Source: Candidatus Merdivicinus faecavium (lineage in GTDB: Bacteria > Bacillota > Clostridia > Oscillospirales > Ruminococcaceae). From it: a stretch of DNA of 41,999 nt. The notes under the pieces were generated by a model, which ran no database searches, was not told where the DNA came from, and worked only from the letters and a program-made list of their open reading frames with translations. Positions 1-41,999 of this stretch are shown one piece after another; the first letter of the stretch is position 1, and the number at the start of each line of letters is the position of its first letter. The stretch lies in the NCBI GenBank assembly GCA_018716285.1, contig DVKD01000025.1, forward strand, positions 1-41,999, in the 5' to 3' direction. Made by a program: the position numbers and the translations under genes.

Positions 1-56
1 CAAGCTAGCTTGACGACATAACGGCCCGGTTACCGGGCAAGGAGGCAAGACCATTG

Positions 57-1319
57 ATGACCTTTTCCCATGCCCTTGCGGCCATTCACAGCCGTCCCAG
101 AGGGGCAGACCGCACCCTTTCCCGCATCCGCGCCTTAATGGAGCGGATGGGCAATCCCCAGAACCGCCTGCGCTTCCTGCACATTGCCGGGAGCAACGGG
201 AAAGGCTCGGCGGCGGCCATGCTTTCTTCGGTTCTGAAAGAAGGAGGCTACCGGACAGGGCTTTCTATTTCCCCTTATATTCTGGACTTCCGGGAACGGT
301 TCCAGATAAACGGGGAGATGATCCCGGAGGAGGAACTGGCCTTCTGGGCCGGAAAGGTGCTGGAACAGGCGGGCATTCTGGACCGGCAGGGGATTTGCTG
401 CACCGAGTTTGAATGCTGCACCGCCCTGGCCTTCTGCTGGTTTGCGGAAAAGCAGTGCGACGCTGTGGTGCTGGAAACCGGGCTGGGCGGCAAAAACGAC
501 GCCACCAACGTCATCGGGCAGCCGTTAATTTCCGTCATTATGGCCCTGTCCTTGGAGCACACCGCCCTTTTGGGCAATACGATTGAGGAAATCGCGACGG
601 AAAAAGCGGGCATTATCAAGGGCGGAAAAGCGGTGCTTTATCCCATTCAGCAGCCGGAAGCCCTGGGCGTGATTTACGAACGCTGCGGGGAAACCGGGAC
701 GGCCCTTTATATGCCCAGCCCATCCGGTGTGGAAATCCTTAAAAACAGCCGGGAGGGCGTGACCTTTCGCTGGGACGGTCAGGAATACCGGATCCCTTTG
801 GCCGGGAGCCATCAGGCCATGAATGCCGTGACGGTGTTGGAAACACTGCGGGCGGTATCGGATACGCTGCCGGTTTCCCTGCGGGATATTCGTGCCGGGC
901 TTGCCAAGGCGCGCTTCCCGGTGCGGTTTGAAACAGTGGGGGAGCGCCCGGCGGTGGTGCTGGACGGGGCCCACAATCCCCAGGGGGCGCAGGTGCTGGC
1001 AAATCTGCTGGCGCTTTGCCCCGAATCCCCTAAAATCGGGATTGTGGGGATGCTGGCGGACAAGGACTGGGCGCATACTGTGGAGGCGCTGGCCAAACAG
1101 TTTGATAAACTGCTGGCAGTGCCGGTGCCGAACCCCAGGGCCTGCGTGGAGCCGGAAAAACTGGCGGCTCAGGCGGGGAATTGGTGTGAGGCGCGGCCTT
1201 GCAGGGATTTGAATGAGGCTTTGGAGCAGGCCGGGGAGCTTGCCGGGGGGGATGGCCTGATCTGCTGCGCCGGTTCCTTGTTTTTAGCGGCGGAAATGAG
1301 AAAAATCTTTTTTCAGTGA
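57..1319 (+). CDS. folC: Bifunctional folylpolyglutamate synthase/dihydrofolate synthase
   Basis: Adds glutamate to dihydropteroate and to reduced folates in the cytoplasm, which retains and activates the cofactor. The N-terminal Mur-ligase-type P-loop is visible as HIAGSNGKGS (about residues 43-52). It is followed by SPYILDFRERF and by the ETGLGGKNDATN stretch typical of FolC. The C-terminal ligase domain carries VVLDGAHNPQGAQ. Length (420 aa) is normal. A GGAGG at 41-45 precedes adjacent TTG (54) and ATG (57) codons. ATG is preferred, although TTG has the better spacing. A small hairpin (GCCCGGT/ACCGGGC, 24-38) lies just upstream. The family call is secure. The preceding gene is outside the window. 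Confidence 0.95.
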   Translation: MTFSHALAAIHSRPRGADRTLSRIRALMERMGNPQNRLRFLHIAGSNGKGSAAAMLSSVLKEGGYRTGLSISPYILDFRERFQINGEMIPEEELAFWAGKVLEQAGILDRQGICCTEFECCTALAFCWFAEKQCDAVVLETGLGGKNDATNVIGQPLISVIMALSLEHTALLGNTIEEIATEKAGIIKGGKAVLYPIQQPEALGVIYERCGETGTALYMPSPSGVEILKNSREGVTFRWDGQEYRIPLAGSHQAMNAVTVLETLRAVSDTLPVSLRDIRAGLAKARFPVRFETVGERPAVVLDGAHNPQGAQVLANLLALCPESPKIGIVGMLADKDWAHTVEALAKQFDKLLAVPVPNPRACVEPEKLAAQAGNWCEARPCRDLNEALEQAGELAGGDGLICCAGSLFLAAEMRKIFFQ

Positions 1320-1380
1320 GGAAATTGGGCGGCGTTTCCCGTTTCCTTTTTAGAATCCAATGAGAAAGGGAATGGGACGG

Positions 1381-3252
1381 ATGCGGAGCTTTTTCCGGGA
1401 AAATTTCAATATGCTGAAAAACGGGAGGGGATTTTTCCGGTTTGAGCTTCTCTATAAACTGGCGGGGATTGCCGTAATGGCCCCCACTTTGCTGGTGCTG
1501 CTTAACGGTTCCCTGCGTTTATCGGGCCTTGCTTACCTGACAAACGACAACATTTTCCGGTATCTGCGCCACCCGGCGGGGATCCTGTTTGTTTTGTGCG
1601 CTGTGGCGGCGGTTTCTTTCAACCTGCTGGTGGAACTGTCCGCCCTGGCGTTTTATTTTTATGCCAAGCAGCAGGGGCGGCTGCTGACGGCCCGGCAGAT
1701 ATTTGTCGCCGGGATGAAGGTTTCCATGGGGCTTTTCCACCCGAAAAATATGCCCATGGCTTTCTTTTTGGTGCTGGTTGTCCCTTTAACCAGCCTGCCT
1801 TTGTTTTTGATGTATCTGTTTACCATCCGGGTTCCGGAATTTATTACCAGGTATATCCGGGGAAACACGCCGCTGATGGCGGCGGCGGTTGCTCTGCTGG
1901 CAATTCTGCTGGTCCTGTCTTTATGGCTTTTATTCTGTGTCCAGTACTTTACCCTGGAAGGGAAGAGCTTTGGGGAGGCCTGCCGGGCCAGTATCTGGCT
2001 GAACCGGGGGCGGGCTATGCGGACGGCCGTGTGGCTCTTTTGCTGGCAGGCTATGGTTTTGGGGGGCCTGCTCCTTGCATACCTGCTGTTTTTAGGGGCG
2101 GCCCTTTTGATTTCCAAGATTTTTATTCCCGGCACCGGGGCTATGGAAGTATTTTTATCGGTTTTTCAGTGGCTCAATCTGCTGGCGCTGCTGGTTGGGT
2201 TCTGCGTGGGGGTGCCGGCTGTGGCTACTGCCGCCGGCGGCCTCTATTTCCAGCTGAAAAAGGAGAAAAAAGAAAAGCTGGCGCCTTTAAAGAAGCTGGA
2301 CCTTCCCCGAGGCAGGGCTATGGACGCCAGGCTCAAATGGGGGACCATGTCGGTTTTAGCCGCTTTGGCGGTGATGAACGCCGGATATATCTGGCCGTCC
2401 ATGGACCGGGGGACCTTGGGGGTCATTGAGGGGATGCAGAAGCCCCTGATTACGGCCCATCGGGGGAATTCGGAAGACGCGCCGGAAAATACCATGGCCG
2501 CATTTCAGTCCGCTTTGGACGCCGGGGCGGATATGGTGGAGCTGGACGTCCAGCAGCTGGGGGACGGCTCCTTAATCATTATGCACGACAGTAATTTTCA
2601 GCGCACCACCGGCATAGACTTAAACGTGTGGGAGGCGGATGCCGGCATGGCGGCGGAAATGGACGCAGGCAGCTGGTTTTCCGAGGAATTTGCCGGGGAG
2701 CCGGTTCCGACCTTGGAAGAAGCCATTGTGTTCGCCAAAAGAAACGGACTGCGGCTGAACATTGAGTTAAAATCCAGCGGCCATGAAAGCTCTTTGGCGG
2801 AATCGGTGGTGAATATGATTGAGAAGTACCGCTTTGAGGACCAGTGTGTTCTGACCTCCCTGCAATACAGCCTGCTGGAACAGGTGAAGGAGCTGAATCC
2901 GGATCTCATGACCGGATATATCCTTTCTGTGGCTTACGGCCCCTTTTACAGTATGGAGGCGGCGGATATGTTCAGCATCCGTTCCGATTTTGTCACGCCC
3001 TCCATGGTGCGGGCCATCCACGACAACGGCAAAAGGATTATGGTCTGGACCGTCAACGACGAGGACCGGATGGAACAGATGCGGGAATGGCGGGTGGATA
3101 ATATTATTACCAACAATACCCTCCTGGCCCGTTCCATTGTGGATGAACCCAATACCAACTCCGCTTTGCTGCTGGCTTTTGAGGAATTTTTCACCGGGGA
3201 CAGCTTTTCCACCAGCGCCAAGCGGTTCTGGAAGGCCGCCTTCCGGCCGTGA
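1381..3252 (+). CDS. Glycerophosphodiester phosphodiesterase with N-terminal membrane domain
   Basis: Hydrolyses glycerophosphodiesters to glycerol 3-phosphate and an alcohol, probably from lipids or teichoic-acid-type polymers at the membrane. The first ~330 residues are hydrophobic with about six to eight membrane segments (a GPDPase_memb-like region). The C-terminal ~260 residues are a GDPD TIM barrel: ITAHRGNSEDAPENTM with the catalytic His, then MVELDVQ and IIMHDS, then NIELKSS as metal-binding acidic positions. The last ~25 residues follow the barrel without a recognisable domain. ATGs at 1360, 1372 and 1381 are in frame. AAAGGG at 1365-1370 sits 10 bases before 1381, so that start is chosen. 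It lies about 60 bases after folC and may be cotranscribed with it. Confidence 0.9.
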   Translation: MRSFFRENFNMLKNGRGFFRFELLYKLAGIAVMAPTLLVLLNGSLRLSGLAYLTNDNIFRYLRHPAGILFVLCAVAAVSFNLLVELSALAFYFYAKQQGRLLTARQIFVAGMKVSMGLFHPKNMPMAFFLVLVVPLTSLPLFLMYLFTIRVPEFITRYIRGNTPLMAAAVALLAILLVLSLWLLFCVQYFTLEGKSFGEACRASIWLNRGRAMRTAVWLFCWQAMVLGGLLLAYLLFLGAALLISKIFIPGTGAMEVFLSVFQWLNLLALLVGFCVGVPAVATAAGGLYFQLKKEKKEKLAPLKKLDLPRGRAMDARLKWGTMSVLAALAVMNAGYIWPSMDRGTLGVIEGMQKPLITAHRGNSEDAPENTMAAFQSALDAGADMVELDVQQLGDGSLIIMHDSNFQRTTGIDLNVWEADAGMAAEMDAGSWFSEEFAGEPVPTLEEAIVFAKRNGLRLNIELKSSGHESSLAESVVNMIEKYRFEDQCVLTSLQYSLLEQVKELNPDLMTGYILSVAYGPFYSMEAADMFSIRSDFVTPSMVRAIHDNGKRIMVWTVNDEDRMEQMREWRVDNIITNNTLLARSIVDEPNTNSALLLAFEEFFTGDSFSTSAKRFWKAAFRP

Positions 3253-3408
3253 CCCGGCGGGGAGGCCCCGCGGCCAGTGGGGTAACCCCGCTGTTAATTC
3301 GACGCGGCCGTACAGCCCCACACCGACCGCTGGAACGGCGAAATAAATTCGCCGATCTGATGGGATTCCATTCCTATCGTTTTTGTAAAACGGAACAGAA
3401 AACGCATT

Positions 3409-3438
3409 TGTAGGGGACGATGCCCACATCGTCCTGCA
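3409..3438. repeat. Dispersed palindrome, variant 1
   Basis: Arms GGACGATG and CATCGTCC flank CCCA, preceded by TGTAGGG and followed by TGCA. It has the same design as the palindromes at 3467, 4486 and 4636, with a different arm sequence. This is a REP-like dispersed element of the type common in Clostridia. Confidence 0.7.
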
Positions 3439-3466
3439 AATCCCCAAAATGTTTGCACAGAATCAT

Positions 3467-3493
3467 GGGCGGATGTAGGCATCCGCCCCTACA
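3467..3493. repeat. Dispersed palindrome, variant 2
   Basis: Arms GGGCGGATG and CATCCGCCC flank TAGG, and the element ends in CCTACA. The following ACCGGCG and GC-rich tail recur after the copy at 4486, so the shared unit is longer than the palindrome itself. Confidence 0.75.
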
Positions 3494-3631
3494 ACCGGCG
3501 AGCTGCCAGCGGCGGTTCCCCGCCCCGGGCTATGCACCTTTTGGCCATTTCCTCATATAATGCAATACGGACACTCTGCGGAGGCCCGCCCTCTTCAGAG
3601 ACCCGCCAATACTTAGTATAGGAGGATGGTT

Positions 3632-4453
3632 ATGGCAGAATCCAACGCTTCAAACAACAGCGCCGCCGTAGGCGCTAACTGCTTTAAGGAAGCGGTCTGC
3701 GTCAGCGCCGGCCGTATTTATGATTCCTGCTCGTCAAAAGACTGCCTGGAGGATTTGCGGGTATTCTTCACCGATACTGCCCAGGCTGCCGTGGACGCCG
3801 CCCAGAGTATTAAATGCCGGAAGGCGGAGGTCCTCAATGTGTTCATGGACGTGGAAAGCGTGCCCTTTAACAAAGGGTTCTATTCTGTGGATATGACCTA
3901 CTACTTTATGATTACCCTGGACGTTTACGCAGCTACTATGGCCCCGCCGGTGACGATTCAGGGCGTGGCAGTGTTCAGCAAAAAGGTGATCCTGTACGGC
4001 TCGGAAGGCAGCGTCAAGAGCTTTTCTTCCGCCATGCAGGCAGACCCCATGTCCGACGACTGCACCCTGACCTCCGACTGCCCCAACGCCAAGGTGCAGG
4101 TAGTGGATCCCATTATCCTGTCCTGCCGGGTTACCGATTCCGCCCTTTGCGGCGACTGCACCATCACCATCCCGCCCTGCATTGCAAGCCGGTTCAACGG
4201 AACCTTCCTCACTGGGGCGGTACAGCGGTATGTGTATGTAAGCATCGGTATTTTCTCCATTGTCCAGCTGGAACGGGATGTCCAGATGATGATCCCCGTT
4301 TACGATTTCTGCCTGCCGGATAAGGAATGCGCAAACGGCGGCGGCACCGCCACGGATGATCCCTGTGAACTGTTCCGCCGGATTAAATTCCCTGTCAACG
4401 AGTTCTTCCCGCCCAGGCTGGCGGAGCTGGACTGCGAAGACACCATCAGCTGA
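3632..4453 (+). CDS. Cysteine-rich conserved protein of unknown function
   Basis: 273 aa with no signal peptide and no membrane segment. It is rich in Cys, Val and beta-prone stretches. The clearest motif is GRIYDSCSSKDCLEDL near residue 30. Pairs such as DDCTLTSDC and CGDCTITIPPC follow. I believe this motif recurs in uncharacterised clostridial proteins, but I cannot name a characterised family. A structural role, for example in a spore or surface layer, is only a guess from the cysteine and beta content. AGGAGG at 3620-3625 overlaps an upstream ATG (3626), so the ATG at 3632, six bases after it, is taken as the start. It stands alone, with palindromes on both sides and a terminator at 4572. 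Confidence 0.75.
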   Translation: MAESNASNNSAAVGANCFKEAVCVSAGRIYDSCSSKDCLEDLRVFFTDTAQAAVDAAQSIKCRKAEVLNVFMDVESVPFNKGFYSVDMTYYFMITLDVYAATMAPPVTIQGVAVFSKKVILYGSEGSVKSFSSAMQADPMSDDCTLTSDCPNAKVQVVDPIILSCRVTDSALCGDCTITIPPCIASRFNGTFLTGAVQRYVYVSIGIFSIVQLERDVQMMIPVYDFCLPDKECANGGGTATDDPCELFRRIKFPVNEFFPPRLAELDCEDTIS

Positions 4454-4485
4454 TTTTTCCGAGACTCAACAAAAAGCGGTATACC

Positions 4486-4514
4486 GGGGGCGGATGCAAA
4501 CATCCGCCCCTGCA
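4486..4514. repeat. Dispersed palindrome, variant 2 second copy
   Basis: GGGGCGGATG and CATCCGCCCC flank CAAA, followed by TGCAACCGGCG. It matches the copy at 3467 in arms and in flank. Confidence 0.75.
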
Positions 4515-4571
4515 ACCGGCGCGCCGCCGGCGGCAATCCGCCGCGGCCGTTGTGCCTCGCGTCAGATTTAT

Positions 4572-4597
4572 AAACGGCGGGATGAACCGCCGTTTTC
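4572..4597 (+). terminator. Rho-independent terminator
   Basis: Stem AAACGGCGG / CCGCCGTTT with a 6-base loop, running into TTTTC. It ends the transcript of the cysteine-rich gene. Confidence 0.8.
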
Positions 4598-4635
4598 TGT
4601 ACAAATTTCCCGAAATAATGTCTGAGAATATCCGT

Positions 4636-4665
4636 TGTGTGGCGTCGGGAACGCCGCCCCCTACA
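4636..4665. repeat. Dispersed palindrome, variant 3
   Basis: GGCGT(C)/(A)CGCC core with the shared CCCCCTACA end. It has the same outer ends as the copies at 3409 and 3467 but another core. Confidence 0.6.
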
Positions 4666-4687
4666 AACGGCCCGGTCTCCGGGTTGG

Positions 4688-5065
4688 TGTAGGTTTGTCA
4701 AAGATTTGGACAATGAACTCAAGAGGAGAAAGCCAGTTGAGAGCCTCATGGGGAAGCTGTTGGAATGGCGGTTATGGACAGCGAGCTGGTTTGCGAAATC
4801 GTCCAGAGAGAAGAATGTGGGAACAAGCCCTTTTTCCGCATAACCCGAAAAAGGCTTTCGGGCCGTTGAGTATAACCTCTTTGGCGGAGCCGGCGCCAAA
4901 GTTCCACTAGGCCATGTCTTGTGTTATACTGGTACTCATGAAGGATAGGCCTCCTTTTCCGGTAAGTTTTGTGTGGTAACTTAACTATACCCTATGAAGA
5001 CCCTATCCTTCTACTCTTTTTTCCTTTTTCTTCTCCTCCTGTCCAATATCTATTGTACTCCTACA
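4688..5065 (-). mobile_element. Decayed insertion sequence with internal deletion
   Basis: The two ends are imperfect inverted repeats. Both begin TGTAGG, and both contain GAT(A)TTGGACA about 16-20 bases inside (left end read on plus, right end read on minus). Between them, on the minus strand, are the first codons and the last ~50 codons of an integrase-core transposase, with the middle missing. At 378 bases it is far shorter than an active element. The right-hand 79 bases recur at 14537-14615. Confidence 0.7.
4693..4939 (-). pseudogene. Transposase remnant (integrase-core type)
   Basis: The minus strand starts at 4939 with MSTSITQDMA and then a stop. It resumes with FFSLDDFANQLAVHNRHSN and FPMR, then after a frameshift LNWLSPLEFIVQIFDKPT. 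This head and tail are what I recall of a DDE integrase-core transposase common in Ruminococcaceae and Lachnospiraceae. The catalytic core between them is deleted, so it is inactive. Confidence 0.7.
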
Positions 5066-5094
5066 TTTCGTTCAGGTGTGATGACGGCATATTG

Positions 5095-5123
5095 TTGACA
5101 AAGCAACGTATTTATGATATAAT
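5095..5123 (+). promoter_or_regulatory. Sigma-A promoter of tetR-1
   Basis: TTGACA at 5095-5100, a 17-base spacer, TATAAT at 5118-5123: full consensus. The predicted +1 (about 5130) lies only about 8 bases before the ATG at 5138. The gene may therefore start at GTG 5153 instead. Confidence 0.9.
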
Positions 5124-5152
5124 CAAAAATCAAAAACATGGTGGTGAGCTTT

Positions 5153-5701
5153 GTGCCGGTGGATATGAAGGCTGTCATTTCCAGTGCGTTTGTGAATATG
5201 GTAAAGCAGAAGGGAATCGATAAAGTTACCGTAAAAGCATTGATCGACGCCTGCCACATCTCCCGTCAGACCTTTTATTACCACTTTCAGGACCTCATGG
5301 AGGTCATCGAATGGTCGCTGGAACGGGCGGCCAAGCAGAAGCTTGCCCAAAGCCTGGAGGCGGACACGCCCGAAGAAGCGCTGGCCGCCCTTTTTTCCTC
5401 AGCGTTTGAAAACCGCACCCTGATCCTCAGACTTTTGGATTCTCAAAGGCGGGAACAGATCGAAAAGCTGTTTGTCCAGGCGGCCCGGACTTATCTGCGG
5501 GAGCTTGTCCGCAATCGGCACTGCGGCTTGCCGCTCGACTGCGCCGGCGCTGAGGTGGCGCTGGATTTCTGCGCGTTCGGGATGGTCGGGCTGCTGTTTC
5601 AGTACTGTGCGCAGGGGCGGACCGACGCGGCGAATCTGGCGGCTCAGATCTGCCGCCTTCTTCCGAAAAGGGCTGAACCGGAAAAAAATGACGCGCTGTA
5701 G
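5153..5701 (+). CDS. TetR/AcrR-family transcriptional regulator (1)
   Basis: 182 aa. The N-terminal helix-turn-helix reads IDKVTVKALIDACHISRQTFYYHF, shown here only as the family's TVKALIDAC and SRQTFYYHF halves. The rest is an all-helical ligand domain with no recognisable ligand motif. Start: the ATG at 5138 is almost leaderless, while GTG 5153 has GGTGGTGAG upstream at good spacing. The first conserved residues (MKAVISSAF) begin even later, at 5165. It lies directly upstream of a coiled-coil protein and an ABC exporter on the same strand, with an operator-like palindrome in the gap (5779). It is therefore probably the local repressor of that transporter, induced by an exported compound. 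Confidence 0.85.
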   Translation: MPVDMKAVISSAFVNMVKQKGIDKVTVKALIDACHISRQTFYYHFQDLMEVIEWSLERAAKQKLAQSLEADTPEEALAALFSSAFENRTLILRLLDSQRREQIEKLFVQAARTYLRELVRNRHCGLPLDCAGAEVALDFCAFGMVGLLFQYCAQGRTDAANLAAQICRLLPKRAEPEKNDAL

Positions 5702-5721
5702 CCCAAGGCGCGTTATTTTTT
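5691..5721 (+). terminator. Probable terminator after tetR-1
   Basis: ACGCGC / GCGCGT stem (5691-5696, 5708-5713) followed by TATTTTTT. It begins in the last codons of the gene. The stem is short, so strength is uncertain. Confidence 0.55.
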
Positions 5722-5778
5722 GCGGTTTTGCCCCTTTTTATTTTTCGTCCTGACAAGGGGGCCGAAATGTCAGCTTTT

Positions 5779-5800
5779 TGACACTTTGCCGGAAGTGTCC
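5779..5800. promoter_or_regulatory. Operator-like palindrome upstream of the ABC operon
   Basis: TGACA-N12-TGTCC. The inner part is a perfect inverted repeat GACACTT-tgccgg-AAGTGTC. TTGACA (5778-5783) could be a -35, but no good -10 follows at 17 bases. A second TGTCA lies at 5768-5772. The layout matches the elements at 12609 and 14451. Confidence 0.65.
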
Positions 5801-5892
5801 ATACACATGGGGGAAATTGTCAGTGGCGTTTTGAGGCATTCTCTGGTATAACGGAAGGTGGGAAAGACCTATGCGGGAAGGGAGTTGTAAAG

Positions 5893-6363
5893 ATGAAGGT
5901 CAACGAAGGGATGTTTGCCGTCAAGCTGCAGGAACTGGAGCAGCAGTACGGGCGGATGCGCAGCCGCCTTCGTCTCCTCCAGCGGGAGGACCATTCCAAA
6001 ATCCGCAAAGAGCTTCAGATGGCGGCGGATGAATGCCGGCAAAACGAGCTTTTGCTCCAAAAAAACGTCGAGGGCAGCCGTTCCCCCGCGGTCTCCGCGC
6101 TGGCGGGCGCCCAGCTGGCTTACTGCCGCAGGGTGGGGAAGCTTCTCAAACGCAAGCTCCCTCGCTGCCTGAGCTGCGAGGGCAGCACCCCGCATGAGGA
6201 TGAAGCGGAAGCCGCCTCCCTCTACGCGGAGTACGCCATCGACTTTGCCGTCCAGTCCGCGCGGTACGCGCTGCTTGCCGCACTGCGGGCCATCGACCTG
6301 CAGATGGACGCGGAAGAGCAGAAGGGGGAAGCCTGCGGCGGCCTCAGTCCGAAGTCCCGCTGA
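5893..6363 (+). CDS. Coiled-coil protein of unknown function, ABC operon
   Basis: 156 aa. The first ~60 residues are charged and heptad-like (KLQELEQQYGRMRSRLRLLQ), the middle is basic (KLLKRKLPRC), and the C-terminal half is alanine-rich and helical. There is no signal peptide or membrane segment, and I do not recognise a named family. It sits between the operator at 5779 and the ABC exporter, 41 bases before it, so it is probably cotranscribed. It may be an accessory or partner of the exporter. GGAAGGGAG upstream supports the ATG at 5893. Confidence 0.7.
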   Translation: MKVNEGMFAVKLQELEQQYGRMRSRLRLLQREDHSKIRKELQMAADECRQNELLLQKNVEGSRSPAVSALAGAQLAYCRRVGKLLKRKLPRCLSCEGSTPHEDEAEAASLYAEYAIDFAVQSARYALLAALRAIDLQMDAEEQKGEACGGLSPKSR

Positions 6364-6404
6364 CCGGGGCTTTCCGCTTTTTATCGGTTAGAAAGGAAGA
6401 AACT

Positions 6405-9400
6405 ATGCTCGAACTCAAAAACATCAAAAAAGATTACCCCACCGGCGGAGAAACGGTGGAAGCCCTCAAGGGGATCGACCTGCAATTCCGGAAAAGCGAG
6501 TTTGTCTCCATCCTGGGGCCGTCCGGCTGCGGGAAGACGACGCTTTTAAACATCATCGGGGGCTTGGACCAATATACCTCGGGGGATCTTGTCATCAACG
6601 GGAAATCGACAAAGGATTTTAAGGACCGGGATTGGGACGCCTACCGCAACCATTCGGTGGGATTTGTCTTCCAGAGCTACAACCTCATCCCGCACCAGAC
6701 CGTTTTGCAGAATGTGGAATTGGCGCTGACTTTGTCCGGCGTCTCCAAAGCGGAGCGCCGCCGCCGGGCGAAGGAAGCGCTCGAGCAGGTGGGGCTTGGA
6801 AATCAGCTCAAAAAGCGGCCGAGCGAGATGTCCGGCGGGCAGATGCAGCGGGTCGCCATCGCCCGGGCGATTGTCAATAACCCCGACATCATCCTTGCGG
6901 ATGAGCCGACCGGCGCGCTGGACACCGAAACCAGCCTCCAGGTCATGGAGATCCTCAAGGAGATCTCCAAAGACCGGTTGATCATCATGGTGACCCACAA
7001 CCCCGATCTGGCCGAAAAATATTCCACCCGCATCGTCCGGATCCTGGACGGCAGACTGACCGATGATTCCGCTCCGCTGGATGAGGAAGAGGTCAAGCGG
7101 GAACGGGAGGCCGGAATGAAAAAGGCGGAGAGCGAAAGGGCGGTCAAAAAGCCTTCGATGTCCCTCGGCACCTCCTTCGGGCTGTCTTTAAAAAACCTGT
7201 TTACCAAAAAGGGGCGCACCGCTCTGACCTCCTTTGCCGGCAGCATCGGCATCATCGGGATCGCCCTGATTTACGCCGTATCCCAGGGAACCACCGCCTA
7301 TATCGACGCCCTGCAGGAGGATACCCTCTCTTCCTACCCCCTCACGCTGCAGGCCCAGAGCATGGATTTGGGGGCGCTGATGCAGGAATTCATCGGCGCG
7401 GCGCAGTCGCAGGACGCGCACGAGAACGACGCCGTCTACCAGAAGCCGATGGTCTACGACCTGGTAAACGCCCTCAATTCGACCGACAGCATCCAAAACG
7501 ACCTGCGTTCCTTTAAAAACTATCTGGAGGAGCGCCGGGCAGACACCGGAAGTGAAAGCAGCCTGCACGACGCTGTCAGCGGCGTGCAGTACACCTATGA
7601 CACCGACCTTCTGGTGTACACGGAGAATGTGGACGGCGCCATCCTGCGCTCGGATTCCCGGGAACTGATGCAGGATCTGCTGCTCGAATATTTTGGCCTC
7701 GATATGTCGTCCATGCTGGGGCTCAGCGAGGAATACGGCATGGCGGACAGCATGAGCGCCCTCTCCTCCCTGTCGCCGGCCGGAAGTTCCATGATTTTGT
7801 GGCAGGAGATGCTGCCGGGCGACAACGGGAAGCTTGTAAATCCGCTGCTCGAGAGCCAGTACGACGTGGTGTACGGTTCCTGGCCCACCGAGTATGACGA
7901 AATTGTGCTGGTGCTGGATGAGAACAACGAGCTGGACGATATGGCGCTGTACGCTTTAGGACTAAAGTCCGAGGAAGAGATCGGCGCGATTATGGAGGCC
8001 GCTATCAACCAGACTCAGCTGGATGTGGAGACGCAGAAGTGGTCCTATGAGGACATTTGCAATATGGAGTTCAGGGTCATTCTGAATTCCGACTGCTATG
8101 CTCTGGACGAAGCAACGGGCCTGTATGTGGACCTGCGGGAAACCGAGGCCGGGTTAAAATATCTTTACGACAATGGCGTCAGCCTGAAGGTTTCCGGCAT
8201 CATCCGTCCCAACGAGGACGCCGCTTCCACCATGCTGAACGGTTCGATTGGCTATACCAGCGCGCTCACCGAGTATGTGATCGAGCAGTCCAAAAATTCC
8301 GCCGCTGTGGAGGCGCAGCTGGATAACCCGTCCACCGACATTTTTACGGGGCTGCCCTTCCAGGAGAGCACGGCGGACCTCACGGACGCGCAGAAGGAAG
8401 CGGACTTCCGGGAATACATTTCCGGCCTGGATGAAAACGGAAAGGCAGAGGCTTATGTGCAGATTATGAGCCTGCCTACCGAAGAGCAGGTGGATACGGC
8501 GGTTTCCCAGACAGTGAGGGCTATGACCCGGTCGGATATGGAGGAGACCCTCAAGCAGGGACTCAGCCAGCAGGCGGGTTTGAGCGAGGCGGAAATCGAG
8601 GATTATATTTCCGCTATGAGCGACAGCGACTTGTCCGAGCTGTTTGCACAGGTGGCAGAGGAACAGTTCCGCGCCCAGTATGCGGCGCAGGTGCAGGCCC
8701 AGATGGGCTCTATGAGTGTCCAACAGCTGGCAGCCGCTCTGGATCTGGCAATGGAAAGCTACACAACTGCACAGTGCGCCTCCTATTACGATGATGTCCT
8801 CGTTTTTTCCGAAAGCAGCTATGAGGAGAACCTGCAGGAGCTGGGGTATGTGGACTTAGACGATCCGGCGTCCATCAACATCTACGCCTCATCCTTTGAA
8901 AACAAGGACGCCATTGAGCAGGCCATTTCGGATTACAACGAGGGAAAGGACGATCTGGAGCAGATCCAGTACACCGATTATGTGGGGCTGATGATGTCGT
9001 CCGTGACCTCGATCATCAACGCCATCACCTATGTGCTGATTGCCTTTGTCGCAGTGTCCCTGATCGTTTCCTCCATTATGATCGGCGTTATCACCCTGAT
9101 TTCGGTTCAGGAGCGGACGAAGGAGATCGGGATCCTGCGGGCCATCGGCGCTTCCAAGCGGAATGTCTCCTCCATGTTCAATGCGGAGACGCTGATCATC
9201 GGGTTCACTTCCGGCGCGCTCGGGGTCCTGATCACCTATCTGCTGTGCATCCCCATTAATATGGTCCTGCATCATTTTACCGGCATCACCGCGCTCAACG
9301 CCTATCTCCCGCCGTTAGCGGCCCTGGTGCTGGTTCTCATCAGCATGGCCCTGACCCTGTTCTCCGGGATCATCCCCTCCAGAAGCGCGGCGAAAAAGGA

Positions 9401-9428
9401 CCCGGTCGTGGCGCTGCGCACCGAGTAA
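6405..9428 (+). CDS. ABC transporter, fused ATPase and FtsX-type permease (MacB-like)
   Basis: 1007 aa. The ATPase comes first: Walker [10 protein letters not shown] (about residue 38), signature [10 protein letters not shown], Walker [11 protein letters not shown]-loop VTHNP. This is the LolD/MacB subfamily. A first membrane helix follows at about 270-290, then a very large extracytoplasmic domain of about 560 residues. Three further helices from about 860 carry the FtsX signature around [18 protein letters not shown]. Such fused exporters move peptides or lipid-linked compounds, or do mechanical work across the membrane. The substrate cannot be told from sequence. GAAAGGAAG gives the ribosome site. 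The neighbouring tetR-1 suggests inducible resistance or export. Confidence 0.9.
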
Positions 9429-9524
9429 GGCGTCCTGGCGCATGGATTCCGCGCTTTTCATTCTTAAAGAAAGCAGCCCCTTCCTATTGCACAAGTCCGG
9501 TAAAAACGGACGATAGATAGACAA

Positions 9525-9567
9525 AAGCCCCCAGATGCAGGAAAAGAAGTACTACATCTGGGGGCTT
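9525..9567 (-). terminator. Long perfect hairpin, likely minus-strand terminator
   Basis: 13-base perfect arms AAGCCCCCAGATG / CATCTGGGGGCTT with a 17-base loop. On the minus strand it runs into TTTTG. It probably ends the ATPase transcript. Confidence 0.6.
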
Positions 9568-9687
9568 AACTATTTCCGCACAAATTGCATCTGCCGGCAC
9601 AAATCCGCTGCCTTTTCCGAGGCAAACGTGATGATCGGCCGCTGCGCCGGCCTTTATAGCCGCGAGCGTATCCAATCCAAAAACAGG

Positions 9688-9717
9688 AGTGGCGCCGCTC
9701 ACGCCGCGCCACTTTTT
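9688..9717 (+). terminator. Rho-independent terminator
   Basis: AGTGGCGC / GCGCCACT with a 10-base loop, followed by TTTTT on the plus strand. It probably ends the ABC-exporter transcript, about 260 bases after its stop. Confidence 0.75.
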
Positions 9718-9862
9718 CTGGCACCTAATCTCCCTGCGTCAGGGGGAATGCCTGTGCGATTTGGGGCAGCGCATAACACATACTTCCTAAAAATGGGATG
9801 GCTTCAGCCTGGCCCCGACGCTCGGTTTTGGGACATGCTTCTCCGCAATTTGCAGAAAGGGG

Positions 9863-12487
9863 TCAGTGCCGGTGCTTAATGAGCCCCAAAGCCTTGGAAA
9901 GCTCCATGACCACCAGGGGGATCAGGACAAGGCCGAGGGCCAGCAGGTACAGTTCCCACGGAAGGAGCGTGAGACCAAAGGCGATGCGCACCGGGGTAAA
10001 GAGCACGAAGCAGACAAGCAGCAGCGAAAGCAGGCAGGCCCAGTTGAGCTTATGGTTGGAGAAGGGCCCGATTTTGAAGAGAGAGTGCTCGGACCGCATA
10101 TTGTAAGCCTGCACCAGCTGGGACAGCGCCAGCACGATAAAGGCCATTGTCTGGCCGCCTTCCAGCGTGCCGGTGACATTCTGCCCAACTACGAACCCGA
10201 TCAGGGTCAGGATAGCGAACATGGCGCCCTGAAGCACCACCCGGACGCCCAGGCCGTTGGCGAAGATGCCTTCGTCTTTGGGTTTGGGCTTGCGGTCCAT
10301 GACGTCCTTTTCCACCGCTTCCATGCCCAAAGCGATGGCGGGCAGGGAGTCGGTGACCAGGTTGATCCACAGAAGCTGCATGGATAAAAGCGGCGTCTTC
10401 CGCCACAGCAGCATGGCAAAGAATACGGTCAGCACTTCGCCGATGTTGGTACCCAAAAGGAACCCAACGACCTTTTTGATGTTGGCGTAGATGCCGCGGC
10501 CTTCCCGGACCGCGTCGACGATGGTGGCGAAGTTGTCGTCGGTGAGGGTCATATCCGCGGCGCCCTTTGCCACGTCGGTGCCGGTGATGCCCATAGCGCA
10601 GCCGATGTCGGCGGCTTTGAGGGCGGGGGCGTCGTTGACGCCGTCGCCGGTCATGGAGACTACCTGGCCCTTGCGCTGCCAGGCCTTGACGATGCGGATC
10701 TTATTCTCGGGCGAGACGCGGGCGTAGACCGAGATATTCTCCACCTCTTTATCCAGCTGCTCCTCGCTCATGGCGTCCAGTTCCGCACCGGTGATGGCTT
10801 TGTCGCCCTTTTCCAGGATACCCAGCTGTTTGGCGATGGCGGAGGCGGTCACGACATGGTCGCCGGTGATCATCACCGGCTTGATGCCGGCTTTGCGGCA
10901 GACCTCGACCGCTGCCTTGGCCTCGGGACGCGGCGGGTCGATCATGCCGACCAGGCCCATCAGGGTCAGACCGTTTTCCAGCTCTTCGGGCGTCGGATTT
11001 TCCGGGACGTTGTCGAGCGCCATCTCCTTGTAGCCGATGGCCAGCACCCGCAGCGCATTCCGGCTCATTTCATCATTGACCTGCCGGGCGGCTTCAACAT
11101 CGCCCCTGACACAGCGGGAGGCCATGACGTCGAACGCGCCCTTGACGATGACAACGGCTCTGCCGTCCATCTGGTTGACAGTGGTCATGAGTTTCCGGTC
11201 GGAATCAAAGGGGATTTCCGCAACCCGCGGATACAGGCTGTTGAGGGCGTCCTTTTCGATCCCATTTTTGTGAGCGGCGGCGACGATAGAGGTCTCGGTG
11301 GGGTCGCCGATGTGCTGTTCCTTGCCGTCCGCGCCGTAGACCACCGAGCCGTCGCAGCAGAGCGTGCCGTAGCGCAGAAGCTCCCGCACCTCCCCGGAAT
11401 TGGCGGTGCTGATGGCTTCCGGGGCAGCCTCCCCGTCCACATAGGCTTTGACCAGGGTCATGCGGTTCTGGGTCAGGGTGCCGGTCTTATCCGAGCAGAT
11501 GACCGAGGCGCTGCCCAGGGTTTCGACAGCGGGCAGCCGGCGGATGAGGGCGTTTTTCTTGACCATCCGCTGCACGCCGATGGCCAGGACGATGGTGACG
11601 ATTGCGGGCAGGCCCTCCGGGATGGCGGAAACCGCCAGGGAGACTGCCGTCATGAAGATCTCCAGCACCTCCATGCCGCTTACAAGGCCCACCACGAAGA
11701 TGACTGCGCAGGCAGCCAGCGCCACGAAGCCCAGGTATTTGCCAAGCTGGGCCAGCTTCTGCTGCAGGGGCGTCTGGCCGTCTTCCTCGCCTTCCAGCAG
11801 CCCGGCGATCTTTCCCATTTCGGTGTTCATGCCGGTGCCGGTGACGACGGCGGTGGCGGTGCCGTAGGTGACGGAGCAGCCGGAGAAGATCATGTTGCTG
11901 CGGTCGCCGACCCCGGCGTTTTCCTCCACAAGGGCCTCCGCGTCCTTCTCAGACGGGACGGATTCGCCGGTCAGGGCGGATTCCTCGCTCTTTAAGCTGA
12001 CGCTTTTTAAGAGCCTCGCGTCGGCGGGAATGAAGTCGCCTGCTTCCAGCTTGATGATGTCGCCGGGCACCAGCTGGGCGGCGTCGATTACGGACTCTGT
12101 GCCGTCGCGGATGACCCGCGCGTGCGGGGCGGACATGTTCTTCAGGGCGTCCAGCGCTTTTTCCGCCTTGCTCTCCTGCACCATGCCCATCAGCGCGTTG
12201 AGCACGACGATGAGCAGGATGAGGACCGGCTCGAAGAACTCCATCGGCTCGCCCTCGACGCAGGCGATGACGAAGGAAATGACGGCGGCGATGAGCAGGA
12301 TGATGATCATGACATCTTTAAACTGCTCAAGGAACCGCTGCAGGTTTGTCTTTTTCTTTTTCTCCTTCAATTTGTTTTCGCCGTACTGCCGCAGGCGTTC
12401 TGCAGCCTGGACGCCGGTCAGGCCTTTTTCCGGCGAGGTTTGCAGGCCGTCCAGAAGGGCGGCTTTCTGTTCAGAGTGGGGTATCAA
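9863..12487 (-). CDS. Calcium-translocating P-type ATPase
   Basis: 874 aa P2-type cation pump, normal length. Visible landmarks: ALTGES actuator loop, PEGLPAIVTIVLAIGVQRM in TM4, the phosphorylation site CSDKTGTLTQN, KGAFDVM in the nucleotide domain, MITGD, and MTGDGVNDAPALK. Ion-site residues expected of Ca2+ pumps are present in TNIGEVLTV (TM5) and LLWINLVTDSLPA (TM6). It expels Ca2+ from the cytoplasm using ATP. Start: the promoter at 12522-12550 excludes upstream codons. TTG at 12487, nine bases after AGGAGG, fits best. It is divergent from tetR-2 with shared operator-like sites, so probable regulation by that repressor is inferred. Confidence 0.93.
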   Translation of the reverse strand: MIPHSEQKAALLDGLQTSPEKGLTGVQAAERLRQYGENKLKEKKKKTNLQRFLEQFKDVMIIILLIAAVISFVIACVEGEPMEFFEPVLILLIVVLNALMGMVQESKAEKALDALKNMSAPHARVIRDGTESVIDAAQLVPGDIIKLEAGDFIPADARLLKSVSLKSEESALTGESVPSEKDAEALVEENAGVGDRSNMIFSGCSVTYGTATAVVTGTGMNTEMGKIAGLLEGEEDGQTPLQQKLAQLGKYLGFVALAACAVIFVVGLVSGMEVLEIFMTAVSLAVSAIPEGLPAIVTIVLAIGVQRMVKKNALIRRLPAVETLGSASVICSDKTGTLTQNRMTLVKAYVDGEAAPEAISTANSGEVRELLRYGTLCCDGSVVYGADGKEQHIGDPTETSIVAAAHKNGIEKDALNSLYPRVAEIPFDSDRKLMTTVNQMDGRAVVIVKGAFDVMASRCVRGDVEAARQVNDEMSRNALRVLAIGYKEMALDNVPENPTPEELENGLTLMGLVGMIDPPRPEAKAAVEVCRKAGIKPVMITGDHVVTASAIAKQLGILEKGDKAITGAELDAMSEEQLDKEVENISVYARVSPENKIRIVKAWQRKGQVVSMTGDGVNDAPALKAADIGCAMGITGTDVAKGAADMTLTDDNFATIVDAVREGRGIYANIKKVVGFLLGTNIGEVLTVFFAMLLWRKTPLLSMQLLWINLVTDSLPAIALGMEAVEKDVMDRKPKPKDEGIFANGLGVRVVLQGAMFAILTLIGFVVGQNVTGTLEGGQTMAFIVLALSQLVQAYNMRSEHSLFKIGPFSNHKLNWACLLSLLLVCFVLFTPVRIAFGLTLLPWELYLLALGLVLIPLVVMELSKALGLIKHRH

Positions 12488-12521
12488 CTTTGAATTCCTC
12501 CTGTCACTGATGTATGTTTCT

Positions 12522-12550
12522 ATTATACCAGGATACCGGTGTGGTGTCAC
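12522..12550 (-). promoter_or_regulatory. Promoter of the Ca2+ ATPase
   Basis: Minus strand: GTGACA (12550-12545), a 17-base spacer, TATAAT (12527-12522). A TGTC and a GGACA half-site overlap or adjoin the -35, which fits control by the adjacent TetR. Confidence 0.8.
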
Positions 12551-12595
12551 TGGACAAATATGCGTCTTGTTACAATTTTTCCCGCTTGCCTAAAA

Positions 12596-12630
12596 GTGTT
12601 ACTTTTTTGGACACTTGGCCGAATTTGTCC
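12596..12630. promoter_or_regulatory. Operator-like element between ATPase and tetR-2
   Basis: GTGTTAC, six bases, then GGACA-N12-TGTCC (12609-12630). The same bipartite layout with identical spacing occurs in reverse at 14451-14485. It lies between two divergent promoters and 31 bases before the -35 of tetR-2. It is a candidate TetR binding site. Confidence 0.65.
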
Positions 12631-12660
12631 CAAAAAATTCCGGCAAAACCCGCTGTACGG

Positions 12661-12689
12661 TTGATTTCCTCCGCGTTCTGTGGTATCAT
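12661..12689 (+). promoter_or_regulatory. Promoter of tetR-2
   Basis: TTGATT, a 17-base spacer, TATCAT. The predicted +1 (about 12696) means translation must start downstream of it, which decides the CTG start at 12723. Confidence 0.75.
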
Positions 12690-12722
12690 GAGGACAATAC
12701 CGAACGATGGGAGGCGAGGTTC

Positions 12723-13280
12723 CTGGCTGATTCCAATATTACCAAACGGGCGCTGGCTTCCGCGCTGAAAAAACTGATGGAAACGAAGCCATTTGCCAAA
12801 ATTACCGTCAGCGATATCTGTGAAGCCTGCGACATGAACCGCAAGAGCTTCTATTATCATTTCAAGGACAAGTACGACCTGGTCAACTGGATCTATTATA
12901 CCGAATGCGTAGCGGCGCTGAAGGAAAAAAACTACCAAAACGGTTGGGATTTGCTGGTGGATCTCTGCACTTATTTCTATGAAAACCGCAGCTTTTACCG
13001 CAAGACCCTGAATGTGGAGGGGCAGAACTCTCTTTCCGAGTATTTCCGGGATATTGTCGCGACGATTATGTCCTCGGATATGGAAAAAATCTTCAGCGAG
13101 GACGATGCGCTCCGGTTTTACGTGGATTTTTACACCGACGCTTTCCTCTGCGCCATTAAGCGATGGCTGCTGGACAAGGACTGCAGGCCCGCGGAGGAGT
13201 TCGCCGGCCTGCTGAAAAACTGCCTGCTGAGGACGTCGGACACCATCCTGCAGACCTTTTCAGCGGAATCAGAAAAATAA
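12723..13280 (+). CDS. TetR/AcrR-family transcriptional regulator (2)
   Basis: 185 aa. HTH: KITVSDICEACDMNRKSFYYHF (seen as ITVSDICEACDMNRKSFYY). The C-terminal half resembles the TetR_C domain of DhaS-like regulators. Homologues I recall begin MADSNITKRALA; here the frame reads L-A-D-S-N-I-T-K-R. The codon before GCT is CTG (12723-12725), eight bases after GGGAGG (12709-12714). No ATG, GTG or TTG suits the promoter and ribosome site. Translation from CTG is therefore the best reading, which is rare. The family assignment is secure. It probably represses itself and the divergent Ca2+ pump. Confidence 0.85.
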   Translation: MADSNITKRALASALKKLMETKPFAKITVSDICEACDMNRKSFYYHFKDKYDLVNWIYYTECVAALKEKNYQNGWDLLVDLCTYFYENRSFYRKTLNVEGQNSLSEYFRDIVATIMSSDMEKIFSEDDALRFYVDFYTDAFLCAIKRWLLDKDCRPAEEFAGLLKNCLLRTSDTILQTFSAESEK

Positions 13281-13290
13281 TTGCGGCCGA

Positions 13291-13326
13291 AAGGCGCTGT
13301 TCCATCCAGCGGGACAGCGCCTTTTT
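13291..13326. terminator. Bidirectional terminator between tetR-2 and the unknown gene
   Basis: AAGGCGCTGTTCC / GGGACAGCGCCTT with a short loop. It has T runs on the plus strand and a shorter one on the minus strand. It serves both convergent genes. Confidence 0.85.
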
Positions 13327-13353
13327 CCGTGCCGAAAAGCGGGAAAAGACGCG

Positions 13354-14364
13354 CTATTTTTGGTAAGCGCCGCGCAGGATCTCCTCAAGGGGATGATGAA
13401 AGATGCTGTACGCCTCGTCCTGCTTTATTCCCTCGTAGGTGCTCAGGTTTCCGTCTGCGTCAAAGCCGGCCAGGCATTCTCCGTCTGAAATGACCTGATC
13501 AATCGCCAGCGCATCCCGTTTGAGGTCCATCAGCACCACGGGGAATTGCTGCCCGTCCCGCACGGCGGTGATATACCGGTAGATTTCTTCCTGCAGCTGC
13601 ACAGCGCAGCTAAAATCCGCCCGCAGAAAGGCGAAAGCCGGGCGTTCCGGCAAAAGGGCCTGCAGCCACTCGCCGCTTAAAATGCGCGCCTTATCCTGTT
13701 CGGCGTACCGATAATGGACCGCGTAGAGGAGCTTTGCTTCCCGGAGCTTTTTGCAGGCTTCCGGCATCGCCCCGTCGGCAAAAACTGAGATCATGACGTT
13801 TTTGACGCGCTTCACTTTTTCCACAAAGGCGTCGCTGACCTGGGCGCCGTGCAGGAAGAGGAGAAACGCGCAGTCGGGTTCTTCTTCGGCCATCGGGAGG
13901 ACCCCGGCCGGATCGCCGGTCACAAAGAAGAGATAGGTATAAATCCCCAAAGCCGTCCCCTGGCGCAGCACCGACGGGTAAAAATCCGGTTCTGCCGCCA
14001 GTTTTTCCCCGTTTAGCAGCAAGGTCAGCGCCCAGGGGATATTGAAGCCCTCCCGCTCCTCGATCTCCCGGATCAGGCGGGCGCCTTTTGTGCAGCTGTT
14101 GTAGCCGAGATTGATGCCGAAGGTCGTCAAAATATCGTGATCCACAGTGGCGGCGACATGCTTGACCAGGTCGTAGTATGCGCTTTTCTGGTTTTGGAGC
14201 ATTTTCTGCGCCTGTGCAAAAAGCCTGGTCTGGAACCGGCCGCTTGAAAACTGCAGGCCCAGGTCAATGAGATTGCGGGTCGCTCGTTCCGGCGCTTCCT
14301 GGATGTTTTTCAATGTGCGGCGGATTGTGGACTCTACCAGTATGCCCGTCATATCTTTTTTCAT
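13354..14364 (-). CDS. Conserved protein of unknown function
   Basis: 336 aa, soluble. The first ~110 residues are helical and TetR-C/regulator-like in feel: RTLKNIQEAPERATRNLIDL, then TTFGINLGYNSCTKGARLI, with a conserved-looking Cys. The remainder alternates strands and helices (LGIYTYLFFVTG, CAFLLFLHGAQV, NVMISVFADG), suggesting an alpha/beta fold. I recall similar uncharacterised clostridial proteins, sometimes near radical SAM or regulatory genes, but no function is known to me. ATG at 14364 has GGAAAGG about 11 bases upstream. An operator-like element (14451) shared with the two TetR promoters lies upstream, so it may belong to the same regulon. Confidence 0.75.
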   Translation of the reverse strand: MKKDMTGILVESTIRRTLKNIQEAPERATRNLIDLGLQFSSGRFQTRLFAQAQKMLQNQKSAYYDLVKHVAATVDHDILTTFGINLGYNSCTKGARLIREIEEREGFNIPWALTLLLNGEKLAAEPDFYPSVLRQGTALGIYTYLFFVTGDPAGVLPMAEEEPDCAFLLFLHGAQVSDAFVEKVKRVKNVMISVFADGAMPEACKKLREAKLLYAVHYRYAEQDKARILSGEWLQALLPERPAFAFLRADFSCAVQLQEEIYRYITAVRDGQQFPVVLMDLKRDALAIDQVISDGECLAGFDADGNLSTYEGIKQDEAYSIFHHPLEEILRGAYQK

Positions 14365-14450
14365 GGAATGCAACACCTTTCCTGCGAATCTATATATCCG
14401 GTAACGTTCGATCTATTATTAGGATACCCGATTATTCCTCCGAAAGAAAG

Positions 14451-14485
14451 GGACAAAATCCGCAGAATGTCCAAAAAGGTAACAC
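14451..14485. promoter_or_regulatory. Operator-like element upstream of the 13354-14364 gene
   Basis: On the minus strand: GTGTTAC (14485-14479), six bases, then GGACA-N12-TGTCC (14472-14451). Layout and half-sites are the same as at 12596-12630. No clean promoter could be fixed around it. Confidence 0.6.
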
Positions 14486-14536
14486 AATCCAGGTTTGTCG
14501 CAATTTTTCCGTCTGGCATTGGGAACAGGGGGCACG

Positions 14537-14615
14537 ATACCCTATGAAGGCGCCGTCCTTCTACTCTTTTTCCTTTACCTTCTCCTGCTCTCCAATATCT
14601 ATTGTCCTTCTACAC
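14537..14615 (-). mobile_element. Second fragment of the same IS family
   Basis: Nearly collinear with 4987-5065 (79 bases, roughly 85% identical by eye, including ATACCCTATGAAG and CCAATATCTATTG), and ending in CTACA. It corresponds to the leader end of the element upstream of its transposase start. No transposase codons remain. A short CAGGTTTGTC at about 14490 may be what is left of the other end. Confidence 0.6.
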
Positions 14616-14645
14616 ACGGCTTTTCTGCGAATCCTGCGGAAGGTC

Positions 14646-14674
14646 TTGACAGAGACGGGAATTTATATGATAAT
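14646..14674 (+). promoter_or_regulatory. Promoter of the 14750 gene
   Basis: TTGACA, a 17-base spacer, GATAAT. It starts 31 bases after the IS fragment, the same arrangement as at tetR-1. Confidence 0.75.
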
Positions 14675-14749
14675 AAAAGGGAGTTTTAGCGGATTTTGTC
14701 CTGCTTTTAGAGTGGCCGGAGGCATCCGGCGAAAGAGAGGTTTTCGATC

Positions 14750-15658
14750 ATGAACAAGCTGAGGAGGGGATCTTACCGGATCGGCTGGGCGGGAATTGCC
14801 GTCTTTGCCGTGCTGATGGCGGCGCTGGCCGTTTTTTGCGGCTGGATCTGGAGCAATCGGGCGGCCGGGCGGCCCACCGTCTCCTTCGGGTATGAGTGGA
14901 TGCCCCTCCATACGGACGGGATGGAGCCCGCCCTTTCGGAGGGGAGCCTGCTGCTCCTTTTGCCCGCCGGGGAAGACCTTTCGGCGGGGGAAGTGATTGT
15001 GGCCGGCCGCGTTTCCGGCAGCGGGGGAGAGGTGCTGCGGCTGCTCGAGGCGGATGGGGAGACCCTTCTTGCCAAGCAGGACCGCCTGACTGTTTCCGAG
15101 GAGCTTACGCGGGAACAGGTCACCCATACCGTCGCCCGCAGCCTGCCGCTGCTCGGCTACCTTCTGGACTTTCTGCTGACCCTGCCGGGGCTGATTTTTG
15201 TCATCGCGCTCCCCTGCGCAGTTTTCCTCCTCTGCAAGATCGTCTCCCTTGTCCGGCAGTCGCGGGAGGAAAACCCGCAGCTTGAGCCGGACGGCGACCT
15301 GCGGCGCAAGCTCGCCCCGATGACCGAGGCGGACGAGCAGGAGCACTTTGTCGATGTGACCGCCGAATACACCGGGCGCCCGGGGCGGAAACGGTACCAG
15401 TCCCCCCTTCGCGGGGAACTGGAGGAGGCGGACAAGTTCGCCGATCTCGACTTCAACCCCCTGATGCGGGGCGAAGATCCGTCGGGCGGCCTTGAGCGGG
15501 TGGAGATTCCGGCGGAGACAGCCCCCCTGCTCAAGATCCTCGTCGACGGCGCGGAGGCCGCTTCGGTCCCGCTGGAAAAAGAAGGCTCCTTCCGTGTTAA
15601 AAGCGGCAGCTGGCGAATAGATATTACTGTTGCGCAGGACGCGGAAGCCGCGGAATAA
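14750..15658 (+). CDS. Signal peptidase I-like (S26B/SipW-type) protein lacking catalytic residues
   Basis: 302 aa. TM1 at about 12-33, then an S26B-like extracytoplasmic domain. TDGMEPALSEGSLLLL corresponds to the SGSMEP box, but the catalytic Ser is Gly57. GEVLRLLEADGE aligns with the THRV box, with Leu96 in place of the general-base residue. TM2 (LPLLGYLLDFLLTLPGLIFV) closely matches the SipW C-terminal anchor. An unusual ~110-residue acidic cytoplasmic tail follows. From family knowledge, such a protein should not cleave signal peptides. It could be a chaperone-like or binding protein for exported substrates. It precedes a lipoprotein and a cell-wall amidase on the same strand. GAGAGG precedes the ATG. 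Confidence 0.75.
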   Translation: MNKLRRGSYRIGWAGIAVFAVLMAALAVFCGWIWSNRAAGRPTVSFGYEWMPLHTDGMEPALSEGSLLLLLPAGEDLSAGEVIVAGRVSGSGGEVLRLLEADGETLLAKQDRLTVSEELTREQVTHTVARSLPLLGYLLDFLLTLPGLIFVIALPCAVFLLCKIVSLVRQSREENPQLEPDGDLRRKLAPMTEADEQEHFVDVTAEYTGRPGRKRYQSPLRGELEEADKFADLDFNPLMRGEDPSGGLERVEIPAETAPLLKILVDGAEAASVPLEKEGSFRVKSGSWRIDITVAQDAEAAE

Positions 15659-15770
15659 TTTTCCGCCCGTCAAAATGCAACAGGATCCGCCTTTTTTGGT
15701 ACTATTATGGTGAACCCTCTTTCGGCTTCTGCGGCACCGTGCAGCCAAACTGACTGGATGGAGTGGAAGC

Positions 15771-17108
15771 ATGAGGAAACGATGGAGGATGGCTTTGGGT
15801 GCGCTGATCCTTTTGCCCGCGCTATTTTTGTTGGGGAGCTGCGGGTTATTGGAACCGGCGTACTGGAGCAGGCTGCTGCCGGATTTCGGGACGGGCGGCT
15901 CGTCTTCGGCCCCCGCGCCGGCCGAGAACGCCGGTACTCTGACCGAGATCCTTTCTCAGCTGCTTGACCGGGAAAAACCGGAGGACGGCGGCGAGGTGCG
16001 CGGAGTCTGGCTTTCCTATCTTGACCTTTCCCCCCTGCTTGTGGGGAAAACTGAGGAGGAATTCGCCGCTTCGGCCGCGCAGATCGCCGAAAATGCCGCG
16101 GAGCTCGGGCTGAACACCCTGTATGTCCAGGTCCGGCCCTTCAGCGACAGTTTCTACCCTTCGGAGTATTATCCCTGGTCCTCCTGGGCGAGCGGGGAGC
16201 TTGGGCAGCCGCTTTCCTTCGACCCGATCCGGATGCTGCGGGATGAGGCGGCAAGGCAAAACCTCTCTTTTCACATCTGGATCAACCCGATGCGCGGCTT
16301 TGCGGAGCAGGAGATCGGTCTGGTGCCGGAATCCTTTCCCATCCGCCGCTGGTACGACGACCCGGCCCTTCGGGAACAGAATCTTCTGTTCAGCGAAGGG
16401 GTGATCTACTTAAACCCCGCGTCGGCGCAGGCGCGCGAGCTGATTGCGTCCGGAGCGGTTGAGGCGCTTGCCCGCTATGAGGCGGACGGCGTCCATATCG
16501 ACGACTATTTTTATCCGCCGAAGCTTTCCCTCGAGGCGGACGCTGCCTCCTACCGGCAGTATCTGGAGGAAGGCGGCTCCCTGTCGCAGGAAGACTGGCG
16601 GCGGGAGAACACCTGGCTCATGGTCAAGACGCTGGGAGAGGCGGTCCATGCGGCTGATGCGGCTGCGCAGTTCGGCGTCAGCCCCCGCGGGGTCTCTTCC
16701 CAGAATTACAACGACCTGTATATCGACATTGCGCGCTGGCTGGAAGAGCCGGGGCTCCTCGATTATATTGCGCCGCAGCTATACTTCGGCTTTGCACACG
16801 ATACCGCCCCCTTTGACCGGGCGGCGGAGGAATGGAACGCCCTCGCGGAGCAATACGGGGTGCCGCTGCTCATCGGCCTCGCCGCATATAAAGCCGGCAC
16901 CGAAGACCCCTACGCCGGTTCGGGCGCGGGGGAATGGCTGGAAAATCCCGGCCTGCTGGCGGAGCAGATCCTCTTTGCGCGGGAGCTGCCTGCCTATGAC
17001 GGGGTAATCCTTTTCCGGTACGGCAGCCTCTTTGACGGCGGGATCCCGGCCGCTGCCGAAGAGGCAAAAGAAGCGCTGGCCCCCCTCTGGGCGGAACCGG
17101 CTTCGTAA
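15771..17108 (+). CDS. Glycoside hydrolase-like lipoprotein (GHL10/DUF187, YngK type)
   Basis: 445 aa. Lipoprotein signal peptide ending LLGSCGL (Cys at residue 24), so it is likely anchored on the outer face of the membrane. The GHL10 TIM barrel starts at GEVRGVWLSYLDL and continues with GLNTLYVQVRPFSDSFYPS, the FHIWINPMRG strand, and ADGVHIDDYFYPP with its conserved acidic pair. ISSQNY-type (VSSQNYNDLY) and DYIAPQLYFGF blocks are also intact. It is presumed to act on a cell-envelope polysaccharide, with the substrate unknown. It lies about 110 bases after the signal-peptidase-like gene and 70 before the amidase, suggesting an envelope-related group. Confidence 0.88.
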   Translation: MRKRWRMALGALILLPALFLLGSCGLLEPAYWSRLLPDFGTGGSSSAPAPAENAGTLTEILSQLLDREKPEDGGEVRGVWLSYLDLSPLLVGKTEEEFAASAAQIAENAAELGLNTLYVQVRPFSDSFYPSEYYPWSSWASGELGQPLSFDPIRMLRDEAARQNLSFHIWINPMRGFAEQEIGLVPESFPIRRWYDDPALREQNLLFSEGVIYLNPASAQARELIASGAVEALARYEADGVHIDDYFYPPKLSLEADAASYRQYLEEGGSLSQEDWRRENTWLMVKTLGEAVHAADAAAQFGVSPRGVSSQNYNDLYIDIARWLEEPGLLDYIAPQLYFGFAHDTAPFDRAAEEWNALAEQYGVPLLIGLAAYKAGTEDPYAGSGAGEWLENPGLLAEQILFARELPAYDGVILFRYGSLFDGGIPAAAEEAKEALAPLWAEPAS

Positions 17109-17124
17109 TCGGCACATGGACTTA

Positions 17125-17158
17125 GGGCCGTCCGCCCGGCAGACTCTGCGGACGGCCC
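17125..17158. other. Intercistronic hairpin
   Basis: GGGCCGTCCGC / GCGGACGGCCC with a 12-base loop and no T run. It may protect or attenuate mRNA between the lipoprotein and amidase genes. Confidence 0.6.
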
Positions 17159-17178
17159 CGGAAAGAAAAGGGATGGTT

Positions 17179-18801
17179 ATGGCAAAAAGATTCGCATTCA
17201 AAATGGTATCCTTCCTCACCGCGCTGGTCATGCTCTGCATCGGCATGGGCGCGGCTCCCGTCCTTGCGGCGGACAGCGCGGTGATGGAGCAGCTCCTCGT
17301 CGAGGTTTCCCCAAAAATCTCGGTCAGCCTGCGCAGCGGCGATCAGCTTGAGCTGAAGGCGCTGGCCGCGCAGGGTTCGGCGGTGACCGCAAAGGTCAAC
17401 GGCAGCACGGTGACCCTTGCAGCGACCTCCGAAAAGGAAGGGACGGCCGTCTGGTACAGCGGCAGCTACACCGTCCCGTCGGTCAGCAGCGACCAGGATC
17501 TCGGCCGGATCGAGTTCACTGCGAGCAAGGGCGGCCGGACTGAAACCCGGGTAGGCGGCACCCTGAAGGCCGTCGTGCCGGTCCAGTATGTGACGGTGGA
17601 CAAGCCCGCAGATTCCACTTCGGGCGATCTGGGCGATGTGACGCCCATTTCGGGTGAGATTGTCCGGATCAACAAGGACTATGCGGATATTTTCAGCTCG
17701 GTAGACCGCGGGGAAGAGTACGCCTCGCCCTATTACTATAACCTCCCCGAGAATACGATGGATTACGCGGCCGGGACGACCGCCTCGAGCTACATCCTCA
17801 AATCCGGGCGCAGGGTGTCCAAGAGCAATGTAACGGTCGTCAAAACCGGCACCAACGGCAACAACCGGATCACCGGCGTCACCGTAAAGGACGACGGGAC
17901 CTTTACCACCTTGACCTTCCGGCAGAGCTGGTCGGTCCCCTTCAACATCACCCCGTCGCCGCTGACCTATACCGGCAGCACCAACACGGTGAGCAGCTGC
18001 AACCCGACCAGCATCGTCGTCACCTTTGACTACACCACCGCCTATTCGGCCGGCTCGATGACCTTCCCGCGGGGCAGCGCCTTCTCCTCGGCCAGCTGGA
18101 AGACCAAGATGAACGGGGACATCCCGCAGGTCGAGCTGACCCTCACCCTTTCCCAGAAGGGCGGATATTACGGCGCCTACGCCGCCTATTCGACCGACGG
18201 GACCCTCACCCTCAAGTTTTTGAACCCGGTCGACAGCCTTGACGGCGCGCGGATCGTCATCGACGCCGGCCACGGTACCGGAGACCCCGGCAACACCGGC
18301 GGCGGCGTGAATGAAGCGGATATCAACCTGCGGCACGCGCAGGCGCTGAAAAAGGAACTGGAATCCCGCGGCGCCGAGGTCACCCTCCTCGAGACCCGCG
18401 GCAGCAGCTATGTTTCGGTTACGCAGCGCGCCGAGATGGGGGTGGAGGAAATGCCGCACCTCTACATCGCCGTTCACCAGAACTCCGTCTCCAACAACAC
18501 CTCTGCCCGCGGCGTCGAGACCTACTATAATACTCCCTACTCCCAGCGGCTGGCGCAGTACATCAACGATGAGATGTATCAGGCCTATTTGACCCTGCCC
18601 TATTCCTCCGGCGCGGCAAACCGCGGCGCGAAGTTCAGCGAGTTTGCGGTCACAAGACCCAAGCAGTACGCTTCGGTGCTGATCGAGTACGGCTTCCTGA
18701 CCAATGCAGAGGAGCGAGAGATTCTCACAAATTCGCAGTATGACAGCACTTTCGCAGAGGCAGTCGCCGACGGGATTGAGAAATTTTTCTCCGGCAGATA
18801 G
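17179..18801 (+). CDS. N-acetylmuramoyl-L-alanine amidase (Amidase_3) with N-terminal extension
   Basis: 540 aa. The signal peptide (to about AAPVLAA) shows export. The next ~370 residues are Ser/Thr/Gly-rich beta-type sequence, probably wall binding. No repeat family is recognised. The C-terminal ~190 residues are a zinc amidase: IVIDAGHGTGDPG (first His), NEADINL (Glu), IAVHQNSVSN (second His), and VLIEYGFLTNAEE with the catalytic Glu. It cleaves the amide bond between MurNAc and the L-Ala of the stem peptide. ATGs at 17173 and 17179 are in frame. AAAAGGG ends six bases before 17179, which is chosen. It may act in cell separation or sporulation. Confidence 0.9.
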   Translation: MAKRFAFKMVSFLTALVMLCIGMGAAPVLAADSAVMEQLLVEVSPKISVSLRSGDQLELKALAAQGSAVTAKVNGSTVTLAATSEKEGTAVWYSGSYTVPSVSSDQDLGRIEFTASKGGRTETRVGGTLKAVVPVQYVTVDKPADSTSGDLGDVTPISGEIVRINKDYADIFSSVDRGEEYASPYYYNLPENTMDYAAGTTASSYILKSGRRVSKSNVTVVKTGTNGNNRITGVTVKDDGTFTTLTFRQSWSVPFNITPSPLTYTGSTNTVSSCNPTSIVVTFDYTTAYSAGSMTFPRGSAFSSASWKTKMNGDIPQVELTLTLSQKGGYYGAYAAYSTDGTLTLKFLNPVDSLDGARIVIDAGHGTGDPGNTGGGVNEADINLRHAQALKKELESRGAEVTLLETRGSSYVSVTQRAEMGVEEMPHLYIAVHQNSVSNNTSARGVETYYNTPYSQRLAQYINDEMYQAYLTLPYSSGAANRGAKFSEFAVTRPKQYASVLIEYGFLTNAEEREILTNSQYDSTFAEAVADGIEKFFSGR

Positions 18802-18851
18802 GAAAATTTGCGAAAAAAGGCAAAAATTCACAGGATTGTCAAAGTTCCCCC

Positions 18852-18880
18852 TTGCGCAAACCGGGCGGGTATAGTATAAT
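18852..18880 (+). promoter_or_regulatory. Promoter of yajC
   Basis: TTGCGC, a 17-base spacer, TATAAT. It may drive yajC through the SCIFF genes. Confidence 0.75.
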
Positions 18881-18936
18881 GTAGATATTGTCTTGCGGAC
18901 AGGTTCCGCGGCGAATACCATATTGGAGGGAAAAAA

Positions 18937-19266
18937 ATGACAACTGCTTTGTTGGAAACAACCACAGCGGCAACAGAAAGCAGCTGGATTCTGATGCTGG
19001 TTCAGCTTCTGCCGATCCTGCTCATTATCGTCATCATGTATTTTGTGCTGATCCGTCCCCAGAAAAAGCGGGAAAAGGAAGTGCAGAAGATGCGCAACAG
19101 CCTGCAGGTCGGCGATGAGGTCACCACCAGCGGCGGCATCATCGGCCGGGTTGTTTCCCTGCGTGAAGATACCGTCGTGATCGAAACCGGTTCCGACCGG
19201 AGCAAGATCCGGGTCAAACGCTGGGCCATCCAGTCCAACGAGACGCTGCACGACGACGAAGCGTAA
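18937..19266 (+). CDS. yajC: Preprotein translocase subunit YajC
   Basis: 109 aa. A single membrane helix (LLPILLIIVIMYFVLIRP) is followed by the YajC signature RPQKKREKEVQKM and a small cytoplasmic domain with VGDEVTTSGGIIGRV. It associates with SecDF at the Sec translocon. GGAGGG precedes the ATG. It opens a run with TIGR04086 and the SCIFF genes, a neighbourhood typical of Clostridia. Confidence 0.95.
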   Translation: MTTALLETTTAATESSWILMLVQLLPILLIIVIMYFVLIRPQKKREKEVQKMRNSLQVGDEVTTSGGIIGRVVSLREDTVVIETGSDRSKIRVKRWAIQSNETLHDDEA

Positions 19267-19347
19267 GCACGCCGGCATATATCCTGTCCTGTCCGCATAT
19301 CTATAAGCAACCAGAAATCCGCCGCGCGCGGGAAAGGAGAGTTGTTT

Positions 19348-19761
19348 ATGGGTATGACGGAAACGCAGGAGGAGAAATCCCTGCTGCGCAGGGCGCGGGC
19401 GTATATCCGCCCGGTCTTGCTGGGCGCGCTGGCCGGAGCGGCGGCAGCTGCCGTGCTGCTCTGCCTGCTGGCGCTGGCGTTTGGGCTTCTGCATGTGACA
19501 GGCAGCGCGATACCGGCTGCGGCGATTCTCATCGCTGTTGCAGGCGGGTTTGCCGCCGGGATCGCGGGGGCGAAGCTTCGGAAAAAGCGGGGGATGCTCA
19601 CCGGGGGATGCAGCGCCATGCTGCTGGCCGGGGGGCTGCTTTTCGCAGGGGTTCTTTCCTCAGGGGTGCCGGGAGCGGCCGCTTTAACCCGCGCGGCGGT
19701 CATTATCGTGGCGGGTATGGTCGGCGGTGTGCTCGGCGTCAATGGGAAACGGGACCGCTGA
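19348..19761 (+). CDS. TIGR04086-family membrane protein
   Basis: 137 aa with four predicted membrane helices: two alanine/leucine-rich ones at the N-terminus, then two after a basic KLRKKRG loop. The length, hairpin-pair layout and position between yajC and the SCIFF precursor match TIGR04086, a family of unknown role that travels with SCIFF loci. AAAGGAGA ends seven bases before ATG 19348, so the TTG at 19342 is rejected. Confidence 0.8.
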   Translation: MGMTETQEEKSLLRRARAYIRPVLLGALAGAAAAAVLLCLLALAFGLLHVTGSAIPAAAILIAVAGGFAAGIAGAKLRKKRGMLTGGCSAMLLAGGLLFAGVLSSGVPGAAALTRAAVIIVAGMVGGVLGVNGKRDR

Positions 19762-19792
19762 ATTTGATCTTTTTTAGAATGGAGAGATAAAA

Positions 19793-19939
19793 ATGAAACA
19801 CGTCAAAACTCTGAACAAATGCAATCTGAAGGAAACTGCCGCGAAGGGCGGCTGCGGCGAGTGCCAGGCCTCCTGCCAGTCCGCCTGCAAGACTTCCTGC
19901 ACCGTCGGCAACCAGAAGTGCGAGAAAGCCGACAAGTAA
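19793..19939 (+). CDS. scfA: SCIFF ranthipeptide precursor (six cysteines in forty-five residues)
   Basis: 48 aa. It begins MKHVKTLNKC and has the core GGCGECQASCQSACKTSC, then TVGNQKCE. The six SCIFF cysteines are at 21, 24, 28, 32, 36 and 43. In a studied relative, a radical SAM enzyme links Cys32 to Thr37 by a thioether, and both residues are present here at the same numbers. A seventh cysteine (Cys10) lies in the leader, where homologues I recall have Thr or another residue. GGAGAG ends six bases before the ATG. The maturase gene follows after a 126-base gap with competing hairpins. The mature product's role is unknown. Confidence 0.95.
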   Translation: MKHVKTLNKCNLKETAAKGGCGECQASCQSACKTSCTVGNQKCEKADK

Positions 19940-19974
19940 GTCTGCATCTTTCGGAACGAACCGGGCGAACACGA

Positions 19975-20029
19975 CCCTTCCCTGCGGGATTTCCCTTGCA
20001 GGGAAGGGCGCTGTGCGCCCGTTCCTTTT
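19975..20029 (+). promoter_or_regulatory. Competing hairpins (attenuator-like) between scfA and scfB
   Basis: Hairpin 1: CCCTTCCCTGC (19975-19985) with GCAGGGAAGGG (19998-20008), 11 perfect pairs. Hairpin 2: GGAAGGGCGC (20002-20011), TGT loop, GCGCCC-g-TTCC (20015-20025), followed by TTTT: a rho-independent terminator. The two share GGAAGGG, so forming one prevents the other. GAACCGGGCG at 19958 could also pair with the right arm of hairpin 2. Confidence 0.65.
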
Positions 20030-20065
20030 GTCAAAACCGGTTTACCGGGGAAAGGTTGAAAACGT

Positions 20066-21454
20066 ATGATCCATCAATTCCGCCAGAACGGCTATAATAT
20101 CGTTCTCGACATCCACAGCGGCGGCGTTGCGGTCGTCGACGACGCAGCCTACCGCCTGCTCGAGGAGCTGACCCCTCCGAACGCGGAGCAGCCGCTTGCG
20201 GAGGAATGCCCTCCCTCCCTTTTGGAAAAGCTCTCCGGCGAATTCAGCGAGGAGGAGCTTCGCGGCGCTTATGCCGAACTTTTCGAGATGTACCGGGACG
20301 GCTGCCTCTTTTCGGAGGACGATTACGCCCAGTTTGCCGACCGGATGGTCTCCTCCCCCATCAAGGCGATGTGCCTGCATATCTCCCACGACTGCCAGCT
20401 GCGCTGCAAGTACTGCTTTGCCTCGACCGGCGACTTCGGCGAAGGCCGCAAGCTCATGGACTTCGAGACCGGTAAGCGCGCCATCGATTTCCTGATCGCG
20501 CATTCCGGCAGCCGCCGCAACCTCGAGCTCGATTTCTTCGGCGGCGAACCGCTGATGAACTGGGAGGTCGTCAAGCAGGTGGTCGCTTATGCGCGGGAGC
20601 AGGAGAAGCTGCACGGCAAGAATTTCCGCTTCACCATCACCACCAACGGCATCCTGCTGACCGAGGACAAGTATGAGTTCCTCAACAGGGAGATGTCTAA
20701 CGTCGTCCTCTCCATCGACGGCCGGAAAGAGGTCAACGACCGGATGCGCCCCAACGCGGGCGGCCGCGGCACCTACGACACCATCATGCCCAAATACCAG
20801 AAGTTTGTGGAAGCCCGCAAGGCTTCCGGCAACGACCAGTACTACGTCCGCGGCACCTTTACCAAATATAACCTCGATTTCGGCGAGGACGTCCTCCACT
20901 TCAATGAGATGGGCTTCGACCAGATTTCGGTCGAGCCGGTCGTCACCGACCCCAAGCACGACTATGCCCTCCGCGAGGAGGATATCCCGGCCATCTCCGC
21001 CGAATATGAGCGGCTCGCCAAAGAGCTCATCGCCCGCAGGAAAGCGGGGAAGGGCTTCAACTTCTTCCACTTCATGATCGACCTCGACCAGGGCCCCTGC
21101 GCCATCAAGCGGCTGCGGGGCTGCGGCTGCGGCAATGAGTACGTCGCCATCACCCCCGACGGGGACATTTACCCCTGCCACCAGTTCGTCGGCATGGAGG
21201 AGTGGAAGATGGGCAGCCTCTACGACGGCAGCTTCGACACCAGGATGAAGGACTACTTTGCCCGCGCCAACATCTACGGCAAGGAGGACTGCGCGGATTG
21301 CTGGGCCAAATTCTACTGCTCCGGCGGCTGCAACGCCAACAACCTCCAGTATGCGGGGGACGTCTTAAAGCCGTTCAAGTTCTCCTGCGAGCTGGAAAAG
21401 AAGCGGCTGGAGTGCGCCATCATGATGAAGGCGGCGCTGGCTGACGCGGAATAA
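20066..21454 (+). CDS. scfB: SCIFF peptide maturase, radical SAM thioether-forming enzyme
   Basis: 462 aa. The first ~95 residues match the peptide-recognition (RRE-like) part of SCIFF maturases (GYNIVLDIHSGGVAVVDD). The radical SAM cluster is C110-x3-C114-x2-C117 within HDCQLRCKYCFAS. FFGGEPLMNW is the usual GGEP. The C-terminal SPASM region supplies further cysteines for auxiliary [4Fe-4S] clusters: CGCGNEYVAITPDGDIYPCH and CADCWAKFYCSGGCNANN. From family knowledge, it installs Cys-to-Thr thioether bonds in the precursor. GGGGAAAGG precedes ATG 20066. Confidence 0.95.
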   Translation: MIHQFRQNGYNIVLDIHSGGVAVVDDAAYRLLEELTPPNAEQPLAEECPPSLLEKLSGEFSEEELRGAYAELFEMYRDGCLFSEDDYAQFADRMVSSPIKAMCLHISHDCQLRCKYCFASTGDFGEGRKLMDFETGKRAIDFLIAHSGSRRNLELDFFGGEPLMNWEVVKQVVAYAREQEKLHGKNFRFTITTNGILLTEDKYEFLNREMSNVVLSIDGRKEVNDRMRPNAGGRGTYDTIMPKYQKFVEARKASGNDQYYVRGTFTKYNLDFGEDVLHFNEMGFDQISVEPVVTDPKHDYALREEDIPAISAEYERLAKELIARRKAGKGFNFFHFMIDLDQGPCAIKRLRGCGCGNEYVAITPDGDIYPCHQFVGMEEWKMGSLYDGSFDTRMKDYFARANIYGKEDCADCWAKFYCSGGCNANNLQYAGDVLKPFKFSCELEKKRLECAIMMKAALADAE

Positions 21455-21476
21455 AGCTGGGAAAGGGGAATGACCT

Positions 21477-22289
21477 GTGCTGAAAATCGGAACTCTTGGC
21501 TGCGGCAATATGGCCACCGCCATTTTGAAGGGGGTTTCCGCCGGGATGGGGGCGGAATGCGCCCTCTTCGGCTATGACCTGAATATGGAGAAGGCGGAGG
21601 CGCTCCGCTGTATCGGGCTGGAGCCGCTCCATTCGGTCCCGGCGGTGCTGGCGGCTTCCGACTACGTCCTGCTGGCTGTCAAGCCGCAGAATATGGACGA
21701 GCTGCTGCGCGAAATCGCGGAGTCCGGCAACAGGGACCGCGTCTATCTCTGCATCGCCGCCGGCGTGACGGCGGACCGCATCAAAAAAACACTCGGGTTC
21801 GACGCCCGCGTCGTCTCCATTATGCCCAACACCCCGCTGCTGCTCGGCGCGGGCGCGACGGCAATGGCCCGCATCCCGCCGGTTTCAGATGAGGAGTTCG
21901 CGGTTGCCAGGCGCATCTTCTCCTGCGCGGGGACGGTGCGGGAGGTCCCGGCGGACAGGATGAACGAGGTGATCTCCCTAAACGGCAGTACGCCGGCCTT
22001 TCTTTACGAGTTTGCAAAGGGATATATTGCATACGGCGTTTCGCAGGGAATCGATTATGAGACAAGCCTCGCGCTCTTCTGCCAGACGATGCGGGGCGCG
22101 GCCGAGATGATGGAGCATTCCGGCCAGGACCTGGACGCCCTCATCCGGATGGTTTCCTCCAAAGGGGGCACCACCATCGCGGGGTTGGACGCGCTGCGCG
22201 AAAAGGGGCTCTCTGAGGCGGTCAAAGCCTGCTGCGAGGCCTGCACGGCCCGCGCGTATGAGCTCGCCGGCATGAGCGGGACGAAATAA
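21477..22289 (+). CDS. proC: Pyrroline-5-carboxylate reductase
   Basis: 270 aa, full length. Reduces 1-pyrroline-5-carboxylate to proline with NAD(P)H, the last step of proline synthesis. The nucleotide-binding start is IGTLGCGNMATAIL. LLAVKPQNM and MPNTPLLLGAGATA are family blocks. The C-terminal signature region is seen in SSKGGTTIAGLDALRE. The GTG start has AAAGGGGA upstream. It lies 22 bases after scfB and is likely read from the same transcript, with no evident functional link. Confidence 0.95.
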   Translation: MLKIGTLGCGNMATAILKGVSAGMGAECALFGYDLNMEKAEALRCIGLEPLHSVPAVLAASDYVLLAVKPQNMDELLREIAESGNRDRVYLCIAAGVTADRIKKTLGFDARVVSIMPNTPLLLGAGATAMARIPPVSDEEFAVARRIFSCAGTVREVPADRMNEVISLNGSTPAFLYEFAKGYIAYGVSQGIDYETSLALFCQTMRGAAEMMEHSGQDLDALIRMVSSKGGTTIAGLDALREKGLSEAVKACCEACTARAYELAGMSGTK

Positions 22290-22353
22290 CACGCCTGTCC
22301 GCATAATCCCTTTCCCTTCCGCATAAGATGTACCATTCCAAGCGGAAGGATGG

Positions 22354-23181
22354 ATGAAAATGGACAGGACCTGGACACACGAACAGCCGGCGGTGTTTTC
22401 CGCGTCGGAACGGAAAAGCGTTAAGGCGCCGCCTGCTCCCGCGCAGGCCGCCTCGGAAGCGCCCGCGGGAATACCCGCAGGAATGCCTGCAGGGCCGAAG
22501 GAACCGCCCGCGCAGCCGGAAGCCTTCTCCCGCCATACCCGCGCAGAGATGCCGGCCCAAATGGCCGCAGCAAATCTGCCGCAGACGGAGCGGCGGGAAA
22601 AGGCGGCCCGCGCGAGCCGGATCACGACGGTGCTGGCCGTCGTCTTTTTGGCGGGGGTCGGCTACGGGGCGATCCTGTCGGGGATGCTGGACCGGGATAC
22701 GGCCGCGGCCCTCGAGCAGATCACCCGCGGCTTTCTCTCCGGGCGGGCGGAAAGCGGGTTTTGGGAGGTCTTTCTGCGGGCGCTCGGCACCTCGCTGCTG
22801 CTCGGCTGCGCCGTCTTCTTGAGCGGTTTCAGCGCGGTGGGGCAGCCGTTCGCGGTCTTTATTCTCCTGTTCCGCGCGGTTGGGCTGGGGATGAGCATGG
22901 GGTATTTCTACACTGTCCTGAGCGGGGAGGGGATTCTGCTCGCCCTCTTTCTCCTGCTGCCGGCGGGGGCTCTGTCCGGCTACGCGCTGCTGCTCGGCTG
23001 CCGGGAGGCGCTGCGGCTGTCGGGGCGCTTTTTCGGGGCGATGACAAAGGGGACCGCCCTCTCGCCCAAGACCTTCCGGATCTATGCGCTGAAATTCCTG
23101 ATTATTGCGCTGATGCTGGTGCTGGCCGCGCTGCTTGATGCAGGATGCACAAGATTGTTTCAAGCTTTCTGGACAAAATAG
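22354..23181 (+). CDS. SpoIIM-like (DUF95) membrane protein
   Basis: 275 aa. The first ~85 residues are Ala/Pro-rich and cytoplasmic (short repeats of GIPAGMPAGP type). About five membrane helices follow. The block FLSGFSAVGQPFAVFILLFR and the adjoining GLGMSMGYFY fit clostridial SpoIIM/DUF95 proteins. SpoIIM acts with SpoIID and SpoIIP in engulfment of the forespore, but DUF95 relatives also occur in non-sporulating roles. No spoIID or spoIIP is visible here. GGAAGG lies close to ATG 22354. A second in-frame ATG (22360) is possible. Confidence 0.7.
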   Translation: MKMDRTWTHEQPAVFSASERKSVKAPPAPAQAASEAPAGIPAGMPAGPKEPPAQPEAFSRHTRAEMPAQMAAANLPQTERREKAARASRITTVLAVVFLAGVGYGAILSGMLDRDTAAALEQITRGFLSGRAESGFWEVFLRALGTSLLLGCAVFLSGFSAVGQPFAVFILLFRAVGLGMSMGYFYTVLSGEGILLALFLLLPAGALSGYALLLGCREALRLSGRFFGAMTKGTALSPKTFRIYALKFLIIALMLVLAALLDAGCTRLFQAFWTK

Positions 23182-23223
23182 AAGCGTTCAAAAATCGTTT
23201 ATAAATTTGCCTGCGTCTATCTC

Positions 23224-23252
23224 TTGACAAAATTCGCTTTTTGCTGCATAAT
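23224..23252 (+). promoter_or_regulatory. Promoter of the DUF624 gene
   Basis: TTGACA, a 17-base spacer, CATAAT. It leaves a leader of about 100 bases with no structure I recognise. Confidence 0.8.
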
Positions 23253-23359
23253 AGTATAAGTGCCTAAAAAAGAATCTGGCATTGGGATGATTCATGGGGA
23301 TAATGTTGAACATTCTTTTGAACGGCAAATCTCAGGAGTAAGAAACGGAGATATCATGT

Positions 23360-24202
23360 ATGGCATTTTTTGGACTCTTCAACTACAGCAAACCAGGTCC
23401 GGGCGTTGACAAAGACGCTCCCAAAAAGAAGCGGTTCTTCCTCTTTTTTGAGCTTTATTTCCGCAAGTTCTGGAAGCTCGTCCAGTTAAACCTCCTCTTT
23501 ATCGTCTGCTGCATCCCGATTGTGACGATCGGTCCGGCCATCTGCGGCATGACCTATGTCCTGCGCAATTTTGCCAACGAAAAGCCGACCTTCCTGCTGT
23601 CGGACTTCTGGGACGCATTCAAAAGCAACTGGAAGCAGGGCTTCGGGCTGTGGCTGATCTTTACGCTGGTGAGCATTGTGGCAGGCGTCGCATTTTTCTG
23701 GTATTTTGTCAATTCCAGCACCTCCTTCATCATGCTGATTCCCTTCGCGCTCTGTATCCTGCTCTGCCTGACCCTGCTGTTTATGCAGTTTTACGTCTAT
23801 CTGATGGCGGTTACAGTCGAGCTCAAGCTGAAGCATATCCTGAAGAATTCGCTGATTTTCGCCTTCCTGGGTCTCAAAACCAACCTTATCACCGCTTTCT
23901 TTGTCCTGCTGATTGTCATTCCGTGCGCGCTCTTTTTCCCGCTGACCCTTCCGATTATCCTGCTGCTTACTTTTTCGACGGTGGGCTTTATCGCGGTTTT
24001 CAATTCCTATCCCTACCTCGTCAAATACATCATCGACCCGCATGAGCAGCAGCTCCGCGAGGCCGAAGGAGAGGACGACGACGATTGGGACGAGGATGAG
24101 GAAGAAGAGGATGACGTCATCTTTACCGACATCGGCTCCCAGGAGCGCCCGGTGCCCCAGCAGAAGGGCGGAAAAGCCGGCAAGGGGAAGGTTATCCGTT
24201 AG
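23360..24202 (+). CDS. DUF624 (YesL-like) membrane protein with acidic tail
   Basis: 280 aa. After a short basic N-terminus (PKKKRFFLFFELYFRKF) come the DUF624 blocks: NLLFIVCCIPIVTIGPA and FWDAFKSNWKQGF. There are about five membrane helices in total. YesL-type proteins are often near sugar ABC importers or act in envelope stress. The role here is unknown. The C-terminus is unusual: residues ~230-255 are almost all Asp/Glu (EGEDDDDWDEDEEEEDD), then a Gly/Lys-rich end. GGAG ends nine bases before the ATG at 23360. Confidence 0.85.
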   Translation: MAFFGLFNYSKPGPGVDKDAPKKKRFFLFFELYFRKFWKLVQLNLLFIVCCIPIVTIGPAICGMTYVLRNFANEKPTFLLSDFWDAFKSNWKQGFGLWLIFTLVSIVAGVAFFWYFVNSSTSFIMLIPFALCILLCLTLLFMQFYVYLMAVTVELKLKHILKNSLIFAFLGLKTNLITAFFVLLIVIPCALFFPLTLPIILLLTFSTVGFIAVFNSYPYLVKYIIDPHEQQLREAEGEDDDDWDEDEEEEDDVIFTDIGSQERPVPQQKGGKAGKGKVIR

Positions 24203-24218
24203 CCGAACACATATCATG

Positions 24219-24247
24219 CAGGGACGGCAGCACCGCCCCTGTTTTTT
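24219..24247 (+). terminator. Rho-independent terminator
   Basis: CAGGG-a-CGG / CCG-c-CCCTG with a 5-base loop, then TTTTTT. It ends the DUF624 transcript. Confidence 0.85.
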
Positions 24248-24291
24248 GTTTTCTGACAGGCCCCATCAACCGAAAGAATTGTGAGGAAGAT

Positions 24292-25500
24292 ATGATTGAA
24301 ATCAAAGGCAAATATAGCGAAGCCAAAATCTTTACCGATATAGTGGACAGCGCCTCCGTCGCGCAGGTGCAGGAGCTCTGCAACCAGGAATTCGCGGCAG
24401 GCAGCCGCATCCGCCTGATGCCCGACATCCACGCCGGCAAAGGCTGCACCATCGGGACCACCATGACCATCACCGATAAGGTGGCGCCCAACCTGGTCGG
24501 GGTGGACATCGGATGCGGCATGGAGACCATCCGCGTCCGGGAATCCCGCATCGAGCTGCAAAAGCTGGACAAGCTGATCTACGAGAGGATCCCCTCCGGC
24601 TTCTCCATCCGGGAGAAGGCCCACCGGTACCTGGGCCAAATCGACCTGTCGCAGCTGTGCTGCGCCCGCCATGTGGACCTCATCCGGGCGGAGAAGAGCA
24701 TCGGGACCTTAGGGGGCGGCAATCACTTCATCGAGGTGGATCGGGACGACGAGGGGAACCTCTATATCGTCGTTCACTCCGGCAGCCGTCATCTGGGGGT
24801 CGAGGTGGCCGGCTACTACCAGGAAGCGGGCTATAAGGTCCTCAACCGCACCGACGACGCCTCTGTCGAGGCGCTGATCGCCCAGCTCAAGGCAGAGGGC
24901 CGGGAGAGGGAGATTCAGAAGGAACTCAAAAAGCTCAAAAATATCAAACAGACCAGTATCCCGCGGGAGCTTGCCTATGTGTCCGGGGAATTGTTCGAGC
25001 AGTATCTTCACGACATGAAGATCGTCCAGCAGTTCGCGGCCCTCAACCGCCAGGCCATGATGGACGAGATCGTCAAGGGGATGAAGCTGCATGTGGAGGA
25101 GCAGTTTACCACCATCCACAACTATATCGACACCGAGCAGATGATCCTGCGGAAGGGCGCCGTGTCCGCCCGGGCGGGCGAGCAGCTGCTGATCCCCATC
25201 AATATGCGGGACGGGAGCCTGATCTGTGTGGGCAAGGGCAGCGAGGACTGGAACTATTCCGCCCCGCACGGCGCCGGCCGCCTGATGAGCCGGGCGGAGG
25301 CCAAACAGTCCTTCACTGTCTCCGAATTCAAAAAGCAGATGGCGAATGTCTACACCACCTCGGTGAACCGGTCCACCCTCGACGAGTGCCCGATGGCCTA
25401 TAAGGGGATGCAGGATATTCTGGACAACATCGGCCCTACGGCGGAGGTGGTCAAAATCATCCGGCCGATCTACAATTTCAAAGCCGGGGACGAGGACTGA
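24292..25500 (+). CDS. rtcB: RtcB-family RNA ligase
   Basis: 402 aa. Joins 2',3'-cyclic phosphate or 3'-phosphate RNA ends to 5'-OH ends using GTP and Mn2+, in RNA repair. The metal-binding Cys is in VGVDIGCGMETI. His ligands lie in GGGNHFIEV and VVHSGSRHLG. The guanylylated His is in SAPHGAGRLMSR. The C-terminal catalytic block is present (TLDECPMAYKG). Length is normal for bacterial RtcB. GAGGAAG precedes the ATG. It stands alone between terminators, with no rtcA or archease gene nearby. Confidence 0.95.
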   Translation: MIEIKGKYSEAKIFTDIVDSASVAQVQELCNQEFAAGSRIRLMPDIHAGKGCTIGTTMTITDKVAPNLVGVDIGCGMETIRVRESRIELQKLDKLIYERIPSGFSIREKAHRYLGQIDLSQLCCARHVDLIRAEKSIGTLGGGNHFIEVDRDDEGNLYIVVHSGSRHLGVEVAGYYQEAGYKVLNRTDDASVEALIAQLKAEGREREIQKELKKLKNIKQTSIPRELAYVSGELFEQYLHDMKIVQQFAALNRQAMMDEIVKGMKLHVEEQFTTIHNYIDTEQMILRKGAVSARAGEQLLIPINMRDGSLICVGKGSEDWNYSAPHGAGRLMSRAEAKQSFTVSEFKKQMANVYTTSVNRSTLDECPMAYKGMQDILDNIGPTAEVVKIIRPIYNFKAGDED

Positions 25501-25520
25501 ATCGGCATATTGCGCGCAAA

Positions 25521-25556
25521 AAAAGGACAGCTTCTTTTGACGGAAGCTGTCCTTTT
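25521..25556. terminator. Bidirectional terminator
   Basis: AAAAGGACAGCTTC / GAAGCTGTCCTTTT with an 8-base loop. A/T runs lie on both sides. It ends rtcB and the convergent rpe-rnf operon. Confidence 0.9.
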
Positions 25557-25558
25557 CT

Positions 25559-26659
25559 CTACTGCACCAGATACTGCCGGATGTCTGCCGTTTCGAGGGC
25601 GGCAAGCTGGCTCTCGCCAACCACCGGGATGAGGGCCTCCGTATCGGGAATGGCGGCGAGTACCGCGCTTTCCCGGCCTTCCGGGAGGATGACAGAGACC
25701 TTTTCCGCGGTGATGGCGGCGGGGGAGCCGCCGTAAAGGTCGTCTGCTTCGCCGAGATACCCCTCGCCGGCATAAACGGGGATAACCTCCGCGTCATAAC
25801 GGGCTGCCGCGCTCACCATCTCGTCCAAGGCGGCCTGAAGGGCCTCGGTGAGGGTCATGGTGTCCTGATAGGGGCCGTAGCCCATCTGCTGCGGGTAGCG
25901 GGTGTCGGGGTACTGGAGACCGGCCGCGAAGATCTGGGCGAAGCCGGCTTCAGCGACCTCTCCTGCGATGGCGCTCAGGTATTCCCGGGCAGCTGGCATG
26001 TAGGGGTTGAGCCAGGAGCGTCCGCCCTGGTCCGCGGCCTGATCGAGCCAGGTAACGCCGGTCTGGTTTTCATAGAGATAGGAGGTTTCATAGGTCGCGT
26101 GGGATGCTACGTCGTCCTCGAGGGTGTAAAGCCAGGCGGCCGGGGTAAAGCCCGCCTCCTCAATGGCGGCCGCAAGCGATTCCAGCTCGTCCATCGTCAT
26201 GGCGGAGGAGGAGATCGCGCCGCAGGTCGCCGCCAGCGGCACCGCGGACTGATAGGCGAGGACGCCGTCGGAGGACTTCAGCTCGACCACAACGGTATTG
26301 TAAAGCGTTTCATCCAGGGAGGCGAGGAAGGTAGCGGCCCGTGCGGGGTCTGCGGCGTCGGCCGCAGGCATCACGGCGGCGCGGATCTCCTCCTCCTCGG
26401 CGGCAGGAGCGGAGGACTCCGGCGCGGAAGAAGGATCATCCGGCGGGACAATCTCGGAAACCAGGCTGCTTTCCGGCAGGGAGGATTCCGGCTCCGGGCG
26501 GTTTTGCAGGTCGCCCAGGGATTTGGCCACACAGTACCCCAGAAAGGTCAGCCCTCCCAGCAGCAGGATGAACAGCAAAACCTTCAGCCACCTCCCGCGG
26601 CGGCGCCGCATGCTGAGGGAGCCGTAATTGTAGCGTTTGATTTTACGTTGTCTTGCCAT
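25559..26659 (-). CDS. Membrane-anchored GHL13/DUF4015-like protein
   Basis: 366 aa. A basic cytoplasmic start, one membrane helix (about 25-45), a Ser/Pro/Glu-rich linker, then a TIM-barrel-like domain. VVVELKSSDGVLAYQSAVP and GRSWLNPYMPAAREYLSAIA resemble DUF4015 putative glycoside hydrolases. Where that family has an acidic residue in an FDYVRFP-type strand, this protein reads IFAAGLQYP, so catalysis is doubtful. GGAGG precedes the ATG. It is the last gene of the operon, 22 bases after the rnfA-like gene, so an extracytoplasmic role linked to that membrane module is possible. Confidence 0.65.
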   Translation of the reverse strand: MARQRKIKRYNYGSLSMRRRRGRWLKVLLFILLLGGLTFLGYCVAKSLGDLQNRPEPESSLPESSLVSEIVPPDDPSSAPESSAPAAEEEEIRAAVMPAADAADPARAATFLASLDETLYNTVVVELKSSDGVLAYQSAVPLAATCGAISSSAMTMDELESLAAAIEEAGFTPAAWLYTLEDDVASHATYETSYLYENQTGVTWLDQAADQGGRSWLNPYMPAAREYLSAIAGEVAEAGFAQIFAAGLQYPDTRYPQQMGYGPYQDTMTLTEALQAALDEMVSAAARYDAEVIPVYAGEGYLGEADDLYGGSPAAITAEKVSVILPEGRESAVLAAIPDTEALIPVVGESQLAALETADIRQYLVQ

Positions 26660-26681
26660 GACAAACCTCCAGAATGACCGG

Positions 26682-27296
26682 TCAAATGGACAGCTCGTGG
26701 CCGATGAGGCCGTAAAAGGCGAGGGAGAGGATTCCGATATAGATCAGGGTGACGGGGAAGCCGCGGAAGGCGGGCGGGATTCTGTCGCTGCTCAAGCGCT
26801 CATAGCCGAGCGCGATGAGGTAGGAGGCGAGCAGGAAGCCGAGCCCTGTCCCCAGGCCGTATGCGATGTGGCCCCAGAGATCGTAGCTGTGGCTGAGCAG
26901 CAGCGCCCCGAAAACCGCGCCGTTGAAGGCGGACAGGTGAATCATCGGGATGATCTGCATCCGCAGATGGATGGGGAGAAGCCCGCAGCCGAAGAGGAAA
27001 AGAATATACACAATCCCGACCATAAAGACATAGACGAGCGGCCGCCAGCTGTAGGCGTCTGCGCCCGTACCCGCCAGCCAGCCGTCCGCAAAATAGACGA
27101 GAATCGACGAAAGGGTGGTAATGCCGGTCAGGATCAGGCCGAAAAGCAGGCGGTTATAGCGCTTGCGGGTGATGAAGAGCACAGCGCTTGTCCCCATCGC
27201 GCGGGTAAACAGAATGTTCTGCACAAAGATAGCGACGACCGCGATGGAGGCCATTTCCGAGGTTGTCGCGCGCAGGACCTCAAAAAAATCACGCAT
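26682..27296 (-). CDS. RnfA-like membrane subunit without iron-sulfur cysteines
   Basis: 204 aa, six membrane helices. It aligns well with RnfA/RsxA. FVQNILFTRAMGTSAV matches the LVNNFVL-FLGLCPF region, IPPAFRGFPVTLIYIGIL matches VPAPFRGNAIALITAGLM, and SLAFYGLIG matches the end. The two cysteines that in RnfA/NqrE-type subunits ligate the intramembrane [2Fe-2S] are replaced: Ser37 (in GTSA) and Gly126 (in FNGAVFG, canonical TNCAVLG). Canonical RnfA passes electrons across the membrane together with RnfE. This one cannot form that cluster as known. It overlaps the rnfE-like gene by 8 bases. Confidence 0.8.
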   Translation of the reverse strand: MRDFFEVLRATTSEMASIAVVAIFVQNILFTRAMGTSAVLFITRKRYNRLLFGLILTGITTLSSILVYFADGWLAGTGADAYSWRPLVYVFMVGIVYILFLFGCGLLPIHLRMQIIPMIHLSAFNGAVFGALLLSHSYDLWGHIAYGLGTGLGFLLASYLIALGYERLSSDRIPPAFRGFPVTLIYIGILSLAFYGLIGHELSI

Positions 27297-27945
27297 GACG
27301 GTCCTCCTTCCGGCCTTTTTTGCGGGGCTGTTTTTCCAGATAAAGGCGGAACTTCTGCAGCAGCGCCGCGAAAAATCCGAGCAGGATGAAGCCGCCGAAC
27401 GGCATCAGCAGCGCAGGCGCCGTCCTGGTTACCCACTCGACCGGCTGGCCGAAGAGGGTTCCCTTTCCGAACAGCTCTCGGACAAAAGCGGTTGCAAGAG
27501 CTGTCGCGGCAAAGCCGAGCGACGCGGTGAAGAGCTGCGCCGCCATGACCGGCAGCCGCTCATGGTGGTAGCGGGATTCGCTTTTCTGGACAACAAGGGA
27601 ATTGGTGGCCAGCAGCGGCAGGTAGACGCCGAGGCTGAAGACGGCCTCCGGCATCCTTTCCCGCAGCCAGAAGGAAAGCGGGACAAATATGCAGGCCGCG
27701 ACGGCGGCGCTCAGGATGACGCGGATGGTGTATGGGAGCTTTTTGGGGATGAAGTAGGTGATGAGGATGGTCAGGATGGTGATGATCGCAAAAGCGCCGG
27801 ACAGCACCAGCGCATTGGAAATCGAGGTGCAGGTCACGACAATGGGGGCCAGGACCAGCCCGCGCTCCAAAATGGGGTTGCCGAGCAGGAACTGGTCGAC
27901 CCGGTCGATCTTCCTGCGGTGTTTCTGGTAAAAACTCCGAAGCAT
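27289..27945 (-). CDS. RnfE-like membrane subunit without iron-sulfur cysteines
   Basis: 218 aa, six membrane helices. It aligns with RnfE/RsxE: NPILERGLVLAPIVVT with the LLGLCPLLAVT region, GVYLPLLATNSLVVQKSE with GIFIPLIVTNCIVVGRAE, FVRELFGKGTLF with SLREIIGNGTLF, and MPFGGFILLG near the end. Both cluster cysteines are replaced (Ala33 and Ser116). A cysteine at 39 is shifted by six residues. GGGAGG lies seven bases before ATG 27945. The gene is two bases after rnfD and overlaps rnfA. Confidence 0.8.
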   Translation of the reverse strand: MLRSFYQKHRRKIDRVDQFLLGNPILERGLVLAPIVVTCTSISNALVLSGAFAIITILTILITYFIPKKLPYTIRVILSAAVAACIFVPLSFWLRERMPEAVFSLGVYLPLLATNSLVVQKSESRYHHERLPVMAAQLFTASLGFAATALATAFVRELFGKGTLFGQPVEWVTRTAPALLMPFGGFILLGFFAALLQKFRLYLEKQPRKKGRKEDRHA

Positions 27946-27947
27946 CG

Positions 27948-28958
27948 TCAGACCTCCCTTTTGCGGCCGGCGGCGTGCCAGACGGCCAGGACGCCCTGCG
28001 CGCATTTGCGGGGCAGGACCTTGAGCCCGTGCAGAATCCGGGAGGCGTAGGCGTCGCAGCGGTGGTCGACAGCGCTCAGGATGATGATGGCAAAGGGGGA
28101 GACCAGCTCGAGGTAGCTCAGCTGATTGAAGAGGACGATGGCGCCGCCCAGGATGAGGCCGTACATCCACTTGCCGGCGGATGTCTCGATCTCCCCGTTG
28201 TCCATCGCCGCCACAAAGAAGATGGAGAAGAGGGTGACGCCCGAGGTCAGCTCCATCAGGACCGAGACGGTGCGGCTGCCGTTGATGCGGGGGAAAAACC
28301 AGGCCGCCAGCGCGATAATCGCGAGGGAAGCCACAGGAATCTGCCAGAGGATGGTCCGGCGGACCGCAAGATACAGCCCGCAGCAGAGCAGCACGGCGAC
28401 GCAGGTCGTCCCCATCGGGCCGATAAAGTTGCCGAGCAGGGCGTCCAGCAGGCCGAGGTTGGTGCTGCCGCCCAGCATCAGCATCCGGGCGGGGGAGTCG
28501 GAAAGGGAGACGTCGGCCGTCGGGGTCAGCGGAAGTTTCTGAAACATCTGGGGATAGCGGGTCGTCAGGTCGTTCCAGCAGAGGACGACAAAGGCGAAGG
28601 CGGTCAGGCCGGGGTGGAACAGGGTGTGATAGTGCCCGCCGAAGGGATGGCGGACCACCACGACGGCAAAAAGCGCCCCAAAGACGACCAGCCAGTAGGG
28701 AGCGGAAGCCGGGAGCATCAGCACGTAGGTCAGGCCGATGATGAGCGGCGCAAAGTCATACCGGCTCCACCAGCGCTTTCCCTGGAACAGGAGACAGAGG
28801 TAGTCCGCCGCCGCGGAGGTCACCACCGCAATGCAGGCCATCACCAGCACGCGGGGGCCGTAATAGTACCAGGCCATCAGCAGAAGGGGAAGCAGGGTGA
28901 TGGTGGTGTCGATCATCTGACGGCGGTATTTTTCGTAGGGGAGCACTGGGTTCCACAT
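27948..28958 (-). CDS. RnfD-like membrane subunit without the flavinylation motif
   Basis: 336 aa, about nine to ten membrane helices. RnfD/NqrB-family features include the N-terminal PVLPYEKYRRQMIDT, YDFAPLIIGL and HPFGGHYHTLFHPG. The block LLDALLGNFIGPMGTT matches RnfD's LDLFLGNIGGSIGET. Just before it, canonical RnfD carries SGAT, whose Thr bears covalent FMN. This protein reads MLGGSTNLG instead. The ATG is preceded by AAAGG with almost no spacing, so initiation may be weak or the start lies elsewhere. It begins the rnfD-E-A group, 48 bases after rpe. Confidence 0.78.
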   Translation of the reverse strand: MWNPVLPYEKYRRQMIDTTITLLPLLLMAWYYYGPRVLVMACIAVVTSAAADYLCLLFQGKRWWSRYDFAPLIIGLTYVLMLPASAPYWLVVFGALFAVVVVRHPFGGHYHTLFHPGLTAFAFVVLCWNDLTTRYPQMFQKLPLTPTADVSLSDSPARMLMLGGSTNLGLLDALLGNFIGPMGTTCVAVLLCCGLYLAVRRTILWQIPVASLAIIALAAWFFPRINGSRTVSVLMELTSGVTLFSIFFVAAMDNGEIETSAGKWMYGLILGGAIVLFNQLSYLELVSPFAIIILSAVDHRCDAYASRILHGLKVLPRKCAQGVLAVWHAAGRKREV

Positions 28959-29006
28959 CCTTTGTCTGAAAATGTGCGCCCTCTTCGGCGCGCCCTCTGC
29001 GGCGAA

Positions 29007-29642
29007 TCAGCGGAGGGAGTCGATGGCCGCGGCAGCGTCCTTTGCGCCGAAGAGGTAATTGCCTGAAACGAGGATATCCGCCCCCGCTTCGCGGCAGAGG
29101 GCCGCGGTTTCCCGGTTGATGCCGCCGTCGACGTTGATGGGGAGATCCGGGGACATGCTGCGCAGGGCGCGGATCCGATCCGGGGCATCGGCCAGAAAAG
29201 ACTGTCCGCCGAAGCCCGGTTCGACGCTCATGATGAGGGCAAAATCGAGTTCCGGGAGGAAGGGGAAAAGCGCCTCGACCGGGGTGGACGGGCGGATGGT
29301 AAGCCCCGCTTTGCTGCCGGCCGCATGGATGGCGCGGATGGTTTCACGGGGGTCGGAATCGCTTTCCAGGTGGAAGGTGATCATGTCGGCGCCGGCCTTT
29401 GCAAATGCGTCCGCATACCGGAGCGGGTCGGCGATCATCAGGTGGATGTCGAATGGGAGGGAGGTCGCCTTTCGGATGGAGGCCAGGACCGGGATGCCGA
29501 AGGAGATGTTGGGGACAAAGACCCCGTCCATTACGTCAAAGTGGATCATGTCGGCGCCGGCGTGCTCCATGCGCGCCAGCTCGCGGCCCAGGCAGGAAAA
29601 ATCTGCCGCCAGGATCGAGGGGGAAATACGGGTTTTACTCAA
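29007..29642 (-). CDS. rpe: Ribulose-phosphate 3-epimerase
   Basis: 211 aa TIM barrel that interconverts ribulose 5-phosphate and xylulose 5-phosphate. Active-site blocks: ISPSILAADFSCLG, MIHFDVMDGVFVPNIS (metal His and Asp), FDIHLMI, VEPGFGGQSF, and INVDGGINRE. It begins with TTG (29642), eight bases after GGAGG. It is the first gene after the promoter at 29700 and appears to lead the rnf-like operon. In other bacteria rpe usually lies with rsgA or PASTA-kinase genes, so this neighbourhood is unusual. Confidence 0.95.
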   Translation of the reverse strand: MSKTRISPSILAADFSCLGRELARMEHAGADMIHFDVMDGVFVPNISFGIPVLASIRKATSLPFDIHLMIADPLRYADAFAKAGADMITFHLESDSDPRETIRAIHAAGSKAGLTIRPSTPVEALFPFLPELDFALIMSVEPGFGGQSFLADAPDRIRALRSMSPDLPINVDGGINRETAALCREAGADILVSGNYLFGAKDAAAAIDSLR

Positions 29643-29699
29643 TAGCGGTACCTCCGGTGATTTTTTTGAAAAGTGGGAATTCTTTCCGCATATACTTTC

Positions 29700-29728
29700 A
29701 TTGTACTTGATTTTTCGACATCCGTCAA
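29700..29728 (-). promoter_or_regulatory. Promoter of rpe and the rnf-like operon
   Basis: Minus strand: TTGACG (29728-29723), a 17-base spacer, TACAAT (29705-29700). No other promoter is evident before the genes that follow. Confidence 0.8.
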
Positions 29729-29882
29729 CCGGTTTTGCGAAAGAAAGGCAGACAAATCGGACAGGAACCGGGCTTTAATTTTGTCGAAATCTCTGTTCAT
29801 CCGGCGATTTCTGTGCTATACTGGAAGGAAAGCGGGGGGTCCTTTCCGTCCTCCCGGATTTCTCTCAAACAGGAGGTCTGAC

Positions 29883-31124
29883 ATGCGCAAGCTTTTCTGG
29901 AAAACCGTCCCGATCCTGGCTGCCGCAGCCATCCTCTGCGGCTCCTGCCTGTTTACCGAGGTAGGGGAGGGCTCCGCGCCCTCTTCCGCTGCCTCCTCCG
30001 CCGCTTCCTCTGCGCCGGCCCCTTCCTCCGAACCGGAGCCGGCGTCCTCTGAGCCGGAGATCCCCGAGCCCGCCGTCGTCCGCATAAAGGCGGTGGGGGA
30101 CAACCTCATCCACAGCTCGATTTACGAGCAGGCCGCCGCCCGCGCGGGCGGGAACGGCTATGACTACGACTATGCCTATGAGAATGTGCGGGACCTGTTT
30201 TCGGACGCCGACATCTCCTCCATCAACCAGGAGAGCATTATTGCGCCCGCCTTCGGCCCCTCTACCTACCCGATGTTCAACGCCACCCCCGAGCTCGGCG
30301 ACCTGATGCTCGAGCTGGGCTTCGACGTCTTCAATCTCGCCAACAACCACTGCCTCGACAAGGGGGAAGCGGGGGTCTTCTCCTCCCTCGACTACTGGGC
30401 GGAGCGGCCGCAGGCGGTCACCACCGGCGTCTACCGGAACGAGGAGGATTATGAGAATATCCGCACCATCGAAGCGCAGGGCGTCACCTTCAGCTTCGTC
30501 GGCCTCACCGAGCTGACCAACGGCCTCTCCCTCCCGGCCGGGTCGGAGGCTGTCGTGCTGCTCGGGGAGGAGGAAGACAAGCTCGAGGCCCGCATCCGGG
30601 CGGCGAAGGAAATTTCCGACGTCTGTGTCGTCAACGTCCATTGGGGCAACGAGTACACCCACACCCCGACCGACCGCCAGCGGTATCTCGCGCAGAAAAT
30701 GTCCGAATGGGGGGCAGATATTATTATAGGCCATCACCCCCACGTCATTCAGCCCATCGAATATATCGAGCGGGAAGACGGCTCCCGGACGCTGGTTGCC
30801 TACTCGCTCGGCAACTTTATCTCCGCCCAGGACCGGGCGGCGCGGATGATCGGCGGGATGCTCGACCTCGACGTGACGATGGATTTTGAAACGGGGGAGA
30901 CGGAGATCACCCGCTGTGAGTTCGTACCCATCATCACCCACTACGACCGCGGGTTTGCCAACAACCGCCTCTATGCCTTCGCGGACTACACCGAGGAGCT
31001 GGCTGCCTCCCACGGGGTGCGGGCCTACAGCCCGGAATTTTCTCTCGGCTACATCCGGCAGACGATCGAGAGCGTGATCGATGCCCAGTTCCTGACCGGG
31101 ATGGCCGAAGCGCCCGCCGCCTGA
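29883..31124 (+). CDS. CapA-family (PGA_cap) lipoprotein, metallophosphoesterase fold
   Basis: 413 aa. Lipoprotein signal ending ILCGSCLF, then a Ser/Pro/Ala/Glu linker, so it is anchored outside the cell. The domain begins IKAVGDNLIHSSIY (the GD metal motif). NQESIIAPAFGPSTYPMFN, FNLANNHCLDKGEAG, VNVHWGNEYTHTPTDRQR and IIGHHPHVIQPIEY give the expected Asn and His metal ligands. The family is named for poly-gamma-glutamate capsule synthesis, but most members are of unknown function. No capBC genes are nearby. AGGAGG is six bases before the ATG. Confidence 0.9.
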   Translation: MRKLFWKTVPILAAAAILCGSCLFTEVGEGSAPSSAASSAASSAPAPSSEPEPASSEPEIPEPAVVRIKAVGDNLIHSSIYEQAAARAGGNGYDYDYAYENVRDLFSDADISSINQESIIAPAFGPSTYPMFNATPELGDLMLELGFDVFNLANNHCLDKGEAGVFSSLDYWAERPQAVTTGVYRNEEDYENIRTIEAQGVTFSFVGLTELTNGLSLPAGSEAVVLLGEEEDKLEARIRAAKEISDVCVVNVHWGNEYTHTPTDRQRYLAQKMSEWGADIIIGHHPHVIQPIEYIEREDGSRTLVAYSLGNFISAQDRAARMIGGMLDLDVTMDFETGETEITRCEFVPIITHYDRGFANNRLYAFADYTEELAASHGVRAYSPEFSLGYIRQTIESVIDAQFLTGMAEAPAA

Positions 31125-31142
31125 GAACTTTGCCAAAATCCC

Positions 31143-31171
31143 TTGCGCCCGCACGGCAATTATGATATAAT
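31143..31171 (+). promoter_or_regulatory. Promoter of the aldo/keto reductase
   Basis: TTGCGC, a 17-base spacer, TATAAT: the same hexamers as the yajC promoter. Confidence 0.85.
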
Positions 31172-31233
31172 TTGTGGTGAAGCTTATGGAAAAGGACAGA
31201 GATAGAAAAACGTTTCATCAAAGGAGAGTCAGC

Positions 31234-32379
31234 ATGGAAAAGAGAATGTACAAAGACACCGGCGTGCAGGTTTCCCTTCTCGGCATGGGCTGTATGCGCC
31301 TGCCGCGGATCGACCCGGACAAGAACGACATCGACTATGAAAAGGCGCAGGAGCTCATCGACTACGCCTACTCCCACGGCGTCAACTACTTCGACACCGC
31401 CTACGGCTACCACGGCGGCGAGTCGGAGATCTTTGTCGGCCATGCGCTCAAGAAATACCCCCGCGACAGCTTCTTCCTCGCTTCCAAGATGCCCATCTGG
31501 TGCTGCGAGAAGCCCGAGGACGTCGAAAAAATCTTCAACGAACAGCTGAAGAAGTGTCAGACTGAGTATTTCGACTTCTACCTGCTCCATTCCCAGAGCG
31601 ACGCGAACTTTAAAAAGTGTCAGGAATTCGGCGTCTACGAATTCCTCTCCAAAATGAAGGCGGAGGGCAAGATCCGCCGGCTCGGCTTCTCCTTCCACGA
31701 CAAGCCCGAGGTGCTGCGCCATATCTGCGAGACCTATCCCTGGGATTTTGCCCAGATCCAGCTCAACTACCTCGACTGGGAGATGCAGGACGCGAAGCAG
31801 CAGTACGAGATCCTCACCGAGTTCGGCATCCCCGTCGTGATCATGGAGCCGGTCCGCGGCGGCGCGCTGGCCCACCTCTGCGACGAATCGGACGCCCTCT
31901 TCAAGGCCGCCCGCCCGGACAAGAGCGTCGCCTCCTGGGCGATCCGCTACGCGGCGAGCCTGCCGAACGTCCTCACCGTCTTAAGCGGCATGTCCACCCC
32001 CGAGCAGGTCGCCGACAACGTCGCGACCATGACCGGCTTCGAGCCGCTGACCGACGCCGACCGCGCCGTCATCGAGCAGGCGGTCGCCGTCTTCCGCGAG
32101 AAGAAGACCATCCCCTGTACCGCCTGCCGCTACTGCATGGACTGCCCCTTCGGCGTCGAGATCCCCAAGATGTTCAGGCTCTACAACGATTACGCCCTCC
32201 ACAAGGACGAGCGCCGCTACTGGAAAGCCTACCACGACCAGCCCGAATCTGAGTGGGCCGACAAGTGTAAAGCCTGCGGCGCCTGCATGGAGCAGTGCCC
32301 CCAGCACATCCGCATCCCCGACCGGATGGCCGAAATCAAAGAGCTGATGAACGGCTTTGACCAGAAATTTTCCAAGTAA
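31234..32379 (+). CDS. Aldo/keto reductase with C-terminal 4Fe-4S domain
   Basis: 381 aa. AKR barrel with the catalytic residues visible: Asp and Tyr in YFDTAYGYHGG, Lys in LASKMP, and His in FYLLHSQS. The C-terminal ~80 residues hold two cysteine motifs, CTACRYCMDCP (C-x2-C-x2-C-x2-CP) and CKACGACMEQCP (C-x2-C-x2-C-x3-CP). This clostridial class probably takes electrons from ferredoxin or NAD(P)H to reduce a carbonyl. The substrate is unknown. AAAGGAG precedes ATG 31234. The promoter and SD exclude the upstream in-frame ATG. It is followed 13 bases later by an aminotransferase. Confidence 0.92.
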   Translation: MEKRMYKDTGVQVSLLGMGCMRLPRIDPDKNDIDYEKAQELIDYAYSHGVNYFDTAYGYHGGESEIFVGHALKKYPRDSFFLASKMPIWCCEKPEDVEKIFNEQLKKCQTEYFDFYLLHSQSDANFKKCQEFGVYEFLSKMKAEGKIRRLGFSFHDKPEVLRHICETYPWDFAQIQLNYLDWEMQDAKQQYEILTEFGIPVVIMEPVRGGALAHLCDESDALFKAARPDKSVASWAIRYAASLPNVLTVLSGMSTPEQVADNVATMTGFEPLTDADRAVIEQAVAVFREKKTIPCTACRYCMDCPFGVEIPKMFRLYNDYALHKDERRYWKAYHDQPESEWADKCKACGACMEQCPQHIRIPDRMAEIKELMNGFDQKFSK

Positions 32380-32392
32380 GAAGGTAACCAGC

Positions 32393-33583
32393 ATGAACTA
32401 CCAGTTTGCCGACCGCATCAACAATCTGAAACCCTCCGCAATCCGCGAGATCCTCAAGAATTCCGACCCGAACGTCATCTCCCTCGCTGCCGGCAACCCG
32501 GCCGTCGAGTCCTTCCCCGTTGCCGAGATGCAGGAGATCGCCAACCGCATCTTCAACGAAGAGGCCGGCGTCGCCTTCCAGTACGGCATCACCGAGGGCT
32601 ATCCCCGCCTGCGGAAGCTCCTGCGCGCCCGCCTGGCCGAGAAATTCGGCATGACAAACGAAAACGACGAGCTCCTCGTCGTCTCCGGCGGCCAGCAGGG
32701 CATCGACCTCGCCACCAAGGTCCTCTGCAACGAGGGGGACGTCATTGTCTCGGAAAACCCCGCCTTCATCGGCGCGCTCAACACCTTCCGCTCCTATGCC
32801 GCGGTCCTCAAGGGGGTCGACGTGCTTGAGGACGGCATGGACCTCGACGCGCTGGAGGCCGCCTTCCGCGACAACAAAAACGTCAAGATGCTCTACACCA
32901 TCCCGTCCTTCCAGAACCCCCTCGGCACCTGCACCAGCCTCGAAAAGCGCAGGGCCATCTACGACCTCTGCGTCAAATACGGCGTCGTCATCCTCGAGGA
33001 CAACCCCTACGGCGAGCTGCGGTTCGACGGCGAGGACATCCCCACCATCAAGTCGATGGACACCGAGGGCATCGTCATCTACTGCGGCAGCATGAGCAAG
33101 GTCATGAGCGCCGGCATCCGGGTCGGCTTCGTCCTGGCTCCCAAGGAGATTGCCGCCAAGATGACGGTCGGCAAGCAGGCGAGCGACGTCCACACCAACC
33201 AGTTCTTCCAGATGCTTATCGCCGATTTCATGGAGCATTACGATTTCGACGGGCACATCCAGAAGATCCGCGCCCTCTATAAGCACAAGAGCGGCCTGAT
33301 GCTCGACGCCATCCGGGAGTATTTCCCCAAAGAGGTGCAGTATACCACCCCGCAGGGCGGCCTGTTCCTCTGGTGCACCCTGCCCGAGGGGGCGGACATG
33401 CTCGAATTCGTCCAGTTCGCCAAGACCAAGGGGGTCGCGGTCGTCCCCGGCGTCGCCTTCAATGTTGAGGAAGGCACGCCCAGCCGCTGCTTCCGACTCA
33501 ATTATTCCACCCCCACCGACGAGAAGGTCGTCGAGGGCACCCGCCTTCTGGGGCTTGCCCTGCAGGAATTCCTCGCGAAATAA
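32393..33583 (+). CDS. PLP-dependent aminotransferase, class I/II (MocR/2-aminoadipate type)
   Basis: 396 aa fold-type I enzyme with no N-terminal DNA-binding domain. ISLAAGNPAVESFP, QYGITEGYPRLR and VVSGGQQGIDLATKVL are the substrate and cofactor blocks typical of LysN/KAT-like enzymes. EDNPYGELRF and the PLP lysine in YCGSMSKVMSAGIRVGF are intact. FRLNYS carries the Arg that binds the substrate carboxylate. The amino-acid substrate cannot be named. AAGAAGG is eight to nine bases before ATG 32393. It probably shares the transcript of the aldo/keto reductase. Confidence 0.92.
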   Translation: MNYQFADRINNLKPSAIREILKNSDPNVISLAAGNPAVESFPVAEMQEIANRIFNEEAGVAFQYGITEGYPRLRKLLRARLAEKFGMTNENDELLVVSGGQQGIDLATKVLCNEGDVIVSENPAFIGALNTFRSYAAVLKGVDVLEDGMDLDALEAAFRDNKNVKMLYTIPSFQNPLGTCTSLEKRRAIYDLCVKYGVVILEDNPYGELRFDGEDIPTIKSMDTEGIVIYCGSMSKVMSAGIRVGFVLAPKEIAAKMTVGKQASDVHTNQFFQMLIADFMEHYDFDGHIQKIRALYKHKSGLMLDAIREYFPKEVQYTTPQGGLFLWCTLPEGADMLEFVQFAKTKGVAVVPGVAFNVEEGTPSRCFRLNYSTPTDEKVVEGTRLLGLALQEFLAK

Positions 33584-33589
33584 CGGCGC

Positions 33590-33616
33590 AAAAAAGCCCC
33601 GCTTTTGGCGGGGCTT
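33590..33616 (-). terminator. Terminator of the small minus-strand genes
   Basis: AAGCCCCGC / GCGGGGCTT with a 5-base loop. The minus strand runs into TTTTTT. It may also stop the plus-strand aminotransferase transcript. Confidence 0.85.
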
Positions 33617-33631
33617 GCGTGTCCGGGAGAT

Positions 33632-33919
33632 TCAGCGCAGGAGCGGAGGACCCATATAAAAAGGCTGCGTGCTGATCGCCTCCTCCTCCGCCTCACGCTG
33701 GATGTCGCAGAGGAAATTGCGGATCGTGTCGGCGGACGCGAGCTGCCGGTCGATCATGCGGATCGCGTCGGTGACGCCATTGAAAAGGGCGTAGTACCCG
33801 CGCTGATAATTGAGCTGAAGCTGGAGCGCGTCGTCCCGACCTTGATTGTAAAGGGACTCCATGTCGTCGGTCATGATGTCATTGTCAATCGGATTGCCGG
33901 TCTCCAATTGAAATTCCAT
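33632..33919 (-). CDS. Small hypothetical protein, XRE-linked
   Basis: 95 aa, acidic and mostly helical (DDMESLYNQGRDDALQLQL, YYALFNGVTDAIRMIDRQL). No membrane segment, cysteine motif or known family is seen. GAAGGAAGGA precedes the ATG at 33919. It overlaps the end of the upstream small gene by 35 bases, so the two are transcribed together from the promoter at 34108-34136. Confidence 0.65.
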   Translation of the reverse strand: MEFQLETGNPIDNDIMTDDMESLYNQGRDDALQLQLNYQRGYYALFNGVTDAIRMIDRQLASADTIRNFLCDIQREAEEEAISTQPFYMGPPLLR

Positions 33920-34076
33920 TGGATGTTCCTTCCTTCTTTAGATTTTTTTGCTGCATTGTTCCGCCGGCAAGCTGTTCACCGGCGGATAGCAGCTGTTCTT
34001 TGTCCGCTTCGGAGAGTAGGGAGATTGTTTTGCCAAAAGATGCGAGAATCTGATCCTCTTTTTTTGACAGAGCCAT
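33885..34076 (-). CDS. Small hypothetical protein, XRE-linked
   Basis: 63 aa (MALSKKEDQILASFGKTI, helical, with LLSEADKEQLLSAGEQLA). No family is recognised. AAGGAGGG precedes the ATG at 34076 and a consensus promoter lies upstream, so expression is likely. Size and position opposite an XRE regulator recall phage-type repressor and antirepressor pairs, but nothing proves that. Confidence 0.65.
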   Translation of the reverse strand: MALSKKEDQILASFGKTISLLSEADKEQLLSAGEQLAGGTMQQKNLKKEGTSNGISIGDRQSD

Positions 34077-34107
34077 TTTTAGCCCTCCTTTAGCTGACTA
34101 TGCCATA

Positions 34108-34136
34108 ATTATATATTGCTTAGAAAAATTTGTCAA
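34108..34136 (-). promoter_or_regulatory. Promoter of the two small minus-strand genes
   Basis: Minus strand: TTGACA (34136-34131), a 17-base spacer, TATAAT (34113-34108). Full consensus. Confidence 0.9.
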
Positions 34137-34155
34137 GAGGTTTAGTGGCAAAATG

Positions 34156-34184
34156 TTGACACAGCCATAAAATTGTGTTATTCT
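34156..34184 (+). promoter_or_regulatory. Promoter of the XRE gene with inverted repeat
   Basis: TTGACA, a 17-base spacer, TATTCT. ACACA-N10-TGTGT (34159-34178) lies across the -35 and spacer, a candidate operator. Its -35 is 19 bases from that of the divergent promoter. Confidence 0.8.
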
Positions 34185-34205
34185 GTATGCGCGCGAGGTG
34201 ATATG

Positions 34206-34601
34206 ATGGGTGAAACGATAGGGAATCGGATTGATGCGCTCATTCACGATCAGGGCTTGAAGAAAATGAGAGTGGCGGAGCTGCTGAATTTAGATCAGTC
34301 CTATGTCACGCAGCTGGCGAGTGGAAAACGGAATCCAAGCGATCGTACGATTGCAGACATATGTCGTGTGTTCCATGTAAACGAGGTCTGGCTCCGAACC
34401 GGAGAGGGCAGCATGTACCGTGAGATTACCCGCGACGAGGAAATCTCCGCTTTCATCGAGACGGCCCTGTCCGGCGAGAGCGACAGCTTCAAAAAGCGGC
34501 TGCTCGGGGTCCTGTCCCGTTTGGACGAGAGTCAGTGGGAGCTTTTGGAGCAGATGGCCGAGGCGCTGGCGGCCGGAAAACGCGAGCCGGAGACAAAATA
34601 A
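34206..34601 (+). CDS. XRE-family helix-turn-helix regulator
   Basis: 131 aa. The N-terminal HTH (about residues 3-62) shows AELLNLDQSYVTQLASGKRN, then PSDRTIADICRVFHVNEVWL and RTGEGSMY. This is the Cro/cI-like class common in Clostridia and their prophages. The C-terminal half is helical with no protease (LexA-like) domain, so it is not an SOS-cleaved repressor. Two ATGs are adjacent. GAGGTG ends five bases before 34206, which is preferred. It is divergent from two small genes with promoters back to back, so it probably controls both directions. Confidence 0.88.
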   Translation: MGETIGNRIDALIHDQGLKKMRVAELLNLDQSYVTQLASGKRNPSDRTIADICRVFHVNEVWLRTGEGSMYREITRDEEISAFIETALSGESDSFKKRLLGVLSRLDESQWELLEQMAEALAAGKREPETK

Positions 34602-34624
34602 CCGAATTTTTTTGAAAATAGGTA

Positions 34625-34653
34625 TTGACAAACGCCGTACGGTCTGATATAAT
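34625..34653 (+). promoter_or_regulatory. Promoter of tRNA-Thr
   Basis: TTGACA, a 17-base spacer, TATAAT. Full consensus, about 28 bases before the tRNA. Confidence 0.9.
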
Positions 34654-34681
34654 ATAGAAGCTGTCCCGATGGACGGCAGAT

Positions 34682-34757
34682 GCTGATATGGCTCAGTAGG
34701 CAGAGCACGTCCTTGGTAAGGACGAGGTCACCAGTTCGAATCTGGTTATCAGCTCCA
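34682..34757 (+). tRNA. tRNA-Thr (anticodon GGT), CCA encoded
   Basis: A full cloverleaf can be drawn. Acceptor GCTGATA/TATCAGC; D arm GCTC/GAGC; anticodon arm CGTCC-TTGGTAA-GGACG with GGT at the anticodon; T arm ACCAG-TTCGAAT-CTGGT; discriminator T and encoded CCA. It reads ACC and ACU. It has its own promoter and terminator. Confidence 0.97.
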
Positions 34758-34762
34758 ATTTC

Positions 34763-34794
34763 CCCCCGTGAACTTCAGGTTTGCGGGGGTTTTT
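34763..34794 (+). terminator. Terminator of tRNA-Thr
   Basis: CCCCCG / CGGGGG followed by TTTTT. The loop is 15 bases. Confidence 0.85.
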
Positions 34795-34825
34795 GTAGTA
34801 TCTCCCATAGAAATGAGGCTCCGCT

Positions 34826-35770
34826 ATGCCCATCAACATCCCGGCCACCCTTCCCGCCAACTCGGTTTTGCAGCGGGAGAACATCTTTGTCATGGACGAG
34901 GAGCGCGCCGTCCACCAGGACATCCGCCCCCTCAAGATTGCCATCTTAAACCTGATGCCCAAAAAGATCGAGACGGAGACCCAGCTGCTCCGCCTTCTTT
35001 CCAACACGCCGCTCCAGATTGACCTCGAGCTTTTGCAGATGGCCTCCCATGTCTCCAAAAACACCTCGGACGACCACCTGTTCAAGTATTATAAGACGCT
35101 GGCAGACGTGCGGGAGGAGCGGTTCGACGGGCTGATTATCACCGGCGCGCCGGTCGAGCAGATGCCCTTTGAGGAGGTTGACTACTGGCCGGAGCTCTGC
35201 GAGGTCTTCGAGTGGTCCAAAACCAACGTCTACTCGACCTTCCACATCTGCTGGGGGGCGCAGGCCGGGCTTTACTACCATTACGGCATCCCCAAGTACG
35301 ACCTGTCCGCCAAGATGTTCGGCGTCTTCCCGCACACCGCCCTCCAGCCCTTCCACCAGCTTCTGCGGGGCTTTGACGAGGTGTTTTACGTCCCGCATTC
35401 CCGCCACACTGAGGTGCGGGAGGAGGATATCCTGCTCTGCCCGGAGCTCGAGATCCTCACCAAGTCCCATATTTCGGGGGTCCACATCGTCGCCGACCGG
35501 TCCGGGCGCCGCTTCTTCGTCACCGGTCACTCCGAGTACGACCGCGGGACGCTGGCCGCCGAATATTTCCGCGACCTCGATAAGGGGCTGCCCATCCACA
35601 TCCCCTACAACTATTTTGAGGGGGACGACCCGGACAACCCGCCGCGCTTCACCTGGCGCAGCCACGCGAACCTGCTCTTTGTCAACTGGATCAACTACTT
35701 TGTCTACCAGCAGACCCCGTACCGGCTGGAAGATATGGACGGGCAGACGCATTTTTCCAAAAGCTCTTGA
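34826..35770 (+). CDS. metA: Homoserine O-acyltransferase (probably O-acetyltransferase), MetA family
   Basis: 314 aa, full length. Acylates homoserine, the first committed step of methionine synthesis. The catalytic Cys142 is in [31 protein letters not shown] and [19 protein letters not shown] carry the His/Glu of the active site. Residue 111 is Glu (GAPVEQMPF); E. coli has Gly there. In Bacillus cereus MetA a Glu at this position selects acetyl-CoA, so O-acetylhomoserine is the expected product. GAGG is six to seven bases before the ATG. No SAM riboswitch or T-box is visible in the 31 bases after the tRNA terminator. Confidence 0.95.
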
Positions 35771-35795
35771 TTTTTTCATACAAAGCGGGTATAAT
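35767..35795 (+). promoter_or_regulatory. Promoter of the DUF1858 gene
   Basis: TTGATT, a 17-base spacer, TATAAT. The -35 overlaps the metA stop codon. Confidence 0.85.
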
Positions 35796-35827
35796 ATAGG
35801 TATCTCAGAACAGAAAGGATGTTACCA

Positions 35828-36028
35828 ATGGTTGTGACCAAAGAGACTGTGATCGGGGATATCCTCGACTTCGATTCCACCACCGCCACCTATTTCCTGG
35901 AGATGGGGATGCACTGCCTCGGCTGCCCCTCCGCGCGGGGCGAGTCGCTGGCCGACGCCTGCGCCGTCCACGGCGTCGACGCGGACGAGATGGTCGAGAA
36001 GATCAACGCGCATCTTTCCGGCAAATAA
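35828..36028 (+). CDS. DUF1858 domain protein (redox disulfide type)
   Basis: 66 aa, a single DUF1858 domain. VIGDILDFDSTTATYFLEMG leads to MHCLGCPSARGESL with the CxGC pair the family is named for, and a helical end. Members are found beside hybrid cluster proteins or fused to redox enzymes; the function is unproven. It has its own promoter and terminator, so it is expressed on its own. AAAGGA is nine bases before ATG 35828. The ATG at 35819 overlaps that site and is rejected. Confidence 0.9.
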   Translation: MVVTKETVIGDILDFDSTTATYFLEMGMHCLGCPSARGESLADACAVHGVDADEMVEKINAHLSGK

Positions 36029-36038
36029 GTGCGAAAGG

Positions 36039-36061
36039 GCGGGCAGCGATGCCCGCTTTTT
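36039..36061 (+). terminator. Rho-independent terminator
   Basis: GCGGGCA / TGCCCGC with a GCGA loop, then TTTTT. It ends the DUF1858 transcript. Confidence 0.85.
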
Positions 36062-36093
36062 CCGTATCCGGGAGATTTAAGGAGGGCATTGCC

Positions 36094-36783
36094 ATGAAAG
36101 CACTCGACGGCCGCCTGCAGGCGGCTGCGGATTTTGTCACGCCGGGAGGGCGGGTCGCCGACATCGGGACCGACCACGGCTACCTGCCGGTCTGGCTGGC
36201 GGGGACGGGGAAGATTTCCTCCGCCATTGCCGCCGACATCAACGAGGGGCCGCTTCAGTCGGCCGCCGCCAACATCGCCGCGGAGGGGCTCGCGGGGAAG
36301 ATCGAGACCCGCCTGACCGACGGCCTTGCGGGGATCGACCTTTCAGAGGTCACCGACATCGTCGTCGCGGGGATGGGCGGGATGCTCATCGCCGAGATCC
36401 TCGAAAAAGAGCTGCCGCTGGCGGGCAAAAACCTCATCCTCCAGCCCATGACCCAGGCGCCCTTCCTGCGGCGCTGGCTTTGCGAAAACGGCTTTGCCAT
36501 CCTGGCCGAGACGCCGGCCGAGGCGGGCGGGAAGTTCTACACCGTCCTAAACGCCCGCTATGACGGGGAGAAGCGGGAGGCGGACTCCTTTTTCGCCCAT
36601 GTGGGACGGATGCCGGAGGCGCTCGCCGACCCGGGGAAGGCGGAGCTTGCGCGCAGATACCTGGCGCACCAGCTCAAAAAGCTGGAGGTCATCCTGTTTG
36701 GGATGGGGCAGAGCGAGGGCGCGCGGCAGACCGCCGCAGAATACCGGGCGCTCGCCGAACAGATCCGGGAGGTGCTGGCATGA
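36094..36783 (+). CDS. trmK: tRNA (adenine22-N1)-methyltransferase
   Basis: 229 aa. A SAM-dependent methyltransferase that makes m1A22 in tRNA. VADIGTDHGYLPVWL is the SAM-binding motif I of TrmK. Further blocks are ADINEGPLQSA, DIVVAGMGGMLIAEIL, and LILQPMTQAPFLRRWL. The C-terminal ~70 residues form the helical coiled domain. AAGGAGGG precedes ATG 36094. It overlaps nif3 by four bases (ATGA), a pairing conserved in Firmicutes. Confidence 0.93.
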   Translation: MKALDGRLQAAADFVTPGGRVADIGTDHGYLPVWLAGTGKISSAIAADINEGPLQSAAANIAAEGLAGKIETRLTDGLAGIDLSEVTDIVVAGMGGMLIAEILEKELPLAGKNLILQPMTQAPFLRRWLCENGFAILAETPAEAGGKFYTVLNARYDGEKREADSFFAHVGRMPEALADPGKAELARRYLAHQLKKLEVILFGMGQSEGARQTAAEYRALAEQIREVLA

Positions 36784-37538
36784 TTACGGTCGGAGAAATC
36801 TACGAGGCGCTGGCCGACTGGGCGCCGTTTGAGACGCAGGAGAGCTTCGACAACAGCGGCCTGCTCATCGGCGGGGCGGAGCAGCCGGTGGAGTTTGCGC
36901 TGCTCGCCCTCGATCTCACCCGGGAGGTCTGCGAGGAGGCGGTCCGCCGGCGGGCGCAGCTCGTCGTCACCCACCACCCACTCATCTTCGACCCGCTCCG
37001 GCAGGTCGGGAGCGATTCCATCCCCTACCGCCTCATCCAGGCGGGGATCGCGGTCATTTCCGCCCACACCAACCTCGACAAGGCCCCCGGCGGGGTGAGC
37101 GACACCCTCGCCGACACCCTCGGGCTCGCGGAGGTCGAGGATGTGCCGGGCGGGGACGGCTGCGTCAAGATCGGGGAGTTTTCCCGCATCTTCACCGGGG
37201 AGCTGCTGGCCCGGCGGGTCAAGGAGCGGCTCGAGCTGCCGATGCTCCGGCTGCACGACGCGGGGAGGCCCATCCGGCGGGTCGCGCTCTGCGCGGGGTC
37301 GGGCGGGAGCTTCCTGCCCCAGGTGCTCGCGGCCGGGGCGGATGCCTACATCACCGGGGACGTCAAGCACAATCAGGCGGTCGACGCGGCAAACGCGGGG
37401 CTCACCCTGATCGACGCCGGGCATTATGAGACCGAGGCGATTATTTTGGAGCCCGCGCGGCAGTTTTTGCAGGAGCGCTTCCCCGCGGTGGAATTCCGCC
37501 GCGCGATGGGCGACCGGGCGCTGTTCCGCTATTTTTGA
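36780..37538 (+). CDS. Nif3-like dinuclear metal center protein (YqfO/DUF34)
   Basis: 252 aa. Metal-ligand blocks of the Nif3 fold: LVVTHHPLIFDPL, ISAHTNLDKAPGGV, and near the end LIDAGHYETEAI with the conserved His and Glu. LLIGG and ITGDVKHNQAVDAA are also typical. It lacks the PII-like insert of longer YqfO proteins. Family members have been proposed to be GTP cyclohydrolase-like or metal-chaperone proteins; the role is unsettled. It is translationally coupled to trmK. Confidence 0.93.
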   Translation: MITVGEIYEALADWAPFETQESFDNSGLLIGGAEQPVEFALLALDLTREVCEEAVRRRAQLVVTHHPLIFDPLRQVGSDSIPYRLIQAGIAVISAHTNLDKAPGGVSDTLADTLGLAEVEDVPGGDGCVKIGEFSRIFTGELLARRVKERLELPMLRLHDAGRPIRRVALCAGSGGSFLPQVLAAGADAYITGDVKHNQAVDAANAGLTLIDAGHYETEAIILEPARQFLQERFPAVEFRRAMGDRALFRYF

Positions 37539-37551
37539 GGAGGTTTTGCAG

Positions 37552-37941
37552 ATGAGAAGCATCAAACCGGGCCGCGGCCCGTCGGGAATGGGGGCGCTCG
37601 GATCGATTATCGCCGTCATTTTTGGCATATTCTGGACCATTATGGCCGTGTCAATGGGCGCGCCTGTCTTTTTCCCGATATTCGGCATCCTTTTTGTCAT
37701 CTTGGGGATTGTGCAGGCGGTCTACCACTTCAAAAACGCGACCGGGAAAAACCGCTACTCCGCTTTTGACATCACCGAGGAGGGCGAGGAGCCGGACCCG
37801 CTCGAGGAGCGTTTCGGGGGGAGCGCTTCCGAAACACCCGCAGACGGCGCGGGCGCGTCCTACTGCCCTTACTGCGGGGCAAAAACAGAGAGCGCGTACT
37901 CCTTCTGCCCCAAATGCGGCAAGGAACTGCCCGGAAAATAA
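37552..37941 (+). CDS. Small membrane protein with C-terminal zinc ribbon
   Basis: 129 aa. Two adjacent membrane helices (about 15-55), an acidic cytoplasmic linker, then CPYCGAKTESAYSFCPKCGK, a zinc ribbon with two CxxC pairs. The function is unknown. GAGGAGG lies about eight bases before the ATG. It is 13 bases after nif3, so it is the third gene of the operon and is closed by a strong terminator. Confidence 0.88.
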   Translation: MRSIKPGRGPSGMGALGSIIAVIFGIFWTIMAVSMGAPVFFPIFGILFVILGIVQAVYHFKNATGKNRYSAFDITEEGEEPDPLEERFGGSASETPADGAGASYCPYCGAKTESAYSFCPKCGKELPGK

Positions 37942-37962
37942 GCATGGCCGGAAATCCGGCAT

Positions 37963-37998
37963 AAAAAGAGGAGGGATAGAGAGTCCCTCCTCTTTTTT
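37963..37998. terminator. Strong bidirectional terminator
   Basis: AAAAAGAGGAGGGA / TCCCTCCTCTTTTTT with a 7-base loop. It ends the trmK operon and the convergent GNAT gene. Confidence 0.92.
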
Positions 37999-38001
37999 GC
38001 A

Positions 38002-38445
38002 TCAGCCCAGCTCCATATACAGAATGGGGTAGGGATTCCCCTGCTCGTCGCGCTCCGACCGCCGGACGGCGCGGAATCCCATGTGCTCGTAGAATCCCCT
38101 GGCAGCGGGGTTTTGTTCATTTACTGTCAGCTCCCGCACCGCATACTGCGTGATCCCATACGCGACCAGCCGCCTGCCCAGCCCCTTGCCGCGCTCCTCG
38201 GGGGCGGCAAACAGCATTTCCAGCTTTTGGCCGCCGATTCCCATGAAAGCAGCCGGGGAGCCGTCTTCGCGTTCGGCGACGATCAGATGGGGGACGCTTT
38301 TCAGCGCCTGCGGCACATAGGCTTTGATCGCTTCGATCTCTTCGGCGGACAAAAACAGATGGGTCGCCCGCACCGAGCGCTCCCAGAGCTCGGTCAGCTG
38401 CCCGATCAGCAGCGGGGAGCGGTCCTTTGCTTCCCGGATGTTCAT
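38002..38445 (-). CDS. GNAT-family N-acetyltransferase
   Basis: 147 aa. GNAT fold with the acetyl-CoA loop in PEERGKGLGRRLVAYGI and the C-terminal NPAARGFYEHMGF block. HLIVAEREDGSPAAFMGIGG is the central sheet. It resembles the YjaB-like group; the acceptor is unknown. AAGGAG is six to seven bases before ATG 38445. It follows the acyltransferase gene by 13 bases on the same strand. Confidence 0.9.
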   Translation of the reverse strand: MNIREAKDRSPLLIGQLTELWERSVRATHLFLSAEEIEAIKAYVPQALKSVPHLIVAEREDGSPAAFMGIGGQKLEMLFAAPEERGKGLGRRLVAYGITQYAVRELTVNEQNPAARGFYEHMGFRAVRRSERDEQGNPYPILYMELG

Positions 38446-38458
38446 AAATTTCTCCTTT

Positions 38459-39553
38459 TTACAGCCGGAAGAGCCGGCGCAGGACCGGCGTTTTCTTGCA
38501 GACAAGGCAGATCCCCAGGCAGAGCAGGAGCAGCGCGGCCGCGTAGCCGATGCTGAAGAGCATGCTGCGGCTGACGGTGAGATTGCGCACCAGCGGTCCG
38601 CATGCCGCGATCACGGTGGTCTGGAGCAGGTAGATCCCCAATGTGTTGGCTCCGATCACCCGGATGAGCGCGCCGAATTTGCCGCGGCTCTGGTAGGTCA
38701 GGCTGAGGGCGAAGAGGGAGACGGTGCAGACCAGGATGAAGACGGTCGAATAGCCGTCGAACACGATGTCCAGCATCCGCCCCTCCCGCCGGGAATTGGC
38801 TGTCGCGTAGAAAAACCAGAGGAACATCATCACCGGGATCAGCAGGGCGGCCGAGATCCGCACTTTGCGGCTGCGCAGCCGGTCCCGCTGCTCCATCAGC
38901 ACGCCGCCCAGCATGAAATAGGCGACTGCGTAGCCGTTGATGCCGGCAAGCGGATTTACGCGGTGGAGAAAGGTCATGAGATCACGCAGGAGATTGGGGC
39001 CGACAAAGTACCGCAGCGTGTATTCTCCGAGTGCCAGGGCGTTGGTGCCGAAGGAGAAGAAGAGCGCGAACCCCAGGCAGAGGTTAAAGAGCGGCCGGTT
39101 TGTGTCGAAGGCCATCTTGAGCAGGGGGACAAAGAGGTAGACGACAACCAGGGTGTAGAGATACCACAGATGGTTGCACCAGCCGCCCTTGAGGAGGAAA
39201 ACCGTGCGCACCACCTCCTGCGGCGGCAGAAATTCCCCCCGCACCGGCATGAGCAGCAGGACGTCGAGGAAAGCCCACACCGTCGCGAGCAGGAAGATGA
39301 TACCGGTCCGGCGCAGATGTTTTTTCAGGTCAAAGGGCTTTGTCAGGAGCAGCGCGCCGTTGACCAGAAAGAAGATCGGGACGCAGGTCGAGAGGATGGA
39401 GCGGAAAAAATAGCGGAAATACGCGATCGGCGGGGCGTTTTCCAGGATGTGGTAGGGCGCGGTAAAGCTGTGGTAGAGGATGACGGAAAAAATCGCGGAA
39501 GCCTTGAGCAGGTCCAGAAAATCATAGCGTCCGCCGGAATCCGTTTTCTGCAT
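38459..39553 (-). CDS. Acyltransferase 3 family membrane protein
   Basis: 364 aa with about ten membrane helices. The family start is YDFLDLLKASAIFSVILYHS with the active-site His, then VPIFFLVNGALLL. GGWCNHLWYLYTLVVVYLFV and NTLGIYLLQTTVI are further blocks. Members O-acylate surface polysaccharides, lipids or peptidoglycan. The target here is unknown. AGAGGTG is near ATG 39553. It forms an operon with the GNAT gene. Confidence 0.9.
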   Translation of the reverse strand: MQKTDSGGRYDFLDLLKASAIFSVILYHSFTAPYHILENAPPIAYFRYFFRSILSTCVPIFFLVNGALLLTKPFDLKKHLRRTGIIFLLATVWAFLDVLLLMPVRGEFLPPQEVVRTVFLLKGGWCNHLWYLYTLVVVYLFVPLLKMAFDTNRPLFNLCLGFALFFSFGTNALALGEYTLRYFVGPNLLRDLMTFLHRVNPLAGINGYAVAYFMLGGVLMEQRDRLRSRKVRISAALLIPVMMFLWFFYATANSRREGRMLDIVFDGYSTVFILVCTVSLFALSLTYQSRGKFGALIRVIGANTLGIYLLQTTVIAACGPLVRNLTVSRSMLFSIGYAAALLLLCLGICLVCKKTPVLRRLFRL

Positions 39554-39588
39554 GGGAACACCTCTTTCCAAAAACATCGGCAGCAAAA

Positions 39589-39624
39589 GGGCGGCTGCCC
39601 GCCAAACGGAGGGGACAGCCGCCC
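39589..39624 (-). terminator. Terminator of gltX
   Basis: GGGCGGCTG / CAGCCGCCC. On the minus strand it is followed by TTTT. The loop is 18 bases. Confidence 0.7.
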
Positions 39625-39639
39625 GATCTTGGCGGGGAT

Positions 39640-41097
39640 TTAGGCGCGGAGCTTCTCGATGCCTGTGCGGATGCGGCGGAGGGTCTCCTCTTTCCCCAGC
39701 AGCGCGGCAATTTCGGCGCCGCCGCCGGGAGTGAACTGTTTGCCGGAAACCGCGACGCGGAGCGGCCAGAGGACGTAGCCGTTCTTGACCCCAAGCTTGG
39801 AGACCAGGCCGGCCATCGCCTCGTTGATGGCTGTGAGGTTCCAATCTTCCAGCCCCTCGAGGATGGGGAGGATCTCCTCCAGCACGGCGAGGGCCGTCTC
39901 GGCGTTGGTCTTCATCTTTTTGTGGGTGTAGAGGGCGATGTCATAGTCCGGCAGGGCGTCGATGAAGTCAATCTGCTCGGGGATCTCGGTAAAGACCTCG
40001 GTGCGGGGCTGCAAAAGCTCGGCGAGCAGGTCGAGGTCGAGGTCCTCCTTCTTGCAGCCCTGGCGGATATAGGGCAGGGCCTGCTCGATGAAGTCGGCCT
40101 TGGACAGCTTGCGGACATAGGCGCCGTTGATGGCTTTGAGCTTGACCGGATCGAAGATGGCGGGGGATTTGGAGATGCCCGAGACGTCGAAGGCTTCGAT
40201 CAGCTCGTCCAGGGTGAAGATCTCATTCTCGCCTTTGGGCGACCAGCCGAGCAGGGCAATATAGTTGATGACTGCGTCGTGGAGGTAGCCCTTGGCCACC
40301 AGATCCTCGAAGGAGGCGTCGCCGTTGCGTTTGGAGAGCTTGTTGTTCGCGTCCTTCATGACCGGGCAGACGTGGATATAGACGGGGATCTCCCAGCCGA
40401 ACGCCTCGTAGAGGAGGTTGTATTTCGGGGTGGAGGAGAGGTACTCGTTGCCGCGGATGACGTGGGTGATGCCCATCGTGTGGTCGTCGACGACGTTTGC
40501 GAAGTTGTAGGTCGGCATCCCGTCGGCCTTGATGAGGATCTGGTCGTCGAGGACCGAGTTCTCGACGGTGATGTCGCCGAAGACCTCGTCGTGGAAGGTC
40601 GTGGTGCCTTCGGTCGGGCATTTCTGCCGGATGACGTAGGGTTCGCCGGCGGCGAGGCGGGCCTGCACCTCCTCCTTGGAGAGGTTGCGGCAGTGGCCGT
40701 CGTACTTGGCGGGGATGCCGGAGGCGTTCTGGATCTTATGCAGCTCCTCGAGGCGCTCCTTGTCGCAGAAGCAGTAGTAGGCGTGGCCCTTTTCGACCAG
40801 CTCCTCGGCGTACTTTTTGAACATCCCCATCCGCTGGGACTGGATGTAGGGGCCGACGGGGCCGCCGATGTCGGGGCCTTCGTCCCAGATCAGGCCGGTC
40901 TTGCGGAGCGTGTTGTAGATGATTTCAACCGCGCCTTCGACGTAGCGGTTCTGGTCGGTATCCTCGATGCGCAGGATGAAGGTGCCGTGGTATTTTTTCG
41001 CGATCAGGTAGGTGTAAAGCGCAGTGCGCAGGTTGCCGATGTGCATGTAGCCGGTGGGGCTGGGGGCAAACCGGGTGCGGACTTTCTTTTCTTCCAT
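39640..41097 (-). CDS. gltX: Glutamyl-tRNA synthetase
   Basis: 485 aa class I synthetase that charges tRNA with glutamate. The HIGH box appears as [19 protein letters not shown] and the KMSKS box as [22 protein letters not shown] and [20 protein letters not shown] are the glutamate and acceptor-end blocks. The C-terminal helical anticodon domain is complete. GGAGGG precedes ATG 41097; an upstream in-frame ATG at 41139 lies close to the promoter and lacks a site. It is transcribed from 41149-41177. Confidence 0.96.
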
Positions 41098-41148
41098 TGG
41101 AAAATTCCCTCCAAAAATTCTCTTGAGGCGGTTCCTCATACTCGTTTC

Positions 41149-41177
41149 ATTGTACCTTTTTTCCGGTGGAATGTCAA
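41149..41177 (-). promoter_or_regulatory. Promoter of gltX
   Basis: Minus strand: TTGACA (41177-41172), a 17-base spacer, TACAAT (41154-41149). The -35 overlaps the stop codon of the ABC ATPase gene. No T-box leader fits in the ~45-base leader. Confidence 0.85.
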
Positions 41178-41974
41178 GGCTTTCCGGAAAGATCGGGGGA
41201 GGGGATGACGCAGGTGTGGGTCCGCCCGGGCAGCTCCACCGTCCGGATGGAGACCGGGACGTCGAAAGCGGCCGCGAGGTTTTCTTCGGTGAGGATATCC
41301 GCGGTTTCCCCGAAGCGCGCCGTCCCGTCCGGCATCATCAGAAGGGCCTTGCGGGCGATATCGGCCGCGTGCTCGGGGTAGTGGGTGTTTAAGATGGCCG
41401 AGATGCCGTTTTCGGCGCAGAGGCGGCGCAGCACCTCGAGGACGATCATCTGGTTTTTGAAATCGAGGTTGGATTCCGGCTCGTCTAAAACGAGCAGCTT
41501 CGGGTCGGTGACCAGCGCCCGCGCAATGACGGCGAGCTGGTACTCGCCGCCGCTCAGCTTGCTGCACAGGCGGGTGCGCAGATGGCTGATCCCGACCGTC
41601 TCGAGGGCGCGGCCGACCAGCTCCCAGTCCCGCTTTCCCGGCTGGGCGAAGGGGCCGAGGTGGGCGCTGCGCCCGAGGACGACCATCTCCTCGACGGTGT
41701 AGACAAAGGCGCTCTGCTTGGCCTGCGGGACGTACCCGACCTGGCTCCAAAACTCCTTGCGGCGGTAATCCCGGATGTTTTTCCCGTCAAGGTAAGAACC
41801 GCCCGACGTCCAGGGCATCAGCCCGAGCATACACTTCATTAAAGTCGTCTTGCCCGCGCCGTTGGCCCCCAGCACCGCGAGGATGTCCGGGCCCTCCAGC
41901 GCAAAGGAGATGTTTTGGAGGACGGTCCGCTCGTGGCTGTAGCGGAAAACGCCCTCCCGCACTTCGAAGGTCAT
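41174..41974 (-). CDS. ABC transporter ATP-binding protein, iron/siderophore/cobalamin type (FecE-like)
   Basis: 266 aa. Walker [20 protein letters not shown]-loop in GYVPQAKQ, signature [16 protein letters not shown], Walker [18 protein letters not shown]-loop NTHYPEHA. The [11 protein letters not shown] segment is typical of the FecE/BtuD class, which powers import of ferric siderophores, heme or B12. TGGAGGG precedes the ATG. The ATGA junction at 41971-41974 suggests it directly follows a permease gene lying beyond the window. Confidence 0.92.
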
Positions 41975-41999
41975 GACGGCAGCCCTCCAGTCTTGCGCA
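41971..41999 (-). CDS. Possible 3' end of an upstream permease gene (partial)
   Basis: On the minus strand one frame reads RKTGGLPS and stops at TGA (41973-41971), overlapping the next ATG as ATGA. Such an overlap and ending would fit a FecCD permease, but eight codons are too few to identify it. Confidence 0.3.

Follow-up and report, generated by a model that had tools for sequence, protein, structure and literature searches.

Gene arrangement at the locus

The window, by which we mean the whole analysed stretch of 41,999 nucleotides from Candidatus Merdivicinus faecavium (contig DVKD01000025.1), carries on its minus strand a tightly packed run of five genes, rpe-RnfD-like-RnfE-like-RnfA-like-DUF4015-like (Table 1), with 2 bases between the D and E genes, an 8-base overlap of E and A, and 22 bases from A to the DUF4015-like gene. 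The reading frames and coordinates of the RnfA-like and RnfE-like proteins agree with those of the original prediction; that the RnfD-like and the downstream DUF4015-like gene are part of one unit with them had escaped it. An rnfC-like gene was not found in the window operon, and no gene of NqrC or NqrF type is interspersed among its genes. A consensus scan of 4.7 kb on both strands gave 3 promoter-like sites compared with 0.8 expected, among them a weak candidate upstream of rpe.

Table 1. Features of the Rnf-derived gene run in the window, with the evidence for each assignment
Feature	Position	Strand	Evidence
rpe, ribulose-phosphate 3-epimerase	29007..29642	-	PF00834 and TIGR01163 above cut-off; first gene of the run
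RnfD-like membrane protein	27948..28958	-	PF03116, E 6.1e-50; alignment to 9eri_D
RnfE-like membrane protein, 218 aa, ATG at 27945	27289..27945	-	PF02508, E 5.8e-26 (scan done on frame 27289-27951); alignments to PDB chains
RnfA-like membrane protein, 204 aa	26682..27296	-	PF02508, E 3.3e-20; alignments to PDB chains
DUF4015-like protein	25559..26659	-	PF13200, E 7.8e-18; structure model and fold search
RnfE-like Ala33 codon (former cluster ligand)	27847..27849	-	alignment, recomputed numbering
RnfE-like Ser116 codon (former cluster ligand)	27598..27600	-	alignment, recomputed numbering
RnfA-like Ser37 codon (former cluster ligand)	27186..27188	-	alignment, recomputed numbering
RnfA-like Gly126 codon (former cluster ligand)	26919..26921	-	alignment, recomputed numbering
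Candidate sigma-70-like promoter upstream of rpe, 10/12 consensus matches	29700..29728	-	consensus scan alone; weak

The arrangement recurs in relatives. Sixty loci from genomes of the same family were fetched with their flanks across the range of search scores; two, L106 and L107, proved canonical and were used as references, and the other 58 carry the derived form described here. All 58 have rpe upstream on the same strand; the DUF4015-like gene follows the RnfA-like gene, again on that strand, in 53, and an rnfC-like gene adjoins the D gene in 18. Across the derived family the genes form an operon, rpe-(rnfC-like)-rnfD-rnfE-rnfA-DUF4015-like.

Loss of the cluster ligands

In Acetobacterium woodii the [2Fe-2S] centre is described as ligated by C25 and C113 of RnfA together with C25 and C108 of RnfE, and mutants in these cysteines as incapable of autotrophic growth (PMC11889175). 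The prediction that all four cysteines are gone from the window pair withstood a recomputation of the residue numbering and HMMER alignments to solved Rnf and Nqr chains. In the RnfA-like protein, Ser37 of MGTSAV and Gly126 of FNGAVFG face the cysteines of LGICPF and TTNCAVLG (9eri_A, 7zc6_A), while in the RnfE-like protein Ala33 of LVLAP and Ser116 of TNSLVV face those of LGMCPT and VVNCIILG (7zc6_E, 7xk3_D, 9eri_E, 8ahx_E). Both proteins pass the PF02508 cut-off, yet reach just 52 and 62 bits with the NCBIfam rnfA and rnfE models, for which the cut-offs are 229 and 213.

As substitute ligands, Cys39 of the RnfE-like and Cys104 of the RnfA-like protein had to be considered, as the original prediction would have fallen with an alignment of either to a ligand position; they lie outside the ligand columns, are cysteine in 7/61 and 15/62 relatives, respectively, and were rejected.

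The homologue search with gene order shows that the losses are not private to one genome. Among distinct relatives (identical sequences were merged before residues were counted, and some of the 58 derived loci are the same contigs as loci of the contig scan), the RnfA C25 column holds no cysteine in 62 sequences and serine in 47, the RnfE C25 column no cysteine in 61 and alanine in 45, and the RnfE C108 column no cysteine in 61, serine in 39 and proline in 14. The second RnfA cysteine, C113, is kept in 36/62, so that the loss of all four ligands describes the window genome and does not hold as a family rule. The rule among the sequences read is that RnfA C25 and RnfE C25 and C108 are always gone.

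A single-chain model of the RnfA-like protein built with 12 sequences (pLDDT 70.7; weakest at residues 1-3, 28-36 and 199-204) has helix breaks at 35-37 and 124-125, which coincide with the former ligand positions or directly adjoin them; the low-confidence stretch 28-36 borders on the first of these. When this model was used for a fold search, no match was obtained at E <=0.001; ranks 1-17 are all A, D or E subunits of Rnf or Nqr complexes, with a best E of 0.0095.

Cofactor-bearing subunits and the possibility of residual electron transfer

An RnfG profile of 5 seeds, 3 of which were checked and carry PF04205 (FMN_bind), has no match in the window or the other derived loci, whereas canonical loci match. 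An RnfB profile of 8 sequences, with the expected ferredoxin domains in the 2 seeds checked, has no match in the window and finds no convincing RnfB in the derived loci: 15 of these give a match of at most 25.5 bits, which falls within the RnfC-like frame in 13 loci and, in L061 and L104, within a frame on the plus strand, opposite to the derived genes, compared with 261-457 bits in canonical loci with a match.

The RnfC-like protein, in all 20 loci that possess the gene (one sequence having been fetched twice), retains 8 cysteines in two CxxCxxCxxxCP (4Fe-4S) motifs and reads ERDG or similar instead of GGAGFPT. A domain scan of two RnfC-like proteins matched ferredoxin and SLBB domains in both; for the FMN-binding domain PF01512, one reaches 30.5 bits, a little short of the cut-off of 31.2, and the other has no reported match.

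The RnfD-like protein of the window, which scores below the NCBIfam rnfD cut-off, has His115 and Met252 where RnfD has the riboflavin Asn and Asp, and Ser155 in place of the FMN-Thr. Among 61 distinct relatives, Thr is found at the FMN-Thr position in 6 and Asn at riboflavin N123 in 43, while D249 is Asp in 37 and Glu in 14, thus acidic in 51. Divided by the presence of an RnfC-like gene, N123 and an Asp or Glu at 249 are kept in 19/19 distinct rows from loci with the gene, and N123 in 24/42 rows from loci without it next to the operon, in a comparison of related sequences that are not independent samples. The window operon is among those lacking an RnfC-like gene.

With RnfG absent nearby, RnfB unconvincing, the RnfC-like protein degenerate or absent and the RnfD FMN-Thr mostly lost, the earlier proposal that the pair needs a job besides electron transfer gains in weight. 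As the buried centre, RnfG and RnfB are missing, no transmembrane electron path is apparent, and the pair of the window genome is very probably redox-dead across the membrane.

One alternative is that the complex is still a redox enzyme, with electrons passing from ferredoxin or another carrier over the 4Fe-4S centres of the RnfC-like protein to riboflavin in the RnfD-like protein, without membrane centre, RnfG and RnfB, and with RnfC borrowed from a canonical operon in those genomes that have no adjacent rnfC-like gene. The two intact 4Fe-4S motifs in 20 loci and the riboflavin Asn and acidic residue at D249 in every RnfD-like row that comes with an RnfC-like gene speak for it, and the window genome does possess canonical-type RnfC on two other contigs. 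On the other hand, GGAGFPT is lost in the RnfC-like protein, PF01512 is just under its cut-off in one and unreported in the other of the two scanned, the riboflavin positions of the window RnfD-like protein are occupied by His and Met, 42/61 RnfD-like rows stem from loci without adjacent RnfC-like gene, no route across the membrane is apparent, and in 13 genomes the derived pair occurs with no canonical one beside it. We consider this reading unlikely; in the lineages with RnfC-like protein, where 4Fe-4S motifs and riboflavin residues persist, some electron transfer may survive, and there the residual route is a serious rival to a redox-inactive core.

The retained core and the DUF4015-like protein

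According to PMC11889175, the A/E dimer of Rnf pumps Na+ by an alternating-access mechanism that reduction of the membrane centre triggers; in A. woodii, RnfA E88 pairs with RnfE R67 and E115, and the RnfA variant T110G does not support growth. In the window, Arg75 and Glu123 of the RnfE-like protein occupy the positions of the R67-E115 gating pair. Among relatives, R67 is kept in 53/61 and E115 in 40/61, the IRE motif of RnfE in 61/61 and 60/61, RnfA N112 in 60/62 and the GxP motif in 62/62. Against a reading as ion pump, E115 is not conserved in 21/61, E88, the third member of the ion network, is lost in 62/62, and T110 is Thr in just 17/62.

The DUF4015-like protein matches PF13200 with 65.1 bits (cut-off 27) and consists of a basic N-terminus, one long hydrophobic helix, a Ser-rich linker and a TIM-barrel-like domain with a presumed location outside the membrane. 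The single-chain model (12 sequences, pLDDT 79) displays the long N-terminal helix and the TIM-barrel-like domain. The family profile matches 4s1a (Cthe_0052) with E 4.9e-31, and the fold of the window model matches 4s1a, GH20 enzymes and the glycoside-hydrolase-like barrel of Cwp19. Alike as these barrels are by profile (4s1a) and fold, the strand FDYIRFP of 4s1a reads AAGLQYP in the window protein, with the aligned Asp and Arg lost; relatives vary at the Asp. If these residues matter for catalysis, the window protein is probably inactive.

The association of the DUF4015-like gene with the D-E-A genes in 53/58 derived loci makes it conceivable that D-E-A is a scaffold alone, which anchors or positions the envelope protein and moves no ions. 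A partly lost ion network would fit, as would the genomes that keep the DUF4015-like gene where D-E-A was not found. However, conservation of the IRE motif, R67, N112 and GxP seems to exceed what a passive anchor needs, the DUF4015-like protein possesses a long N-terminal helix of its own, and in five derived loci no adjoining DUF4015-like gene was found, so that a scaffold without ion movement appears rather improbable. With these five loci, and with several genomes having the gene without D-E-A, the partnership is a loose one also for an ion-coupled core.

Distribution and the relation to canonical Rnf

The contig scan of genomes gave 11 relatives, from uncultured Clostridia, Oscillospiraceae or Candidatus Metaruminococcus. 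A search of 197 genomes of the family with the window RnfA-like protein yielded matches in 181, part of which are to canonical RnfA; in 143/197 the best match to this derived query has E <=1e-15, and all 57 best-in-genome loci fetched at this threshold are derived, a second-best one (L106) being canonical. In the order search the top matches lie in the own family and in two further genomes (G200, G218), while the other 17 loci read (L122-L138) are canonical, with RnfE unreadable in L126. The class search gave no derived form in the 27 loci read outside the order (L139-L165), where all four cysteines are kept, and in the phylum search 6 of the 7 loci read, out of 21 matches outside the own genome, possess all four cysteine motifs, the second RnfE motif of L211 not fitting the search pattern. 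Class and phylum searches covered the stronger matches, so that a very divergent derived copy elsewhere is possible.

The window genome has a separate Rnf-Nqr pair with its cysteines kept on contig C57, and canonical-type RnfC on C57 and C54 (L005, L006). Two matches are likewise found in 10 of 13 other family genomes in the order search, as would be expected if the dead pair were an accessory or regulatory partner of canonical Rnf, replacing RnfA/RnfE in a mixed complex, for example. The derived pair can, however, be the only PF02508 pair in a cell. Among 17 family genomes picked for a single match in the window-RnfA search, and thus no measure of frequency, exactly two PF02508 matches were counted in 13, four in 3 and a single one in 1. 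In all 13 the two matches are the derived pair, with RnfA lacking Cys at C25 in 13/13 and keeping C113 in 4/13, and RnfE lacking both ligand cysteines in 13/13. Three of these genomes (G102, G177, G194; the two pair genes lie on different contigs in G102) are 93-97% complete. As the sole PF02508 pair found in 13/17 of the genomes selected, the derived pair is more than an accessory of canonical Rnf, and a partner role as its general explanation is very improbable.

Selection and origin

Conservation throughout the family and a constant gene order support the prediction that the pair is under selection and not decaying. The motifs that flank the former ligand positions are kept in relatives, and the RnfA-like proteins share residues specific to the derived form, Phe for T111 in 51/62 and Tyr in place of a canonical Val in 81% of 75 rows. 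Where computable, dN/dS is 0.03-0.21 for A, 0.04-0.29 for E, 0.06-0.21 for D and 0.06-0.21 for rpe, values from 11 hand-picked pairs of relatives that are rough, as synonymous sites are near saturation in many pairs and several gave no value. The derived family is under constraint and has a sequence signature of its own. A paralogue decaying towards loss, which an in-frame TGA in the RnfE-like gene of one relative (L202) and the existence of loci without any D-E-A genes might indicate, was rejected on the dN/dS of 0.03-0.29, rough as it is, and is also hardly credible in view of rpe upstream of D in 58/58 fetched derived loci and of the derived-specific conserved residues.

An order-wide search with the DUF4015-like profile matched 78/197 genomes, and 20 of the places were read (L186-L205), the identities of RnfG, RnfB and DUF4015 being checked on a few loci. 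Behind a canonical rnf operon with four cysteines present, the DUF4015-like gene is found as C-D-G-E-A-B-DUF4015 in six loci (L191-L195 and L198) and as rpe-C-D-G-E-A-B-DUF4015 in one (L203); two such genes match PF13200 with 99.6 and 131.3 bits. One intermediate (L204) has the full six-gene rnf set with 3/4 cysteines lost, RnfA having Thr at both positions and RnfE a Cys and a Gly. L188 and L190 read rpe-C-D-E-A-DUF4015 without cluster ligands, except for the second RnfA Cys kept in L188; L202 reads rpe-D-E-A-DUF4015, and in L186 and L189 rpe and the DUF4015-like gene remain but D-E-A is absent. Fragments at contig ends make up L187, L196 and L199, and in L197, L200, L201 and L205 the DUF4015-like gene stands in other surroundings.

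Given the intact rnfCDGEAB loci that are followed by it, the DUF4015-like gene probably adjoined rnf genes already before the loss of the cluster. The forms found in related families read as a reductive series, the direction of which we infer. In a tree of 120 concatenated A/E/D sets, 63 derived sets form one group (0.988), from which L120, L190, L188 and then L204 step towards the canonical sets, with canonical plus L204 against the rest at 1.0; the tree is midpoint rooted and has long branches, and L080 is placed without support. The ancestor would have been an rnfCDGEAB operon already with a DUF4015-like gene behind, which may have lost rnfG and rnfB, the buried [2Fe-2S] centre and the FMN/NADH glycine motif of RnfC before rnfC and the riboflavin residues of RnfD disappeared in a last step, as they have in the window. 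A bioenergetic complex has apparently been dismantled stepwise, with intermediate forms still living.

A proposed pump core without electrons

As the electron-carrying parts are gone and the membrane core is under selection, the former pump probably serves another purpose in some Clostridia. No electron path is apparent, while the fold persists together with part of the gate, which favours a redox-inactive, ion-coupled complex; that D-E-A is such an Rnf-derived core, perhaps acting with the envelope protein, has in our estimate about an even chance. Beyond the losses, the conservation, the gene order and the series of forms observed, we infer assembly of a complex, ion coupling and involvement of the DUF4015-like protein. 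If the pair is indeed redox-dead, an ion-coupled transporter or motor is as good a guess as not.

The RnfA/RnfE dimer would probably still be an alternating-access module coupled to an ion, Na+ or H+, since the broken helices and, in most members, the gating Arg-Glu pair are kept. The drive would be an ion gradient instead of electrons and the output solute transport or an action on the envelope, in which the membrane-anchored TIM-barrel protein possibly takes part. The most specific version, a gradient-driven machine in which A/E pass Na+ or H+ and the RnfD-like and TIM-barrel proteins move a solute or an envelope glycan, is speculative and of low probability; if true, it would be an ion-motive module undescribed in the literature searched, an electron-driven pump run without electrons.

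The Rnf complexes of A. woodii (9eri), Clostridium tetanomorphum (7zc6) and Azotobacter vinelandii (8ahx) share with the derived form homologous RnfD, RnfE and RnfA arranged as D-E-A, the same fold (from a search with the RnfA-like model), a kept RnfE R67 and, less often, E115, and, with some relatives, an RnfC with two 4Fe-4S motifs. In contrast to these, the derived form lacks the [2Fe-2S] ligand set, RnfG and a convincing RnfB, has mostly lost the FMN-Thr, possesses an RnfC-like protein without GGAGFPT or none, and has rpe as a fixed and the DUF4015-like gene as a frequent neighbour. Since most of the defining Rnf features tested fail, the derived complex should not be called an Rnf complex. 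RnfA, RnfD and RnfE genes alone are not sufficient for calling 'Rnf' in these Clostridia, with at least 13 genomes in which no canonical pair was found.

In Na+-NQR (NqrABCDEF, 7xk3), NqrD and NqrE correspond to the RnfE/RnfA-like pair and NqrB to the RnfD-like protein, and NqrA, a relative of RnfC, is described as free of redox cofactors in the part of PMC12174285 that deals with it. Na+-NQR keeps the membrane [2Fe-2S] centre, whereas the derived form does not, and the window operon scores under the listed Nqr equivalog cut-offs and has a gene set other than NqrABCDEF. Searches of open-licence PMC text brought up no account of an RnfA/RnfE pair lacking the cluster, nor of a DUF4015-like gene linked to Rnf. 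As the site of ion movement in Rnf and Nqr (RnfA/RnfE versus RnfD/NqrB) and its dependence on [2Fe-2S] are treated differently in the relevant parts of PMC11889175 and PMC12174285, the derived family offers a direct natural test of how the protein core behaves when no electrons drive it.

With respect to physiology, a sporulation-specific role was considered and rejected. SpoIVA (TIGR02836) is present in 168/197 family genomes; the derived RnfA-like protein, called here by a score cut of E <=1e-15 and not by reading each sequence, is found in 18 of the 29 SpoIVA-negative genomes, 9 of which were deduced from gaps in the list, and several SpoIVA-positive genomes have no derived RnfA-like protein.

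In locus L204 of a related genome (G285; 2871-9001), a complete rnf operon with six genes has other residues at three of the four positions of the cluster cysteines and is an apparent living intermediate. A DUF4015-like gene, as borders most copies of the derived RnfD/RnfE/RnfA-like trio, also follows rnfB in the canonical rnfCDGEAB operons of seven loci (L191-L195, L198 and L203), an adjacency which spans several families of the order; one literature search on rnf and the DUF4015-like gene combined brought up no paper on this arrangement.

Two further loci, L186 and L189, retain rpe and the DUF4015-like gene with the trio absent between them, and the genomes of both gave no match to PF02508, the RnfA/RnfE family. 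The RnfE-like gene of L202 (genome G218) carries an in-frame TGA at about 4581-4583 on the minus strand, which may represent a sequencing error, decay or recoding.

In the window's own genome, a further canonical-type rnfC-rnfD pair, accompanied by a short RnfG match, lies close to a contig end (L006; contig C54, 644-1549), and no RnfE/RnfA partner for it was found. Within the window, the rnfB model matched the aldo-keto-reductase-like protein weakly.

Other genes of the window
Product	Position	Strand	Feature
RtcB-type RNA ligase	24292-25500	+	Pfam PF01139
Aldo-keto-reductase-like protein	31174-32379	+	Ferredoxin-type cysteine motif at C-terminal end
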